Part shown: one piece after another, positions 1 through 64,000 of the stretch
Position numbering within the stretch: position 1 is the stretch's first letter
Layout: each line of letters begins with the position of its first letter
DNA from: Candidatus Chloroploca sp. Khr17
GTDB taxonomy: Bacteria > Chloroflexota > Chloroflexia > Chloroflexales > Chloroflexaceae
Assembly (NCBI RefSeq): GCF_004138165.1
Contig: NZ_RYFF01000019.1
Location: forward strand, 37,368 to 101,367
DNA length: 64,000 nt
Direction of reading: 5' to 3'
Notes under the pieces: model-generated
Told to the model about the DNA's origin: nothing
Seen by the model: the letters and a program-made list of their open reading frames with translations, nothing else
Database searches by the model: none
Position numbers and translations under genes: made by a program

Positions 1-1
1 C

Positions 2-457
2 GCCCAAGACTTCGGGTCGTACATCAGCGCCTACCGGGCCCGCTTTGGCGTTGATATGCGGTCGCCCACCGCCGATGTGCGGCTCGCCGAATTCTGTCTG
101 GCGCTGCCAGAGACCCAGTTCTGGCGCAACGGCGAGTCACGCAGCCTGGTGCGCCGCGCCTTTGCAGGGCAACTGCCCTCCTCGGTGCTACGCAATCGTC
201 TGCGCGGGATGCAGGCCGCCGACTGGTTTGAACGGCTGATCGGCGCACGTGAAGAGTTCCATGTCGAACTGGCACGGCTCGAACGAAGCGACCTGGCACG
301 CCAAGTGCTTGACCTGACCAGGATGCGGCAATTGCTCGAACGTCTACCAGCAAGCGCCGGGGCAACTCGGGCAGATTACATCACCTATCAAAACGTTCTC
401 CAGCGCGGGTTCATGATCGGCGCATTTCTTTGCTGGTTCGAGGCTGGTGTGTTGTAA
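2..457 (+). CDS. Asparagine synthase-like protein, C-terminal fragment
   Basis: The frame is open from the left edge to a TAA at 455-457, so only about the last 151 residues are present. The visible part matches the C-terminal synthetase domain of class-B asparagine synthetases and their relatives: 'SPTADVRLAEFCLALP', a basic 'RSLVRRA' stretch, 'LPSSVL' and 'GMQAADWFERL'. This region normally follows the ATP pyrophosphatase motif, which must lie to the left. The 'G.Q..DW' form is also common in asparagine-synthase-related cyclases of peptide clusters such as lasso cyclases, so amide synthesis on another substrate is possible. No precursor peptide or protease partner is visible to the right. 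The family is clear; the exact reaction is not. Confidence 0.75.
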   Translation, partial: AQDFGSYISAYRARFGVDMRSPTADVRLAEFCLALPETQFWRNGESRSLVRRAFAGQLPSSVLRNRLRGMQAADWFERLIGAREEFHVELARLERSDLARQVLDLTRMRQLLERLPASAGATRADYITYQNVLQRGFMIGAFLCWFEAGVL

Positions 458-480
458 CGCAGCGACGGAGAGGCGGGGCA

Positions 481-649
481 GGGCGATTACATCTTCCGTG
501 TATGCACCCCACCAGGGCACCCGCAAGGGGTGCCCCTACACCATGCCCGGCCCGGTAGGGGCACCCCTTGCGGGCACCCGCGGGTGCCCGCGGGTGCCCC
601 GTTGTTGCCGGGTGCCGCCGTGTGCGCCGCTGGTTGCATGCACATGCAC
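481..649. repeat. GC-rich intergenic repeat, copy 1 (partner at 36541)
   Basis: This stretch fills most of the gap between the first two genes. Its first 60 bases match 36541-36600 with only two differences, and its last ~49 bases match 36661-36709 almost exactly. The middle differs: here it is a GCACCCGCGGGT-type run, there a tandem GGCCCTGGCCCC run. It contains inverted copies of GGGGCACCCCTTGCGGG, so it can fold. No coding potential is supported. Confidence 0.8.
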
Positions 650-688
650 CCCAACGTAAGCTTGATTACAGTCGCCCCCCAACTGCTC

Positions 689-697
689 TGGTATACT
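689..697 (+). promoter_or_regulatory. Extended -10 promoter element
   Basis: TG at 689-690, one base, then TATACT at 692-697 form an extended -10. It lies about 43 bases before the ATG at 740. No good -35 hexamer is seen at the usual distance, which an extended -10 tolerates. Confidence 0.35.
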
Positions 698-739
698 CAG
701 CGTGCCAGAATGGGCAAGCGTAACACAAGAGGGTACTAC

Positions 740-1348
740 ATGATTGATAAAGCGCTACGCGAACCAAAAGAGAGCCTACTGAGCCCGCTGGTGCGAGGGC
801 CGTTGCGTCGGATTCACCCGACGGGTGTCACGGTGGTTGCCGCAATTGTTGGCATTGCCGCAGCGGTTGCGGCGTGGCAAGGACTCTATGTCGCCGCGTT
901 GATCCTCTGGGTGGTCAATCGGCTTCTGGATGGGTTGGATGGCACGCTGGCACGCCTGACTGATCAGCAGAGCGATCTGGGGGCGTATCTGGATATTCTG
1001 CTTGATCATCTTGTCTATGCGGCTATTCCGATGGGCCTGGCGCTGGCAGTCAATACACCGGCGGGGTATCTTGCCTTAGCCGCCTTGCTCGCCAGTTTTT
1101 ATCTCAACGGGGCCAGTTGGATGTACCTGGCCGCCCTGCTCGAAAAACGGCAGGCCGGCGCACGCAAACAAGGTGAGTTAACGACCGTCACGATGCCGGG
1201 TGGCCTGATCGAAGGGGCCGAGACCGTTGTCTTCTACACCCTCTTTTTGTTGCTGCCGGGGGCAATCGTACCGCTCTTTAGCTTGATGGCCGTGCTCGTC
1301 GTGATCACTGCCGGTCAGCGCCTGATCTGGGCCTTACGCAATCTCTGA
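740..1348 (+). CDS. CDP-alcohol phosphatidyltransferase family membrane enzyme
   Basis: This 202-residue integral membrane protein carries the complete CDP-alcohol phosphotransferase signature DG-x2-AR-x8-G-x3-D-x3-D, seen as 'DGTLAR' followed by 'GAYLDILLD', at about residues 69-91. Enzymes of this family move a phospho-alcohol from a CDP carrier to another alcohol in phospholipid synthesis; the acceptor cannot be told from sequence. Several hydrophobic segments follow the motif. The frame is open back to 530, but that part runs through a repeat, so the ATG at 740 is chosen because it starts just before the conserved region. It ends 8 bases before the next gene, probably co-transcribed. Confidence 0.88.
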   Translation: MIDKALREPKESLLSPLVRGPLRRIHPTGVTVVAAIVGIAAAVAAWQGLYVAALILWVVNRLLDGLDGTLARLTDQQSDLGAYLDILLDHLVYAAIPMGLALAVNTPAGYLALAALLASFYLNGASWMYLAALLEKRQAGARKQGELTTVTMPGGLIEGAETVVFYTLFLLLPGAIVPLFSLMAVLVVITAGQRLIWALRNL

Positions 1349-1356
1349 GGAAACGC

Positions 1357-2091
1357 ATGGTAGATACATCACGTAGCGTGCCTGAGCACACGCCGTTCTG
1401 GGCGCGGCACTGGCAAAAAGGCCTCGCCGCCCTCATCTGGCTCACTCTGGTTGGAACATTTCTCGGCTATAGTCTGATCACCGGGCGATCGCCAACCGAC
1501 ACGCTCTACGACCTGATCGACCTGTTGCGGACCCCGCTTGGTCCATTGCTCTATATCCTGATCTACACCTTACGGCCACTCGCCTTCTTTTCGGCGATTG
1601 TTGTTACGTTGATCGGTGGTGCCATCTGGGGGCCGTTCTGGGGAACAATCTTTGTCATCATCGGCTCGAATATGTCGGCAACCCTGGCCTACGGGTTTGG
1701 GCGTGTCTTTGGGCAAGGGGTCTTGCCCGAGGGCAACGAGGGCGCCACGGGCAACCTTATGAACCGATACGCCGAGCGACTGCGGCGGAACGCCTTTAGC
1801 ACGATCCTGGTGATGCGGTTGATCTACCTGCCGTACGACCTGGTCAACTATATGGCAGGGTTCTTGCGGGTACCGTACCGGCCCTACATTCTCGCCAGCA
1901 TCCTCGGCTCGTTACCAGGCACGCTCACCTTTGTCCTTGCTGGCGCTTCACTGAACATTGACGACATCTTTGCCGGCAACTTCAGCATCTCAGCGATCAA
2001 CCCGTGGACGCTCGTTCTCTCGGTGGTACTCTTTTTCAGCGGTCTACTCATCTCGCGGTTCTTGCGGCAGAAAGAGAACCAGGGGGCATAA
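1357..2091 (+). CDS. TVP38/TMEM64 (VTT/DedA-like) family membrane protein
   Basis: The 244-residue protein has a hydrophobic N-terminal helix near residues 22-43 and then the VTT/SNARE-associated domain: 'LIGGAIWGPFWGT', 'GSNMSATLAYGFGR', 'MRLIYLPYDLVNYMAGF' and 'SILGSLPGTLTFVLAG'. Bacterial members are linked to membrane lipid handling, and eukaryotic VTT proteins act as lipid scramblases, so pairing with the phosphatidyltransferase just upstream is sensible. The direct role here is inferred only. The gene is followed closely by a strong hairpin. Confidence 0.88.
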   Translation: MVDTSRSVPEHTPFWARHWQKGLAALIWLTLVGTFLGYSLITGRSPTDTLYDLIDLLRTPLGPLLYILIYTLRPLAFFSAIVVTLIGGAIWGPFWGTIFVIIGSNMSATLAYGFGRVFGQGVLPEGNEGATGNLMNRYAERLRRNAFSTILVMRLIYLPYDLVNYMAGFLRVPYRPYILASILGSLPGTLTFVLAGASLNIDDIFAGNFSISAINPWTLVLSVVLFFSGLLISRFLRQKENQGA

Positions 2092-2097
2092 AAGAGT

Positions 2098-2144
2098 GCT
2101 GATGCAGAACGATCCGAGCTTTGCTCGGATCGTTCTGCATCAGC
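2098..2144. terminator. 22-bp perfect hairpin between convergent genes
   Basis: Arms 2098-2119 and 2123-2144 are perfectly complementary, with a TTT loop. It sits 7 bases after one stop codon and 20 bases before the opposing one, so it could end transcription from both sides. No U-tract follows on either strand, so it is not a classic intrinsic terminator. Confidence 0.7.
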
Positions 2145-2163
2145 GTCGGCTTTGAGGGCGAAC

Positions 2164-2700
2164 CTATTGCGAAAGCGCCTGACGGCCCTCGCGGCGCCAG
2201 AGTAGGGTGATCAACTGGCGGCGACGGCGGCGCGACTGGCGAACCGCATAAAACGGATCAGATGCGCACAACTGCCGCCGTAACTGAATGCTCTGCCCAG
2301 TAAAAAGACCGCTGACAAAGGTGGTCAGATCGGTTAGCGACGCAATCTTATCGGCCACGGCAAGCACCCAGCCTTCGCGGGTCGTTGGGCGAGGCCCCAG
2401 AGGGTACATATGGCTCACAATCGCCTCCGACACCTCTTCGCCCTCACCAAGTTCAGCGGCCACACGCGCTGCGATCGCCCCGTGGGTTGTCAGCGTCCCA
2501 AGGCGCGAATCGAGATCATGGAGAATTGCCGCCCGCGTTGCCGTCCGTTGATCGGCACCCATCAACGGCGCCAGTGCATACGAATAGCGCGCAACGCGCA
2601 GCATATGGTCATGCTTCGAGACACTGTGGTGCAAATGGTGACGAGTTTCCACAACCCGCGGATGCGCAAGCAAATCGGCAATCAGGGCAGCATGATTCAT
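2164..2700 (-). CDS. HD-domain phosphohydrolase
   Basis: This 178-residue protein has the HD-superfamily metal-binding pattern: an early histidine in 'SKHDHMLRVARYSYALA' (about residues 28-44), the HD pair in 'ILHDLDSRLG' (H61-D62), a later histidine in 'IVSHMYPLGPRP' and an aspartate in 'AVADKIAS'. Such proteins hydrolyse phosphate esters of nucleotides or related small molecules; the substrate is unknown. GAGGAGGG lies about 10 bases before the ATG at 2700, which supports the start. The basic C-terminus after residue 155 looks flexible. It appears monocistronic, with 271 bases of gene-free sequence upstream. Confidence 0.8.
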   Translation of the reverse strand: MNHAALIADLLAHPRVVETRHHLHHSVSKHDHMLRVARYSYALAPLMGADQRTATRAAILHDLDSRLGTLTTHGAIAARVAAELGEGEEVSEAIVSHMYPLGPRPTTREGWVLAVADKIASLTDLTTFVSGLFTGQSIQLRRQLCASDPFYAVRQSRRRRRQLITLLWRREGRQALSQ

Positions 2701-2971
2701 GGGATCTTATTCCCTCCTCAGGGAACTGGAAGTCGCTCCAGTACATTGCAACGGGTAACTACCCACCAACACACACGTCTACCCGCTTCCTCAACTGGAG
2801 GAACTTATCAGCGGGAGCACAATACTCTTCTCGGACTGAGTACTGCGATCCTCATTGATCGCCCACGACTCGGTACCACTATAAGTACGTTATACACGAT
2901 CAAATAGTTGCATGGCAATTCTACCATAAGTCCTGTTTTCATGTACCCATCCATCCGGGGGGTAGGGCTTG

Positions 2972-4369
2972 CTACTGTTGGGCAGCAGCCGAGATGCGCA
3001 TCAATAAGCCAACGATGATGAAGTTGATCAGCACCGATGAGCCGCCATACGAAATGAAGGGCAGGGTAATCCCGGTGAGCGGAATGAGGCGGAGATTGCC
3101 CCCGATAATAATGAGGGTCTGCACCGCAATAATCGTGGTGAGGCCAATCGCAAGCAATTGCTCGAAACCGCGAAAACGACCGGGGATGCGCAGCGCAATA
3201 TGGTAGCCACGAAAAATCAGCAGGATATAGGCAATCAGCACCGCTAGCGTCCCGATCAAGCCCATCTCTTCACCAATCGCCGTAAAGATGAAATCGGTGT
3301 GGATTGCCGGAACAACGGCCGGCACGCCCATGCCGAGACCCTGGCCGAAGACGCCGCCAGAGGCCATCGCATAGATCGCCTGAACAATCTGATAGCCCCG
3401 CGTCTGCGCCTGGGCCCATGGATCAAGCCAGATCTGGACGCGCAGCGAAACAATTGGCAGCAACTGGTAGAGCACATAGGCTCCGATACCAAAGGCAAGC
3501 ATTCCAGCCAGGACATACCAGGCTCGTCCGGTCGCAATATAGAGCATCGCCAGAAAGACGCCATAGAGCAAGAGGGCCGCCCCAAGATCGCGCTGAAAGA
3601 CAATCGTGCCCATCGCAATGCCCCACATCCCAAGGAGCGGCACCAGATAGGGCAACGGCGGCAACGTCAGCGGCCCGAGGCGATAGCCAGCGGCAACCAC
3701 CTCGCGATGCTGGTTGAGGTAAGACGCCAGAAAGATCACCAGAATAATCTTGAGCAACTCGGACGGTTGAAAGAAAAACAAGCCAAAATTGAACCAGACC
3801 TTGACGCCACTATCATTCGGGTCAACCCCAAACAGAAATGTGGCAAAGACCAGAACAAGCCCGATTGTTAACCAGAGATAGCGGTAGTTATCGAGCACAT
3901 CGAGTAACGAGAGCTTGAGCCAGCGGATCAGGATGCGATCCCAAGGCACAAAGAGCATCGCCGCGAGACCGACGACCCCCAGCGTCACCCAGAGTGACTG
4001 TTTGCTTGCGATGCCTTCATAACAGGGAAAGACTTCACCCCCGGCCGCAGTACACAAGTAGCGCAGATTGAGACTCGGCTCGAGGCGGGCGGTCAGCATC
4101 AGGCTCAACCCGGCGAGCAACGCAACCAGGGGCAACAGCACCTGATCGGCGGGCGGACTCTTGAAGCCCAGGCCAATCGACACGGCAATAAAGAGAAGCA
4201 ACGGCACCGCCGAGGGCCAGAGGATCGCCAGCAGACCGGGCAGCGTGGCGACAAACTCCCGCTGACGGGTCGCCAGCATCACCAGCGTATAACCTGCCGC
4301 AAAAAAGAGCAGCACCGTGAAGAGCAATTGAAACTCTACTCCACGAAATTGCCGCAGACGTGTGAACAT
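2972..4369 (-). CDS. SEDS-family peptidoglycan glycosyltransferase (FtsW/RodA/SpoVE)
   Basis: This 465-residue polytopic membrane protein polymerises lipid II into glycan strands during division or elongation. It has about ten hydrophobic segments and the SEDS hallmarks: 'QPSELLK' (residues 201-207), 'QRDLGAALLLYG' with the conserved aspartate D261, 'AIGEEMGLIG' (364-373) and 'PFISYGGSSVLINF' near the end. The long segment between residues ~100 and 200 matches the extended N-terminal half seen in FtsW/RodA of Chloroflexota and Actinobacteria. Which of FtsW or RodA it is cannot be decided: no penicillin-binding protein partner lies beside it. It is separated from the upstream gene by a hairpin. 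Confidence 0.92.
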   Translation of the reverse strand: MFTRLRQFRGVEFQLLFTVLLFFAAGYTLVMLATRQREFVATLPGLLAILWPSAVPLLLFIAVSIGLGFKSPPADQVLLPLVALLAGLSLMLTARLEPSLNLRYLCTAAGGEVFPCYEGIASKQSLWVTLGVVGLAAMLFVPWDRILIRWLKLSLLDVLDNYRYLWLTIGLVLVFATFLFGVDPNDSGVKVWFNFGLFFFQPSELLKIILVIFLASYLNQHREVVAAGYRLGPLTLPPLPYLVPLLGMWGIAMGTIVFQRDLGAALLLYGVFLAMLYIATGRAWYVLAGMLAFGIGAYVLYQLLPIVSLRVQIWLDPWAQAQTRGYQIVQAIYAMASGGVFGQGLGMGVPAVVPAIHTDFIFTAIGEEMGLIGTLAVLIAYILLIFRGYHIALRIPGRFRGFEQLLAIGLTTIIAVQTLIIIGGNLRLIPLTGITLPFISYGGSSVLINFIIVGLLMRISAAAQQ

Positions 4370-4385
4370 GGTGAACAGTTACCTT

Positions 4386-4432
4386 TTGCGCTGGAACAAC
4401 AGCCAGCTACGCTGACTGTTGTTCCAGCGCAA
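4386..4432. terminator. 17-bp perfect hairpin after threonine ammonia-lyase
   Basis: Arms 4386-4402 and 4416-4432 pair perfectly around a loop that includes AGCTACGCT. It lies directly after the stop codon of the minus-strand gene that ends at 4437. The same loop core is used by the otherwise different hairpin at 30191. No U-tract follows. Confidence 0.65.
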
Positions 4433-4436
4433 GAAA

Positions 4437-5675
4437 TTAAACCGGCCACGATCCGAGCCCCCCGCGTTCGCAACTGTACCCGTGGTGCGTCAGATGATCA
4501 AGCACAGCCTGAGCGTGCTCTTCATCACGCACTTCAAGCACAAGTTCGACGCCAGCACGATCAATCGGGACACGCCACATGGCGCGGCGATGAAAGAGGT
4601 CAAGCACACTGGCGCCGACTTCGGCAACACGATTCACGAGCCCTGCCAGACCACCGGGACGATCATCAACACTCGTGCGCACCAGCAGGTAGCGCCCCTG
4701 GCGCACCAACGCCGTCTCGAGCGCCCTGGTGAGCAGGTTGCTATCAATATTACCCCCACACAAAATCGTCGCCACAACCTCGCCTGGTTGCAGTGCCACC
4801 TTGCCCGCAAGTAGCGCGGCGACCCCAGCGGCCCCGGCCCCCTCAACGACCAGACGGCTGTTTTGCACCACATGGGCAATGCCAAAGACAATCTCGTCTT
4901 CGTCAACCGTAACCACATCGTCAACGAGTTCGGCAATGATCGGCAAGGTCAATTCACCCGGAGATTTAACGGCGATGCCGTCGGCAATTGTACGTGCGGT
5001 GGCAAGCCTGATCGGGCAACCGGCGGCGAGCGAGTCGGGCACAGGGGCACAGCCAGCGGCCTGCACCCCAACAATGCGTACCATGGGCAAAAGCGCCTTG
5101 AGCGCAATGGCGATCCCGCTGATCAGCCCGCCGCCGCCAATCGGCACGACGAGGGTTTGCAAATCGGGCAATGCCTCGGCGAGTTCAAAGCCAATCGTAC
5201 CCTGACCAGCAATAACCCGTGGATGATCAAAGGCATGTACATAGGTATAGCCGTGCTGCTCTTGCAGCATCTGTGCGTGGGCGACCGCCTCATCAAAGCC
5301 CGCACCAGCCAGCACCACCTCGGCCCCGAGGCGTCGCGTCGCGACAACCTTGGTCAGCGGGGCACGTTCAGGCATCACGATCACGGCCTGCACCCCGCAG
5401 AGTTGGGCCGCCATCGCAACCCCCTGGGCATGATTGCCGGCTGAGGGAGCAATGACCCCACGCGCCTTCTCTTCGCGGCTCAAGTGACTGATCGTATTGT
5501 AGGCCCCACGGATCTTGAATGAGCCGCTATGCTGCGTATTTTCCGCCTTATAATAGACTGAGGCCCCCAACTCGGACGAAAGACGGGCAGCCGGAATAAC
5601 AGGCGTCGCCAGAATCACATCGCGCAGCGTTCGCCGCGCCGACTGAATATCAGCCAGGCTCACCGTGGTGCCCAT
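4437..5675 (-). CDS. ilvA: Threonine ammonia-lyase (threonine dehydratase) with C-terminal ACT domain
   Basis: The enzyme deaminates threonine to 2-oxobutanoate, the first step toward isoleucine, or acts catabolically. In 412 residues it shows the PLP lysine K54 in 'SGSFKIRGAYN', 'SAGNHAQG' (78-85), and the phosphate-binding 'GGGGLISG' loop (from about 180). A single ACT domain at about 330-400 ('LLVRTSVDDRPGGLAGLVNRVAEVG') suggests amino-acid feedback. The one-ACT, ~410-residue layout is that of the short bacterial family rather than the two-ACT-like IlvA of E. coli. It starts 6 bases after the small gene at 5682-5897 and is probably co-transcribed with it. Confidence 0.93.
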   Translation of the reverse strand: MGTTVSLADIQSARRTLRDVILATPVIPAARLSSELGASVYYKAENTQHSGSFKIRGAYNTISHLSREEKARGVIAPSAGNHAQGVAMAAQLCGVQAVIVMPERAPLTKVVATRRLGAEVVLAGAGFDEAVAHAQMLQEQHGYTYVHAFDHPRVIAGQGTIGFELAEALPDLQTLVVPIGGGGLISGIAIALKALLPMVRIVGVQAAGCAPVPDSLAAGCPIRLATARTIADGIAVKSPGELTLPIIAELVDDVVTVDEDEIVFGIAHVVQNSRLVVEGAGAAGVAALLAGKVALQPGEVVATILCGGNIDSNLLTRALETALVRQGRYLLVRTSVDDRPGGLAGLVNRVAEVGASVLDLFHRRAMWRVPIDRAGVELVLEVRDEEHAQAVLDHLTHHGYSCERGGLGSWPV

Positions 5676-5681
5676 ACCACC

Positions 5682-5897
5682 TCAATCCTCACCCTGGAGG
5701 CCTTCACGCCGATTGGCAGCATGGGAAGCCAGGACGCGCAAGCGCATCCCTGTCTCTTGATCACCAGCCTCCTGGGCCGCTTCGATCAACACACCGAGGG
5801 CCAGTTGCAAACGACGCAACCCTTCCTGATCATTCGCCAGAAAACGTGCCGCAAGCGTCCGTTCACAGTAGGCAATAATTTGTTCAACCGTTACCAT
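5682..5897 (-). CDS. Small helical protein of unknown function
   Basis: This 71-residue protein is not recognised. It is charged, without a signal peptide or membrane segment, and predicted by eye to be two or three amphipathic helices ('EQIIAYCERTLAARF', 'LRRLQLALGVLIEAAQ'). It is considered real because AAGGAGGT stands about 8 bases before the ATG at 5897, and because its stop is 6 bases from the start of threonine ammonia-lyase. A possible -10 (TACAAT, read on the minus strand, 5923-5928) with TTGGGG 17 bases upstream precedes it. Confidence 0.65.
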   Translation of the reverse strand: MVTVEQIIAYCERTLAARFLANDQEGLRRLQLALGVLIEAAQEAGDQETGMRLRVLASHAANRREGLQGED

Positions 5898-5927
5898 AGC
5901 AATACCTCCTTAATGTAGGGATATTGT

Positions 5928-6039
5928 ACCATGATTGGGGCTTGGCCCCAATCATGGTTCTGGTGTGGAGCGGCTTCGCCGCTCGATGAGAGTTTTTGGT
6001 TCGTTGTGGCGGCGAAGCCACCACAACGAACCAAAAACT
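5928..6039. repeat. Three successive perfect or near-perfect hairpins
   Basis: The first hairpin has 13-bp arms (5928-5940 / 5946-5958). A short GAGCGGC/GCCGCTC hairpin follows (5968-5984). The third has 23-bp arms (5991-6013 / 6017-6039) with one mismatch. The last two resemble the hairpin pair at 30262-30337, and the third shares its sequence with 30289-30337. The cluster stands directly upstream of the MazG-like gene, 15 bases from its ATG. Confidence 0.75.
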
Positions 6040-6054
6040 GAGGAAGGAAGATCA

Positions 6055-6351
6055 ATGACTATTGACGAACTTACCAGGGTCATCAATCAATTTGTGACCG
6101 CGAAGGGATGGTACGCTGACGATACAAAGTTTCCGCAAACCCCGCGCAATATTGCGACGTCAGTGGTAATTGAGGCGTCCGAGTTACTGGAGCATTTTCA
6201 GTTTGGTGATGAGCCTGCCGATAAGGCGGCCCTGGCGGGCGAGTTGGCTGATGTGGCGAATTATCTTTTTCAACTCGCCTATCTGCTCGACATTGATCTG
6301 ACCCAGGCTATCCTTGACAAACTGAAGGTGAATTATGACCGTACCTGGTGA
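6055..6351 (+). CDS. MazG-like nucleotide pyrophosphohydrolase (dCTPase / RS21-C6 type)
   Basis: In 98 residues the protein has the all-alpha NTP pyrophosphatase core: 'NIATSVVIEASELLEHFQF' with an acidic E-x-x-E-like metal site, then 'ELADVANYLFQLAYLLDID' containing the E-x-x-D pair. Members hydrolyse (d)NTPs to monophosphate and pyrophosphate, often non-canonical ones, as house-cleaning enzymes. The ATG at 6055 is chosen because GAGGAAGGAAG lies just before it and the upstream open frame runs through the hairpin cluster. Length fits the short single-domain branch. Confidence 0.87.
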   Translation: MTIDELTRVINQFVTAKGWYADDTKFPQTPRNIATSVVIEASELLEHFQFGDEPADKAALAGELADVANYLFQLAYLLDIDLTQAILDKLKVNYDRTW

Positions 6352-6513
6352 TCGGTTTCACATAAATCCTTACTCTTCGCGCAAAAGCAGACGCTCTGTG
6401 GTCAGGGTATAATAAGACAAGCATGGTCGGTTCAGACCCCCTTTGCGTCTTTGCGTCAAATCATCAGAAACCTTACGTTACAGACTGCCTAACAAAGAGT
6501 ACGAGCATTCCGT

Positions 6514-7566
6514 ATGTCACGTCATCAAAGTAAATCCTGGTCGTCCCATGAGCTTGCGGGTTGGCAACGTGCCGCCCCCACGGTTGACGACGATCCCGCC
6601 GCACGCATTGTGCTCGTTGGGCCTGAGCTCGCTTTTGCCGATGCGAGTGAACTGATTCCGTCGTGGGCCGCTGATACGCCTGAGCAAAGTTGGGTTGAGG
6701 TGCAACTCGAGGTGACAGCAGCGCATGAGCCGCCCTCACAGTATCGCATAGGCCGCTGGGATCACGCACGCGAAGCCTCGCAACGCACCAGTTTTGCGGC
6801 CCAACGTACCCCCGTTGCTTCCGTTGCGACCGACACCTTGGTCATCACCGCCCCCTCAGTGACCGTGCGCCCGCGGATCGTGCTCGGTGGCAAGCCCGGG
6901 GCCGATATGCCCGACCTCGAGGCTCTGACGCTCTGTGTGACCGCGACCGCACCGCCGCCTTCGTCGCTTCCCGAGGCGCTGCCCGAGACTGCGCTGTCGA
7001 TGCCGTTGCGTTTGCCGCAGTACGCCTACATCGGCGGCGAAGGCTGGTGTAGCCCGGTTGCCCTCGCGATGGCCCTAGCGTATTGGCGCGAACAAACCGG
7101 CAACCCGCGCCTTGCACCCTTCCGCGACCCGGCCTGTGTCCCCGAGTTGGTGGTGCCAATGGTCGACGATCCCGCCTGGCAGGGTACCGGCAATTGGGCG
7201 TTCAATACCGCTTTTGCCGCCTCACGCGGCTTGACGGCCTACATCACTCGCCTCGACAGCCTATCACAACTTGCGCGCTGGATCACAGCAGGTGTCCCGG
7301 TAATCGTCAGTCTCGGCTGGCACGAGGGCGAGCTCGAAGGCGCTCTCGTGCCGAGTAGCGGGCATCTCACGCTCGTACGCGGTTTTGCCCATGGGCGTGT
7401 CTTGACCGCTGAACCAGCGAGTTATGAAGAAGGGCAAGTCTTGCGTTCCTACCGCGCCGACCAGTTCTTTACCTGCTGGCAACGGGCTTCAGCGGGAACC
7501 GTCTATCTTATCTATCCGCCAGGGTGGCCGCGCCCCGAGCCTGCGGCGAGCGATGCCTGGGTATAA
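6514..7566 (+). CDS. C39-like cysteine peptidase with N-terminal beta domain
   Basis: The C-terminal half of this 350-residue protein has a papain-like C39_2 layout: the cysteine C179 in 'GGEGWCSPVALAMALAYW', the histidine H284 in 'SSGHLTLVRGFAHG', and a following 'VLTAEPAS' where the third catalytic residue normally sits. The N-terminal ~160 residues look like a beta-rich binding domain. No signal peptide is seen, although family members are often extracellular. The substrate is unknown. The start at 6514 is the first ATG in the frame; no strong ribosome site is visible. The next gene begins within 6 bases. Confidence 0.75.
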   Translation: MSRHQSKSWSSHELAGWQRAAPTVDDDPAARIVLVGPELAFADASELIPSWAADTPEQSWVEVQLEVTAAHEPPSQYRIGRWDHAREASQRTSFAAQRTPVASVATDTLVITAPSVTVRPRIVLGGKPGADMPDLEALTLCVTATAPPPSSLPEALPETALSMPLRLPQYAYIGGEGWCSPVALAMALAYWREQTGNPRLAPFRDPACVPELVVPMVDDPAWQGTGNWAFNTAFAASRGLTAYITRLDSLSQLARWITAGVPVIVSLGWHEGELEGALVPSSGHLTLVRGFAHGRVLTAEPASYEEGQVLRSYRADQFFTCWQRASAGTVYLIYPPGWPRPEPAASDAWV

Positions 7567-7571
7567 GATCT

Positions 7572-8441
7572 GTGAAGCAAGAGTCACCTGATAAAATTAT
7601 CGAACTGGCTCGTCAGCGCATTGCCGAACGCGAACGCATCGAGCAACAGCAGGCCCGGCATGCTCGTATCGAACGCATCCAGGCGGGGGAGCGTTTCTGG
7701 CAGGCACTTTTTCTGGTCATGATTGCCATGCTCCTGCTCGTACTCTTCTTTTGGCCGGGCGCAACGCTCGAGCGGAAACTCTATGCGACAGTGCATGGCC
7801 TGGTTGCCCAGAAGCATACGATCGTCATTGACGGGCGTGAACTGCCCGTCTGTGCCCGCAATCTTGGCATCTACAGTGCCTACCTCATCTCGCTCGCGTA
7901 CCTCTTTGGCCGTGGTCTCGGGCGCGCCGCCGCCCTGCCCTCACGCCCGATCTTGCTCATCCTGGGCTTCTTTATGTTGACCATGGTCGGCGATGGCCTC
8001 AACTCGCTGCTCGAAGATACCGGACGCGTCTATTTCTACCCCCCACGCAATGACTTGCGCACGATCACGGGGGCAGTGTTTGGGTTGGCCCTGACGCCGA
8101 TCATTCTCTTTGTCTTCAACCGGGTCTTGCGTGCCAATGCTGAACCAACGCGTCCTGTCCTCAGTTGGGTTGATCTCATCGCTCTGCTTGGCCTCAACGG
8201 GATCTTTGTTGTCGCGGCCCACAGCGGGCTCAGTTGGCTCTTCTGGCCGCTCGCGTTCCTTGGCGTCATCGGCATCCTCAGCGAACTCTTTACGATGCAC
8301 TTGCTGGTGGCTGCCAGTGTGATGGGCTATCGCAATGCGATCACGCGGCTCACGCAGCTTGCCCGCCCGGCCTGCGTCGCCCTGATCACCACGGGGTTGT
8401 TTACTGGCGGTCTGGCCTGGCTTCGTTTTGCCGGGGGCTAG
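7572..8441 (+). CDS. DUF2085-family membrane protein
   Basis: About 289 residues. A charged, coiled-coil-like N-terminus (rich in R/E/Q, 'RIAERERIEQQQARHARIERI') precedes a membrane helix and then the DUF2085 pattern 'ELPVCARNLGIYSAYLI', in which the family's Cys-x-Arg and Gly-x-Tyr are kept. Five or six further hydrophobic segments follow. The function of the family is not established. The frame is open to an ATG at 7524, but that would overlap the C39-like gene; the GTG at 7572 just after its stop is preferred, with moderate certainty. It is probably co-transcribed with the peptidase. Confidence 0.75.
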   Translation: MKQESPDKIIELARQRIAERERIEQQQARHARIERIQAGERFWQALFLVMIAMLLLVLFFWPGATLERKLYATVHGLVAQKHTIVIDGRELPVCARNLGIYSAYLISLAYLFGRGLGRAAALPSRPILLILGFFMLTMVGDGLNSLLEDTGRVYFYPPRNDLRTITGAVFGLALTPIILFVFNRVLRANAEPTRPVLSWVDLIALLGLNGIFVVAAHSGLSWLFWPLAFLGVIGILSELFTMHLLVAASVMGYRNAITRLTQLARPACVALITTGLFTGGLAWLRFAGG

Positions 8442-8447
8442 GCACAA

Positions 8448-8476
8448 TTGCACCATCAGACAATTGCGGGTACAAT
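8448..8476 (+). promoter_or_regulatory. Sigma70-type promoter of the glycogen gene cluster
   Basis: TTGCAC (8448-8453), a 17-base spacer and TACAAT (8471-8476) fit the vegetative consensus. Transcription would start near 8483, leaving a leader of about 130 bases before the glgC ATG at 8612. I saw no clear riboswitch fold in that leader. Confidence 0.6.
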
Positions 8477-8611
8477 CAGCATAGCCCTGAAGAACCATCG
8501 GCGGAATGAGCCACTTCACAGCGGCAGTGGTCGCAGGTCACTCCCGGTTGGCCTGGCATCCGTCGGCAGCATGGTGGCAGATCACTGGTGTGTCACAATG
8601 GAAGGGAAGTT

Positions 8612-9865
8612 ATGCGCGTCGTTGCGATGATCATGGCTGGCGGGGAAGGCACCCGGCTCAGTGTGCTTTCTGAGAAACGTGCCAAACCATCAGTCCCCTT
8701 TGCTGGCAAGTATCGGATCATTGATTTCACCCTCTCGAACTGTGTCAATTCGGGCATTTTTGATGTTGGCGTCTTGACCCAGTATCGCCCGCACTCGCTC
8801 AACGACCATATCGGGATCGGCAAACCCTGGGATCTCGACCGCGCCCGCGGGGGTGTCCGTCTGCTTCAACCCTACCAGGGACGCAATGAGCAGAGTTGGT
8901 ACCGCGGAACGTCGGACGCGATCTATCAGAATCTGAACTTCATTACCGAGTGCCGCGCTGATCTGGTGCTTATCCTGTCGGGCGACCATATCTACAAGAT
9001 GGACTACAATGCGATTCTTGAAACGCACCGGCGTCATCGCGCCGATCTGACCGTTGGGGTCATGGATGTGCCCCTCGAAGAGACGGATCGTTTTGGCATT
9101 ATGACCGTGGATGAAGAGGGTTGCATTGTTGAGTTTAGTGAAAAACCCAAAGACCGCGATAAGGGCACCCTCGCCTCGATGGGCATCTATGTCTTCAATG
9201 CCGATGTCTTGATCAGTCGCCTCTCCGAAGGCCAAGAGAATCAGCCTCGCATTGATTTTGGCAAAAATGTCATCCCTGCGATGCTGGCCGAGGATCGCGT
9301 CTATGCCCATCGCTTCGATGGCTATTGGGTTGATGTCGGTACCATTCAGTCGTATTGGGAGACGAGTCTGCAATTGCTTGATCCCGCCCTCGATTTCGAT
9401 CTCTACGATCTCGACTGGTTGATCCGTACCCGCAGCGAAGAACGCCCTCCCGCCAAAATTGGGCCACAGGCCCAGGTCAATCAAGCCATTATCTGCAATG
9501 GGTGTACCATCCGCGGGACGGTGGAACGCTCGGTGCTCTCGCCAGGGGTCTATGTGTCGCCAGGCGCAATTGTGCGCGATAGCGTCGTGATGAATGACAC
9601 CTGGATTGGCCCCGGTGCCGTGCTTGACCGCGTGATTGTTGATAAGCAGGTCGTCGTGGGGGCCGGGGTGCATCTCGGCAGCGGGGACGATCTGACGGTG
9701 CCAAACCGCGCCCAACCCGATAAGATCAATACGGGCATTACCGTGGTTGGCAAGTCGTCCCATATTCCCCCAGGGACGATCGTCGGGCGCAATGTGGTGA
9801 TCAATGCCGATCGCGACGAGGCCCACTTCCCCGGGCGCGAGGTGGCATCCGGCGAAACGATTTAG
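8612..9865 (+). CDS. glgC: Glucose-1-phosphate adenylyltransferase (ADP-glucose pyrophosphorylase)
   Basis: The enzyme makes ADP-glucose from ATP and glucose-1-phosphate, the committed step of glycogen synthesis. Its 417 residues show the nucleotide-binding signature intact: 'AGGEGTRL' (9-16) and the '[12 protein letters not shown]' lysine K25. They also show '[10 protein letters not shown]' with the catalytic aspartate, 'EKPKD' for glucose-1-phosphate, and a C-terminal left-handed beta helix ('[17 protein letters not shown]'). The ATG at 8612 is preceded by GAAGGGAAG; an earlier in-frame ATG at 8588 would add eight unconserved residues. It is followed after 10 bases by its paralogue. Confidence 0.95.
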
Positions 9866-9875
9866 GAGGAACTCT

Positions 9876-11117
9876 ATGCTGCGCACACTCGCGCTGATCC
9901 TCGCTGGCGGTGACTCGCCCGCGCTTTCGATCTTGACCGCTGAGCGCACCGAGGCTGCGGTGCCGTTCGCGGGCAAGTATCGCATTATTGATTTTACGCT
10001 CTCGAATTGTATCAATTCGAATATCTATAATGTCGGGGTGCTCACTCAGTATCGCCCCCGTTCACTCCACGCTCACCTCGGCGTTGGACGCCCGTGGGAT
10101 CTCGACCGCGCCCACGGCGGGCTCCGTGTGCTCCATCCTTCCCCTACCCCCGATGGCGGTGGTTGGCAACGTGGCACAGCTGATGCCGTTCGTTATAATC
10201 TCGATCTGATTGAAGATCAACAGGTTGATGCGGTGCTCTTGCTCGCCGGCGATCATATCTACAAGATGGATTACCGTCCGTTGCTCGATCTCCACAAAGA
10301 GCGTGAGGCCGATGTGACGATGGCTGTCCGTGGTGTCAGTCCGCACGAGGCCCGTCGTTATGGCATTGTCGCCGTCGGGGGCGATGGTCGCGTCGATCGC
10401 TTTGAGGAAAAGCCCCGCCGCGCGCAGTCAAACCTCGCTTCGATGGGCATCTATGTCTTCCGTAAGCAGTTTCTGCTCGATCTACTCAAGAATAGCCGTG
10501 ATAATGATTTTGGGCGCCATATTTTGCCCAACATTGTCACTCGCTGCAATGCCTATGCCTACCATTTCCAGGGTTACTGGGCTGATGTCGGCACGCTCCA
10601 GGCTTTCTATGAGGCGAATATGGCCCTGCTCGCCGAGTCGCCCGCGCTCGATCTCTATGATCCCGAGTGGGTCATCCATACCGCCAGTACCTATCGCCCC
10701 GGCGTCGAATTGGGCGCAACCGCGCAGGTCGAAAATGCCCTTTTGAGTGACGGCGCCCGTGTCTATGGCACTGTCGTGCGTTCGGTGCTGTCGCCTGGCG
10801 TCTATGTCGCCCCCGGTGCGGTGGTGCGCGACTCGGTCATTATGGGCGATGCCTGGATCGGCGAAGGAGCGGTGGTCGATCGCTGCATTATTGATGAGGA
10901 GGTTCGGATCGGCAAGGGCACGGTTGTTGGTGAAGGCAATGCGACGACGCCGAATCAACATGCCCCCGAACGGTTGAATACGGGCCTGACGTTGATTGGT
11001 AACCATACGCACGTCCCCGCAGGTCTGACGATTGGACGCAATGTCGCGATCAGCCCGCGCTTGGCTGCGCAGGCGTTTCCCAAAAACGGCACGGTGCCCA
11101 GTGGCGCGACCCTCTGA
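9876..11117 (+). CDS. GlgC paralogue lacking the triphosphate-binding loop (GlgD-like subunit)
   Basis: This 413-residue protein aligns end to end with the GlgC before it ('[17 protein letters not shown]', 'GDHIYKMDY', 'EEKPRR', beta-helix repeats). At the nucleotide loop it differs sharply: 'GGDSPAL' (11-17) replaces GGxGTRL, and the lysine-proline pair becomes E26-A27. The glucose-1-phosphate residues remain. In Firmicutes such a degenerate partner, GlgD, joins GlgC as a regulatory subunit; the same role here is inferred from the loop loss and tandem position. AGGAGGA lies 7 bases before the ATG at 9876. An independent sugar-nucleotide activity cannot be excluded. Confidence 0.85.
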   Translation: MLRTLALILAGGDSPALSILTAERTEAAVPFAGKYRIIDFTLSNCINSNIYNVGVLTQYRPRSLHAHLGVGRPWDLDRAHGGLRVLHPSPTPDGGGWQRGTADAVRYNLDLIEDQQVDAVLLLAGDHIYKMDYRPLLDLHKEREADVTMAVRGVSPHEARRYGIVAVGGDGRVDRFEEKPRRAQSNLASMGIYVFRKQFLLDLLKNSRDNDFGRHILPNIVTRCNAYAYHFQGYWADVGTLQAFYEANMALLAESPALDLYDPEWVIHTASTYRPGVELGATAQVENALLSDGARVYGTVVRSVLSPGVYVAPGAVVRDSVIMGDAWIGEGAVVDRCIIDEEVRIGKGTVVGEGNATTPNQHAPERLNTGLTLIGNHTHVPAGLTIGRNVAISPRLAAQAFPKNGTVPSGATL

Positions 11118-11118
11118 G

Positions 11119-12327
11119 ATGAATCTACCTGAGGTTACGGTTGAGGCAAGCCTGCGGGGCCGCCTCGCCCAGGGGCATCCCTGGGTCTATCGCAATCATG
11201 TGCGCGGCGGCGACCGCTTGCCTTCGGGTACCTGGGTGCAGGTACGCTGTGGCAATCTGTTGGCCTATGGCCTCTGGGATGCGCAGAGCGCGATTGCTCT
11301 GCGCATCTTTAGCCTCGCGGCTTGCCCCGATGCCGCATGGATCGCCGATCGCGTCTGGGACGCCTGGGCGTTGCGTGCGCCGCTCCGCGAACAGAGCGCA
11401 ACCACCGCCTATCGCTGGATCTATGGCGAAGGCGATGGCTTGCCCGGCCTCGTCGCCGATCGCTATGGCGATTATGTCGTGCTCCAAACCTATGCCGAAA
11501 GTGTCCAGACGGTTGTTCCGTTCGTCGTGGCGGCCCTGCTCACGTGTGATCGTGACCTGCGTGGCATTGTGTTACGTGAACGCGTGCCAGAGGATGGCAC
11601 TGATGAGCCATCCTCGGTTCCCGATCAACCCCATCGAGTACGCCTGCTCTGGGGCGAGATGCCACCAGAGGAACTGGTGGTGCAAGAACACGGCCTCTTT
11701 CTCTACGCCAATCTCTTGCGTGGGCAGAAGACCGGGCTCTTTCTCGATCATCGCGAAAATCGCCGTCTGGTCGAGACCCTCGCGAGTGGGCGCGAGGTCT
11801 TGAACTGTTTTGCCTATACCGGGGCCTTCTCACTCTATGCGCTGCGTGGTGGGGCCGCCAGGGTCGTCAGTGCCGATAGTGGACACGGCCTCGCCGAGGC
11901 CGCCGAGGCCAATCTCGCCCTCAATGGGATGGCATCCTCAAACCATCATTTTGTTACCGAAGATTGTTTTGCCCTCCTCGATCGCTATGCCAAAACGCGC
12001 CAGTTGTTCCAGGTGCTTATTCTTGACCCTCCGAGTTTCGCCCGCCAGAAGAGTAGTGTACACGCAGCCTCACGAGCCTATACGCGCCTCAATAGTCTGG
12101 CCCTCCGCTGCCTTGAACCCGGAGGCTTGCTGGTCTCAGCCAGTTGTACCAGCCAGATGAGCCCTGAACATTTCCGGAACATGCTCGCCGAAGCGGCGAT
12201 GCAAACCCGAACACGCCTGCAAATCCTCTACGAGACCGGCCAACCACTCGACCATCCCGTCCCGGCTGGGTTCCCAGAAGGGCGTTACCTGAAGTTTGTC
12301 GTGGCTCGCGCCTTGCCTATATCCTGA
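11119..12327 (+). CDS. Class I SAM-dependent 23S rRNA methyltransferase, RlmI-like
   Basis: The 402-residue protein starts with a PUA-like domain ('GHPWVYRNHV..GDRLPSGTWVQV') and continues with an EEHEE-type linker region and a Rossmann methyltransferase: 'VLNCFAYTGAFSLYALRGGA' for SAM binding and 'LILDPPSFAR' as the catalytic DPP-F motif, followed by 'LVSASCTSQM'. This layout is that of RlmI/YccW-type m5C methyltransferases. The start lies one base after the stop of the GlgD-like gene, so the three genes 8612-12327 form one unit even though the role differs. Confidence 0.88.
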   Translation: MNLPEVTVEASLRGRLAQGHPWVYRNHVRGGDRLPSGTWVQVRCGNLLAYGLWDAQSAIALRIFSLAACPDAAWIADRVWDAWALRAPLREQSATTAYRWIYGEGDGLPGLVADRYGDYVVLQTYAESVQTVVPFVVAALLTCDRDLRGIVLRERVPEDGTDEPSSVPDQPHRVRLLWGEMPPEELVVQEHGLFLYANLLRGQKTGLFLDHRENRRLVETLASGREVLNCFAYTGAFSLYALRGGAARVVSADSGHGLAEAAEANLALNGMASSNHHFVTEDCFALLDRYAKTRQLFQVLILDPPSFARQKSSVHAASRAYTRLNSLALRCLEPGGLLVSASCTSQMSPEHFRNMLAEAAMQTRTRLQILYETGQPLDHPVPAGFPEGRYLKFVVARALPIS

Positions 12328-12344
12328 AAAGGTTCGCTCACGCC

Positions 12345-12373
12345 TTGTGATACCGACACAAGGGTGCTATAAT
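12345..12373 (+). promoter_or_regulatory. Sigma70-type promoter giving a near-leaderless message
   Basis: TTGTGA (12345-12350), a 17-base spacer and TATAAT (12368-12373) match the consensus well. The expected start point near 12380 is only about four bases before the ATG at 12384, and no ribosome-binding site is seen. Confidence 0.65.
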
Positions 12374-12383
12374 TCCCTATGCT

Positions 12384-13598
12384 ATGCACGTGCTCCAGAT
12401 TGCGTGGGAGTATCCTCCCTATATCATTGGCGGCCTCGGGCGCCACGTCGCTGAACTCGTACCTGCCCTTGCCGCTCATGGGGTTCAGGTCACGGTGCTT
12501 GCCCCACGGTTGAGTGGGGGGTCACTCAACGAGACAGATCAGGGGATTATCATTCATCGGGTTGAGGTTCCCGAGATGCCGCGGGCTGATTTCCCTGGCT
12601 TTGTCGCCCATACCAATCAGTTGCTGATCAAGGCGGCGCTCGCGTTGCAGCCCTCCGCCGGACGCTTTGATCTCATCCATGCTCACGATTGGTTGGCCGC
12701 CGACGTCGGGACAGTCCTCAAACATCACTGGAAGATCCCCCTTGTCGCCACGATTCACGCGACGGAACGAGGTCGTGGGCGTGGCGGCCTCCATAGCCTC
12801 GCGGCCCATCGGATCAATGACCTGGAATGGCACCTCTCGTACGAGGCATGGCGGCTCATTGTCTGTTCCCATTTTATGGCCCGTCAGGTGCAAGACTATT
12901 TTCAGACCCCTGCCGATAAAATTGATATTGTGCCCAATGGGGTAAATATCGGTCGTTCTCCGTTTAATGATGCGGAACACTGGCTTGAGTTTCGTCGTCG
13001 CTATGTTGCCGATAATGAACGAATGGTGTTTCATGTCGGGCGCATTGTCTTTGAAAAGGGGCTCCATACGCTGCTTGATGCCTGGCCCACTATTAGCCGT
13101 CGCCTTTTGGCGCGACTGGTCATTGCAGGTACGGGTGATTATCTTGAAGCGTTGAAGGCCCGTGCCGCCGCCCTCGGCATCGGATCGACCGTGCGCTTTG
13201 CTGGGTTTATTACGAATGAAGATCGCGACCGGCTCTATCATGCAGCCGATCTGGCGATCTTTCCGTCACTCTATGAACCGTTTGGGATTGTGGCGCTTGA
13301 GGCCCTCGCCAATGCCTGTCCGCTGATTGTCAGTGATGCAGGTGGCCTCGCCGAAGTGGTACAACACGGCATTACCGGCCTGATTGTGCCCGCTGACAAC
13401 CCCGGTGCGCTGGCTGATGCGGTGATTGCGACCCTCGATCGACCTGAGATCGCACGTGCGCGTGCGGGGGCTGCACTCAATGAGATCCGCGACTTTTATA
13501 CCTGGTCACGCATTGCATGGCTGACCTTTGCGGTCTATCGGCAGGTTTTGAACGAATGGGATACAACGTCATGGGGAAAGGAGTTGCCTATGACGTAA
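12384..13598 (+). CDS. GT4/GT5-like glycosyltransferase, probable glycogen synthase
   Basis: This 404-residue GT-B enzyme starts with the acceptor-side loop 'WEYPPYIIGGLGRHVAELVPALA', typical of starch/glycogen-synthase-like members (the K-x-G-G loop is I-G-G-L here). It carries the donor-site pattern 'FPSLYEPFGIVALEALA', with the E-x7-E pair, near residues 294-310. 'AHDWLAADVG' and 'GRIVFEKGLHTLLDAW' are also characteristic. Placement next to two GlgC-type genes makes an ADP-glucose-dependent alpha-1,4-glucan synthase the best guess; another hexosyltransferase remains possible. The next gene follows after 13 bases. Confidence 0.85.
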   Translation: MHVLQIAWEYPPYIIGGLGRHVAELVPALAAHGVQVTVLAPRLSGGSLNETDQGIIIHRVEVPEMPRADFPGFVAHTNQLLIKAALALQPSAGRFDLIHAHDWLAADVGTVLKHHWKIPLVATIHATERGRGRGGLHSLAAHRINDLEWHLSYEAWRLIVCSHFMARQVQDYFQTPADKIDIVPNGVNIGRSPFNDAEHWLEFRRRYVADNERMVFHVGRIVFEKGLHTLLDAWPTISRRLLARLVIAGTGDYLEALKARAAALGIGSTVRFAGFITNEDRDRLYHAADLAIFPSLYEPFGIVALEALANACPLIVSDAGGLAEVVQHGITGLIVPADNPGALADAVIATLDRPEIARARAGAALNEIRDFYTWSRIAWLTFAVYRQVLNEWDTTSWGKELPMT

Positions 13599-13611
13599 AG
13601 GATATTGTGCA

Positions 13612-15387
13612 ATGAAGCATACTGAACTCCTCGCGCAGGCCATCCTGGCTGCCCACGACGGCCAGATCGATGAAGCGAAAACACGCTTCCTCACCCTGCT
13701 TGAGACCGATGAACAGAACGAACAGGCATGGCTCTGGCTCGCGAAACTGGTTGATGAACCTGAAGAACGCCGGATTTGCCTCGAAAATGTCTTGATGATC
13801 AATCCAGCCAATGCCTATGCCCAGCGCAATCTGGCCGCTCTCCAGGGCAAGACGGCCCTTCCCCCTTGGATTGAAGCTGAACCAGATACCGCCTCGGCTC
13901 AATGGCTTGATCTCATGCTCTCTGATGTCAATCAGCGCTTGCCTGATTGGCTTGTTGACCAGAAGCTTGCGCCTCAGTCAGTTCAGGTTGATCAGGGGCC
14001 ACGCCTTCCCAGCGCTCGGGTCGAGGAGCCGTCACACCCCAGAGAGGCCCGCCCTCTATCTCACCCCGACCACGATGAGACGCAGCCTTTTCAGCCTGAC
14101 CGTGAGTTGCTCGAGGTGTTCCCCGCTTGGTTGACGAGCGAGCAACTTACGACAACACCAATGGGTCAACGAACGACCCGTGATCATTCAGCACCCTTGG
14201 CCAGCCAGCAAGAACAACTCGCCGCATGGCTAGAGACCCTTGTCCCTGAGCCGCAAGGCCCCGTTGCAACTGATCCAGAACCCGAGCCTACGCCGCAGGC
14301 CCAGGCACTTCGCGCACCAAAGACGCCCGCTGGAGCAGATCCATTTGCCCCACGTCTAAGGAACGGTCACGTCGACGATATCTTTGTCTCTACTCCGGTC
14401 TCGTCCGAACATCCGCCAGCCGCTGCCTCTCCGGTGACGAATGATAATCGCCCGATTGTGCTGCTACCAGCACCATCTTCGTTCTTGAGCATCCCCTCTA
14501 GACAGACTGCGATGGAAGAAAAAGATGCTGAAGAACCATGTCCTTTTTGTGGGGCTACTACCCGACTTACCGATCGCGCCTGTCCATCATGCAACACAAA
14601 CCTCATGATTCGGGAACGGCCCGAGACACGACGCTCAGTGGCGCTCAATTTTTTGATTGCAATGTATAGTGTTAATACCTTGCTTGTGATTGGTCAGGCC
14701 GTTTTGACGATGCTCTCAATTCTGATCATTGTGCTGCAGGCAGGCTTGGCTGAACAGGAACTTCCGGTTATCAATACGATCCCAATGGTTGCCAGGTTTC
14801 TCTTTACTGCGCTTACCCTTGGGATCATGATCGGGTTGTGGCGCAAACGCGCCTGGGCCTATCTGTTGCATGTGGTTGGTACCGGCCTGGTTATTGCGAG
14901 CATCCTCGGCATGCTCGTCAGCACCAAGATGAGCTTTATGAGCGATGTTCTGCCACTCCTTGGGCTGGCACATGCTGAGGTAGCCGGATCGTTCGGCGGG
15001 CTTGGCTTCATTGTGACGCTCGTGGCGCTGACGCTCATCAGTTATGGCAATTTTTTTGGACGGCGTGTACGCATGACCACCACAGGTTTGATGACGAGTA
15101 GCGATGCCTATAACCTCGGTCTGCTCTATCGTGATAATGGCATGTGGTTTATGGCGGCCCACGCCTGGGAACGTGCTGTGATGCAGAACCCCCGCGATCC
15201 AGAGGTGCGCCGTGCACTCGGCCTTGCCTATGCCCAAATTAAGCTTTATGATGCAGCTATTGATATCCTCAAAACAGCCATTGCGCTTGATCCAGAGAAT
15301 AAACAGGTACGTGGCGATCTTGATCTGGTGACGCGTCTGGCGAACAAGGCGAAGCATGAACCTTTCAGCATGACCAGACCGCAATGA
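13612..15387 (+). CDS. TPR / zinc-ribbon / multi-TM protein, paralogue 1
   Basis: The function of this 591-residue protein is unknown. The N-terminal ~75 residues form a TPR-like domain ('NEQAWLWLAKLVDEPEERRICLENVLMINPANAYA'-type, quoted only in part). A long proline-rich linker (80-300) carries short W-L motifs: 'LPDWLVD', 'FPAWLTS', 'LAAWLETL'. A four-cysteine zinc ribbon starts at C310 ('CPFCGATTR'...'CPSCNTN'). Four or five hydrophobic segments (about 345-490) and a C-terminal TPR pair ('NPRDPEVRRALGLAYAQI', 'DPENKQVRGDL') follow. It resembles the 15556 gene throughout, so the pair arose by duplication. The TPRs and ribbon suggest a membrane-anchored protein-interaction platform (inferred). 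Confidence 0.85.
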   Translation: MKHTELLAQAILAAHDGQIDEAKTRFLTLLETDEQNEQAWLWLAKLVDEPEERRICLENVLMINPANAYAQRNLAALQGKTALPPWIEAEPDTASAQWLDLMLSDVNQRLPDWLVDQKLAPQSVQVDQGPRLPSARVEEPSHPREARPLSHPDHDETQPFQPDRELLEVFPAWLTSEQLTTTPMGQRTTRDHSAPLASQQEQLAAWLETLVPEPQGPVATDPEPEPTPQAQALRAPKTPAGADPFAPRLRNGHVDDIFVSTPVSSEHPPAAASPVTNDNRPIVLLPAPSSFLSIPSRQTAMEEKDAEEPCPFCGATTRLTDRACPSCNTNLMIRERPETRRSVALNFLIAMYSVNTLLVIGQAVLTMLSILIIVLQAGLAEQELPVINTIPMVARFLFTALTLGIMIGLWRKRAWAYLLHVVGTGLVIASILGMLVSTKMSFMSDVLPLLGLAHAEVAGSFGGLGFIVTLVALTLISYGNFFGRRVRMTTTGLMTSSDAYNLGLLYRDNGMWFMAAHAWERAVMQNPRDPEVRRALGLAYAQIKLYDAAIDILKTAIALDPENKQVRGDLDLVTRLANKAKHEPFSMTRPQ

Positions 15388-15390
15388 GTA

Positions 15391-15489
15391 GTCTGTAACC
15401 TAAGTTTTCTGGTCTTCTGGAGTGCCGACTTTAGCCGACTGAAGCCGGCACTCCCTTCGGCAGCAAAACAGAAAACTTAAGTTACAGAC
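15391..15489. repeat. Inverted-repeat element of the GTCTGTAAC family
   Basis: Ends 15391-15411 and 15469-15489 are 21-base inverted repeats with one mismatch, reading GTCTGTAAC...TTTTCTG inward. The centre holds an imperfect GGAGTGCCGACTTTAGCC palindrome. CAATGAG occurs on both sides (15382-15388 and 15490-15496), and the left copy contains the stop codon of the gene before. The same end sequence occurs at 22555, 40062 and 53604. Confidence 0.75.
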
Positions 15490-15555
15490 CAATGAGGGCG
15501 GAAAACTTCGTTCACCCCCTCTGAAGTAGGTATCAATAGATGAGGAAGTGCCTCA

Positions 15556-19899
<4,344 letters not shown>

Positions 19900-19904
19900 T
19901 TATT

Positions 19905-19932
19905 GGTATAGCACTGCTAGCTGGGTTGTAAA
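19905..19932 (-). promoter_or_regulatory. Candidate promoter for ligA
   Basis: On the minus strand TTTACA (19927-19932), a 16-base spacer and TATACC (19905-19910) lie about 20-45 bases upstream of the ligA start. Confidence 0.45.
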
Positions 19933-19934
19933 CA

Positions 19935-19970
19935 GGAGTGCTGGCTTTAGCCGGCTAAAGCCAGCACTCC
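19935..19970. repeat. 36-bp perfect palindrome (GGAGTGCTGGCTTTAGCC family)
   Basis: The 36 bases read identically on both strands. The element belongs to a family seen also, with changes, at 15419, 27791, 32070 and 32943. It lies between the divergent ligA and CPBP genes. Confidence 0.8.
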
Positions 19971-20143
19971 TCAGCCGCACATTGTCTAGGACTGCTCTAT
20001 TATAGTGCGAAAGCTCTACTAGTCTACACCAAAACCTATACCCCGGATGGGGATAAACTGGTGCGTAAGACTGATGCCATTGTTCGTCTGCATGATCTAT
20101 GATACATCTAGTCTGAACTGAAAGTGAAGGGACACTCTACCTC

Positions 20144-21103
20144 ATGCAAACCGCAAAATACCCGCTTGATCTGAAAGGGATCGTGAGCTTTCTTCTGCTC
20201 GCCAACGGCCTCGGCTGGCTTGTGGTCAGCCCGCTCTGGCTCAGTGGACAAGGCTTGCAGCATCCGCTCGTTGGGCTCATCCTGCCGGCTCTGATGTTCA
20301 CGCCGGCCCTTGCGACGTTGATTGTTACCAGGTGGATCAGCCGCCCCCCTGAGGGCATGCGGACTGCCACTGGTCTGCGCCTGGGCAAAGGCTACCGCTG
20401 GGGCTGGTATTGGCTCTTTGCATGGGTTGGCATTACTCTGATGATCTTTGCCAGCCCTTTTGTCGCTGCACTCTTTGGCGTCTATCAACTCGATGTACAG
20501 ACATTTTCCGGGTTTGCCGCCAATGTTGAGCAGGCCGGCGGGCTACCCGCAGGCATGTCGATCCAGACGATCGTGCTGATCCAGCTTGCGACCGTATTGA
20601 TTGCGCCGATCCTCAACGGGCTCTTCACCTTTGGCGAAGAATGGGGCTGGCGCGGCTATCTGCTCCCCCAACTCTTGCCCCTCGGCCAGTGGCCTGCCCT
20701 GCTGATCAGCGGGGTGATCTGGGGACTCTGGCATGCCCCGGTCATCCTGCTTGGCTACAACTACCCCGATCATCTCGCCACCGGCTGGCTCATGATGGTC
20801 GCGATGACGACGGTCTGGGGCATTCTGCTTGGCTGGACACGCCTGGCAACGGGGAGCGTCTGGCCTGCGGTGATTGGACACGGTGCGCTCAACGGGGCAG
20901 CTGGCATTGTCTTCTTGCTGCACGCCGAAGGGACAACCTTTGATACCGCCCTCGTTGGCGTCACCGGGGTCACTGGCTGGATCATCCCCCTGCTCTTCAT
21001 CGGGGTGCTGATCCTGACCAAACAACTGCCGGTACGCCATGCGCCCGATGAGGCACGTATGACAGCAGAACCAGCACTCACGGTGACTCAGGCAGCCGCA
21101 TAG
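20144..21103 (+). CDS. CPBP-family intramembrane glutamic protease
   Basis: The 319-residue protein has about eight hydrophobic segments and the CPBP/Abi (CAAX protease-like) motifs: 'EEWGWRGYLLPQL' with E165-E166 and R170, and 'SGVIWGLWHAPVIL' with H197, the catalytic histidine. A third motif ('IGHGALNGAAG') follows near residue 245. Family members cleave within the membrane or act in bacteriocin immunity; the substrate here is unknown. The gene is alone and its last 16 bases overlap the end of the opposing glycosyltransferase gene. Confidence 0.88.
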   Translation: MQTAKYPLDLKGIVSFLLLANGLGWLVVSPLWLSGQGLQHPLVGLILPALMFTPALATLIVTRWISRPPEGMRTATGLRLGKGYRWGWYWLFAWVGITLMIFASPFVAALFGVYQLDVQTFSGFAANVEQAGGLPAGMSIQTIVLIQLATVLIAPILNGLFTFGEEWGWRGYLLPQLLPLGQWPALLISGVIWGLWHAPVILLGYNYPDHLATGWLMMVAMTTVWGILLGWTRLATGSVWPAVIGHGALNGAAGIVFLLHAEGTTFDTALVGVTGVTGWIIPLLFIGVLILTKQLPVRHAPDEARMTAEPALTVTQAAA

Positions 21104-22248
21104 ATCGCATCGTGCTGGGCGGCAATGGTTGACCAGTCGAAACTGGTTGCCAGCTGCCGCCCTGCCGCAGCCAGGCTGGCCTGTAAGGGCGCATCGCTTG
21201 CCAGGCGACGCAACGCTTCAGCGAGCGCCGGCGCATCGCCAGGCGGCACAAAGAGCACCGCTTCGCGCAGCAGGGTCGCCGTCGCTGCGTCGGCTGGGGT
21301 CGTCGTAATGACAGGGCAGCCATGCGTAAGCGCCGCCAGCAGGCTTCCCCGGCGGAACGAGGCCCCATCGGCAAAAGGCAGCGCCATGCAATCAGCACTC
21401 AACAGGTGCGCCGAGACAAACTCGTTGGTGACATGACCGGTAAGAATAGTTCGCCGCGCAAACTCTTTCTGACTCACCCGTGTGCGCAGCGCCGAAGCAT
21501 AGGTCACATCCTGGGGCGCCGTCGCCGCGCCGCCAATCATGATCAAGCGCCAGGGCAGTTCAGATCCTTCGAGGGCATCGAGGATGAGATGCGCCCCTTT
21601 GGTGGGTGAGAGCAACCCAAAAAAGGCGACGACAAATTCATCAGGCCTGATGCCCAGCATCGCACGCCACTCTTCACGCAAGAAAGCCTGCGGCGGCGCA
21701 ACCGCCATATTCGAGCCAAGCGGAATATGCGCTGCCCGATAGCGGGCCAGCGCCTGCGCATCGGCACTGGTGGTCGCAATGACTGTGTCGGCATCAGCCG
21801 CGAGCCGATGATGCACCCAATCGCGCAACGGGCCAGCTTTGGGCAGCAGGTAGGGGCGCAAGAGATCGTGAAAGGTGACCGCAACGCGCAACCGGGGGCG
21901 CAGCCCCCGCAGACGCCAGGGCAACAGATTGATGCCGGCTTGCATCCCATAGGCCCCCGTCTGATACTGAATATGCAGCCAGTCGGGGCGCAGCACATCA
22001 AGCGCCGCAATGAGGGCAGGCCAGCAGCGGGCCGACCAGTCGAGCCCTGTTCCCGCCGCCGTCAGGACTTCGCGCTGATGGCCCTCCGCGACCCGATAGA
22101 GCACGAGCAAGCCCCCTTCAATGGTCAGCACCGTGACGGTATAGCCACGGGCATCAAGGGCCTGCGCAAGGCACCGGGTATAATCACCAACGCCCCCCGG
22201 TACCGGTGGATACTCGCCAGTCAACAAGAGAATGCTGCGCGCCTGCAT
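21088..22248 (-). CDS. GT4-family glycosyltransferase
   Basis: The 386-residue GT-B protein opens with 'GEYPPVPGGVGDYTRCLAQALDARGY', the classical N-terminal loop of GT4 enzymes. In the donor domain it shows 'FFGLLSPTKGAHLILDAL', and then a region around 'LPFADGASFRRGSLLAALTHG', where the usual E-x7-E pair is replaced, so the retaining-site pattern is atypical. The donor and acceptor sugars are unknown; lipid or wall glycosylation is likely. The ATG at 22248 is preferred to one at 22326, because GAGAGGA precedes it and the upstream codons enter a repeat. Confidence 0.8.
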   Translation of the reverse strand: MQARSILLLTGEYPPVPGGVGDYTRCLAQALDARGYTVTVLTIEGGLLVLYRVAEGHQREVLTAAGTGLDWSARCWPALIAALDVLRPDWLHIQYQTGAYGMQAGINLLPWRLRGLRPRLRVAVTFHDLLRPYLLPKAGPLRDWVHHRLAADADTVIATTSADAQALARYRAAHIPLGSNMAVAPPQAFLREEWRAMLGIRPDEFVVAFFGLLSPTKGAHLILDALEGSELPWRLIMIGGAATAPQDVTYASALRTRVSQKEFARRTILTGHVTNEFVSAHLLSADCMALPFADGASFRRGSLLAALTHGCPVITTTPADAATATLLREAVLFVPPGDAPALAEALRRLASDAPLQASLAAAGRQLATSFDWSTIAAQHDAIYAAA

Positions 22249-22325
22249 AGCTATCGTCCTCTCAATGTGCCATTCATCCAGCCATACGCTTAACGGCGTC
22301 GCCAACGACGCACCTTCATTAAACA

Positions 22326-22545
22326 AAGTTTTCTGATACCACCGGGGGCTTCGACAGGCTCAGGCTTCGACAGGCTCAGGCTTCGACAGGCTCAGGCTTC
22401 GACAGGCTCAGGCTTCGACAGGCTCAGGCTTCGACAGGCTCAGGCTTCGACAGGCTCAGGCTCCGTCCGTTCGCAACGCCCATCGCCCGCGGTTGGCTGA
22501 GCTTGTCGAAGCCAATCCCTATGCCAGGAAACGTACGTTACACAC
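22326..22545. repeat. Module A repeat, copy 1, expanded
   Basis: The left end AAGTTTTCTGATACC and core GGGGGCTTCGACAGGCTCAG, and the right half with GGCTGAGCTTGTCGAAGCCA and the end AAACGTACGTTACACAC, match the modules at 39930 and 53615. The copy is longer because of the internal tandem array. A further GTCTGTAACGTACGTTTTCTG end follows at 22555-22575. With 22595-22673 it accounts for most of this gene-free stretch. Confidence 0.8.
22347..22458. repeat. Seven tandem copies of a 16-bp unit
   Basis: The unit GGCTTCGACAGGCTCA is repeated seven times without a change. It is one arm of module A that has expanded in this copy only. Confidence 0.95.
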
Positions 22546-22594
22546 CAATGAGTAGTCTGTAACGTACGTTTTCTGATGTTGTATGATCCTCATG

Positions 22595-22673
22595 TTGCCC
22601 CCTCCCCAGCCCTCCCCCGCTGGGGGAGGGAGCCGGAGGCCTCCCCCCAGCGGGGGGAGGTTGGGAGGGGGGC
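22595..22673. repeat. Long C/G-rich inverted repeat
   Basis: Two arms of about 34 bases made of CCCTCCCC and GGGGGAGG runs pair across a short AGCCGGAGG centre, with smaller CCCCCGCTGGGGG palindromes inside each arm. It stands 31 bases after the stop of the polyprenyl synthetase gene on the minus strand and may end its transcript. Confidence 0.7.
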
Positions 22674-22704
22674 GGAATGTCAGACAACGCCGTTGAGAGA
22701 CTAC

Positions 22705-23733
22705 TCATGCCTGGCGTCCGATCAAGCCCTCGGCAAGGGCACGCAAATGGGCCTGGGCTGCTTCAGCGGGTGTTCCTGCGACTGGTTCGATCTGCGCGAG
22801 GGCCGCAAAGGCGGCGGCGTGATGTTCACGGGCCTGCGCCGCACAGAAGGCTTGCGCATCAACTCCATCAAGAATCGCCAGCGCCTGCGCAACCGCAGCG
22901 TCGTCCATAGCTTCACCACGATAGATCCGCGCCAGTTCATCGCGGTGCGGGCTATGCGCCAGCGCATACACGACCGGCAGACTGACCTTCTTCCTGACCA
23001 GATCCGCCGCCAGCGGCTTGCCGGTCAACACTGGTGCGCCCCAGATCCCCAGGATATCGTCTTCGATCTGGAAGGCGAGGCCGACACTCCGCCCAAAATC
23101 ACGCAGCGCGGCGACGGTAGTCGGCGAGGCCCCCGCCACGATCGCCCCGAGCTCACACGCACCGGCAACCAAAATCGCCGTCTTGCGCGCAATCATCATC
23201 AAATACGCTTCGGGATCAATACTCAGATCACCTTCGAAGCTCAGATCAAGAAACTGACCTTCGCAGATCTGCAAAATAACTTCATCAAAGCGATGCAACA
23301 CCGCAAGCACACGCTCGGGGGGCACCCCGGTCGTGGTCAGGCCATGGATCGCCAGGTGCGCCAGAACAAACATCCCGTCACCGGCATTGATCCCCTGAGC
23401 GAGCCCCCACAACGACCAGAGCGTAGGGCGGCCACGGCGAGTCGCACTGTCGTCCTCGATATCATCGTGGATCAGCGTAAAGTCGTGCAGCAACTGAATC
23501 CCGGCGGCGAGCGGCAAGGCCTGCGTCGGATCACCACCCGCCGCCTGGCATGCCAGCAAAACGAGTTGCGGACGGATCAGCTTGCCAGGATCAGACTCGG
23601 TGAGGGCCAGTTGCTCATCGCGCCAACCAAGGTGATACTCCTGCATCTGATAAAAGCGGGCCAACCGGGCCTCGACCGATGGAAAGACGGCACGCATTGC
23701 CGCCTGAATAGCTCCTCGTGTATCAGGTTGCAT
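22705..23733 (-). CDS. Polyprenyl (geranylgeranyl/farnesyl-type) diphosphate synthase
   Basis: This class-I prenyltransferase condenses isopentenyl diphosphate with allylic diphosphates. The first aspartate-rich motif is 'DDIED' (D90-D94) in 'LLHDFTLIHDDIED', followed by 'RRGRPTLW'. The second is 'FQIEDDILGIWG' (221-232), with 'KKVSLPVVYAL' after it. The length, 342 residues, is usual. Product chain length cannot be assigned from the residues seen. In Chloroflexota such enzymes supply carotenoid, chlorophyll, quinone or undecaprenyl pathways. The gene is monocistronic; the 291 bases between it and the BlaI-like gene hold no gene I can support. Confidence 0.93.
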   Translation of the reverse strand: MQPDTRGAIQAAMRAVFPSVEARLARFYQMQEYHLGWRDEQLALTESDPGKLIRPQLVLLACQAAGGDPTQALPLAAGIQLLHDFTLIHDDIEDDSATRRGRPTLWSLWGLAQGINAGDGMFVLAHLAIHGLTTTGVPPERVLAVLHRFDEVILQICEGQFLDLSFEGDLSIDPEAYLMMIARKTAILVAGACELGAIVAGASPTTVAALRDFGRSVGLAFQIEDDILGIWGAPVLTGKPLAADLVRKKVSLPVVYALAHSPHRDELARIYRGEAMDDAAVAQALAILDGVDAQAFCAAQAREHHAAAFAALAQIEPVAGTPAEAAQAHLRALAEGLIGRQA

Positions 23734-24024
23734 CAGGTTTCTCTCAGCTAAAGCCCTTACAGGCTACCGTTTTCTATAGTACGAGTAACGCTAGTAAATA
23801 CCGCATTCTAATGCATTGGATAACCCGTACCGACCGCGACAACGATCATGGGTAACTGTAACCTCTACGTAATCCTGATGCATTGTTTGAGACGAGAGCG
23901 ACTAGTACACTGCATCATATGTAAGGCGGTAGGAGCACGGGCCAACAGATCAAACGTGTGAATGTTGACCCCAGGATCGCCAGCCTTGAGCCACAGATTC
24001 TGCTCTAGGGAAAGGATTACGTCC

Positions 24025-24444
24025 ATGCCACTGAATATGCGCTTTCGTTTCAGCCCGGCCAAAGATGGCCTCGTCAAAGTCCTCGGCCCGCTTGAGACTG
24101 ACATTATGCAAATTGTCTGGCAAGAAGATCGTAGCACCGTCAAACATGTTCATCGGAGCCTGTCACAGAGCCGCGAGATTGCCTATACAACGGTGATGAC
24201 CACGATGAGCCGCCTCGCTGAAAAAGGGGTGCTCAACCGCAATCGTGAAGGCTTGGCCTATGTCTACTCGCCAGCGATCACTGAAGATGATTTTGTGCAG
24301 ATGGTCGTCCATCAGGTACTCGATGGCCTGATGGACGAGTATAGCGATACCGCCATTGACTATATGGTTGACTATCTTGCGCGCAACAATCCTGCCGAAC
24401 TCGAGCGCCTGCACCAGACCATCAGAGCACGTACCAATATCTAA
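24025..24444 (+). CDS. BlaI/MecI/CopY-family winged-helix repressor
   Basis: The 139-residue protein has the Penicillinase_R pattern: 'LGPLETDIMQIVW' (helix 1), 'STVKHVHRSL', the recognition segment 'EIAYTTVMTTMSRLAEKGVLNR' (quoted in part), the wing 'REGLAYVYSPAITEDDF', and a C-terminal dimer helix. BlaI proteins repress beta-lactamase or stress genes until cleaved by a BlaR1-type membrane protease, but no such partner lies nearby. The ATG at 24025 follows GGGAAAGGA; 21 earlier in-frame codons have no homology. A terminator-like hairpin follows 28 bases after the stop. Confidence 0.87.
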   Translation: MPLNMRFRFSPAKDGLVKVLGPLETDIMQIVWQEDRSTVKHVHRSLSQSREIAYTTVMTTMSRLAEKGVLNRNREGLAYVYSPAITEDDFVQMVVHQVLDGLMDEYSDTAIDYMVDYLARNNPAELERLHQTIRARTNI

Positions 24445-24472
24445 CTGTTCGCTCCACCTCACTGCCCTCTCC

Positions 24473-24521
24473 CTTTGCTAGCAGCATAGGCCAGTCGCCC
24501 TGGCCTATGCTGCCAGCAAAG
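24473..24521. terminator. 22-bp hairpin between convergent genes
   Basis: Arms 24473-24494 and 24500-24521 pair with one mismatch around a TCGCC loop. It lies between the BlaI-like gene and rimO, which converge. No U-tract is present. Confidence 0.65.
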
Positions 24522-24563
24522 GATGGGCAAGCAGGGGCGTGCATGGGCAACCCGTGCTTACCC

Positions 24564-25940
24564 CTACCCCTTTACCTCCCCCCAGAGATCGTATGCCGTT
24601 GCTTGCGTGACCTGAACCCGAGCAAACGCGCCAATTGGCGGGTTACCCCACACAAAGACCTGACCATCAACTTCGGGCGCATCACGGAACGAGCGGCCCA
24701 CCGCAAGGGAGCGACCATCATCGCTCGTGCCGTGCCCTTCAATCAAGACCGGGAGCGTACGGCCGATCCAGCGGGTCATGCGCTGCTGTGAAATACCCTG
24801 TTGCAACTGCATCAGCGTATGCCAGCGTCGCTCGATCACCTGTGGGCGCACCTGATCAGGCAGCGTCGCGGCATGGGTTCCGGGTTCTTGCGAATAACGA
24901 AACGCCCCAACGCGGTCAAGTTGCATCGTTTCGAGGAACGTAAGCAGCGCGCGAAACTCTTCAGGGGTCTCACCAGGAAACCCGACAATAAAGGTCGAGC
25001 GCAGCGCCAGATCCGGCATCGCGGCACGCATCGTCGTCAACAACGCCATCGTTCGTTCAGTATCGGGGGGGCGTCGCATCCGGCGCAGCGTCGCGGGATG
25101 GGCATGCTGCAGTGGCATGTCGAGGTATTTGACAATCTGCGGGTGGTCAGCCATCACCTGAATGAGGCGCTCGGAAATCCCGTGAGGATACGCATACATC
25201 AACCGGATCCAAGTCGTTTCAGGCACCACCTGGCAAAGTTCCTCGAGCAAAGTCGCGAGGCCATCGCGCAGCCCGAGATCACGGCCATAATCAGTCAAAT
25301 GCTGAGCGACCAACACCAATTCACGAACGCCGTGTTGCACCAATTCACGCGCCTCGGCGAGCACGGCCCCGACTGGTTTCGAGGCCATATCACCCTTGAA
25401 ACTTGGGATGGTACAGAAGGCGCACCGCAAATTGCAGCCATCAGAGATCTTGAGGTAGGCAGAAGGTGTTTGACGGACACGTCGGATCTGAGCCGTGCGC
25501 CAATCGGCGTAGCCCGACAAGGGTGGTGCCGCGGCCACTGGCGCAGCAACCGGTTGAAGACTGAGCACCGGGATGGCCTGACCCTGTTTTGTCGTACGCT
25601 CGGTCGCGCCCCCAACCAGATCGGCAATCCGCATCCATTGCTGCGTCGAAAGCGTCTGATCGACCCCCGGCACTGCCGCCACCAGTTCACCGTGCGACTG
25701 GGCCATACAACCCGCTGCAATCAACTGCTGACCTTCGCGCTTGCCCCTGGCGAGTTCATGCAGCACCCCAAGCGTCTCTTCGCGAGCCGCAGCAATGAAG
25801 CTACACGTATTGACAATAATCACATCGGCTTCATCCGCCGTGGTTGCCTGCGTATGGCCTGCCTCAGTGAGCAAGCCGTCCATCCCCTCGCTATCAACGG
25901 CATTCTTGGGACAACCCAGGGTAACAAGATGATATTTCAC
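24564..25940 (-). CDS. rimO: Ribosomal protein S12 methylthiotransferase RimO
   Basis: RimO adds a methylthio group to an aspartate of ribosomal protein S12. The 458-residue enzyme shows the N-terminal cluster cysteines C10 ('LGCPKNAVDSE'), C46 ('VNTCSF') and C79 ('AGCMAQ'), the radical-SAM triad C169-x3-C173-x2-C176 ('DGCNLRCAFCTIP') and a C-terminal TRAM domain. 'LGCPKN..DSE' separates RimO from MiaB. A linker of about 25 residues rich in Ala/Pro (125-145) is longer than usual. It is the third gene of a rodZ-yajQ-rimO run, 14 bases after yajQ. Confidence 0.95.
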   Translation of the reverse strand: MKYHLVTLGCPKNAVDSEGMDGLLTEAGHTQATTADEADVIIVNTCSFIAAAREETLGVLHELARGKREGQQLIAAGCMAQSHGELVAAVPGVDQTLSTQQWMRIADLVGGATERTTKQGQAIPVLSLQPVAAPVAAAPPLSGYADWRTAQIRRVRQTPSAYLKISDGCNLRCAFCTIPSFKGDMASKPVGAVLAEARELVQHGVRELVLVAQHLTDYGRDLGLRDGLATLLEELCQVVPETTWIRLMYAYPHGISERLIQVMADHPQIVKYLDMPLQHAHPATLRRMRRPPDTERTMALLTTMRAAMPDLALRSTFIVGFPGETPEEFRALLTFLETMQLDRVGAFRYSQEPGTHAATLPDQVRPQVIERRWHTLMQLQQGISQQRMTRWIGRTLPVLIEGHGTSDDGRSLAVGRSFRDAPEVDGQVFVWGNPPIGAFARVQVTQATAYDLWGEVKG

Positions 25941-25954
25941 AGTAGATCTTTACT

Positions 25955-26452
25955 CTAGCGATAGTTGGTAAACTGAAGGGGAACCTCAATCGTATCCTGA
26001 GCGTCACGGAGGAACTGAATAATCGCTTGCAACTCATCACGGCTTTTCGACGTAACGCGCAGAGTCTCGCCCTGAATGCGTGGTTGAACCTTGGGAAAGG
26101 CATCACGGATCATTTTGGCAAGCTTCTTCGCAAGATCGCTATTGATCCCCTTGCGCAGGGTCGCTGTCTGCGCGACCCTTCCCCCACTGACATCCTGCAT
26201 CTTGGCATAGTCAAGAATCTTAAGGGACAACTGACGCCGCAGCATTTTGGTCTCAAGGATATCACGCACACTCCGCAGGCTCAGTTCATTATCAGTCGTG
26301 ATCACCAACTCAGTCTTGCTCAACTCAAGCGTCGTACGGGTGTCCTTGAGATCATAGCGCGTATTGATCTCGCGGAGCGCCTGATCGACCGCATTGACCA
26401 GTTCCTGGTGATCAAAATCAGAGACAACATCGAAGCTATTTTCTGCAGCCAT
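25955..26452 (-). CDS. yajQ: YajQ-family (nucleotide/cyclic-di-GMP-binding) protein
   Basis: The 165-residue protein matches the family from end to end: 'NSFDVVSDFDHQELVNAVDQA' at the N-terminus (quoted in part), 'RYDLKDT', 'LSLKILDYAKMQDVSGG' and 'RVTSKSRDELQAIIQFLR' near the C-terminus. YajQ proteins bind nucleic acids or nucleotides, and some bind cyclic di-GMP and act as transcription cofactors. The role here is unknown. It lies 24 bases after the RodZ-like gene and 14 before rimO, so the three are likely one operon. Confidence 0.93.
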   Translation of the reverse strand: MAAENSFDVVSDFDHQELVNAVDQALREINTRYDLKDTRTTLELSKTELVITTDNELSLRSVRDILETKMLRRQLSLKILDYAKMQDVSGGRVAQTATLRKGINSDLAKKLAKMIRDAFPKVQPRIQGETLRVTSKSRDELQAIIQFLRDAQDTIEVPLQFTNYR

Positions 26453-26476
26453 ACCTCTACCTTATAAGATCACAGC

Positions 26477-27370
26477 TTAATTCGACGGCCAGGCCCAGTT
26501 GACTGGTTGACCGGCAACCTGCCCGAGCGGGCCCTGTTGCAGACCATTGACCGTCACGAGCACATCAGGGGGATTGCCCGCCCGCACGATCACGCGGCGC
26601 TGAGCACTAAAACTCAGACGCTCGCCGGCGCGCATAATGCCTTCAAAGGCAACATTGCCATCAGTCTGCACCCGCACCCACGAGTTCTCATTGCCACGGA
26701 CACTTGGAACGAACACTTCAAGTGCAATGGGGGCCGAAGAAGTCGGTGTCGGCGTTTCCCGTGAAGGCGCACCAGCGCCACCTGGCCTGGAGACAGGTGG
26801 CGCTGCCGTTGCCGTAGAGCGGGGGACACCAGTTTCAGATGCCACGCCCCCGGCAACCGGTGGTATGATCACCACTGAGGGTAAAGGCGACGAGGTTGGC
26901 AGCGCCGCCGTGGGCATCGCTGGGAGCGGCGAAGGCGTCGAGATCACCACCGGCTCAACCTGAGCAACTGTTGCGCGATCACCAATGCGCCCCACCGCAT
27001 TCAAGGCAATATAGCTCAACCCAATCAAGGCCACGGTCACAAAAAAGACCCCAAAGAAACTTGGCAACACATACGAGCGCTTACGTGGTGGCTTTGCCAG
27101 AGGCAAGACACGAATCGGATCAGTACCCCCACGCTCGTAGCGATAGAGTTCAATCATCTCATCGGGAACCAACCCGAGATACTGCGCATAATTGCGGATA
27201 AAGCCGCGTATCGTCACATCGCCAGGTAAGCGCTGGAAAGCACCTTCTTCAAGGGCAATAAGCGACTGCTGCAAAATCCTTGTGTCCATTGACGCCTGGA
27301 CCAACGAAAGCCCTTGACTCTCGCGGGCCTGGCGGAAGCGCGCCCCGAGCTCACTCATCTGTATCCCCAT
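26477..27370 (-). CDS. RodZ-like membrane-anchored helix-turn-helix protein
   Basis: The 297-residue protein has a cytoplasmic HTH_25 domain (about residues 5-75: 'LGARFRQARESQGLSLVQAS', 'FIRNYAQYLGL'), a single membrane helix near 98-120, a Ser/Thr/Pro-rich external linker and a C-terminal RodZ-type beta domain (DUF4115: 'SWVRVQTDGNVAFEG', 'RVIVRAGNPPDVLVTVNG'). RodZ connects MreB filaments to the wall machinery. The start may be the ATG at 27370 or, better placed after GGGGA, the one at 27358. Confidence 0.9.
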   Translation of the reverse strand: MGIQMSELGARFRQARESQGLSLVQASMDTRILQQSLIALEEGAFQRLPGDVTIRGFIRNYAQYLGLVPDEMIELYRYERGGTDPIRVLPLAKPPRKRSYVLPSFFGVFFVTVALIGLSYIALNAVGRIGDRATVAQVEPVVISTPSPLPAMPTAALPTSSPLPSVVIIPPVAGGVASETGVPRSTATAAPPVSRPGGAGAPSRETPTPTSSAPIALEVFVPSVRGNENSWVRVQTDGNVAFEGIMRAGERLSFSAQRRVIVRAGNPPDVLVTVNGLQQGPLGQVAGQPVNWAWPSN

Positions 27371-27495
27371 GATGCAAGGCGACTATGTACGATCATGTAC
27401 CTACCTGTATGAATGGAACGTAGCAGCAAAGGAGAATGAGGCAGGCCAAGCCAGGCCAGGAAGAGATGTTGCAAAGTAGCGGCCAAAGCAATTCT

Positions 27496-27504
27496 ATTAT
27501 ACCA
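27496..27504 (-). promoter_or_regulatory. Extended -10 promoter of the rodZ-yajQ-rimO run
   Basis: On the minus strand TG, one base and TATAAT (27496-27501) form an extended -10, about 126 bases before the gene. The -35 region is weak. Confidence 0.5.
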
Positions 27505-27565
27505 TGCCAGGTATAACCTCCTGACATACTGAGTTGCTAGGAATCGCGCTGATGCAGTTTCTTAC

Positions 27566-27758
27566 GCATGTTTCAGAATCGGGCCTTCCAGCTTGACCGT
27601 TTGGTAGCACCGGCTTCCAGCCGGTGGGGTTTGCTGACCGGCTGGAAGCCGGTGCTACTCTGCGCCGATACGGGCGGGCGAGCCGGGGCCGGGTTTGCTG
27701 ACCGGTTGGAAGCCGGTGCTACCTTCGCTGCGAACTGTCAAGCTCGTTTGAAACATGC
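27566..27758. repeat. Repeat bounded by inverted GCATGTTTCA ends, copy 1
   Basis: GCATGTTTCA at 27566-27575 and its complement at 27749-27758 bound an element whose inner flanks carry TTGACC/GTCAAG. The body is a GGTAGCACCGGCTTCCAGCC inverted repeat with an extra half copy. A shorter relative lies at 32909-33035. Together with the palindrome at 27791 it fills the gene-free stretch before the methyltransferase gene. Confidence 0.7.
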
Positions 27759-27790
27759 CTTAGTGGGTCAACTACGTTTCCCGGCATTCT

Positions 27791-27826
27791 GGAGTGCCGG
27801 CTTTAGCCGGCTGACGTCGGCACTCC
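27791..27826. repeat. Imperfect GGAGTGCCGGC palindrome
   Basis: Another member of the GGAGTGCCGGCTTTAGCC family, with a few mismatches between arms (…GCTGACGTCGGCACTCC on the right). It ends 32 bases before the methyltransferase ATG. Confidence 0.65.
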
Positions 27827-27857
27827 CTTCGGCTATAGCAACCAAAGGTAGAGAACA

Positions 27858-28724
27858 ATGAACTCTTTCACAAGCATCAACACCGGTGGCATCGATTGGC
27901 TCGCACGGTGGCGTGAGTTGTATGATGCCGAACGCGCCCAGGGCGAGGCGGCCACCGATCCGACCTTTCGCCGTCAGAGTGATTGCTGGAGTGGCCGCGC
28001 CGAACGGTTTGCTGCCACGAGTCGCCGCATCGAGCAGCCTGATGCCTTTATGCAACGCCTGGCCCCACGGCTACGACCAACCGACCGCGTGCTTGATGTC
28101 GGGGCAGGGACGGGGCGTTATGTGCCATTCCTCGCGCAGCACGTAGCCGAGGTGATTGCCGTTGAACCGTCACCCGCGATGCGCATTGAACTTGAGTTGA
28201 CACTTGCCCGCGAACAGGTAACAAACGTGCAAGTCTGCCCGGAAAACTGGCCGTTGCGTGAGCCGATCCAGGCTGAGGTGGTACTCTCAGCCCACGTGGT
28301 CTATGGTGTGCGCGAGATTGGCCCGTTTCTCGCGGCGCTTGATGCGGCAGCGACCCGTCTCTGTGTGCTCTTTCTTGGGCTCAAACATCCCACGGCAGTG
28401 CTCGCCCCCTTCTGGGAGCGGGTGCATAGCGAGCCACGTTTGCCGTTGCCGGCTGCGCTCGAAACGCTGGCGGCTTGTCACCAACTTGGGCTACCCGCTA
28501 ACCTTGAACTCGTCCCGGCGGTGCGACCGTTCCGTTTTGCCGGGGTTGAAGAAGCGCTCGAAGAGTTGCAGATACGTCTGCGCCTCGGACCAGATCCGCA
28601 ACGGGAAGCCGTGCTTCGCGAGGCAATCGCCGACTTGCTCGTGATGACCCCCGAGGGCATGCTAGCCCCACGCAACGCCCCGAGCCACGCCGCCGTGATC
28701 TGGTGGACGCCGACCTCGCGGTAG
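27858..28724 (+). CDS. Class I SAM-dependent methyltransferase
   Basis: The 288-residue protein has the SAM-binding motif I 'VLDVGAGTGRYVPFLA' at about residues 79-94, with motif II acidic 'VIAVEPSPAM' next and 'VVLSAHVVYGV' at motif IV. Beyond this no substrate-specific signature is recognised; it could act on a small molecule or a lipid. The ATG at 27858 is the first in frame; GGTAGAGAAC precedes it weakly. It stands alone between repeats. Confidence 0.78.
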   Translation: MNSFTSINTGGIDWLARWRELYDAERAQGEAATDPTFRRQSDCWSGRAERFAATSRRIEQPDAFMQRLAPRLRPTDRVLDVGAGTGRYVPFLAQHVAEVIAVEPSPAMRIELELTLAREQVTNVQVCPENWPLREPIQAEVVLSAHVVYGVREIGPFLAALDAAATRLCVLFLGLKHPTAVLAPFWERVHSEPRLPLPAALETLAACHQLGLPANLELVPAVRPFRFAGVEEALEELQIRLRLGPDPQREAVLREAIADLLVMTPEGMLAPRNAPSHAAVIWWTPTSR

Positions 28725-28738
28725 CGATGCTCAGCGTA

Positions 28739-28771
28739 AGACCTCACAGGTCTTGAAGACCTGTGAGGTCT
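28739..28771. terminator. 33-bp palindrome between convergent genes
   Basis: AGACCTCACAGGTCTT (28739-28754) is mirrored exactly at 28756-28771 with one central base. It separates the methyltransferase from the opposing amidohydrolase gene, 18 bases from the latter's stop. Confidence 0.6.
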
Positions 28772-28789
28772 ATGATATACGCCAGGCAT

Positions 28790-30121
28790 TTATTCAGTTG
28801 GGTAGTGCGCAACCTGCGCATTGGCCTGGCGGATGACCATATGGCCTGCCCGCTGACGAACTTCTTCGATGACGCGCTGGCGGTCAATGGTGCGCAACTG
28901 GCGGCCCTGCATCAAGATGCGCCCGGCGACAATGACGGTGTCAACATCGGTCGCACGTGCGCTATAGAGCAACGTAGCGGCCGGGTTGTGCATCGGTTGC
29001 AGATGCGGTGCATCGTGCCCAATCAAGACTACGTCGGCCTGGTACCCGACGCGCAGTTCGCCCGTCACCCCGGCAAGGCCAAGTGCATGGGCACCTTCGC
29101 GGGTCGCAAGGGCGAGGACTTCGCCAAGGGGCAGAATCTGGGCATCCCGACGCGTGTGTTTCTCAAGCAAGGCGATCAAGCGGGCGGCTTCTAGCAGATC
29201 ATAGCTATTGTTACTCGCGGCGCCATCACTGCCAAGCCCGACAGTCAGCCCAAGCTGACGCATCTGCACCACCGGCGTGACGCCAAGCGCCATCTTAAGT
29301 TCCGTCTTGGGCGTACTGACCACCCGAACATCAGCGGCCGCCAGGATCGCCAGATCTTCCTGGGTGGGATGCGCCAGGTGCGCCGCTAACGTAGGCACCT
29401 CAAAAAGGCCGGTATCGCGCACCAGCGCCACCGGCGTCTTACCGTGATGCGCCAAGCTCTGCGCTACCTGGCCAGCCGTCTCAGCCAGGTGCAGGTGAAC
29501 TCCAAGCCCGTGCTGACGAGCCACTTCCGCGGTACGTTGTAGGAGGGCGGGCGTACAGGTATAGGGCGAATGTGGCCCGAGACCCGTCGTGATGCGCCCC
29601 GCAGCCGATCCTTGCCAGCGCTTGGCAAAGGCCAGACTGGTCGCCAACTGGTCGTTCTCTTGTGGCCCACTAAAAAAGACCTGCGCAAGATAGGCGCGCA
29701 TGCCCGCTACGTCAACGGCGCGCGCGACTTCGTCCATCGCAAAATAGTGATCAGCCACACAGGTCACGCCAGCCTCGATCATCTCGGCAAACCCGAGGAG
29801 GCTCCCCCAATAGACATCTTCCGCCGACAGGTTCATCTCCATCGGCCAGATATAGTCGTTAAACCAGGACTCAACGGCGACATCTTCTGCGACCCCGCGC
29901 AGCAGGCTCATCGCGGTATGGGCATGGGCATTGATCAGGCCGGGGATGGCGAGTTTGCCCTGGGCATCAAGCACCTCACGGGCGAGCCCGGGGCTAATGG
30001 TAGGCGCAATTGCGGCGATACGACCATCAGTGATTGCCAGCGCATGCCGGGGCAAAAAACTGGCGGAAGGCCCCTCAATTTGAAGAATGTCGGCATTGAT
30101 CACCAGAAGATCGTACATCAA
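28790..30121 (-). CDS. Amidohydrolase, MtaD-like (5'-methylthioadenosine / S-adenosylhomocysteine deaminase)
   Basis: The 443-residue TIM-barrel metalloenzyme has the amidohydrolase metal motif 'GLINAHAHTAMSLLRG' (H66, H68), 'GPHSPYTC', 'LHLAETAGQV' with the next histidine, and 'GLGSDGAASNNSYDLLEA' with the catalytic aspartate. This set fits the MtaD/TrzA subgroup that deaminates methylthioadenosine or SAH, with guanine-type or other aminopyrimidine substrates also possible. Either of the first two methionines could be the start. Confidence 0.87.
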   Translation of the reverse strand: MMYDLLVINADILQIEGPSASFLPRHALAITDGRIAAIAPTISPGLAREVLDAQGKLAIPGLINAHAHTAMSLLRGVAEDVAVESWFNDYIWPMEMNLSAEDVYWGSLLGFAEMIEAGVTCVADHYFAMDEVARAVDVAGMRAYLAQVFFSGPQENDQLATSLAFAKRWQGSAAGRITTGLGPHSPYTCTPALLQRTAEVARQHGLGVHLHLAETAGQVAQSLAHHGKTPVALVRDTGLFEVPTLAAHLAHPTQEDLAILAAADVRVVSTPKTELKMALGVTPVVQMRQLGLTVGLGSDGAASNNSYDLLEAARLIALLEKHTRRDAQILPLGEVLALATREGAHALGLAGVTGELRVGYQADVVLIGHDAPHLQPMHNPAATLLYSARATDVDTVIVAGRILMQGRQLRTIDRQRVIEEVRQRAGHMVIRQANAQVAHYPTE

Positions 30122-30190
30122 CCTTGCTGCTTCCTCTCAAACAATGATACTGGATTGTAGAACATAATCGGCAAAGGGGCAAGTGGATAA

Positions 30191-30337
30191 TGCGCACACA
30201 AACCAGCTACGCTGGTTTGTGTGTGCACGAAGGCGTAGTTAGTCCGCCTTCGGCGGTGGGGTGTGGCGCGGCTGCGCCGCGCCACGAGAGTTTTTGGTTT
30301 GTTTTGGCGGCTTCGCCGCCAAAACAAACCAAAAACT
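30191..30337. repeat. Cluster of perfect hairpins, partner of 5928-6039
   Basis: The first hairpin has 17-bp arms around AGCTAC (30191-30227) with one mismatch. A GTGGCGCGGC hairpin follows (30262-30284). The last (30289-30311 / 30315-30337) has 23 perfectly paired bases and a TTC loop. Its stem is related to that at 5991-6039 but differs at two pairs, both changed on both arms. The cluster lies 60 bases upstream of a small membrane-protein gene. Confidence 0.8.
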
Positions 30338-30396
30338 GGGGTATGGTTGAGCAAGGCTATGTTACAATATTCGCGACTCCGAAGAGGGGGAGCAAG

Positions 30397-30744
30397 ATGA
30401 TCAATAGTGAAGTATTGCGCCTGATTCTGACGGTTGCCCTGATGTTTTTGTTGCTCAAACAAGCCGGACGAGCAATGCCTGGTTCGCGGCGGCGGCTTGC
30501 ATTTGGGCTTGGGGCAGGTGGTATTGGCACCATTGCCGTGATGAATGCATTGGTGGCAATGCAGTTTGGGGCAACATGGCTCTATACTGCATTGGGCCTG
30601 GCTGGCTTTGCGTTGCTGGCGGGCAGTGTGCTGGCGCTGGTTTTTGCGTATCGCGGGGGCGAGCTTGATGAACAATTTCGCCAGGTGCGCGCCTCAACCC
30701 TCGCCGAGCGTGAACGGCGCGAACAGAAAGAACGTGGTGAATAG
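30397..30744 (+). CDS. Small membrane protein of unknown function
   Basis: The 115-residue protein has three hydrophobic segments (about residues 6-20, 35-58 and 65-90), a basic loop ('[10 protein letters not shown]') after the first, and a charged C-terminal tail ('[15 protein letters not shown]'). It belongs to no family I recognise. GAGGGGG lies about 9 bases before the ATG at 30397; the open frame upstream runs through the hairpin cluster and is not used. The proA gene follows after 14 bases, so the two are probably co-transcribed. Confidence 0.72.
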
Positions 30745-30758
30745 TAGGTGAAAGCGCT

Positions 30759-32033
30759 ATGAAGCTAGAGCTTGAGTTGATCGGTCAACAGGCACGCCAG
30801 GCGGCACGATACCTAGGCTTGCTGAGCACCGAAGCCAAAAATGAGGCCCTGCTGGTCATCGCCGATGCTCTTCAGGACGCCCACGAGCCAATCCTGGCGG
30901 CGAATGCAGCGGATCTTGCCGCTGCCCGTGCTGCTGGTACGAGTGCGGCGTTGCTTGATCGCATGCTTTTGACCCCCGCCCGCCTCACGGCGATTGCCGA
31001 AGATACGCGCCGCCTGGCCGCGTTGCCTGATCCCGTTGGCGCACGCTATGAGAAACAGAACCTGCCCAATGGCTTAACGCTCGCCAAGCAGCGGGTGCCA
31101 ATCGGGGTGATCGGGGTGATCTATGAGGCTCGCCCGAATGTGACGGTTGATATTGCGGCGATCTGCCTCAAGACTGGCAATGCGACGATTATGCGCGGCG
31201 GCAGCGATATTGCCCGCAGTGTCGCGGCGCTGAGTGCGGTGATCAGCGGGGCCCTTGAACGGGTCGGGGTGCCTACCGCAGCCGTGCAGAGCCTGACTGA
31301 TCCTGATCGTGATCTGGTGCGTGCGTTGTTACGCCTTGATCGTTATGTCGATATGATCATCCCGCGGGGTGGGGCGGGGCTTCACCGTTTCTGCCTCGAA
31401 AACGCGACCGTGCCGGTCATCACCGGGGGCATCGGGGTGGTGCATCTCTTTGTCGAGGCCAGCGCCGATCTTGAACGGGCAGTACCGCTGATCCACAATG
31501 CCAAGGTGCAACGCCCGAGCGTCTGCAATGCGCTGGATACGCTGCTGGTGCAGCGCGCGATCGCCCCGGCATTGTTGCCCCAGGTGGCTGCGTCGCTCTG
31601 CGCTGATGGCGTTGAGTTGCGCTGCGATCCGGCAAGCCTGGCGATCCTGACGTCCCATCCTGATGCTTCATCATGGTCGCTTGTCGCAGCTAAGCCGGGT
31701 GATTTTGGAACCGAGTTCATCGATCTGATCCTGTCGATCAAGGTCGTTGATGATATTGATGCGGCTCTTCACCATATCCATGCCTATAGCTCGGGCCATA
31801 CCGAAGCAATCCTGACCGAGGACGCGGCGATGGCACAACGCTTTACCAATGAGGTTGACGCCGGGGCGGTCTTTGTCAATGCGAGTACCCGTTTTAACGA
31901 CGGAGGTCAGTTTGGCCTCGGGGCTGAAGTGGCTGTTTCGACTCAGAAATTGCACTGGCGTGGCCCGATGGGGCTTGAAGCGCTGACGACGTTTAAGTGG
32001 GTCGGTTCAGGTGACTACCTGCGCCGTGCGTGA
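30759..32033 (+). CDS. proA: Gamma-glutamyl phosphate reductase (proline synthesis)
   Basis: ProA reduces gamma-glutamyl phosphate to glutamate-5-semialdehyde with NADPH in proline synthesis. The 424-residue protein carries '[18 protein letters not shown]', '[11 protein letters not shown]', 'IIPRGGAGL', the catalytic cysteine in '[14 protein letters not shown]' and '[19 protein letters not shown]'. All family blocks are present and full length. No proB is next to it; the small membrane-protein gene is directly upstream. Confidence 0.97.
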
Positions 32034-32069
32034 TCATCGATCAACGACGTTTTCTGAGATGCTCCCGAA

Positions 32070-32107
32070 GGGAGGGCCGGCTTCAGCCGGCTGAAGCCGG
32101 CCCTCCC
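32070..32107. repeat. 38-bp perfect palindrome
   Basis: GGGAGGGCCGGCTTCAGCC is followed by its exact complement. It belongs to the same family as 19935-19970 but with other stem bases. An ACGTTTTCTGA sequence just before it (32047-32057) matches the end of the GTCTGTAAC elements. Confidence 0.85.
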
Positions 32108-32146
32108 TGATTTCATCATAAGCAAGAGCTTGCTCTGGATGATACA

Positions 32147-32908
32147 ATGACTTATTGCTTGCATCTAGCCCATTGTTATCCATCGCATATGTCGATCTAC
32201 GGCGACCGGGGCAATGTGATTGCGCTGGAGCAACGCTGCGCATGGCGCGGCATTGCGCTTGACGTGACGCCGATCGAGCCGGGCGATGCGGTTGATTGGT
32301 CGTCGTTCGATCTGGCGTTTTTTGGCGGCGGTCAGGATAGCGGCCAGGCGCTGATTGTCCAGGATCTCTTTGAGCGCCAGCGGGCAGGTTTCTGTGCGGC
32401 CATCGAAGCTGATCTGGTTTTACTGGCCATCTGTGGGGGCTATCAGTTGCTCGGGAACTACTTTTTGACCCACACCGGCGAACGCCTCCCCGGGCTCGGC
32501 ATCCTCGATCTGCATACCGTTGGCGGCAAGCAACGCCTCATTGGCAATGTCGTTGTCGAAGCAACGTTTGGCCATGGCCCGCCAGTTCACCTGGTTGGCT
32601 TTGAGAACCACAGTGGCCGTACCTATCACGGCCCTGGCGTACGCTCGCTCGGGCAGGTCGTCGTGGGTCACGGTGATAACGGCGAAGACGGGGTGGGCGG
32701 CTCGGTCTATCGCAATACCTACGGCTGTTATCTGCACGGCTCGCTCCTGCCCAAAAATCCGCAACTGACCGATCATTTGATCCGGCTGGCCTTGCAGCGA
32801 CGGTATGGATCTGAGGCGAAACTAACGCCATTGGAGGCCCGGCTCGAAATGCATGCGCAACAGACGATGCTCAAGCGTCTGCTGCCGCGCAGATTTTTTC
32901 GGCTTTAA
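32147..32908 (+). CDS. gatD: GatD-type glutamine amidotransferase (lipid II isoglutaminyl synthase subunit)
   Basis: GatD supplies ammonia to MurT for amidation of the D-glutamate in lipid II. The 253-residue protein begins 'LHLAHCYPSHMSIYGDRGN', the family's N-terminal block, has the nucleophile C96 in 'LAICGGYQLLG', and the catalytic H197 in 'GCYLHGSLLPKNP', together with 'GFENHSGRT'. These fit the CobB/CobQ-like GatD family closely. MurT, usually the direct neighbour, is not found in this window. The stop codon is followed at once by a repeat element. Confidence 0.88.
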   Translation: MTYCLHLAHCYPSHMSIYGDRGNVIALEQRCAWRGIALDVTPIEPGDAVDWSSFDLAFFGGGQDSGQALIVQDLFERQRAGFCAAIEADLVLLAICGGYQLLGNYFLTHTGERLPGLGILDLHTVGGKQRLIGNVVVEATFGHGPPVHLVGFENHSGRTYHGPGVRSLGQVVVGHGDNGEDGVGGSVYRNTYGCYLHGSLLPKNPQLTDHLIRLALQRRYGSEAKLTPLEARLEMHAQQTMLKRLLPRRFFRL

Positions 32909-33035
32909 GGCATGTTTCAAACAAACTTGACCATTTGCGGTGCTTGGAGTGCCGACTTCAGTCGGCTGAACTGGAAGCCGACTGAAGTCGGCACTCCAAA
33001 CGGTCAAGCAAGCATACCCAATGCTGAAACATGCC
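32909..33035. repeat. Repeat bounded by inverted GGCATGTTTCA ends, copy 2
   Basis: GGCATGTTTCAAAC (32909-32922) is mirrored by TGAAACATGCC (33025-33035). Inside, TTGACC and GGTCAA flank a GGAGTGCCGACTTCAGTCGG inverted repeat. It begins immediately after the gatD stop codon. Confidence 0.75.
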
Positions 33036-33073
33036 TAAGACAAGGATTTAGGAGCGAAAAAAAAGGAAAACCC

Positions 33074-33331
33074 ATGCAGACGCTTGTTACAGGTGGAACA
33101 ATCGATGAAGAAGAGGTCGCAGCAGCGCTGGCGGTGGTCGCAGCAGTGCTTGAAAGCGAGGCGGCAGCGCTAGCGCAGCCAGGTGCGCCGGCGATGCCAG
33201 GCTGGGTCGTTGGCGCACGCCTGATCACCCAGGGCCTGCGGCCTACCCGCGTGCCCACACTGCCGCGCTGGCATACCATCGAGCGCCTTCGTCGGGCTGA
33301 GCGTGCCAGCACAGGCATCGTTGGGCAATAG
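33074..33331 (+). CDS. Small protein, possibly acyl-CoA carboxylase epsilon-like
   Basis: The 85-residue protein starts 'VTGGTIDEEEVAAALAVVAAVLE', an acidic-to-alanine-rich helix, and ends with 'PGWVVGARLITQGLRP' and 'WHTIERLRRAER'. The order (GG turn, E-rich start, Ala/Val helix, Pro-rich linker, tryptophans and arginines) recalls the small epsilon subunits of acyl-CoA carboxylases. The match is weak and no carboxylase gene is nearby, so the function is left open. The ATG at 33074 follows AAAAGGAAAA; earlier in-frame codons lie inside the repeat. Confidence 0.6.
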   Translation: MQTLVTGGTIDEEEVAAALAVVAAVLESEAAALAQPGAPAMPGWVVGARLITQGLRPTRVPTLPRWHTIERLRRAERASTGIVGQ

Positions 33332-33348
33332 GCAACTGACCCGGCCCG

Positions 33349-34215
33349 TCACCCTTGCAAAACCCACGCCTTCCACGCGGCTTCGAGTTCGCCAAAGGTG
33401 CGCCCATAGATACCAACATAATCGGCCGAGCCAGGTTGCCCTTGGCCCGTCACATAGAGCGCATCAAAGGCCTCACGCCCATAGGTCTCGATCAGATATT
33501 CCACAAAACTCGCCCACTGGTAGTAGAGCTTGTTCATATCGCTGATCGGCAAACCGACATAGCTGATGCCAAGGGGCAACTCTTCGCCCTGACGCAGCCA
33601 GGGGGCAACAAAAGCACGAAAATGGGGCGCGTCGCCAAGCCAGTAGCGACCAGCGCCCCAGGTGGCGATGCCCTCGGCTAAGACCAGGTCGGCCTGCAAG
33701 TGACGGTCACCATAACGGTCATGACAGAGCTGATGCACAAACTCGTGCGCCAGAATATTCACGGCACGGTTGAGCGGAAGCGTCGGACACGTAAAGACTT
33801 GCACCCGGCGCACGTCGGTATACGCAATGCCGTGGAGCCCACAGCCTGGTTCGAGCCCCACATAGATGTCAAGCGGACTCTGCGGGGCCAGCGCGGTGCG
33901 CTGCACAACATAGGCCAGCGCCTGATCCAGATCGGCAACCAGGGCCTCTTGGGCTTGAGGGTCGAGCAAACCCTCGGCAACAGCGAGCCTGAGCATCCCC
34001 ATCTGACCGGTATAATTGCCACTGAGCGGCCAGGGGGTGGGCGTTGCGCCTGGTGGCATCGGACGTTCAACACCCGCCGGGAGTTGAACGGCTGAGTTGG
34101 GCGCAAAGCGGGTCGTCGTACGACCACCGGCAAAGAGGGCGGCCAGGATGATCAACAGCGAGCCAAGGGCCAGTGGGCCAAGGGCCGATTGAGGAATTTT
34201 GGGCCAGGAAGACAT
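33349..34215 (-). CDS. Membrane-anchored gluzincin metallopeptidase (peptidase MA-like)
   Basis: The 288-residue protein has an N-terminal hydrophobic anchor (about residues 10-30) and a zinc site H157-E158-F-V-H161 in 'NILAHEFVHQL', with a third ligand E181 in 'VLAEGIATWG', twenty residues on. This is the gluzincin arrangement of 'peptidase MA-like' proteins. An acidic-aromatic C-terminal half ('YYQWASFVEYLIETYG') matches the same group. The substrate is unknown. It follows another secreted metallopeptidase by 17 bases on the same strand. Confidence 0.82.
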   Translation of the reverse strand: MSSWPKIPQSALGPLALGSLLIILAALFAGGRTTTRFAPNSAVQLPAGVERPMPPGATPTPWPLSGNYTGQMGMLRLAVAEGLLDPQAQEALVADLDQALAYVVQRTALAPQSPLDIYVGLEPGCGLHGIAYTDVRRVQVFTCPTLPLNRAVNILAHEFVHQLCHDRYGDRHLQADLVLAEGIATWGAGRYWLGDAPHFRAFVAPWLRQGEELPLGISYVGLPISDMNKLYYQWASFVEYLIETYGREAFDALYVTGQGQPGSADYVGIYGRTFGELEAAWKAWVLQG

Positions 34216-34232
34216 CGCTCTCGCTCTTTCCT

Positions 34233-36332
34233 CTACTCGACGATCACCTGATAACTCGCCTGCTCGGTCGTATGCGGCGTTGTTGGCACAACAACAAGCA
34301 CGATCTCTTCTTCAGGGTTGAGCGAAGTTGCCACTGAGCCATCATCCTTCACCACAAGGGCCTCGACCCGATACGTCCCGTCGGACAACTTCCGCACCAG
34401 CCGCAATTGCCACAACTGCGGCAACGCACCATCCACCCGCACAAAACCTTCGGCCTGCCAGGAACTCGGCCCAGCATCGACCTGGTCAAAGAAACCCAGT
34501 TCAGGGATCTGCAGATTATCGATCAGCATACCCGGTGCATTGAAGCCTTGATCATTGATCTGCCAAAAACGCAACAGGATCGTCTGGCCCACATACGGGG
34601 TCAAATCCATCGTCTCTTCAACCCAGCGCCCACGCACGCCCTCTTCCAGACGAAACCCTGGCTGACCACTGATGCCTGTGATCCCATGCCCATAATTGAG
34701 CCCCTGCGGATCATCGGTCGTCGTCAACTGCCCTGGCAGGGTCTCCCAGGTACGGCCACCATCAGTAGAAACCGTTACGAAGGCATAGTCGTAGTCATGC
34801 TCGATTTCGTACCAGGTTGCAAACCGGAGGGTCGCACTCGTCAATTCGCGCAGATCAAACTCGCGGGTAAGCGTCGCCACCGAATCGTCGCTCCGGCCAC
34901 TCCACCAGGCATACTGCCCAGGGATCGCGACGGCCGTCAGGGGGATCGTCGTTGCGCCCTCAAACGTGAGGCTGGTGCTGCCAGGCGGAACAAAGAGGTA
35001 CGCAGCCCCAAACTGGGCCAGCGTCATCGCAAAACGGCTCTTGATCGTCGTGATCTGGGCACGTGAAGGCAACAGATCGGGCAACTCGTGGCCGGTCGCG
35101 TAGGTATAACGGCCATCACCCACGGTCGGATCGTCAATCAGATTCGCAACCGACCAATCGGCCACCATTTCGCCAAAGCTCGTATAGCCTGGGCGCGTCT
35201 CGTTCGCCAGATCAACGAACGCCTGCAAATTGTTGCCCGCATTCGCCTGCACCAGTGGGCGGATCTGAGCTTCGCCAGCATACTGGGCATAGATATAACG
35301 CATCCAGAGATGGGCAGCACCGTAGTGCGCCCCAGACGCACCAGGGCTGACCCGCCACGCCGTCAACTGCGTATCGGGATTGGAGAGATAGAGCGGGATA
35401 AAACCGGTATCAACAAAGCCATTCAGATCCTCGGCGAGCTGCGAGGCCCCCTCATTAAACCAGGTCGCACTGCCGGGTTGCTCGTGTTGATGGATCATAT
35501 GCTGAAACTCGTGGGCCAGCACCGTCAAATAATTGGGATCGTTAAACGACATCAGCGCAAGATTCATAAAAAACATCTCGCGTTCATTGCTAAACCGATT
35601 GATCTGTCGTGGCAACGAATCTTGCGAAGAGTAGTAGCCAAGCACACGGTCACTCGGATCACGTGCATTGAGGATCGTAATGCGCAGATCGCCATCGACC
35701 CCTGGTTGAAGCTCTGAACCAAAGATTTCACGGGTACGTGGATAGATCTCCTCTTCAAAGGCACGTGCTGCCCGCTCGAGATCTTCTTGCACATAGGGCA
35801 GGCCCGTCTCGACATACATCAAAAGCACCGGCCCGGCATACCGCAACTCGGCGTCAAGCGAAATATGCGTATTATCGCGGAGATCGGTGACAAAAAAAGG
35901 CTCAACCTGTCCAACCTCAACCTCAAGCGGTGACGTCCGGGCCACCCGCGGACAGGCATCAAGCGTTGCGCGGCACGGCCCCAGAGCAAGCGCAAGCTCG
36001 ATCTGATCACGCAACCGTCGCGGCGACGCCTCAATGAGGGCAATGGGATCGCGATCAGCGTCTTTCGCCGGGAGCGACGAAGCGAGCGTTGGCACAACGG
36101 GCACAGCGGTTGGCGAGGGTTCAACGGTCGGCACCGCAGCAGCAGTCGGTGCTGAAGCGGTGGGTTTCGTTGGAACCAGCGTCGGCGTTGCCCCAACGAA
36201 AGGCGCTTCCGTCGCCAGCGGCGCACCGGCAAGGCTCGTCGGATCGGGGCTTGTTGCAACGCGATCACCAGCAAACCCACAGGAAACGAGCACAAACAGC
36301 GCAAGCGGCAGCCAAAACAGACGTTTCTTCAT
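34233..36332 (-). CDS. Secreted lipoprotein metallopeptidase, immune inhibitor A-like
   Basis: The 699-residue protein has a lipoprotein signal ending 'LVSC' at C18, then a Thr/Pro/Ala-rich spacer (to about 80). The zinc site is H274-E275-F-Q-H278 in 'VLAHEFQHMIHQHEQ', with E294 in 'WFNEGASQLAEDL'. The second half has beta-rich modules like those of M6 immune inhibitor A ('TFEGATTIPLTA', 'ATWYEIEHDYDYAFVTVSTDGG', 'LRFWQINDQG'). It is likely anchored at the outer face and degrades protein. It probably forms a unit with the smaller peptidase 17 bases downstream. Confidence 0.85.
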   Translation of the reverse strand: MKKRLFWLPLALFVLVSCGFAGDRVATSPDPTSLAGAPLATEAPFVGATPTLVPTKPTASAPTAAAVPTVEPSPTAVPVVPTLASSLPAKDADRDPIALIEASPRRLRDQIELALALGPCRATLDACPRVARTSPLEVEVGQVEPFFVTDLRDNTHISLDAELRYAGPVLLMYVETGLPYVQEDLERAARAFEEEIYPRTREIFGSELQPGVDGDLRITILNARDPSDRVLGYYSSQDSLPRQINRFSNEREMFFMNLALMSFNDPNYLTVLAHEFQHMIHQHEQPGSATWFNEGASQLAEDLNGFVDTGFIPLYLSNPDTQLTAWRVSPGASGAHYGAAHLWMRYIYAQYAGEAQIRPLVQANAGNNLQAFVDLANETRPGYTSFGEMVADWSVANLIDDPTVGDGRYTYATGHELPDLLPSRAQITTIKSRFAMTLAQFGAAYLFVPPGSTSLTFEGATTIPLTAVAIPGQYAWWSGRSDDSVATLTREFDLRELTSATLRFATWYEIEHDYDYAFVTVSTDGGRTWETLPGQLTTTDDPQGLNYGHGITGISGQPGFRLEEGVRGRWVEETMDLTPYVGQTILLRFWQINDQGFNAPGMLIDNLQIPELGFFDQVDAGPSSWQAEGFVRVDGALPQLWQLRLVRKLSDGTYRVEALVVKDDGSVATSLNPEEEIVLVVVPTTPHTTEQASYQVIVE

Positions 36333-36386
36333 AATCTTATTGTAGCGCTATCTGCTACCTGGATGCAACTGCGTGCGGCAAAGCCG

Positions 36387-36517
36387 CAGGGCTGATGCAA
36401 AGTCATTTCGATTGTCCGCAGATTACGCAGATTACGCAGATTACAGCTTCCGCATCTGCGTAATCTGCGTAATCTGCGGACACTATCTAACCCTACCGGG
36501 ACTTTGCATCAGCCCTG
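36387..36517. repeat. MITE-like element with 18-bp perfect terminal inverted repeats
   Basis: Ends 36387-36404 (CAGGGCTGATGCAAAGTC) and 36500-36517 are exact inverted repeats. The interior is an inverted pair of tandem CAGATTACG units (CCGCAGATTACGCAGATTA). GGCAAAGCCGCA occurs close to both ends (36377-36388, 36519-36530), offset by a few bases on the right. A relative containing a second element lies at 41116-41442. No transposase is present. Confidence 0.82.
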
Positions 36518-36539
36518 GGGCAAAGCCGCACACATGCTC

Positions 36540-36756
36540 AGGGCGATTGCATCTTCCGTGCATGCACCCCACCAGGGCACCCGCAAGGGGTGCCCCTACA
36601 CCGGCCCTGGCCCCCGGCCCTGGCCCCCGGCCCTGTAGGGGCACCCCTTGCGGGTGCCTCGTTGTTGCCGGGGGCCGCCGTGTGCGCCGCTGGTTGCATG
36701 CACATGCTGCCACAGAGCGCGTATTTTTATCCGGTTTCGTATGATGCAATCGCCCT
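36540..36756. repeat. Repeat with 14-bp inverted AGGGCGATTGCATC ends
   Basis: AGGGCGATTGCATC at 36540-36553 is mirrored exactly at 36743-36756. The inside is the second copy of the GC-rich repeat of 481-649, with a tandem GGCCCTGGCCCC insert. The same ends, extended to 20 bases, bound 41133-41329. With the element before it, it explains the stretch without genes between 36333 and 36852. Confidence 0.82.
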
Positions 36757-36776
36757 GTTTTACGCACCCGTTAGGG

Positions 36777-36804
36777 TTGCGAGAGAACCTTGGTATGCTA
36801 CAAT
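36777..36804 (+). promoter_or_regulatory. Sigma70-type promoter of the DUF4058 gene
   Basis: TTGCGA (36777-36782), a 16-base spacer and TACAAT (36799-36804) lie about 47 bases before the ATG at 36852, with GGTGGAGG between them and the ATG as the ribosome site. Confidence 0.5.
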
Positions 36805-36851
36805 TCGTTGTATGAACAGTAGCCAATAGCCTTGGGTGGAGGAACAGACAT

Positions 36852-37640
36852 ATGCCTTCTCCGTTTCCTGGCATGGATCCATATCTTGAAGGATACCTTT
36901 GGCCTGATGTGCATAATGCTCTTTCCGCAAAGATTCGTCAACTCTTAACCCCACTTATTCGTCCTCGTTATACTGCACGCCTGAATATCTATGTTGTAGA
37001 AGATGTATCGCCTGAAGGGGATATTGGAATCCTCTATCCTGATGTGGAAATTATGCGGTCTCAGCAACATGCAAGAGAGCAGCCGCCAGGAATGCTTCGA
37101 CAAGAAACAGGATTTGGAGCCGTGACGCCTGCAGCACTTACAATACCTGTGATATTGCCGATTGATATTCAGCTTACGTCTGTTGAAATACGTGATACAG
37201 CACAGAACCAACTTATTACTTCGATTGAGTTATTGTCGCCGGTCAATAAACGTGAACCTGGCTTGCAGCAGTATCGTTTAAAGCGACAAAGATTGTATCA
37301 AGCCGGGGTTCATTTGTTGGAGCTCGATCTTCTGAGGCGGGGGACACGACCTATTTCTCACCCAACCTTACCTGATGTGCCATATCTGATTACGCTTACG
37401 CGCGCCCATACTGGCAAGACCAATGTATGGCCCTTGCACTTAAAAGATGCCTGGCCAAATATACCCGTTCCATTGCGCCAGCCTGATGATGACGTTGTGC
37501 TCCATTTAGGAAGCGCGTTTAGCGAAATATATGACGAGGCGGCCTATGATTTGTCGCTTAATTACCAGGAACCGCCGCCTGCACCAGCCCTATCAGATGA
37601 AGATAAAGCGTGGGTTCGAGCGTTGCTCGATCGCCGCTAA
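36852..37640 (+). CDS. DUF4058-family protein
   Basis: The 262-residue protein begins 'MPSPFPGMDPYLEGYLWPDVHN', the characteristic start of DUF4058 proteins of cyanobacteria and Chloroflexota (quoted in part), and continues 'LYPDVEIMR', 'TSIELLSPVNKREPG' and 'LLELDLLRRG'. The 'ELLSPVNK' block has an acidic-lysine pattern reminiscent of restriction-like nucleases, but no activity is known. Base composition is more AT-rich than most neighbours. It sits between a repeat cluster and the duplicated htpX flank. Confidence 0.87.
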   Translation: MPSPFPGMDPYLEGYLWPDVHNALSAKIRQLLTPLIRPRYTARLNIYVVEDVSPEGDIGILYPDVEIMRSQQHAREQPPGMLRQETGFGAVTPAALTIPVILPIDIQLTSVEIRDTAQNQLITSIELLSPVNKREPGLQQYRLKRQRLYQAGVHLLELDLLRRGTRPISHPTLPDVPYLITLTRAHTGKTNVWPLHLKDAWPNIPVPLRQPDDDVVLHLGSAFSEIYDEAAYDLSLNYQEPPPAPALSDEDKAWVRALLDRR

Positions 37641-37650
37641 AGCGAACATA

Positions 37651-37754
37651 TGAATGGGCGGGTATGGGTGGCAAAGCCACCCATACCCGCCCTTCAGATA
37701 GAAGCCGGGGCGAAACTCTAGACCTACGCCATCATCGGGTTCCGCGAAGTCATT
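37651..37754. repeat. Left direct repeat with htpX 3'-end relic
   Basis: This 104-bp stretch matches 38931-39035 with seven substitutions and one indel. It holds a 17-bp hairpin (37656-37692), then a segment that on the minus strand reads 'MTSRNPMMA' and stop, the counterpart of the HtpX end 'MASRNPMIA'. Similarity fades at about 37755. It is a relic, not a gene. Confidence 0.9.
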
Positions 37755-37813
37755 CTACGAGGAGCGCTCAAGGCTCTGTCAACTCACGCCTGCACTTTGT
37801 CAAACAACAGCCC

Positions 37814-37865
37814 TTGACAAATTTAATAACCGTGATTATAATAATCACGGTTATTAAATTTGTCA
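37814..37865 (+). promoter_or_regulatory. Perfect consensus promoter inside a 51-bp palindrome (probable MarR operator)
   Basis: TTGACA (37814-37819), exactly 17 bases, then TATAAT (37837-37842) are the full sigma70 consensus. Bases 37815-37865 form a perfect palindrome with 24-base arms and a TAA centre. Each arm ends in a 15-base imperfect dyad of TAAT...ATTA type (37824-37838 and 37842-37856), 18 bases apart. One dyad covers the spacer, the other the -10 and start point. A MarR-type gene two positions downstream is the likely repressor. Confidence 0.85.
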
Positions 37866-37884
37866 CATGGAGGAGCATATACCA

Positions 37885-38298
37885 ATGTGGTCAACCCAGC
37901 ATACAATTATCACGGATGTTTCAAAAGAACAAATTTGGCAACTCTGGTCCGATGTTGAACACTGGAACAAATGGGATCACGACGTAAAGTGGTGCAAGTT
38001 AGATGGTAACTTCGAGGTCGGAACAACTTTGACCTTACAGCCAGTCGAAGGCCCCACATCAACTTCTGTTATCACCCAATGCGATTATTTACAAGGATTT
38101 ACGAATATCGCTAAACTTCCGCTATCCAAAATGAATTTCATTCATAACATCACTGAGCATGAAAGCGGAGTGGCATTAACCCATCGCGTAGAAATTTCGG
38201 GAATACTTGGGTTTCTTTTTGCCAAAATCATTGGCGAAAAAATCGCCAATGAGTTGCCTTCTGCAATGGAAAATCTGGTTAAATTAGCCAAACAATGA
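37885..38298 (+). CDS. SRPBCC (START/Bet v1-like) domain protein
   Basis: The 137-residue protein has the SRPBCC pattern: 'TIITDVSKEQIWQLWSDVEHWNKWD' at the start (quoted in part), a central beta sheet, and the long C-terminal helix 'ANELPSAMENLVKLA'. The fold makes a deep hydrophobic ligand cavity; the ligand is unknown. The ATG at 37885 is preferred over 37867, because GGAGG (37869-37873) then serves as the ribosome site. Its base composition is clearly lower in GC than the genome around it, and with the MarR gene it suggests a transferred resistance or detoxification cassette. Confidence 0.85.
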   Translation: MWSTQHTIITDVSKEQIWQLWSDVEHWNKWDHDVKWCKLDGNFEVGTTLTLQPVEGPTSTSVITQCDYLQGFTNIAKLPLSKMNFIHNITEHESGVALTHRVEISGILGFLFAKIIGEKIANELPSAMENLVKLAKQ

Positions 38299-38341
38299 AG
38301 CAACAATATGAATGTTCCCAATAATGATGAGGTTATTGCTT

Positions 38342-38806
38342 ATGAAGCCTCCTACTTCAATCTTTCAAATTGATACGCCAGAGGATAGTCCAGGTTTCGT
38401 GTTGTGGCAAGTATCAAATCTTTGGCAAAGAAGAATGAATTCAGCTTTACAGGCTGTAGATATAACTCACGTTCAGTTTGTGTTATTAGCTAACATTGCT
38501 TGGTTTACTGGAAACAATGAGACAGTAACTCAAATTCAATTGGCAACTCAGGCCAAGACGGATGTAATGATGACTTCAAAAGTCTTGCGTACACTTGAAC
38601 AAAAAAACTTGATCATTCGTGAAACTAATCCAACTGATACAAGAGCAAAATCGTTAACTTTAACCAGTAGTGGCTATCAACTACTGATTAAAGCAGTCAA
38701 AATCGTCGAACAAGTTGATAATAATTTTTTTGCATCGTTACAAAGTCATATTTCGCAGTTCAATACATTACTGTTAAGTCTTGTGGACAATAATAGCGAA
38801 TCTTAG
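38342..38806 (+). CDS. MarR-family transcriptional regulator
   Basis: The 154-residue protein shows the winged helix of MarR regulators: 'DITHVQFVLLANIAWF', 'TVTQIQLATQAKTDVMMTSKV' (recognition helix, quoted in part), 'LRTLEQKNLIIRETNPTDTRAKSLTLTSSG' with the D-x-R wing (quoted in part), and a C-terminal dimer helix. TGATGAGG precedes the ATG at 38342 by about 9 bases; two earlier in-frame ATGs have no ribosome site. It lies 43 bases after the SRPBCC gene, is equally low in GC, and probably represses both from the palindrome at 37815. Confidence 0.9.
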   Translation: MKPPTSIFQIDTPEDSPGFVLWQVSNLWQRRMNSALQAVDITHVQFVLLANIAWFTGNNETVTQIQLATQAKTDVMMTSKVLRTLEQKNLIIRETNPTDTRAKSLTLTSSGYQLLIKAVKIVEQVDNNFFASLQSHISQFNTLLLSLVDNNSES

Positions 38807-38930
38807 CTCCGGAATTAGCCCATTCCAAGGCACATGCCACCCGCGTGAACCTGGTGCAGCCAACGTTGGTATTGATAAGCCATGCAACCATTGTGCTCCT
38901 GGCAATCGGCACCGTCGCCTCCGGTGATCG

Positions 38931-39035
38931 TGAATGGGCGGGTATGGGTGGCAAAAGCCACCCATACCCGCCCATCAGATAGAAGCCGGGGCGAAACGCC
39001 AGACCTACGCGATCATCGGGTTGCGTGAAGCCATT
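38931..39035. repeat. Right direct repeat overlapping the htpX 3' end
   Basis: This is the intact counterpart of 37651-37754. It contains a hairpin (38936-38973) and the last codons of htpX, whose transcript it probably ends. The two copies are 1,280 bases apart and bracket the low-GC cassette. Confidence 0.9.
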
Positions 39036-39883
39036 GCCCGCAGGCGCGCAATGCGCTCTTCGGTCTGCGGGTGCGTGCGGAAGAGGTTGCCAAGACCACC
39101 GACGATCGGGTTGATGATGTAGAGGTGCGAGGTCGCCGGACTCGCTTGCATTGGTACGCGACCAGCCGCCCACTCGAGCTTTTCGAGCGCACTTGCCAGG
39201 GGCAGGGCGTCGCCAAGGATATTGGCACCACCCTCGTCGGCCAGGTACTCACGCGAACGTGAAATTGCCATCTGGATGATCATAGCGGCAATGGGTGCCA
39301 GCACCATCATCAACACGCCACTGAACATCTCGGCCAGCCCGCCACTCTCCTCGCCATCGTCACTGCTAAAGCTTGAGAAGATCATGCTCCACATCGCCAT
39401 ATCGGCGATCATCGTCACCGCACCGGCAATCGAGGCCGCGATGCTCGAAATGAGCGTATCGCGGTGCTTGATGTGCGCAAGCTCGTGCGCAATCACGCCA
39501 GCAAGCTCATCACGGGTCAACAGACGCTCGATGCCAGTCGTGACCGCCACGGCACCGTGCGCCGGATCACGTCCGGTCGCAAACGCATTGGGCGTGTCGG
39601 TCTCGATCATATAGACCCGCGGCTTGGGAATCTCGGCACGGATCGAGAGCATCGCGACCATGTCGTGCAACTCGGGTGCCTCTTCGGGGGTAACTTCGCG
39701 TGCCCCGCTCATCTTGAGCGCCAGCTTATCCGAGAACCACCAGGCGCCCATATTCATCGCCACGGCAAAGACCAATGCGATGATCATCCCAAACTGCCCA
39801 CCGAGCAGACCACCAATGACAACAAAGAGACCAGTCAACCCGGCCAGCAATATCCCTGTTTTGAACGTATTCCACATCTGCAT
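39005..39883 (-). CDS. htpX: Zinc metalloprotease HtpX (M48 family)
   Basis: HtpX degrades damaged membrane proteins. The 292-residue protein has two N-terminal membrane helices (about 10-28 and 32-50), the metal site H133-E134-L-A-H137 in 'VIAHELAHIKH', two further helices (about 145-165 and 185-210), and the third ligand in 'SREYLADEGGANIL'. It is full length. Its 3' end is duplicated at 37651-37754. The 'FATGRDPAHGAVAVTTG' block is typical of the family. Confidence 0.94.
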   Translation of the reverse strand: MQMWNTFKTGILLAGLTGLFVVIGGLLGGQFGMIIALVFAVAMNMGAWWFSDKLALKMSGAREVTPEEAPELHDMVAMLSIRAEIPKPRVYMIETDTPNAFATGRDPAHGAVAVTTGIERLLTRDELAGVIAHELAHIKHRDTLISSIAASIAGAVTMIADMAMWSMIFSSFSSDDGEESGGLAEMFSGVLMMVLAPIAAMIIQMAISRSREYLADEGGANILGDALPLASALEKLEWAAGRVPMQASPATSHLYIINPIVGGLGNLFRTHPQTEERIARLRAMASRNPMIA

Positions 39884-39929
39884 CTGTTTTATTTTACTCC
39901 TTTTTGGTTAGGCTACGTGGTGTCGAACC

Positions 39930-40209
39930 TACGTTTCTTGATCCCAACGGGGGCTTCGACAAGCTCGGCCTCCGTCCGTTCACAATGCCCATCGTCTGCC
40001 GTTGGCTGAGCTTGTCGAAGCCAAGCCCTAGAGCAGAAAACTTTTGTTACTCACCAGCCATTAGTCTGTAACAAAAAATGTCTGGTCGCGCCGCCGACCA
40101 CGAATGCTGATCACGAATAACCGAAGAGGGGCGTTGCGGTGCGGTATTCGTTTATCGTGGCCCCATTCGTGGTCGGCGAACGACGCCAGAAAACTTCATT
40201 CACAGACTA
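39930..40209. repeat. Composite repeat: module A followed by module B
   Basis: Module A (39930-40053) runs from ACGTTTCTTGATCCCAACGG through inverted GGCTTCGACAAGCTC / GAGCTTGTCGAAGCC arms to CAGAAAACTTTTGTTACTC. Module B (40061-40209) begins TTAGTCTGTAAC and has inverted CCGACCACGAAT / ATTCGTGGTCGG arms and the end AAAACTTCATTCACAGACTA. At 53459 the same modules occur as B then A. The composite fills most of the stretch between htpX and the ABC ATPase gene. Confidence 0.88.
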
Positions 40210-40310
40210 GAAAGGCTTCAGGTTACGTGACCACACGCTCATAACAAGCATACCGTTTTGCAAAGCATCTGCACAGAGAGTGAATACCCCTTGCAGAGGG
40301 GAAAATTACA

Positions 40311-41078
40311 TTAGGGAAGAGGTTGACCTTGCAATAAGACAGCGCGGAGTTGTTCGCGCAGGGCGAGGAAACGGGGGTGGTTGGTCACGGCAAAGTCGCG
40401 GGGGCGGGGCAGATCGACCGTCAGGTCAAGCAGCACGCGCCCGGGGCGGGGCGAAAAGGCATAGATGCGATCCGAGAGCAGAAGCGCCTCGTCAATATCA
40501 TGCGTCACCATGATGATCGTGCGGTCAAGCGTCGCCCAGAGTTGCAAGAGCCACTGTTGCAGGGTGGCCCGCGTGAGGGCATCAAGTGCGCCAAAGGGCT
40601 CGTCGAGCAGCATCACGGGGCGGTGCCAGAGCACGGTGCGTAGCAGGGCAACGCGCTGGCGCATGCCACCCGAGAGGGCCGCAGGGCGCGTGTCGGCAAA
40701 ACCGGTCAGGCCAAAGGGGGCTAGCAATGCCTCGGCTTCGCGGCGCGCTGCGGCAACGTCGCCCCCCTGGACAACCGTCGCCAGCACGGCATTCTCGATC
40801 ACACTACGCCACGGTAGCAGAGCGTCGCGTTGCGGCATATACGCAACCAGACCCCGCTGCCCGGTAATCTCCTTGCCATCAAGCAGAATCCGCCCGGCGT
40901 CAGGGCGCTCGAGCCCGGCCACCAGATTAAAGAGCGTGCTCTTGCCGCAGCCACTCGGCCCGACCAGGCTGACAAACTCACCCGCCTGAACTTCCAAATG
41001 GACATCTTCAAGCGCATGAACAAGTGTATGTTCAGAAGGATACGTTTTTGTAATTGAATCAAGGATCAGCGTTGTCAT
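40311..41078 (-). CDS. ABC transporter ATP-binding subunit, NitT/TauT type
   Basis: The 255-residue ATPase has Walker A 'GPSGCGKST' (40-48), the Q-loop 'YMPQ' (80-83), signature 'LSGGMRQR' (135-142), Walker B 'VMLLDEP' (155-161) and the switch histidine in 'MVTHDIDEA'. The sequence around 'RDALLPWRSVIENA' is typical of the SsuB/TauB/nitrate group of uptake systems for sulfonates, taurine, nitrate or thiamine precursors. No permease or binding protein lies nearby, so it is an orphan subunit. The ATG at 41078 is preferred over 41129, which adds unconserved residues. Confidence 0.88.
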   Translation of the reverse strand: MTTLILDSITKTYPSEHTLVHALEDVHLEVQAGEFVSLVGPSGCGKSTLFNLVAGLERPDAGRILLDGKEITGQRGLVAYMPQRDALLPWRSVIENAVLATVVQGGDVAAARREAEALLAPFGLTGFADTRPAALSGGMRQRVALLRTVLWHRPVMLLDEPFGALDALTRATLQQWLLQLWATLDRTIIMVTHDIDEALLLSDRIYAFSPRPGRVLLDLTVDLPRPRDFAVTNHPRFLALREQLRAVLLQGQPLP

Positions 41079-41115
41079 ACCTGTAATGCTAACACACGCT
41101 ATCTGATAGCACAAG

Positions 41116-41442
41116 CAGGGCTGGTGCAAAGTCTAGGGCGATTGCATCTTCCGTTCGTGGGGCCGCTCTGCTCGCGGATCGCGCGCATCCGCCCATACCG
41201 TCGGCGTAAACGCCTCGGCTACGCAGGGCAAAGCCGGCCTGCGCCGGCTGGAGGAGGCCACGCAGGTGGCCTTTGCTGTCCAGGAGCCGAGCCGTTCACG
41301 GCCACGGCAGGAAGATGCAATCGCCCTAGTGCAAAGTCCCAGGAGGGTTCGATAAAGTCCGCAGATGACGCAGATGACGCAGATTTAGAGCGTCCGCATC
41401 TGCGTCATCTGCGGATGATCAGGAGGACTTTGCATCAGCCCC
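41116..41442. repeat. MITE-like element carrying a second element inside
   Basis: Outer ends CAGGGCTGGTGCAAAGTC (41116-41133) and GACTTTGCATCAGCCC (from 41426) match those of 36387-36517, as does the interior CAGATGACG inverted pair (41361-41417). A different element, 41133-41329, has been placed near the left end. Together they account for most of the stretch between the ABC gene and the dehydrogenase. Confidence 0.85.
41133..41329. repeat. Inserted element with 20-bp inverted repeats and 8-bp target duplication
   Basis: CTAGGGCGATTGCATCTTCC (41133-41152) is mirrored exactly at 41310-41329. TGCAAAGT stands directly on both sides (41125-41132 and 41330-41337), as expected of a target-site duplication. 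The interior has no coding potential. Confidence 0.85.
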
Positions 41443-41460
41443 GATAAAACAAGCGCTTGC

Positions 41461-41509
41461 TTGCGCAAAGGCCATGGTTTGTGGTATGCTTTATTACGCA
41501 GTGCGTCAT
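41461..41509 (+). promoter_or_regulatory. Promoter with overlapping dyad before the acyl-CoA dehydrogenase gene
   Basis: TTGCGC (41461-41466), 18 bases and TATGCT (41485-41490) form a promoter. Just downstream, ATTACGCA (41493-41500), one base and TGCGTCAT (41502-41509) form a dyad with 7 of 8 pairs, placed to block the start point. The size and place fit a TetR/FadR-like operator; the regulator is not in the window. Confidence 0.5.
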
Positions 41510-41611
41510 AATGTAAGTGGAGTATGCGCCTCGATCTGGAACGTCTTTCCACCGCAGCCTGGCGCACGGCAATCTTTGGAACCATCTTGGCTTACTATGG
41601 AGAAACCCTCA

Positions 41612-42799
41612 ATGGCAATGGCGACATTCGAGCGCGAACTGGATTTTTTTCATCTTGACGGGCTATTGACGCCTGATGAGCGTGCGGTACGTGAGCGCGT
41701 CCGCGCCTTCTGCGATGAGGCGGTCATTCCGATCATTGCCGATTATTGGGAGCGGGCCGAATTTCCGTTTGAACTGGTTCCCGGCCTGGCCGCGCTGGGC
41801 CTCGCCGGGGGTACGATCAAGGGCTATGGCTGTCCGGGGCTGAGCCATGTGGCCGTGGGCATCGGCGCGATGGAGCTTTCGCGGGGCGATGGGAGCGTCG
41901 AGACGTTTTTGGGCGTCACCAGCGGTCTGGCGATGCAAGCGCTGGCCTTCTGTGGTTCCGAAGAGCAGAAACAGCGCTGGTTGCCGGCGATGGCGCGCCT
42001 CGAACTCATCGGGGCCTTTGCGTTGACCGAGCCCGAGGTTGGCTCAGATGCGAGCCATATTCGGAGCACGGCGCGCCGTGTCGGGGATCGGTATGTTTTG
42101 AACGGGGCCAAACGCTGGATCGGCAACGCCTCGTTTGCCGATGTGGTTGTCGTCTGGGCCAATGATGAAGCGACCGGCAAAGTCGGTGGGTTCCTAGTGG
42201 AGCATGGAACACCCGGCTTCGAAACGAAAGTGATCGGTGGCAAAATTGCCAAGCGCCCGCTGAAAAATGCGGCGATCACCATGACCAACGTCGAAATCCC
42301 CGAAGCGAATCGTCTGCCGGGGGCGCGTTCGTTCCGCGACACGGCGCAGATCCTCAAGGCAACACGCTACGGGGTCGCCTGGGAAGCCGTTGGGCATGCC
42401 CTGGCCGCCTTTGAACTGGCCCGAGCGTATGCGTTGCAACGTGAGCAGTTTGGTCGCCCAATTGCCTCATTCCAGCTCGTCCAGCAAAAACTGGTGGTGA
42501 TGCTTGGCGATCTGACGGCGGCCCAACTGATGGCCTGGCGGCTCAGCCGCCTGCTTGATGAAGACCCCAACCAGGTCACCGAAGGCATGGCCTCGCTTGC
42601 CAAACAGCAGTGCGCCGCCCGGGCCCGCAACGTCGTCGCCCTGGGGCGCGAATTGCTCGGCGGCAACGGCATCTTGCTCGAACACCACCTCGCCCGCCAC
42701 TTCGCCGATATGGAAGCCGTGTACACCTACGAAGGCACCAACGAGATCAACTCGCTCGTCGTCGGCCGCGAGATCACCGGCTTGCAAGCCTTCGTATAA
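41612..42799 (+). CDS. Acyl-CoA dehydrogenase, glutaryl-CoA dehydrogenase-like
   Basis: The 395-residue flavoenzyme has the N-terminal helical domain, 'FALTEPEVGSDASHIRSTARR' in the FAD/substrate region (quoted in part), 'AKRWIGNASFADVVVVWA', and 'YTYEGTNEINSLVVGREITG' at the C-terminus (quoted to 20). There E374 is the expected catalytic base, placed as in glutaryl-CoA dehydrogenases. Oxidation or decarboxylation of a dicarboxylic acyl-CoA is likely, but other short acyl-CoAs are possible. The start at 41612 follows GGAG; ATGs at 41597 and 41618 are alternatives. The gene stands alone. Confidence 0.88.
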   Translation: MAMATFERELDFFHLDGLLTPDERAVRERVRAFCDEAVIPIIADYWERAEFPFELVPGLAALGLAGGTIKGYGCPGLSHVAVGIGAMELSRGDGSVETFLGVTSGLAMQALAFCGSEEQKQRWLPAMARLELIGAFALTEPEVGSDASHIRSTARRVGDRYVLNGAKRWIGNASFADVVVVWANDEATGKVGGFLVEHGTPGFETKVIGGKIAKRPLKNAAITMTNVEIPEANRLPGARSFRDTAQILKATRYGVAWEAVGHALAAFELARAYALQREQFGRPIASFQLVQQKLVVMLGDLTAAQLMAWRLSRLLDEDPNQVTEGMASLAKQQCAARARNVVALGRELLGGNGILLEHHLARHFADMEAVYTYEGTNEINSLVVGREITGLQAFV

Positions 42800-42814
42800 G
42801 CATCACCTCTGGCG

Positions 42815-42841
42815 CGGTGGGACGGCTTGGCCGTCCCACCG
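42815..42841. terminator. 11-bp hairpin after the dehydrogenase gene
   Basis: CGGTGGGACGG and CCGTCCCACCG pair around CTTGG, 15 bases after the stop codon. No U-tract follows. Confidence 0.55.
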
Positions 42842-42996
42842 TGCCAATACCACCAGCCTTATTGCCGCCCGCCTTCACCAAGTCGTCAAGTGAACTTCCC
42901 ACCGACTCGGGACATCTGCCTCACGCAACCGGGAATGCGTTGTGATAGCGTTACATCCAGCCTACCCTCGAAACAGGTTGAGCCAGGAGTAACCGT

Positions 42997-45900
42997 ATGC
43001 GCGACCAGAGACTGCGGCAGATCTTCTCATTTGTCCTGCTATGCATACTCATCATTCCAGCCCAGGCATCGATCCGGCCTGTCGATGCCGCACCCGTCGC
43101 TCAGGGCGGATCGCCAGTTGAGTTTCTAGAAGATCGGAGCGAGTTTACCGGATTGATGACGGGTGTGAGTCGCTTTGTCGTTGGTGGGGGCTTCCTCTAC
43201 TGGTGGAAATGCCCTTCGACCGGCCCGGCAGCCACACCGACGGCAGAAACGTATCTGCGCCGCTGGAATCTGCGCGGCGGGTTTCCCCTCACCCTGACCA
43301 CCGCGCCGCCCTGTAGCGGGGAGACGATTCCCCACGCCATCGCCGACGAAAGTGGGTTCTACTACTGGATCAACGATCGCATCTACCGTCATAGCATTGC
43401 CGATCCATTCAACGCTGTGACCGTTACCACCGCAGCGCAGGCTGGCGCTACCGCCATGACCCTCGACGGCGATCAGCTCTACTGGGTCGCCAACGGTGAC
43501 ATGTTCGTCGTGCCCCGCACAGCCGTCTGGAGCGATGACCCGCGTTATGACGATCCGGTTGAGTCTATCGGGCGCAGTGGCACCGACGCGCGCAACCTCA
43601 CCGTCAGCGGCCCCTACCTCTACTGGTTCTCTGGTGGCCGGGTCTACGAACTGCGCAAAGATTGTCGCTATGGCGACTGCACCGCTCGCGATCTCGGCCT
43701 CGATAACGGCGCACATCTGGTGAACGCTACCAAGATCGGCCCGAGCCTGGGTCAACTGACCACCCCGCTCTGGGCCTCGCCGCGCTCGATCGGCAGCGTG
43801 AATACCAGCCCCTACGCCGCCGGCCCAAATATCAAGGGCGAGAGCTGCGTATCGAATGTGCTCGGCACCTCGTGCAGCATCAGCACCTTGTACACCGCCA
43901 ACATTGGGGCGAACACGGTAAGTGGGCCGATGGCAGTCGGTGGTAGGTACCTGTTTTTCATTATCGGCCGCCAGACCTGTGTGCAAGGTACCTGCTACCC
44001 CGATAGCGGCTATTCCAGTTACCTGATGAAGTACAACCTGGATCAATCGGTCTTCGGCGCAAATCCCTTTGACACGCCGCAACCGATCGCCTGTTCCGAT
44101 TGCCTGAACGGTGCCTACGGCATCACCGACACCCCGCCAGTCTTCGTCGCCAACGGCTGGGTCTACTTTGTCGCCGTCCGCACCTCGACCGGGCTGCGAA
44201 CGATCGCTCGGATTCGTGCCGATGCCCCGGCGGTAAGTTGGGATCAAGAGGCCCAGGCACTTGAAGTTGTGCAGAGTATTCAGAGTCCGGCCAACGATGT
44301 GCCACTCGTCGCCGACAAACCGACCTATGTCCGCTTCTTTGGCCGGGTCAAAACCGGCCCACGCCTTGCCGCCGCCGATGCCGTTTTGTATGGAAATACA
44401 GTCGGTGGCGCGGCCCTACCTGGCTCGCCACTGCGTCCGATCGACGGCAATCAAGCGCTGCTCCCCGGCAATGACGGCTCCAACCGTGCCGACCCAGAGG
44501 CGGGTTGGGTGTTTGAATTGCCGACGAGCTGGACAAAAAGCGGAACAATCCTGTTGAGTGGAGTGATCGATCCTGGGCAGCGCCGCTTCGATCCGGATGC
44601 GAACAACAACCGAACGCCCGCCCGCAGCTTCACCTTTGTACGCAAAGCGCCGATTTGCGCCGTCTTCATCCCGGTGCGTACCGCGACTCCCGCAGCGATG
44701 TTCGGCCCTGCCCACAATCTTGCCATTGAAACCGCTCGTCGCATCCTGCCGGCCGCAAACATCTGGGTGTTCGCGCAGAACGAGGATCTTGCCGAAACCG
44801 AGGCGCGTTTTGGTGTCCCGCCCTGGAAGTTCGGCCCGTATGAACTTCCAGAGGATAAGGACAAGATTTTGCTGTCACTCTGGACGCGGGATCAACTCTC
44901 TGACGATCCCGACCAGTGTGATGAGGCACGCGCCCGGACGCACTATGTTGGCGTTGTTGCTGGCGATACCCCCGGCGATCTGAATGGATCGGGACGATTG
45001 GGCGGTGATCAACTCTTCTTCCGCCTGCCCTCGGGCGATCTCAGCGCCGGCTGGCGTATGCGAACGGCACCAACACTAGCGCACGAACTCGGTCACAACT
45101 ATGGTCGTCGTCACGTCGATTGCCCGACGGGCAATCCGGCCAATGCGGCGGGTTACCCGTATCCAACCTGCCAACTTGATTTCGACAACAACGCTGATCG
45201 GCACTACGCCTTTATCAACCTGTCTGGCACCAGTCGCTTCGAGGTAGTGTTGCCGACGCAGGCCGGCGATCTGATGTCGTACGCACATAATCTGGAGGTA
45301 CCGCTGCCGCGCTGGATCAGTGACTTTACCTGGAACGGCCTCATGAACGAGATCCCGAACGGCGCTGCATTGCGTGCGCCTGCACCTGCGCTTGCCGCCA
45401 CAGGCGACACCGTCCTGATCGGCGGGACGATTCTTCCGAGCAACAATACAGGTACGATCAGCAGTGCCTGGGTGATACCTGAGGCCGCAGTCAGCGCAGA
45501 GATGCGGGCGAAATGGCGGCGTGATGCAGCACCGATCGCCCTTGCCGCAGAGGGTTACACCCTAGACTTGATCGATCCCGATGGCACCATGCTTGCAACG
45601 CATGTGGTTAATCCTGAGCCGTTAGCTGATGCGGAAGAGGGTGCCCAGATCTTCACGCTTACGTTTCCGGCCCCTACCGGGACGGTGGCACGGATCGAGT
45701 TGCGTGCAGGCGAAACAATGCTCGCTGTCGCGACAATCGGTGCCGGCGCACCAACCGTGGCGATCACGGCCCCAACGAGCGGGGCAAGCCTCGGTGACAG
45801 CCTGACCATGCGTTGGCGCGCCAGTGATCCTGACGGCGACCCGCTGCGCTACACGATCCAGTACAGTCACGACAAGGGCGTAACCTGGCGTGCGATCCGG

Positions 45901-47406
45901 GTCGATCAGCCCGACCTGGCCGGTGATGAAGAGACGTTGGTGCTGAACAACATCAGCGATTTGCCCGGCAGCGACGAGGCATTGTTCCGGGTGATCGCAA
46001 GTGATGGATACCATACAACGCTTTCCGCGCCAGTAGCGGTGCAGACACCGCAGCGCGCCCCAGCGCCGCTGATTCTGGCCCCAACTCCCGGTCAGAGCAT
46101 CCCGGCGGGTACGCTGCTGGCGTTGCGTGGTACGGCTTCGGATGCCGAGGATGGCATCCTGGAAGGTGCAGCCCTGCGCTGGCAACTTGACGGGCAAGAC
46201 CTGGGCAGTGGTGCTGAGCGCCTGGTGAGCGCCCCGGCACCGGGAAGACACACGTTGACCCTGCTTGCCCGCGACAGCAATGGCCTCGAGACATCCACCG
46301 CAATCAGCTTCAATGTTGCGCCGCTGCAGATCCCGCAGGGCAACCCACCAATGCTCGACGGCGAGTGTGACGACGTAGCATATGCCGACGCATTCCACCT
46401 GAGTCTCGCTACATATGCCGATGGAGGCCGCGGCAGTGCCCTGTTACTACGATCTGGTGGGCAACTCTGGGCGTGCTTCGCTGGACTCAATCGCGCCGAA
46501 TCAGGTAACTCGGGCAGCTTTGTCGGCGTGCGCATCGACGGCAACGGTGACGGTGGCGCACCACAGACCGACGATGTCGAGTTTCAGGTCTTTGAGGACA
46601 GCAGCTTCTTTACCCATCGTGGCGACGGCAACGGATTCGCCGCAGCGGGGCCAGGTGGCCTCGAAGCGCGGGTTGTGGTCGAGGACGACTACTGGAGCGC
46701 CGAACTGCGCATTGAGGCAACTGCGATCGGCGATCTTGAGCGAGCCGTAGCCCTCATCGCCGCTCAGGGCGGTGTCACCGCTGCGAGCGATCACTACACC
46801 TGGCCAGAGGCAGCCACATGGGATGAACCCGCCACATGGGCTGATACCGCCCTCGGCGATCCCGGTCGCGCCATTCATGTCAATCCCACGTTTACCAGCG
46901 TCGGCAACAGCGATCTGACCCTCACGATCACCGGGGAGGGCTTTACAACCGGTGCCACAGCCTTGTTCAACGGTGCGCCTCTGTCGACAACCGTCGTAAG
47001 TGCCAGCCAACTGAGCGCCGTGGTGCCGACCGAGCAATTAACGACTGCGGGCATCTTCATGGTAACGGCGGCCAACCCAGGGTTCGAGGCTGCACCGGGT
47101 GATGGCCTACCGTTTGAAGTACACAATCTGGTGCCGACGCTTGACTCGGCATCGCTCACAGGTACGACTTTAGCCGTCCATGGGCGTAACTTTGCGCCCG
47201 ATGCAGAAGTGATGTTTAATGGGCGCACCGTCCCAACAAGCTGGATCAACGCCGACACGCTCCGGGGAACCGCTCCTGCCGACGAACTAGCTGCCCCCGA
47301 CGCACTGGTAGGCGTCTACAATCCCGGCCCTGGCGGTGGCCTATCGAATTTGCTGGCGCCTGCAACGTCTGTGAATCGCATCTATCTCCCCATGCTCCGT
47401 CGATAA
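42997..47406 (+). CDS. Giant secreted metzincin-type metalloprotease with Ig-like and IPT/TIG domains
   Basis: The 1469-residue protein has a cleavable signal (about 1-35, 'FVLLCILIIPAQAS'). A beta-propeller-like N-terminal half to about 400 ('GDQLYWVANGD', 'GPYLYWFSGG', 'GGRYLFFIIG' repeats) is followed by the zinc site H696-E697-x2-H700-x2-G703-x2-H706 in 'AHELGHNYGRRH', the metzincin pattern. Fibronectin/Ig-like domains follow ('TAPTSGASLGDSLTMRWRAS'), then a family-9 carbohydrate-binding-like stretch around 1100-1280, and two IPT/TIG domains (about 1290-1450). It ends 'NRIYLPMLRR', like other secreted Chloroflexota proteins. It is probably an exported, surface-associated protease. Confidence 0.85.
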   Translation: MRDQRLRQIFSFVLLCILIIPAQASIRPVDAAPVAQGGSPVEFLEDRSEFTGLMTGVSRFVVGGGFLYWWKCPSTGPAATPTAETYLRRWNLRGGFPLTLTTAPPCSGETIPHAIADESGFYYWINDRIYRHSIADPFNAVTVTTAAQAGATAMTLDGDQLYWVANGDMFVVPRTAVWSDDPRYDDPVESIGRSGTDARNLTVSGPYLYWFSGGRVYELRKDCRYGDCTARDLGLDNGAHLVNATKIGPSLGQLTTPLWASPRSIGSVNTSPYAAGPNIKGESCVSNVLGTSCSISTLYTANIGANTVSGPMAVGGRYLFFIIGRQTCVQGTCYPDSGYSSYLMKYNLDQSVFGANPFDTPQPIACSDCLNGAYGITDTPPVFVANGWVYFVAVRTSTGLRTIARIRADAPAVSWDQEAQALEVVQSIQSPANDVPLVADKPTYVRFFGRVKTGPRLAAADAVLYGNTVGGAALPGSPLRPIDGNQALLPGNDGSNRADPEAGWVFELPTSWTKSGTILLSGVIDPGQRRFDPDANNNRTPARSFTFVRKAPICAVFIPVRTATPAAMFGPAHNLAIETARRILPAANIWVFAQNEDLAETEARFGVPPWKFGPYELPEDKDKILLSLWTRDQLSDDPDQCDEARARTHYVGVVAGDTPGDLNGSGRLGGDQLFFRLPSGDLSAGWRMRTAPTLAHELGHNYGRRHVDCPTGNPANAAGYPYPTCQLDFDNNADRHYAFINLSGTSRFEVVLPTQAGDLMSYAHNLEVPLPRWISDFTWNGLMNEIPNGAALRAPAPALAATGDTVLIGGTILPSNNTGTISSAWVIPEAAVSAEMRAKWRRDAAPIALAAEGYTLDLIDPDGTMLATHVVNPEPLADAEEGAQIFTLTFPAPTGTVARIELRAGETMLAVATIGAGAPTVAITAPTSGASLGDSLTMRWRASDPDGDPLRYTIQYSHDKGVTWRAIRVDQPDLAGDEETLVLNNISDLPGSDEALFRVIASDGYHTTLSAPVAVQTPQRAPAPLILAPTPGQSIPAGTLLALRGTASDAEDGILEGAALRWQLDGQDLGSGAERLVSAPAPGRHTLTLLARDSNGLETSTAISFNVAPLQIPQGNPPMLDGECDDVAYADAFHLSLATYADGGRGSALLLRSGGQLWACFAGLNRAESGNSGSFVGVRIDGNGDGGAPQTDDVEFQVFEDSSFFTHRGDGNGFAAAGPGGLEARVVVEDDYWSAELRIEATAIGDLERAVALIAAQGGVTAASDHYTWPEAATWDEPATWADTALGDPGRAIHVNPTFTSVGNSDLTLTITGEGFTTGATALFNGAPLSTTVVSASQLSAVVPTEQLTTAGIFMVTAANPGFEAAPGDGLPFEVHNLVPTLDSASLTGTTLAVHGRNFAPDAEVMFNGRTVPTSWINADTLRGTAPADELAAPDALVGVYNPGPGGGLSNLLAPATSVNRIYLPMLRR

Positions 47407-47425
47407 GCGTTCACCCTTCTCCTGG

Positions 47426-47450
47426 GAGCGCGGGCGTCCTGCCCGTGCTC
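47426..47450. terminator. Hairpin after the giant secreted protein gene
   Basis: GAGCGCGGGC and GCCCGTGCTC pair with one G-T mismatch around GTCCT. The preceding ACCCTTCTCCTGGG matches the arm of the long palindrome at 61627, so it is a degenerate relative. Confidence 0.5.
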
Positions 47451-47500
47451 TTAGGCGTGCCTGTTACCCCAAATGCGAACACGTACACAACCCATACTAT

Positions 47501-47529
47501 TTGACGACTTGCACCGCTAAGAGTATAGT
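47501..47529 (+). promoter_or_regulatory. Sigma70-type promoter of the SNF2 helicase gene
   Basis: TTGACG (47501-47506), 17 bases and TATAGT (47524-47529) match the consensus at 10 of 12 positions, about 41 bases before the ATG. Confidence 0.65.
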
Positions 47530-47570
47530 GGAAGGGATGTGCCACTGATATGCATTGATCAAGGTAGTCT

Positions 47571-50762
<3,192 letters not shown>

Positions 50763-50922
50763 CACTCGGCACCAATGAGCAACAACCAGAATGCGTCGGC
50801 CCAGGTTCCCGATGCGTCGGGACGCGTGCCTCTCGCCGACGGGAAGACGACAAGCTAGACTGGCTTCTATCACCACCACGTCAAAGAAAGAGCCCGTTCT
50901 CTCGCTTGAAAGGAGCACCTGT

Positions 50923-51315
50923 ATGTCTACTGCTCGTCCCTGGACCCTGGTTGCCGCCATCACGCTGCTGATCTACACCCAGTTGCGCGACTTGCTGACC
51001 GTTGTCCTCGGTGGTCTGCCAGCCGGTGCCGAGATTATCCCACCGGTGGTCGTCTTCTTGGCCTATGTGATTGGCCTGCTCAGCATCGTGGCAGGCTATG
51101 GCCTTTGGACGATGCGGCGCTGGGCTGTGATTTTGACTATCGTCTTGATGAGTATTGGCCTGCTTAGTGCTGCGCCAGGCCTGGCGTTTGCCCCAACCCG
51201 AGAATTACAGGTTGCAGCGCTGATCGGAGTTGTCAGCAGCCTGGTCATCATCATTCTTCTGCTTCTCCCAGCGTCGCGGCAAGCTTTTCGCACCCAACAA
51301 GCTCAACCAGCATAG
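50923..51315 (+). CDS. Small four-helix membrane protein
   Basis: The 130-residue protein consists of four hydrophobic segments joined by short loops ('AAITLLIYTQL', 'VVFLAYVIGLLSIVAGYGLW', 'VILTIVLMSIGLLS', 'LIGVVSSLVIIILLLL'). It has no family I can name. AAGGAG precedes the ATG at 50923 by 9 bases; the frame is open to 50791 without support. It lies 16 bases before the histidine kinase gene and may be co-expressed with it. Confidence 0.72.
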   Translation: MSTARPWTLVAAITLLIYTQLRDLLTVVLGGLPAGAEIIPPVVVFLAYVIGLLSIVAGYGLWTMRRWAVILTIVLMSIGLLSAAPGLAFAPTRELQVAALIGVVSSLVIIILLLLPASRQAFRTQQAQPA

Positions 51316-51331
51316 TCATGTTGGAACATGC

Positions 51332-53458
51332 ATGCGCAGTCGCAACATCACAGCGCCACAGAGAAGATCGCTCAGCCTGGCAATGGCCTGGGTTGGCTGG
51401 CTGGGTGTGGTTCCACTCGCGATCAGTCTGACGTTTGCCGGGATCCCTGCGCGACGCAACGAGCTAACCGCTAGTCCCTGGATTGCGCCCTCGATGGGCG
51501 CAATCCTTGCGCTGGAGATTGGGCTTGCCCTGGTCTTTTTTGTGACGGCACTGCTGGTCACCTGGAAACGACCGCAAGAACCGATGGCACTCGTGCTCGC
51601 CATTACCCTGATCTTGCTCGGGGCCGTCGAGACAAGTCTCACCAATGCGCTTATTCTGCCTGAGCATAGCACCAGTGCGCAGCTCTGGCACTGGCCCGTG
51701 CTGGTGCTGCGCTCGCTCGAGATGATCTTTGCGTTGATCCTGCTCTATGTCTTTCCTGACGGACGTTTTGTGCCGCAATGGACCCGCCCCCTGGCTGTTA
51801 TCTGGATTGGGGCCAATGTTGCCTGGTTGCTTTTACCTGATCTGCCCTTCAATACGATTTATGGACCAACCTGGCGCGCAACCCCCGTGGCATCGCTGCT
51901 GGTTGGCGTTGGCTGGTTTAGTACCGGCATCATCGCGCTGACGCTGCGCTATCTCCGCATTGATGATCCCATTCAGCGTCGTCAGACCTGGTGGGTCGCT
52001 GCGGGCTTGATCGCGGCGGTGCTCGGCGGCATTGGCTATTACGGTTTGCAAGTCATCCATTTTGGCCTCGGCATCAGCCTGCTTGGCGAGGCTTACTGGG
52101 TCGGACGTCCCGCGCTTCAGGCGGTCGGGATGGCGTTGCTACCGCTCTGTTTGGCCGTAGCGATTCTACGCTATCGCCTCTTTGATCTTGAAATTATCGT
52201 CAATCGAGCCCTGGTGCATGGTGCCCTGACGCTCTTTGTGATTGCAACCTACATCGGCATTGTCACGAGCCTTAGCTCTGTTTTTCAAGATGAAGGCAGT
52301 CTGCTCTTTTCGTTGCTTGCCACCGGCATTATTGCCGTGCTCTTCCAACCGTTGCGTCGCTGGTTGCAGGATCACGTTGATCGCTTGATCTACGGTGCGC
52401 GCCACGAACCCTACAAGGTCTTGACAAGCCTGGGCCAACAACTTGAACAGACCCTAGAGCCGGAGGCGATGCTGACCACGATTGTCACAACGGTGGCGAC
52501 GACCCTCAAACTACCCTTTGTTGCGATTGCCCAGCAGGGTCCGGATGGATCGCCCGACGAGATCCTGGCCGCCTATCGGCTCGCATCAAGCGATGGCGCA
52601 AACGACAACCTCGCTGCGAGGCAACACTTTGCGATGATCCACCATGGTCAGGTGCTTGGTCAACTCATCGTCGCACCACGTTCAGGTGAGGTAAGCTTTC
52701 GCACCGACGAATTGCGCCTCTTGAGTGATCTGGCCAGGCAGGCTGGCAGCGCACTGCACAACCTACAACTCACCCGTGATCTCCAGCGCTCACGCGAGCG
52801 CATCATCAGCGCCCGTGAAGAAGAGCGTCGCCGTATTCGGCGCGATCTGCACGATGGCATCGGGCCAACCCTGGCGAGCGTGGCGCAACGCATTGGCCTC
52901 GCAACGGCCCTCATGCCGCACGACACCGAACGCAGCCAGCAACTGCTTGGCGAACTAGAGGATCAAGTGCGTGTGCTGGTGACTGATATTCGCCGTCTCG
53001 CCTACACGCTTCGTCCACCCATTCTTGATCAATACGGCATGAGCGAAGCGATCCGCATCGAGACCGAACGGATCGCCGCTACGAACATCAACCTCTGTTT
53101 CGAGGCTCCGAGCAGCCTCCCAGTGCTATCTGCTGCCGTTGAAACAACGCTCTACCGTATCGCCGTCGAAGCCGTGACCAACGTGATCCGTCATGCTGGG
53201 GCGACAACGTGTACACTTCGCATCAGCCTGGTAACAACTGATCAAACTGACCAGGTCGAACACCGCCAACAACCACCGTACTGGCTCCATCTAAGCATTG
53301 AAGACAATGGACGCGGGATGCATGCCAACAGTCTGGTCGGCATTGGCTTGCGCTCGATGCACGAACGAGCCGAAGAGATCGGGGGCAAACTCACCGTCAC
53401 ATCACAGCCCGGCACTGGCACAGCGATTCAGGCCATGGTTCCGCTGCTTCGTCCGTGA
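51332..53458 (+). CDS. NarL-type sensor histidine kinase with membrane and GAF-like domains
   Basis: The 708-residue kinase has about ten hydrophobic segments in its first 340 residues, a GAF-like sensor region (about 360-480), then HisKA_3 with the phosphorylated histidine in 'RRIRRDLHDGIGPTLA' (near residue 507) and a HATPase_c domain ('NVIRHAGA', 'EDNGRGM', 'GIGLRSMHERAEEIGG'). The start at 51332 is the first ATG after the small membrane gene; an in-frame ATG at 51230 would overlap it. The likely partner response regulator lies 307 bases on, beyond an intervening repeat. Confidence 0.9.
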   Translation: MRSRNITAPQRRSLSLAMAWVGWLGVVPLAISLTFAGIPARRNELTASPWIAPSMGAILALEIGLALVFFVTALLVTWKRPQEPMALVLAITLILLGAVETSLTNALILPEHSTSAQLWHWPVLVLRSLEMIFALILLYVFPDGRFVPQWTRPLAVIWIGANVAWLLLPDLPFNTIYGPTWRATPVASLLVGVGWFSTGIIALTLRYLRIDDPIQRRQTWWVAAGLIAAVLGGIGYYGLQVIHFGLGISLLGEAYWVGRPALQAVGMALLPLCLAVAILRYRLFDLEIIVNRALVHGALTLFVIATYIGIVTSLSSVFQDEGSLLFSLLATGIIAVLFQPLRRWLQDHVDRLIYGARHEPYKVLTSLGQQLEQTLEPEAMLTTIVTTVATTLKLPFVAIAQQGPDGSPDEILAAYRLASSDGANDNLAARQHFAMIHHGQVLGQLIVAPRSGEVSFRTDELRLLSDLARQAGSALHNLQLTRDLQRSRERIISAREEERRRIRRDLHDGIGPTLASVAQRIGLATALMPHDTERSQQLLGELEDQVRVLVTDIRRLAYTLRPPILDQYGMSEAIRIETERIAATNINLCFEAPSSLPVLSAAVETTLYRIAVEAVTNVIRHAGATTCTLRISLVTTDQTDQVEHRQQPPYWLHLSIEDNGRGMHANSLVGIGLRSMHERAEEIGGKLTVTSQPGTGTAIQAMVPLLRP

Positions 53459-53742
53459 ACGAAGTGTTCTGGTAGCACCGCCGACCACGAATACTGAGCA
53501 CGAATAAACGAATATGGGCTGCCCCTGCGCCATTCGTTTATTCGTGGCCCCCATTCGTGGTCGGCCAACGACACCGGAAAACTTCGTTCACACACTAATG
53601 AGTGGTCTGTAACGTAAGTTTCTTGATCCCAACGGGGGCTTCGACAGGCTCAGCCTCCGTCTGTGCGCAACGCCCATCGTCCGCCGTTGGCTGAGCTTGT
53701 CGAAACCAAGCCCGAGAGCAGAAAACGTGCGTTACACACTAC
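53459..53742. repeat. Composite repeat: module B followed by module A
   Basis: Module B (53459-53595) begins on the base after the kinase stop codon, with CCGACCACGAAT / ATTCGTGGTCGG arms. Module A (53603-53742) has GTCTGTAACGTAAGTTTCTTG, the GGCTTCGACAGGCTCAG / CTGAGCTTGTCG arms and GAAAACGTGCGTTACACAC. The order is the reverse of that at 39930. It occupies the 307 bases between kinase and regulator. Confidence 0.88.
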
Positions 53743-53765
53743 TGATCGAACAAGAGGAAAGCCTT

Positions 53766-54413
53766 ATGGAAAGCCTACGCATCCTGATCGCCGATGATCA
53801 CACGTTCTATCGTGAAGGCGTGCGGGCTATGCTCGCGTTGATGCCCAATGCCGAAGTAGTAGGAGAGGCCGTCACCGGAGAGGCGGCGATTACCCTGGCG
53901 GCGTCGCTGCAGCCCGATCTGATCTTGATGGATATCAAAATGCCAGGGTTGAACGGGATTGAAGCGACGCGTACGATTCTGCGCACAAGCCCGCATATTG
54001 CCGTGTTGATGGTGACAATGTTTGACGATGACGAATCAGTCTTTGCGGCCATGCGCGCTGGGGCACGCGGCTACTTGCTGAAGGATGCCCGCCACGACGA
54101 ACTGATCCGTGCGGTAACCGCCGTCAGTTGTGGTGAAGCCATCTTTAGCCCGGCGATTGCCCAACGCATGATCCAATACTTCAAGCATAGCCACACCAAT
54201 ACCCTGGCCGCGATCTTCCCAGAACTGACCGAGCGGGAGCGTGAGATCCTGGCGTTGCTGGCGCGGGGCCATACCAACGAAGCCATCGCCCAGCGCCTCC
54301 ATCTGAGCCTCAAGACGATCCGCAACCATGTGAGCAATATGCTCAACAAACTGCAGGTCAGCGACCGTGCGCAGGCGATTGTCAAAGCCCGCGACGCCGG
54401 GCTTGGAAGCTAA
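53766..54413 (+). CDS. NarL/FixJ-family response regulator
   Basis: The 215-residue regulator has a receiver domain with the acidic pair D10-D11 ('IADDHTF'), the phosphorylation site D56 ('LILMDIKMPG') and 'GYLLKDA' with the conserved lysine. A C-terminal LuxR-type helix-turn-helix (about 148-210: 'LTEREREILALLARGHTNEAIA') follows. GAGGAAAG precedes the ATG at 53766. It is most likely phosphorylated by the kinase encoded upstream. The DNA target is unknown. Confidence 0.94.
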   Translation: MESLRILIADDHTFYREGVRAMLALMPNAEVVGEAVTGEAAITLAASLQPDLILMDIKMPGLNGIEATRTILRTSPHIAVLMVTMFDDDESVFAAMRAGARGYLLKDARHDELIRAVTAVSCGEAIFSPAIAQRMIQYFKHSHTNTLAAIFPELTEREREILALLARGHTNEAIAQRLHLSLKTIRNHVSNMLNKLQVSDRAQAIVKARDAGLGS

Positions 54414-54536
54414 GCCAAGGATTTAGGAGCTAGAAAATAGGAAATAGCCGAACTGCCCATGCCGATCCCTCAAACCTCTGCGCCTCAGCGCCTTTGCGTC
54501 AAATAACCCGCCTTATCTCCTGGGAGTGACGGCTGG

Positions 54537-55520
54537 TTAGAGGGAGGCACTCGGCAAGCCACCGGCCGAACGCGCCATCAAAACGGCTCGTTCGACGGCA
54601 CAGGCGAGCACATCGGCGGCAAGGCTGCCCAGCATCACCATTGGTGGGGCGGGGCGTTGCGCCGTCGCAAGCGCAAAGACGGTATCGCCATCAAAAGGCG
54701 TGTGGATTGGGCGAATCGTGCGGGCCAGGCCATCCTGGGCCATCTGCGCCAGTTTGCGTGCTTCGGCTTTGCTGAGCCGGGCATCAGTTGCAACGACGGC
54801 AAGCGTCGTATTGCCCAGCGCATCACGCTGACTGCCACCAAACGCGGGCTGAAAGCGCGGATCACGCAGCAGATCCATCGTGCTGAGCAGACCACCGTTC
54901 GCGCGATCACGGACCCCGGCGAGTTGCACCGTACCACCAGGCGTACGGCTTGCCACCGGATCGCGCCAGACATCGCCGTAGGCATTGACGGCCACGAGAG
55001 CGCCGACGACCGTGCCATCGGGGAGGATTTCGCTCGCAGTGCCGAGGCCACTCTTCATCGCCGCAGTCATGCCAAGCGCTTTGCCGACCGAAGCCCCGGC
55101 CCCGGCACCGACACAACCTTCGGCAACGAGGGTGCTCGCATTGACACAGGCAGCATAACCCATCGCAGCGTCAGGGAAACGATCAGCGCGTCCGAGCGCT
55201 AGATCAAAGAGCACCGCAGCCGGCACAATCGGCACACGCGCAACGCCCGTCTCGAAGCCATAGCCATGTTCAGCGAGCCACTGAACCACCCCGGTCACCG
55301 CCGCAAGGCCAAAGGCACTGCCGCCGCACAAGGCAATGGCATGCACCTGATCAACCATCGCCTCAGGAACGAGCAAATCCGTCTCGCGGGTACCAGGGGC
55401 ACCGCCGCGCACATCAACCCCCCCGACAGCCCCGGCGGGGGTCAAGATGACCGTCACCCCGGTCAACGCCTCAAGATCGTGGGCATGGCCCACCGTCAAC
55501 CCAGTGACAGCCGTAATCAT
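54537..55520 (-). CDS. P1/DmpA-family (S58) peptidase or amide hydrolase
   Basis: The 327-residue protein matches the DmpA / nylon-oligomer hydrolase NylC-like family of N-terminal-nucleophile enzymes: 'VTGLTVGHAHD' at the start, 'GGVDVRGGAPGTRETDLL', 'CGGSAFGLAAVTGVVQWL', and 'GNTTLAVVATDARLSK', where the self-cleavage and nucleophile residue is expected at the N-T-T. Such enzymes release N-terminal amino acids or hydrolyse amides. Its start codon overlaps the stop of the zinc-ribbon gene by four bases, so the two are translationally coupled. Confidence 0.88.
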   Translation of the reverse strand: MITAVTGLTVGHAHDLEALTGVTVILTPAGAVGGVDVRGGAPGTRETDLLVPEAMVDQVHAIALCGGSAFGLAAVTGVVQWLAEHGYGFETGVARVPIVPAAVLFDLALGRADRFPDAAMGYAACVNASTLVAEGCVGAGAGASVGKALGMTAAMKSGLGTASEILPDGTVVGALVAVNAYGDVWRDPVASRTPGGTVQLAGVRDRANGGLLSTMDLLRDPRFQPAFGGSQRDALGNTTLAVVATDARLSKAEARKLAQMAQDGLARTIRPIHTPFDGDTVFALATAQRPAPPMVMLGSLAADVLACAVERAVLMARSAGGLPSASL

Positions 55521-56044
55521 CGGCGCGGCACCTCATCGGACTGAGCAAGCACAGGATAGGAGGGGCCAACGAGGGTCGCCGCCTCACGCGAGCCAGCGGT
55601 CGAACCATCGTAGGTACAATAGGGGCAGACGCTCCAAGTCAGATCAACCACCCGATCGCAGCCGGGGCAGCGACGGCGGAGATGCGCCTGACAATGGGGA
55701 CACAGAATAAAATCGGGTTCAACGGGGCGTTGGCACTCGGGGCAGACATACTTCTCTTCAATATCGCGGCGCAGATACTCTTGCTCAAGTTCCCGTTCAT
55801 ACTTCTCGGCGATCGTCTGAGGGGGGCGGAGGACAAGATGGAGCACAAGGCCACCAAAAGGCAAGAGCAAGACAAGCGCCACCGCGAGCACCTGGACGGA
55901 GACATCATCGCTGCGGCGGCGAATATCACGATATGCCCAGAGCACAGACGCAGCCCACAAGAGGGCGAGGTAGGCCCCAAGGATCACCCCGCCCACCTGC
56001 AACAGGGGCACAAGATTCGCAAAAAAATCCTGAATAACTTCCAT
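55517..56044 (-). CDS. Membrane-anchored double zinc-ribbon protein
   Basis: The 175-residue protein has two N-terminal membrane helices (about 12-35 and 48-70), a charged coiled stretch ('EKYERELEQEYLRRDIEEKY') and then eight cysteines in four C-x2-C pairs ('CPECQRP', 'CPHCQAH', 'CPGCDRV', 'CPYCTYD'), giving two zinc ribbons. The ribbons face the cytoplasm if the N-terminus is outside; topology is not certain. No activity is known. It is coupled to the P1 peptidase gene and lies directly after darA. Confidence 0.8.
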   Translation of the reverse strand: MEVIQDFFANLVPLLQVGGVILGAYLALLWAASVLWAYRDIRRRSDDVSVQVLAVALVLLLPFGGLVLHLVLRPPQTIAEKYERELEQEYLRRDIEEKYVCPECQRPVEPDFILCPHCQAHLRRRCPGCDRVVDLTWSVCPYCTYDGSTAGSREAATLVGPSYPVLAQSDEVPRR

Positions 56045-56377
56045 CTATGCTTGCAGCCTATCTACTTCAGCGTTGAGCACAAAAATAGTCGCCCCACCCA
56101 CCTGAACCTCAAGCGGCGCAGGGGGATAGAACTCACCCGACTCGGCAATGGGAGGCATAGGCGAGACATAGCGAGTGCGGGTGGAACAATGCTCACGCAC
56201 GACCCCAATCACGTGATCAAGATGGGCATCCTCAACACTGAGCATCAACGTCACATTGCCTTCGCGCAAAAAACCACCCTGGCTACTGAGGCGGGTCACT
56301 CGATAGCCCTCTTCGTTCAACGCATCAACAAGATTCGACGCATCCTGATGTTGAATGATAGCAAGGATCAACTTCAT
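56045..56377 (-). CDS. darA: Cyclic-di-AMP receptor DarA/PstA-like protein
   Basis: The 110-residue protein fits the PII-like DarA (YaaQ/PstA) family: 'MKLILAIIQHQDASNLVDALNEEGYRVTRLSS' at the start (quoted in part), the 'GGFLREGNVTLML' loop, and 'VGGATIFVLNAEVDRL' at the end. Family members are trimers that bind cyclic di-AMP. The gene overlaps tmk by four bases, the same tmk-darA pair known from Bacillus. The acceptor of its signal is unknown. Confidence 0.9.
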   Translation of the reverse strand: MKLILAIIQHQDASNLVDALNEEGYRVTRLSSQGGFLREGNVTLMLSVEDAHLDHVIGVVREHCSTRTRYVSPMPPIAESGEFYPPAPLEVQVGGATIFVLNAEVDRLQA

Positions 56378-57069
56378 CCGTATGACTCCAGACGCGCAAC
56401 ACGCTGGACAAGCGGCTCAACTTCAGCCGCAATCTGTTCAGCAAGTTGCTCAAGCGACTGTTCGGCCTCAAGGCGGCGCCAGCGCGCCGGTTCACGGCGC
56501 ATCAACTCGGCAAAGCCAGCGGCGACGCGCTGATGATACGCCAGATCGCGGGCATCGAGACGATTCCACTCAGGCGGGGTTGCAAAGGTTGAGCCTGGAT
56601 GCGCCACTTCAAGCGTACGGTCACGGGCAATCCGTTTGCGTTGCAACCCCGCTTCGACATCAAGGTCAAGATACAATGTCAGATCGGGCAGCAAACCGCC
56701 GGTCGCAACCCCCGTAATCAGGTGCAACTCTTCGAGATCACGCCCGAGGCCGTACCCCTGATAGGCAAACGTCGAGTCAGCATAGCGGTCGCACAGAACA
56801 ATGCCCCCGGTCTTCAAATAGGGGCGAATAAGCTCACTGACCAGTTGCGCCCGTGCTGCCGAAAAGAGCAACGTCTCGGTTGTCGGGGCCATCTCGGTAT
56901 GGCGCAGATCAATCAAAATACGACGGATCATCTCACCAATGCGTGTGCCACCTGGTTCACGAGTCAGGATCACGGGATAGCCCTGCGCCTGGAGGCGCTC
57001 ATAAAGCAACCGTGCCTGGGTACTCTTGCCACTTCCTTCAGGCCCCTCAAAGGTGATAAAGACACCCAT
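56374..57069 (-). CDS. tmk: Thymidylate kinase
   Basis: Tmk phosphorylates dTMP to dTDP. The 231-residue protein has the P-loop 'FEGPEGSGKSTQ' (7-18), 'REPGGTRIGE', the DR(Y/H) motif 'LCDRYADSTFAYQGYG' and the lid region. It is a little longer than E. coli Tmk because of an insert near residues 160-180 ('PGSTFATPPEWNRL'). The start at 57069 is chosen over 57087 as it begins at the conserved beta strand. It is the first gene of the run tmk-darA-zinc ribbon-P1 peptidase. Confidence 0.95.
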   Translation of the reverse strand: MGVFITFEGPEGSGKSTQARLLYERLQAQGYPVILTREPGGTRIGEMIRRILIDLRHTEMAPTTETLLFSAARAQLVSELIRPYLKTGGIVLCDRYADSTFAYQGYGLGRDLEELHLITGVATGGLLPDLTLYLDLDVEAGLQRKRIARDRTLEVAHPGSTFATPPEWNRLDARDLAYHQRVAAGFAELMRREPARWRRLEAEQSLEQLAEQIAAEVEPLVQRVARLESYG

Positions 57070-57108
57070 CTTGCTGCACCATCTCACTCAAAGCTTGCCC
57101 ACGCTCCT

Positions 57109-57114
57109 ATTATA
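57109..57114 (-). promoter_or_regulatory. -10 element of the tmk operon
   Basis: TATAAT on the minus strand stands 40 bases before the tmk ATG. No clear -35 is seen at 16-18 bases. Confidence 0.35.
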
Positions 57115-57258
57115 CCCTACGCATGAGCAATAAGAAACAAAACCCACCTAAGACCAATCCGTTGCAAAGAAGGCGATTGTTTTGACGCAAAGGCGCAAAG
57201 GCGCAACGTTTTTCGCGTAGGTGAGCGAACCCTTCGTGTCTTCGCGTGAGCAGAAGGC

Positions 57259-58974
57259 TCAGCGAAAGATCTTCACTCGCCGATTCGCCTCTTCGCCGCG
57301 GCTCTCGGAGCGCAAATTGTACCGATCAGCCATCTGGTGTTGCAATTTGCGAATATAGCTACTTCGCGGGGCGAGTTCGACCATCATCTCTTCGCCATTC
57401 ATCACCTGGGTAATCGCTTGCTCGACCTCAAGTAATGCTTCTTCAACGATACTACTCTCATCACCACGGCGTCCAGAGCCAGCCGTCTCATCGTAGTCAC
57501 CGTCGCGGAGGTTGAAGACGAGAGCCAATTGGCGTTCCATTTGGGTGATCGTATTATTGCGCAAGACATAGACGGGCACACCCTGTTCTTCAGCTTGGCG
57601 GAGACGTTGCGCACTCTGGCGATAATAGTTTTTGAGGGTCATCACCAGGGTCGCATCGTGCATATCACGCACAATCACCGCCGGCACCCGCAGACGTTCA
57701 ATTGCCGTTTCGAGGCGATTCCGGCTGACCCCAAACGGAAAGATGCGCTGGGTTGGTATCTGGCTCGCCGCCGAGGTTCCCGGATTGTTGACGGCACCAG
57801 GCACACTCGGCGAGGCCCCGGTACGCTCACGCAAGCGCGGGCCAGCGGTACCCATCAATTCACCAAAGCCTGCTCGCCCGCCACGGCCCCCCATGCGCTC
57901 ACCGGCACGCTCACGCATACCCCCAGTGCGCCGACCAAGAGCGGGCGCATCGATCACCTCACGGCGCACAGCAACCGACTTGACTTCGCCATCGGCATCA
58001 CGTGAGCGAGCCTCGGCGGGCGGATCTTCGCCGCGCAGAATCGCATCGACAGCCGCAGCCACATCATCATACACCGTCACCTGATCCCAGCTCTGGATCT
58101 CGACCAGCACATCGAAGGTCGGGGGGGCCTTGCGCTCGAGCACCGTCTTTTGCGTACCGCGTCGCCGGGCCTCATCGTCGCCGAGGGTCACGGCCTGGAT
58201 CCCACCAACGAGATCAGAGAGGGTCGGATTGACCATCAGGTTATCGAGTGTATTACCGTGGGCCGTGCCAACAAGTTGCACACCGCGTTCAGCGATGGTA
58301 CGAGCGGCCATCGCCTCAAGCTCGGTACCAATCTCATCAATGACGATCACCTCGGGCATATGATTTTCGACCGCCTCGATCATCACCGCGTGCTGGCGCG
58401 CCGGGCTAGGCACCTGCATCCGTCGAGCGCGGCCGATGCCCGGATGGGGAATATCGCCATCGCCCGCGATCTCATTCGAGGTATCAACAATCACGACCCG
58501 CTTACGGAACTCATCGGCGAGCACCCGGGCCGTCTCGCGGAGCAACGTCGTCTTACCGGTACCGGGCTTGCCGAGCAAGAGAATGCTCTTGCCACTTTCA
58601 ACCAGATCACGAATAATCGTCACCGTCCCAAACACCGCACGCCCAACGCGGCAGGTCAGACCAATGACGCGCTCTTGGCGATTACGGATCGCCGAAATAC
58701 GATGGAGGGTACGTGGAATACCGGCGCGATTATCTTCGCCAAAGGTACCGATGCGGGCCGTCACCGCATCAATCTCGGCCTGGGTCACCTCACGGTCGCT
58801 CAGAAAGAGCTCCTTCTGGCGATACCGAGCCTCGGGCAAGCGGCCGAGATCCATCACAATCTCGAGCAGATCAGCGGAAGCCTCTTCACTTTGCAACAAC
58901 GCCTCGGTAATATGGGGGGGCAACGTCGCAAGCAACAGGTCAATATCGTTCGTCACCTCGTGGTGCTGTGACAT
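57259..58974 (-). CDS. Ycf45/SpoIIIAA-like AAA ATPase with R3H domain
   Basis: The 571-residue ATPase has an N-terminal helical region, Walker A '[10 protein letters not shown]' (135-144), Walker B 'VIVIDEIG' near 215, and '[16 protein letters not shown]', all typical of the SpoIIIAA/Ycf45 group. A long Arg/Gly-rich, low-complexity middle (about 340-400) leads to a C-terminal part with a RNase-H-like '[18 protein letters not shown]' and an R3H domain for single-stranded nucleic acid ('[18 protein letters not shown]'). Similar proteins are found in cyanobacteria and plastids; the role is not established. The next gene (58983-59966) lies 8 bases upstream in the same direction. Confidence 0.88.
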
Positions 58975-58982
58975 AAGTATCT

Positions 58983-59966
58983 TCAGTCCTCTCTGGGTGC
59001 AGCAATGCGGGGCACAGGCATCTGTACCTCAAGACCAGGCTCCAACGACGGAACAAGCAAAGGGCGCCGCACAGGGATCACAGTATGTTTCACAAGCAAG
59101 GTCTGCTCATCAAACACCTCAAAGCCAAGCCCCTCGACGGGAGCAAGCAACTCGCCCTGGTACTCACGCAGTAACAGATAGACGGGGCGATTATCAATCA
59201 ACTGAGCAAGCCCAAAACGCAACACATCAACCGCCAGATCGCGGGCATCGGGGCGAATCAAGAGACTGAAGACATGGGCGCCAGGGCCACTGACCATGCG
59301 CAGATACGCCGCCAAATCATCATCAGGCCCCAGCACCCAAGCTCGTACGCGGACGCTACTCCACCGTTGCGTCAGCGCCCAATTGCGCGCATTGCGCACC
59401 TCGGCCTGTTGCACCGGCGGGGGTGTTGTCGCGCCATAGAGCTTATGGATCGCCCAGTGATCGCGGCGCGACTGGACGCGCATAGGGGCAAGGCTCGTGC
59501 CCTGGTTCCAATCAGGCCCCGAGAGTTGCAGAATGGTCGCATGCGCATAGGCTTGAAAGCCAATCTGGCGGAAGATCTCGCGCAACTCACCAAAGTGAGC
59601 AGGCGGGGCCGCGTAGAGGCGCTGGATCTGATGGTAGCCCGCATGCACACAGATGCGTTCGAGCAAGCGATACCAGAGCTCGTAATCACTGGGCAAGCGG
59701 GCCATACGGGGGCCATTCGTCGCAAGATAGACAATATCCTGCTCGGGGCGGCCACTGCGCCCACTCGCCTGCAGCACCGCATTGCCCCCCCGTTCCTGAT
59801 AGGTAACGGTACTCATGTCACGGCCATTGCCCTGCAGCATGCACCGCAAGGCAAACCAGGCAGGCCGATGTGACTGCGCAAGCAAATGTTCAGTAAAGAG
59901 CAACACGTGATGGCGGGGCTTGCGCCTCAGTGACCAGAGATCGGCGGGCGCGACTGAGCGTATCAT
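58983..59966 (-). CDS. GNAT-like protein of unknown function
   Basis: The 327-residue protein is not assigned with certainty. Two halves resemble tandem GNAT-like folds: 'RYLL'-type beta strands, '[28 protein letters not shown]' (quoted in part) in the first, and '[43 protein letters not shown]' (quoted in part) in the second, each ending in the 'GF' strand expected before motif B. The pyrophosphate-binding Gly-x-Gly motif is weak, so it may bind but not acetylate. It lies upstream of the R3H ATPase with an 8-base gap and is probably part of the same operon. Confidence 0.6.
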
Positions 59967-60013
59967 AAAATACTACAGCGTGAGTAAGTAGAGTGGCGAG
60001 CAACACGCACTGG

Positions 60014-60586
60014 CTACAACTCCAGAAAATAGCGATGCACACGATCATCAGCGGCCAATTCGGGATGAAACGTCGTCACCAGCAAGCGACCCTGACGAGC
60101 CGCGACAATCGCACCGTCTTCCAAACGCGCGAGCACCTCCACCTCTTTGCCAACCATCTCGATCTGAGGGGCACGGATAAAGACCCCGCGAAGTGGCGGC
60201 TCACCGAGCAAAGGGATCGGCAAAAGAGTCTCAAAACTATCAAGCTGACTACCGTAGGCATTACGACGAACCGTAATATCCATCACAGCAAGGGTCGGCT
60301 GGCCACCCTTTTTGACATCGAGCACCTGACGGGCGAGCAGAATCGCCCCGGCGCACGTCCCCCAGATCGCCAGATCGTGCCCAGCGCGTGCGCGAATCGG
60401 CTCGAGCATCTCATAGCGATCGAGCAACCGACCGATGGTTGTACTCTCGCCACCGGGAATAATCAAATGACTGACTCCGGCAAGCTGGCGAGGCAAGCGA
60501 ACCTCAACCGGTGCTGCACCAAGCTGATGCAGCACCGCAGCGTGTTCACGAAAATCACCCTGAAGGGCGAGGACCCCTACTGGCAT
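60014..60586 (-). CDS. pdxT: PLP synthase glutaminase subunit PdxT
   Basis: PdxT hydrolyses glutamine and passes ammonia to PdxS in pyridoxal-phosphate synthesis. The 190-residue protein has 'IPGGESTT' (44-50), the nucleophile C78 in '[12 protein letters not shown]', and the H174-x-E176 pair in '[11 protein letters not shown]'. All family blocks are present. It follows pdxS by 28 bases on the same strand. Confidence 0.97.
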
Positions 60587-60614
60587 ACAGAACCCACTAC
60601 CCTCTGCAAAGCGA

Positions 60615-61496
60615 CTACCACCCGCGCTGCGCCATCAACTGCTCGGCAGGGATTTTGCTGATCTCGATCCCAACCATCGCCTCACCGAGGCCCTTGCTCA
60701 CATGCGCAATAATCTCGGGATCATTGTAATGGGTCGTCGCCTCAACAATCGCCCGCGCCCGCTGCATCGGATTGCCACTCTTGAAGATGCCCGAACCAAC
60801 AAAGACGCCATCAACCCCGAGTTGCATCATCAGGGCTGCATCAGCAGGGGTTGCAATGCCACCGGCGGCAAAATTGACCACCGGCATGCGGCCCGTCTCA
60901 GCGACTTGGCGCACGAGCTCATAAGGGGCCTGGATCTCTTTAGCATAGACAAAGAGCTCATCTTCGCCCATACTCTGCAAGCGACGGATCTCGCCATAGA
61001 CAGCCCGAGCGTGGCGCACGGCTTCGACAACATTGCCGGTACCGGCTTCACCCTTGGTACGGAGCATCGCGGCACCCTCGGCCACACGCCGCAGACCCTC
61101 ACCAATATTGCGGCAGCCGCAAACAAAGGGGATGTTGAACTTATGCTTATTGATATGATGCTCTTCATCGGCGGGGGTCAGCACTTCGCTCTCATCAATA
61201 TAATCAATGCCGAGCGCTTCGAGCACCTGTGCTTCAACAAAATGTCCAATCCGAGCCTTCGCCATCACCGGAATGGTCACAGCCTCTTTGATCGCCACGA
61301 TCAACTCGGGGTCACTCATCCGCGCAACGCCACCCTGGGCACGAATATCAGCGGGGACGCGCTCGAGCGCCATCACCGCAACTGCACCGGCCTCTTCGGC
61401 AATGCGCGCCTGTTCAGGCGTGACCACATCCATAATCACGCCGCCCTTCAGCATCTGGGCCAGGCCTACCTTGGTCGTCCAGGTAGACTTTTCCAT
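60615..61496 (-). CDS. pdxS: PLP synthase subunit PdxS
   Basis: PdxS forms pyridoxal phosphate from ribose-5-phosphate, glyceraldehyde-3-phosphate and ammonia in a dodecamer with PdxT. The 293-residue protein has '[13 protein letters not shown]' with D23, the imine-forming lysine K80 in 'VMAKARIGH', '[15 protein letters not shown]' and the C-terminal '[17 protein letters not shown]'. The ATG at 61496 follows AGAGGTGAG; the open frame further upstream contains no homology. Confidence 0.98.
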
Positions 61497-61560
61497 TCCG
61501 CTCACCTCTGTCTTTATTTCGGGCGAACTATCAGCACACTCTTGCGCTGACTCGTCACGC

Positions 61561-61610
61561 CTATGCTTTGTTGCATAGAATATTTTACCATAAGCCAACA
61601 TGCGGGGCAA
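61561..61610 (-). promoter_or_regulatory. pdxS promoter with downstream 18-bp dyad
   Basis: On the minus strand TTGCCC (61605-61610), 17 bases and TAAAAT (61582-61587) form a promoter. CTATGC-6-GCATAG (61561-61578) lies just past the -10, over the start point, and could be an operator. Confidence 0.55.
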
Positions 61611-61626
61611 TGCGAGGCAAAAAATA

Positions 61627-61689
61627 GGTAGAACCCTTCTCCTGGGCGCGAGGGCGCGACGCCCTCGCGCCCAGGAGAAGGGTTCTACC
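61627..61689. repeat. 29-bp perfect hairpin
   Basis: Arms 61627-61655 and 61661-61689 are exact complements around GCGAC, the longest perfect stem in the window. The arm start ACCCTTCTCCTGGG recurs at 47412. It lies between the pdxS promoter and the next gene's stop and is probably the end of the latter's transcript or a mobile palindrome. Confidence 0.85.
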
Positions 61690-61735
61690 GCACGGCCTGT
61701 TTGAAGCAAGGCGCCCTCGCTTCCAGGCTTGCCTG

Positions 61736-64000
61736 TTACCTCGTAAGCAGGTCAATCTCGGCGAGTTGCAGAAAACGGTTGCCATAGTCGTCCTGACTGA
61801 GTTCGGTGCCAAGAAGCCGGACACAGCCGAGGGTGCGGGGGGCAATGGCGAAGGTGATCGGCTGGTTGCTCGGTTGCGGATACCCAAACCGCGTGACCAA
61901 GGGCCGCCAGTTGCCGACGTCGGTGAAACGCGGGTCGCGGGGGTCACAGGTGTGGGTGGCATCCGTCACCGCATACTGCAGCACGAAGTCTTGGGGAAAA
62001 CCCAGCGAGCGATCGTCTGGGCCGGCCCGCGGGCTCAGGCGTACCTGGCCAACCTGGGTCGGTTGGGCCAGCACCACGGCGGCCCACTCACTACTCGCCA
62101 GATGCTCGGTATGGATGCCACTGCTCCAGGCTGTCTGGGAATTACCATCCCGAAGGAGTTCGGGACTCCAGTCGGCCCAGGTGGACGAGGCCGTGGCCTC
62201 ACGCCGGGCCAGGGCGTGTTCACCATCAAAGACCGTGACTTCGGCGAGTTGGAGAAAGCGATTGCCATAGTCGTCTTGACTGAGTTCGGCCCCGAAAAGC
62301 CGGACACAGCCGAGCGTCCGAGGGGCAAAGGTGAAGTCGATGGGTTGGTTGCTCGGTTGGGGATAGCCGAAACGGGTGACCAGAGGCCGCCAGTTGCCCA
62401 CATCGGTGAAACGCGGGTCGCGGGGGTCACACGTGTAATTGGCATCCGTCACCGCATATTGCAGCACAAAGTCTTTGGGGAAACCGAGTGAGAGGTTATC
62501 GGGGCCTGCGCGAGGCACGAGCCGCACGCGGTCAACCTGGCCGGGTTGCGTTAGCACCACGGCAGCCCACTCACTACTTGCCAGATGCTCGGTATGGATA
62601 CCACTGCTCCAGGCAGATTGAGGGCTACCATCATGCAAACGGGCAACACTCCAGTCAGCCCAGGTTGACGAGGCCGCCGCTTCGCGGAGCGTCAAGGCCC
62701 GTTGACCAATAAAGAGCGTCATCTCGGCGAGTTGGAGAAAGCGGTTCCCATAGTCATCCTGACTCAGTTCGGCCCCAAAGAGGCGCACACAGCCGAGCGA
62801 GCGTGCGGAAAAGGCGAAGTCAACGGGCTGGTTGCTCGGTTGCGGATAACCAAACCGCGTGACCAGGGGCCGCCAGTTGCCCACGTCAGTAAAGCGTGGA
62901 TCGCGAGGGTCACACGTGTGATTGGCATCCGTCACCGCATACTGCAGCACAAAGTCTTTGGGGAAGCCCAGCGAGCGATCATCAGGGCCGGCACGCGGGG
63001 TGAAGCGCACGCGATCAACCTGGGTCGGTTGGGCCAGTACCACCGCGACCCACTCGCTCCCGACCAGATGCTCGGTATGGATGGTACTGCTCCAGGCGGT
63101 GTGGAGCGCATTGTCATTGAGATAGGAGCCACGCCAGTCGGCCCATGCGGACGAGACCGCCACTTGACTGATGGCGAGCTCGATGGGACGCGGGGTCGGG
63201 GTGGGGCTTGCGGTCGGGGTGCGGATAGGGACACGGGTTGCGGTCGGGCTTGCGGTTGCGGTCGGGCTCGCAGTTGCGGTCGGGCTCGCGGTTGCGGTCG
63301 GGCTTGCGGTTGCGGTCGGGCTTGCGGTTGCGGTCGCCGTGGGAAGTGGCGATGATACAAGCTGAACCGTCAAGCCACGGGTAGTCTCAAGCAACGAGGT
63401 TCCAGCATAGGTAAGATCACTCTGCCGCAAGAGCGATGGCTCACCCAGATTAAAGGTGAGCTCAGTTGTGCCTTCATCATTGAGGGCTTGCAAGACAAAC
63501 GTCCCCACAACAAACGTACCACTCGGGAAAGGAGCCTGTAGCGCACCCACAACCAGATCCAGGGTACCTTCGGTAGTATTCACCTGACTCAAGAGGCGCA
63601 CAGGCAGCGCCGAGCCTGGTTCAACCTTCAAAATGGCAACCTTGCTGGGATCAAAATCGAGGAACGCGGCAACACCGTCAACCATGCGTGACCCTGCCAC
63701 TGCTTCGATCGTCACGGTGATCGTTGACCCGGCAGCAAGCGTCAGCGTTGAGGGGTTCAGGCGTAGCATTATTTGAGCTTCGGGCAACGGTGTTGCGGTT
63801 GGCAATTGCGTTGACGTCGCTGTTGGTGAACTGGTCGGGGTTGGCGTCGCGGTCAAGGTTGGCGTCGCGGTTGGTGGCGCGGTTGGTGGCGCGGTTGGTG
63901 GCGCGGTCGGCGTCGCGGTTGGTGGCGCGGTTGGTGGCGCGGTTGGTGGCGCGGTCGGCGTCGCGGTTGGTGGCGCGGTCGGCGTCGCGGTTGGTGGCGC
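61736..64000 (-). CDS. Secreted protein with cohesin-like and three discoidin-like domains, 5'-truncated
   Basis: The frame is open to the window's right edge, so the N-terminus is missing; at least 754 residues are visible. From the N-terminal side there is a Pro/Thr/Ala-rich repeat region (63857-64000) and a cohesin-like beta domain ('[22 protein letters not shown]', quoted in part, with '[18 protein letters not shown]'). A second Thr/Ala/Pro spacer (63236-63335) leads to three discoidin (F5/8 type C)-like domains of about 158 residues each, with 'SSTWADWS', '[11 protein letters not shown]' and '[18 protein letters not shown]'. It is probably a large exported adhesin or carbohydrate-binding protein. 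Confidence 0.88.
61740..63175 (-). repeat. Three nearly identical ~475-bp domain repeats
   Basis: The discoidin-like domains lie at about 62710-63175, 62235-62700 and 61740-62225. Long blocks such as GGGTCACA...GTTGCC and AGTTGGAGAAAGCGGTT recur with few changes in all three, so the array arose by recent duplication or is kept uniform by gene conversion. Confidence 0.85.
63236..63335. repeat. Tandem 18-bp coding repeat
   Basis: The unit GGTTGCGGTCGGGCTTGC is repeated about five and a half times with single-base changes, and codes on the minus strand for repeated ATASPT. A separate 12-bp-based array (GGTTGGTGGCGC) runs from 63868 to the window end. Confidence 0.9.

What the first reader, a model, noticed from the sequence alone, without database searches (positions are those of the whole stretch)
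37814..37865. Full-consensus promoter embedded in a 51-bp perfect palindrome made of two nested dyads
TTGACA-17-TATAAT is a maximal sigma70 promoter. The bases 37815-37865 are a perfect palindrome (24-base arms, TAA centre). Each arm contains its own 15-base TAAT...ATTA dyad, spaced 18 bases apart, so two MarR dimers could bind the spacer and start region side by side. Such symmetry is far beyond the usual 16-20 bp MarR operator and implies tight, possibly cooperative, autorepression of a very strong promoter. The mirror strand offers only a weaker TATTAT -10.
Basis: partly seen in the sequence, partly recalled or inferred. Interest (0 to 1): 0.72.

Follow-up and report, generated by a model that had tools for sequence, protein, structure and literature searches.

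The report
Palindromic promoter switch for MarR operon
A perfect 51-letter DNA palindrome sits on the predicted start signal of a two-gene unit, and a similar layout precedes many related units, also in other bacterial phyla, so it is likely the docking site where two copies of the unit's own MarR repressor would switch it off.

Summary
In detail: 37815-37865 is a perfect 51-bp palindrome carrying TTGACA-17-TATAAT (37814-37842), its centre on base 4 of the -10. Best explanation: the promoter-operator of the downstream SRPBCC-MarR operon. Before related SRPBCC-(EVE)-MarR operons the best palindrome is centred 26-47 bp upstream of the SRPBCC start in 19 of 21 loci, and 10 of 21 beat all 300 shuffles, against 1 of 26 SRPBCC genes without this MarR. 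The arms covary between loci (0 of 5000 permutations). A motif built without this window ranks 37840 first of 63,964 positions. MarR-EVE-SRPBCC operons are described (Bell et al. 2020); my searches found no description of this operator. The operon lies in a 1.2-kb insert at the htpX 3' end that two congeners lack. Binding, repression and ligand are untested. It is a new member of a known kind; unusual are the perfect symmetry and the axis on the -10.

The parts
37815..37865 (.). Perfect 51-bp palindrome, centre A 37840: predicted MarR operator with extended outer arms
   Evidence: 25-nt arms, 100%; 0 of 300 shuffles; first of 63,964 positions with a motif made without this window
37814..37842 (+). 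Consensus sigma-70-type promoter TTGACA-17-TATAAT; predicted +1 near 37849
   Evidence: 12 of 12; TTGACA in 11 and TATAAT in 10 of 18 aligned loci
37826..37839 (.). Predicted MarR dimer site 1, dyad centre 37832.5, in the -35/-10 spacer and the first half of the -10
   Evidence: Internal dyad centre kept 7.5 bp from the palindrome centre; 5 of 7 pairs here
37841..37854 (.). Predicted MarR dimer site 2, dyad centre 37847.5, over the end of the -10 and the predicted start
   Evidence: Same as site 1
37838..37866 (-). Mirror-strand promoter-like site GTGACA-17-TATTAT; its predicted start (37831) is 18 bp from the forward one
   Evidence: 10 of 12; geometry as; activity untested
37869..37873 (+). 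Likely ribosome binding site GGAGG of the SRPBCC gene
   Evidence: Read from the sequence
37885..38298 (+). SRPBCC (Polyketide_cyc2) gene, 137 aa, predicted ligand-binding protein
   Evidence: PF10604, E 6.4e-8; most relatives start at the matching Met-Trp
38342..38806 (+). MarR-family regulator gene, 154 aa, predicted autorepressor
   Evidence: PF01047, E 1.6e-10; subfamily alignment A1
37755..38929 (.). Insert carrying the promoter-operator and both genes; absent from two same-genus genomes
   Evidence: DUF4058 and htpX adjacent in L072 and L073; GC 0.33-0.43 in windows over the two genes, about 0.6 in htpX
37651..37754 (.). Left copy of the htpX 3' end and its GC hairpin (direct repeat of about 100 bp)
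   Evidence: 87% over 128 columns, including a weaker tail to 37777
38930..39033 (.). Right copy: 3' end of the intact htpX gene and its GC hairpin
   Evidence: HtpX models (best 362 bits, just under its cut-off of 369)

Best explanation
The 51-bp palindrome is likely the promoter-operator of the SRPBCC-MarR operon, predicted to be held by two dimers of the operon's own MarR protein, which would cover the -10 element and the start of transcription and so shut off their own promoter. Shown: the palindrome; the consensus promoter sequence; the axis on base 4 of the -10, here and in relatives; covarying arms; and the dyad spacing of 15 bp in the aligned family. Inferred: each dimer takes one 14-bp dyad (37826-37839, 37841-37854); [quoted passage not shown] bound dimers exclude RNA polymerase; a small ligand, unknown, releases them, and the SRPBCC protein then binds or processes a related molecule. 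The outer arms (37815-37825 and 37855-37865) are predicted to add contacts, and in this genome they also create a mirror -35. The operator lies with its regulator gene on an insert that two congeners lack (shown by comparison); that it came by horizontal transfer is inferred.
For: Palindrome and promoter. Operon kept: of 29 subfamily-MarR loci examined, 21 have an SRPBCC gene upstream on the same strand, in the window's phylum and on plasmids of Lactococcus, Pantoea, Arthrobacter and Priestia. Operator kept: in the 120 bp before the SRPBCC start the best palindrome is centred at -26 to -47 in 19 of 21 loci; 10 of 21 reach 0 of 300 shuffles. Control: of 26 SRPBCC homologues without this MarR, 2 reach 15 of 300 or fewer (one of them 0), centred at -69 and -83. 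Register: the hexamer at the fixed offset is exactly TATAAT in 10 of 18 aligned loci, and TTGACA lies 15-18 bp upstream in 11 of 18. Covariation: positions 4-14 of the arms match their own partner in 143 of 198 cells, permuted mean 113, 0 of 5000; without the window 132 of 187, 0 of 5000. Internal dyads: the centre at 7.5 bp pairs 4.69 of 7 on average; the next best centre 3.11 of the 6 pairs that fit there. Motif made without the window: top of 63,964 positions, 26.2 against 9.0 bits; leave-one-out rank 1 in 15 of 15 loci. It also occurs without SRPBCC: before EVE-MarR (L009) and before a MarR-first unit of Protochlamydia (L045), and is not found in two more distant MarR loci (L001, L002). 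Best PDB hit by profile: Rv2887, E 4.4e-15, just ahead of MepR and others at about 1e-14; two Rv2887 dimers each cover 15 bp on nearly opposite faces of 30 bp (PMC5526998 section 9).
Against: No binding or expression data. Spacing is not universal: 22 bp in two Priestia plasmids, one dyad only in Lactococcus, whose site the motif does not find well (6.2 bits). Three loci of one family (G167, G175, G183) have weak symmetry, though the motif, made without them, ranks the expected place first there. Pantoea has no good -35. Of seven MarR loci without an SRPBCC gene that were scanned, L009, L045 and L057 score above 22 bits (in L057 one arm only is strong), L070 18, and L008, L069 and L071 10 or less. 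Control loci also have their best, not significant, palindrome at -26 to -47 in 8 of 26 cases, so position alone proves little. Loci are not independent: G091 and G719 share a genus, and the permutations do not remove kinship.
Confidence: 0.82

Rival explanations
1. The palindrome is above all a bidirectional promoter: its symmetry serves divergent transcription from two starts 18 bp apart, and MarR binding is secondary.
For: Mirror site GTGACA-17-TATTAT in the window; a reverse TATTAT at the fixed offset in 11 of 18 loci; overlapping -10 elements with starts 18 bp apart are the commonest bidirectional geometry (PMC10268837 and PMC12825309, passages).
Against: A reverse -35 with 5 or more of 6 matches occurs only in the window, 1 of 18. 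No reverse-strand ORF of 60 aa or more lies between 37211 and the palindrome. The symmetry of relatives lies in 14-bp dyads, which a promoter does not need.
Confidence: 0.08
2. The operator is one long palindrome read by a single MarR assembly (one dimer or a tetramer spanning both arms), not by two separate dimers.
For: Whole-palindrome symmetry is stronger in the window (25 of 25) than either internal dyad (5 of 7); the outer arms are symmetric beyond permutation in the family (5 of 5000; 34 of 5000 without the window).
Against: Internal dyads recur at one place across loci; a MarR dimer covers about 15 bp in the Rv2887 complex.
Confidence: 0.15
3. The palindrome is a hairpin element: transcription terminator, RNA structure or mobile-element end.
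For: Perfect inverted repeat inside an insert with flanking direct repeats; many hairpins elsewhere in the window.
Against: The predicted transcript starts inside the palindrome, and its first 52 nt fold no better than shuffles (z 0.24); no terminator-like site there; no Rfam family at its gathering score, only weak microRNA-model matches that follow the inverted repeat; it lies 60 bp inside the insert; the 31-bp core has one copy in the genome at up to 3 mismatches.
Confidence: 0.03

Closest known systems
MarR-EVE-SRPBCC three-component operons (Bell, Wolf, Koonin 2020, PMC7641849; section 8 read in full, passages elsewhere)
   Same: A MarR gene with a small SRPBCC gene, with or without EVE; G292, G571 and G507 have SRPBCC-EVE-MarR (EVE by PF01878).
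   Different: The window's unit has no EVE gene; the genome's one EVE hit is on another contig. The paper's main text holds no 'palindrom', 'operator' or 'inverted repeat'; its supplements were not seen.
Rv2887-DNA complex (PMC5526998; section 9 read in full, passages elsewhere)
   Same: Best PDB hit by profile; two dimers, each on 15 bp, two-fold arrangement on 30 bp, the spacing of the 14+1+14 operator.
   Different: Its footprint is GC-rich and only partly palindromic, and lies before another gene, Rv0560c; the window's operator is fully symmetric and lies on its own operon's -10.
MepR operator at the mepA promoter (review PMC3617543; passages read)
   Same: Sites overlapping -35 and -10; MepR may bind as two dimers, with tight repression.
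   Different: Described with high- and low-affinity sites and a GTTAG motif; no perfect 51-bp symmetry in the passages read.
Bidirectional promoters (PMC10268837, PMC12825309; passages read)
   Same: Overlapping -10 elements on both strands, starts 18 bp apart.
   Different: Here the symmetry extends through predicted repressor dyads and the -35; reverse activity is untested.

Membership tests
MarR family regulator | MarR winged-helix domain above the curated cut-off | tested here: met
   PF01047, 41.2 bits against 24.6
MarR family regulator | Binds an inverted-repeat operator as a dimer | not testable with these tools
   Needs a gel shift or footprint; only sequence symmetry is shown
MarR-EVE-SRPBCC operon | SRPBCC and MarR genes adjacent and in one direction | tested here: met
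   37885-38298 and 38342-38806
MarR-EVE-SRPBCC operon | EVE gene in the operon | tested here: not met
   43 bp between the two genes leave no room; the only EVE hit of the genome is on C136. So it is related to these operons, not a complete three-component member
Subfamily operator (defined here) | Two 14-bp dyads spaced 15 bp, axis on base 4 of the -10 | tested here: met
   Leave-one-out motif rank 1 of 63,964; internal dyad 5 of 7
Bidirectional promoter | Divergent transcription starts about 18 bp apart | not testable with these tools
   Geometry present by sequence; no RNA data

The most novel reading that the evidence does not exclude
A self-symmetric switch: the two-fold axis of a pair of repressor dimers coincides with the two-fold axis of a bidirectional promoter, so one symmetric DNA element fires in both directions when free and is silenced in both when the dimers bind. 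The symmetric core is kept across several phyla with arms that change together, and in this window it has been perfected out to a mirror -35.
Probability: 0.2. Interest if true: 0.6.

Novelty: new member of a known kind. Interest (0 to 1): 0.42.

Why it matters
It gives a predicted, widely kept operator (majority arm ATATGCGCGCATAT, two copies around the -10) to MarR-EVE-SRPBCC systems, whose ligand and role are, as far as I saw, only predicted. A reporter with this promoter would allow a direct search for the ligand. It is also a clean natural case where repressor symmetry and promoter symmetry share one axis.

Tried and rejected
RNA role: fold and Rfam (four matches, all below their gathering scores) gave nothing. 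Extra targets in the genome: only this place matches the 31-bp core at up to 3 mismatches. The 2-mismatch half-site at 10491 lies inside a 437-aa ORF that I read as glucose-1-phosphate adenylyltransferase (recalled, no family search) and is taken as chance. Phages: no relative of the MarR in 50,697 phage records or in viral contigs (close relatives only). The protein search with the SRPBCC protein found one distant relative besides itself (among 8 candidates), so it shows little. The genome-collection search with the MarR protein gave two distant MarR loci. Composition as a sign of transfer is weaker than it looks: the two genes have GC 0.33-0.43 and htpX about 0.6, but the DUF4058 gene on the left, which congeners share, is also low (0.43-0.53).

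Selections made: one search was given 29 loci with this MarR; the 8 without an SRPBCC gene on the same strand are L008, L009, L045, L057, L059, L069, L070 and L071 (L059 begins at the MarR, at a contig end). One search used all 21 others. Searches used 18 of the 21 (both Priestia plasmids, even centre, and Lactococcus, one dyad, left out; three of the 18 were placed by motif, not by their best palindrome). The motif used 15 (G167, G175, G183 left out, then scanned). Six of 35 plasmid records with a match were opened. SRPBCC genes were called with a profile built here from six proteins. Of four plasmid SRPBCC proteins put to Pfam, Pantoea (AHSA1) and Arthrobacter (Polyketide_cyc) pass a cut-off, Priestia matches below it and Lactococcus has no match.

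Full report
What is there. The window holds a perfect 51-bp palindrome at 37815-37865 and, starting one base to its left, a sigma-70-type promoter with all 12 consensus bases. The palindrome centre, A 37840, is the fourth base of the -10 hexamer TATAAT (37837-37842). The SRPBCC gene starts after a further 19 bp (ATG 37885, GGAGG at 37869-37873) and a MarR gene follows (38342-38806). Families: PF10604 and PF01047. In 300 dinucleotide shuffles of the 120 bp before the SRPBCC start, none reaches the observed palindrome score.

Where it sits. In two genomes of the same genus, G014 and G015, the DUF4058 gene, a GC hairpin and htpX are adjacent with nothing between (L073, L072). In the window 37755-38929 is extra, and about 100 bp of the htpX 3' end with the hairpin is present on both sides. 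So the promoter-operator and both genes lie on one insert; htpX stays intact in the right copy. The two genes have GC 0.33-0.43 and htpX about 0.6, but the DUF4058 gene on the other side is 0.43-0.53. Horizontal transfer is inferred, mainly from the absence in congeners and in the family (in 41 genomes of the family, the SRPBCC protein has 3 matches, the window's own and two distant ones).

The operon in relatives. The MarR belongs to a subfamily; the 21 relatives aligned have 43-60% identity, and 1263 proteins match in the large protein collection. In 400 genomes of the phylum 10 hold a match at E 1e-25 or better; class searches gave 2 of 47, 3 of 249, 4 of 158 and 13 of 110 genomes, the sets overlapping. 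Of 29 loci of the subfamily examined, 21 have an SRPBCC gene upstream on the same strand. Several have an EVE gene between: G292, G571, G507 and Priestia (PF01878; positions). Such MarR-EVE-SRPBCC units are described as putative ligand-activated systems by Bell et al. 2020 (PMC7641849, section 8 read in full).

The operator in relatives. The best palindrome in the 120 bp before the SRPBCC start is centred between -26 and -47 in 19 of 21 loci; 10 of 21 reach 0 of 300 shuffles and 12 of 21 reach 15 of 300 or fewer. The control was 26 SRPBCC homologues without this MarR (one has a distant MarR nearby): 2 of 26 reach 15 of 300 or fewer, one of them 0, centred at -69 and -83; 8 of 26 have their best, not significant, palindrome at -26 to -47. 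Strong cases besides the window: G362 (39 bp), G324 (39 bp), G292 (37 bp), the Pantoea plasmid (45 bp), two Priestia plasmids (46 bp), the Arthrobacter plasmid (37 bp), G507 (41 bp) and G719 (25 bp).

Register and covariation. Eighteen loci were aligned by the centre. The hexamer at the fixed offset is exactly TATAAT in 10 of 18, and TTGACA lies 15 to 18 bp upstream in 11 of 18. So the symmetry is fixed to the -10, not to the -35. Outside the hexamer (positions 4-14) the two arms of a locus match in 143 of 198 cells; dealing the right arms out among loci gives 113 on average and never reaches the observed number in 5000 trials; without the window 132 of 187, again 0 of 5000. Positions 15-25: 87 of 198, 5 of 5000; without the window 76 of 187, 34 of 5000. 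The loci are related to different degrees, so these are not strict probabilities.

Two dyads, 15 bp apart. Each arm has an internal dyad. Of the centres tested (5 to 13.5 bp from the axis), 7.5 bp stands out: 4.69 of 7 pairs on average, next 3.11 of the 6 that fit at 6.5 bp. The column-shuffled value at 7.5 is 4.20 (sd 0.14), since the columns themselves are conserved and palindromic: the majority arm reads ATATGCGCGCATAT. Three of the seven pairs involve the -10 bases. The sites in the window are 37826-37839 and 37841-37854. Exceptions are Priestia (22 bp) and Lactococcus (one dyad).

Independent recovery. A motif built from 14 other loci puts 37840 first of 63,964 positions in the window, 26.2 bits against 9.0 for the next, which overlaps it; in leave-one-out trials all 15 loci of the motif rank first in their own locus. 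It also ranks the expected place first in G167, G175 and G183, which were not in the motif, and finds a site before the EVE-MarR unit of G106, before the MarR of a Protochlamydia plasmid and, with one strong arm, in G700; L070 has 18 bits. It finds none in L008, L069 and L071 (10 bits or less), little in Lactococcus (6.2), and none in two distant MarR loci. So the site goes with this MarR subfamily, though not with every member.

How it likely works. The best PDB hit by profile is Rv2887, just ahead of MepR. In its DNA complex two dimers each cover 15 bp, sit on nearly opposite faces and are related by a two-fold axis (PMC5526998 section 9). Two dimers on 14+1+14 bp around the -10 would leave no room for RNA polymerase. 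The forward start is predicted near 37849, inside the second site. A small ligand is expected to release MarR; this step, the ligand and the role of SRPBCC are inferred from the families. MepR at mepA is a precedent for two dimers over -35 and -10 (review PMC3617543, passages).

Two-way promoter. The mirror strand carries GTGACA-17-TATTAT. The two predicted starts, 37849 and 37831, are 18 bp apart, the commonest geometry of bidirectional promoters (PMC10268837, PMC12825309, passages). In 11 of 18 aligned loci the reverse hexamer is TATTAT, but a reverse -35 with 5 or more of 6 matches is found only in the window. Whether the reverse direction is used is open.

Novelty. The operon type is known. 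Four literature searches that pair MarR with SRPBCC or EVE (listings only, apart from PMC7641849; one search listed 12 of 2,403) showed no description of this operator, and the main text of Bell et al. does not hold the words for one. The library holds open-licence papers only. A MarR operator with two sites over a promoter is a known kind. Unusual are the perfect 51-bp symmetry and the axis on the -10. A symmetric site is seen in the window's own unnamed phylum and in records of Pseudomonadota (Pantoea), Actinomycetota (Arthrobacter), Bacillota (Priestia, Lactococcus) and Chlamydiota (Protochlamydia). The axis lies on base 4 of the -10 in the window's phylum, Pantoea, Arthrobacter and Protochlamydia, not in Priestia or Lactococcus.

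They added the Pfam test of EVE and of plasmid SRPBCC proteins and the count of reverse -35 elements.

Noticed in passing
37651-37754 and 38930-39033: About 100 bp of the htpX 3' end with a GC hairpin is duplicated on both sides of the SRPBCC-MarR insert; two congeners have the empty site. How this 1.2-kb insert, in which I saw no transposase gene, came to be flanked by such long repeats is unexplained.
   Followed up: partly
39920-40210: Stretch between htpX and an ABC-transporter-like ORF matches dozens of places in two same-genus genomes: a dispersed repeat family.
   Followed up: no
61627-61689: Longest palindrome of the window, 63 bp, GC-rich; further strong hairpins at 30289, 32069, 2098, 19934 and 5991.
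   Followed up: no
37893-37920: Start of the SRPBCC gene resembles the operator core (28 nt, 71%; half-site with 3 mismatches at 37906-37920); may be chance.
   Followed up: no
L016 (1917-2354), L053, L054: Relatives have an EVE gene between SRPBCC and MarR; the window's unit lacks it and the only EVE hit of the genome is on contig C136.
   Followed up: partly
L049, L050: In Priestia plasmids the two dyads are 22 bp apart around an even centre, against 15 bp in the aligned loci, so the spacing has changed at least once.
   Followed up: no
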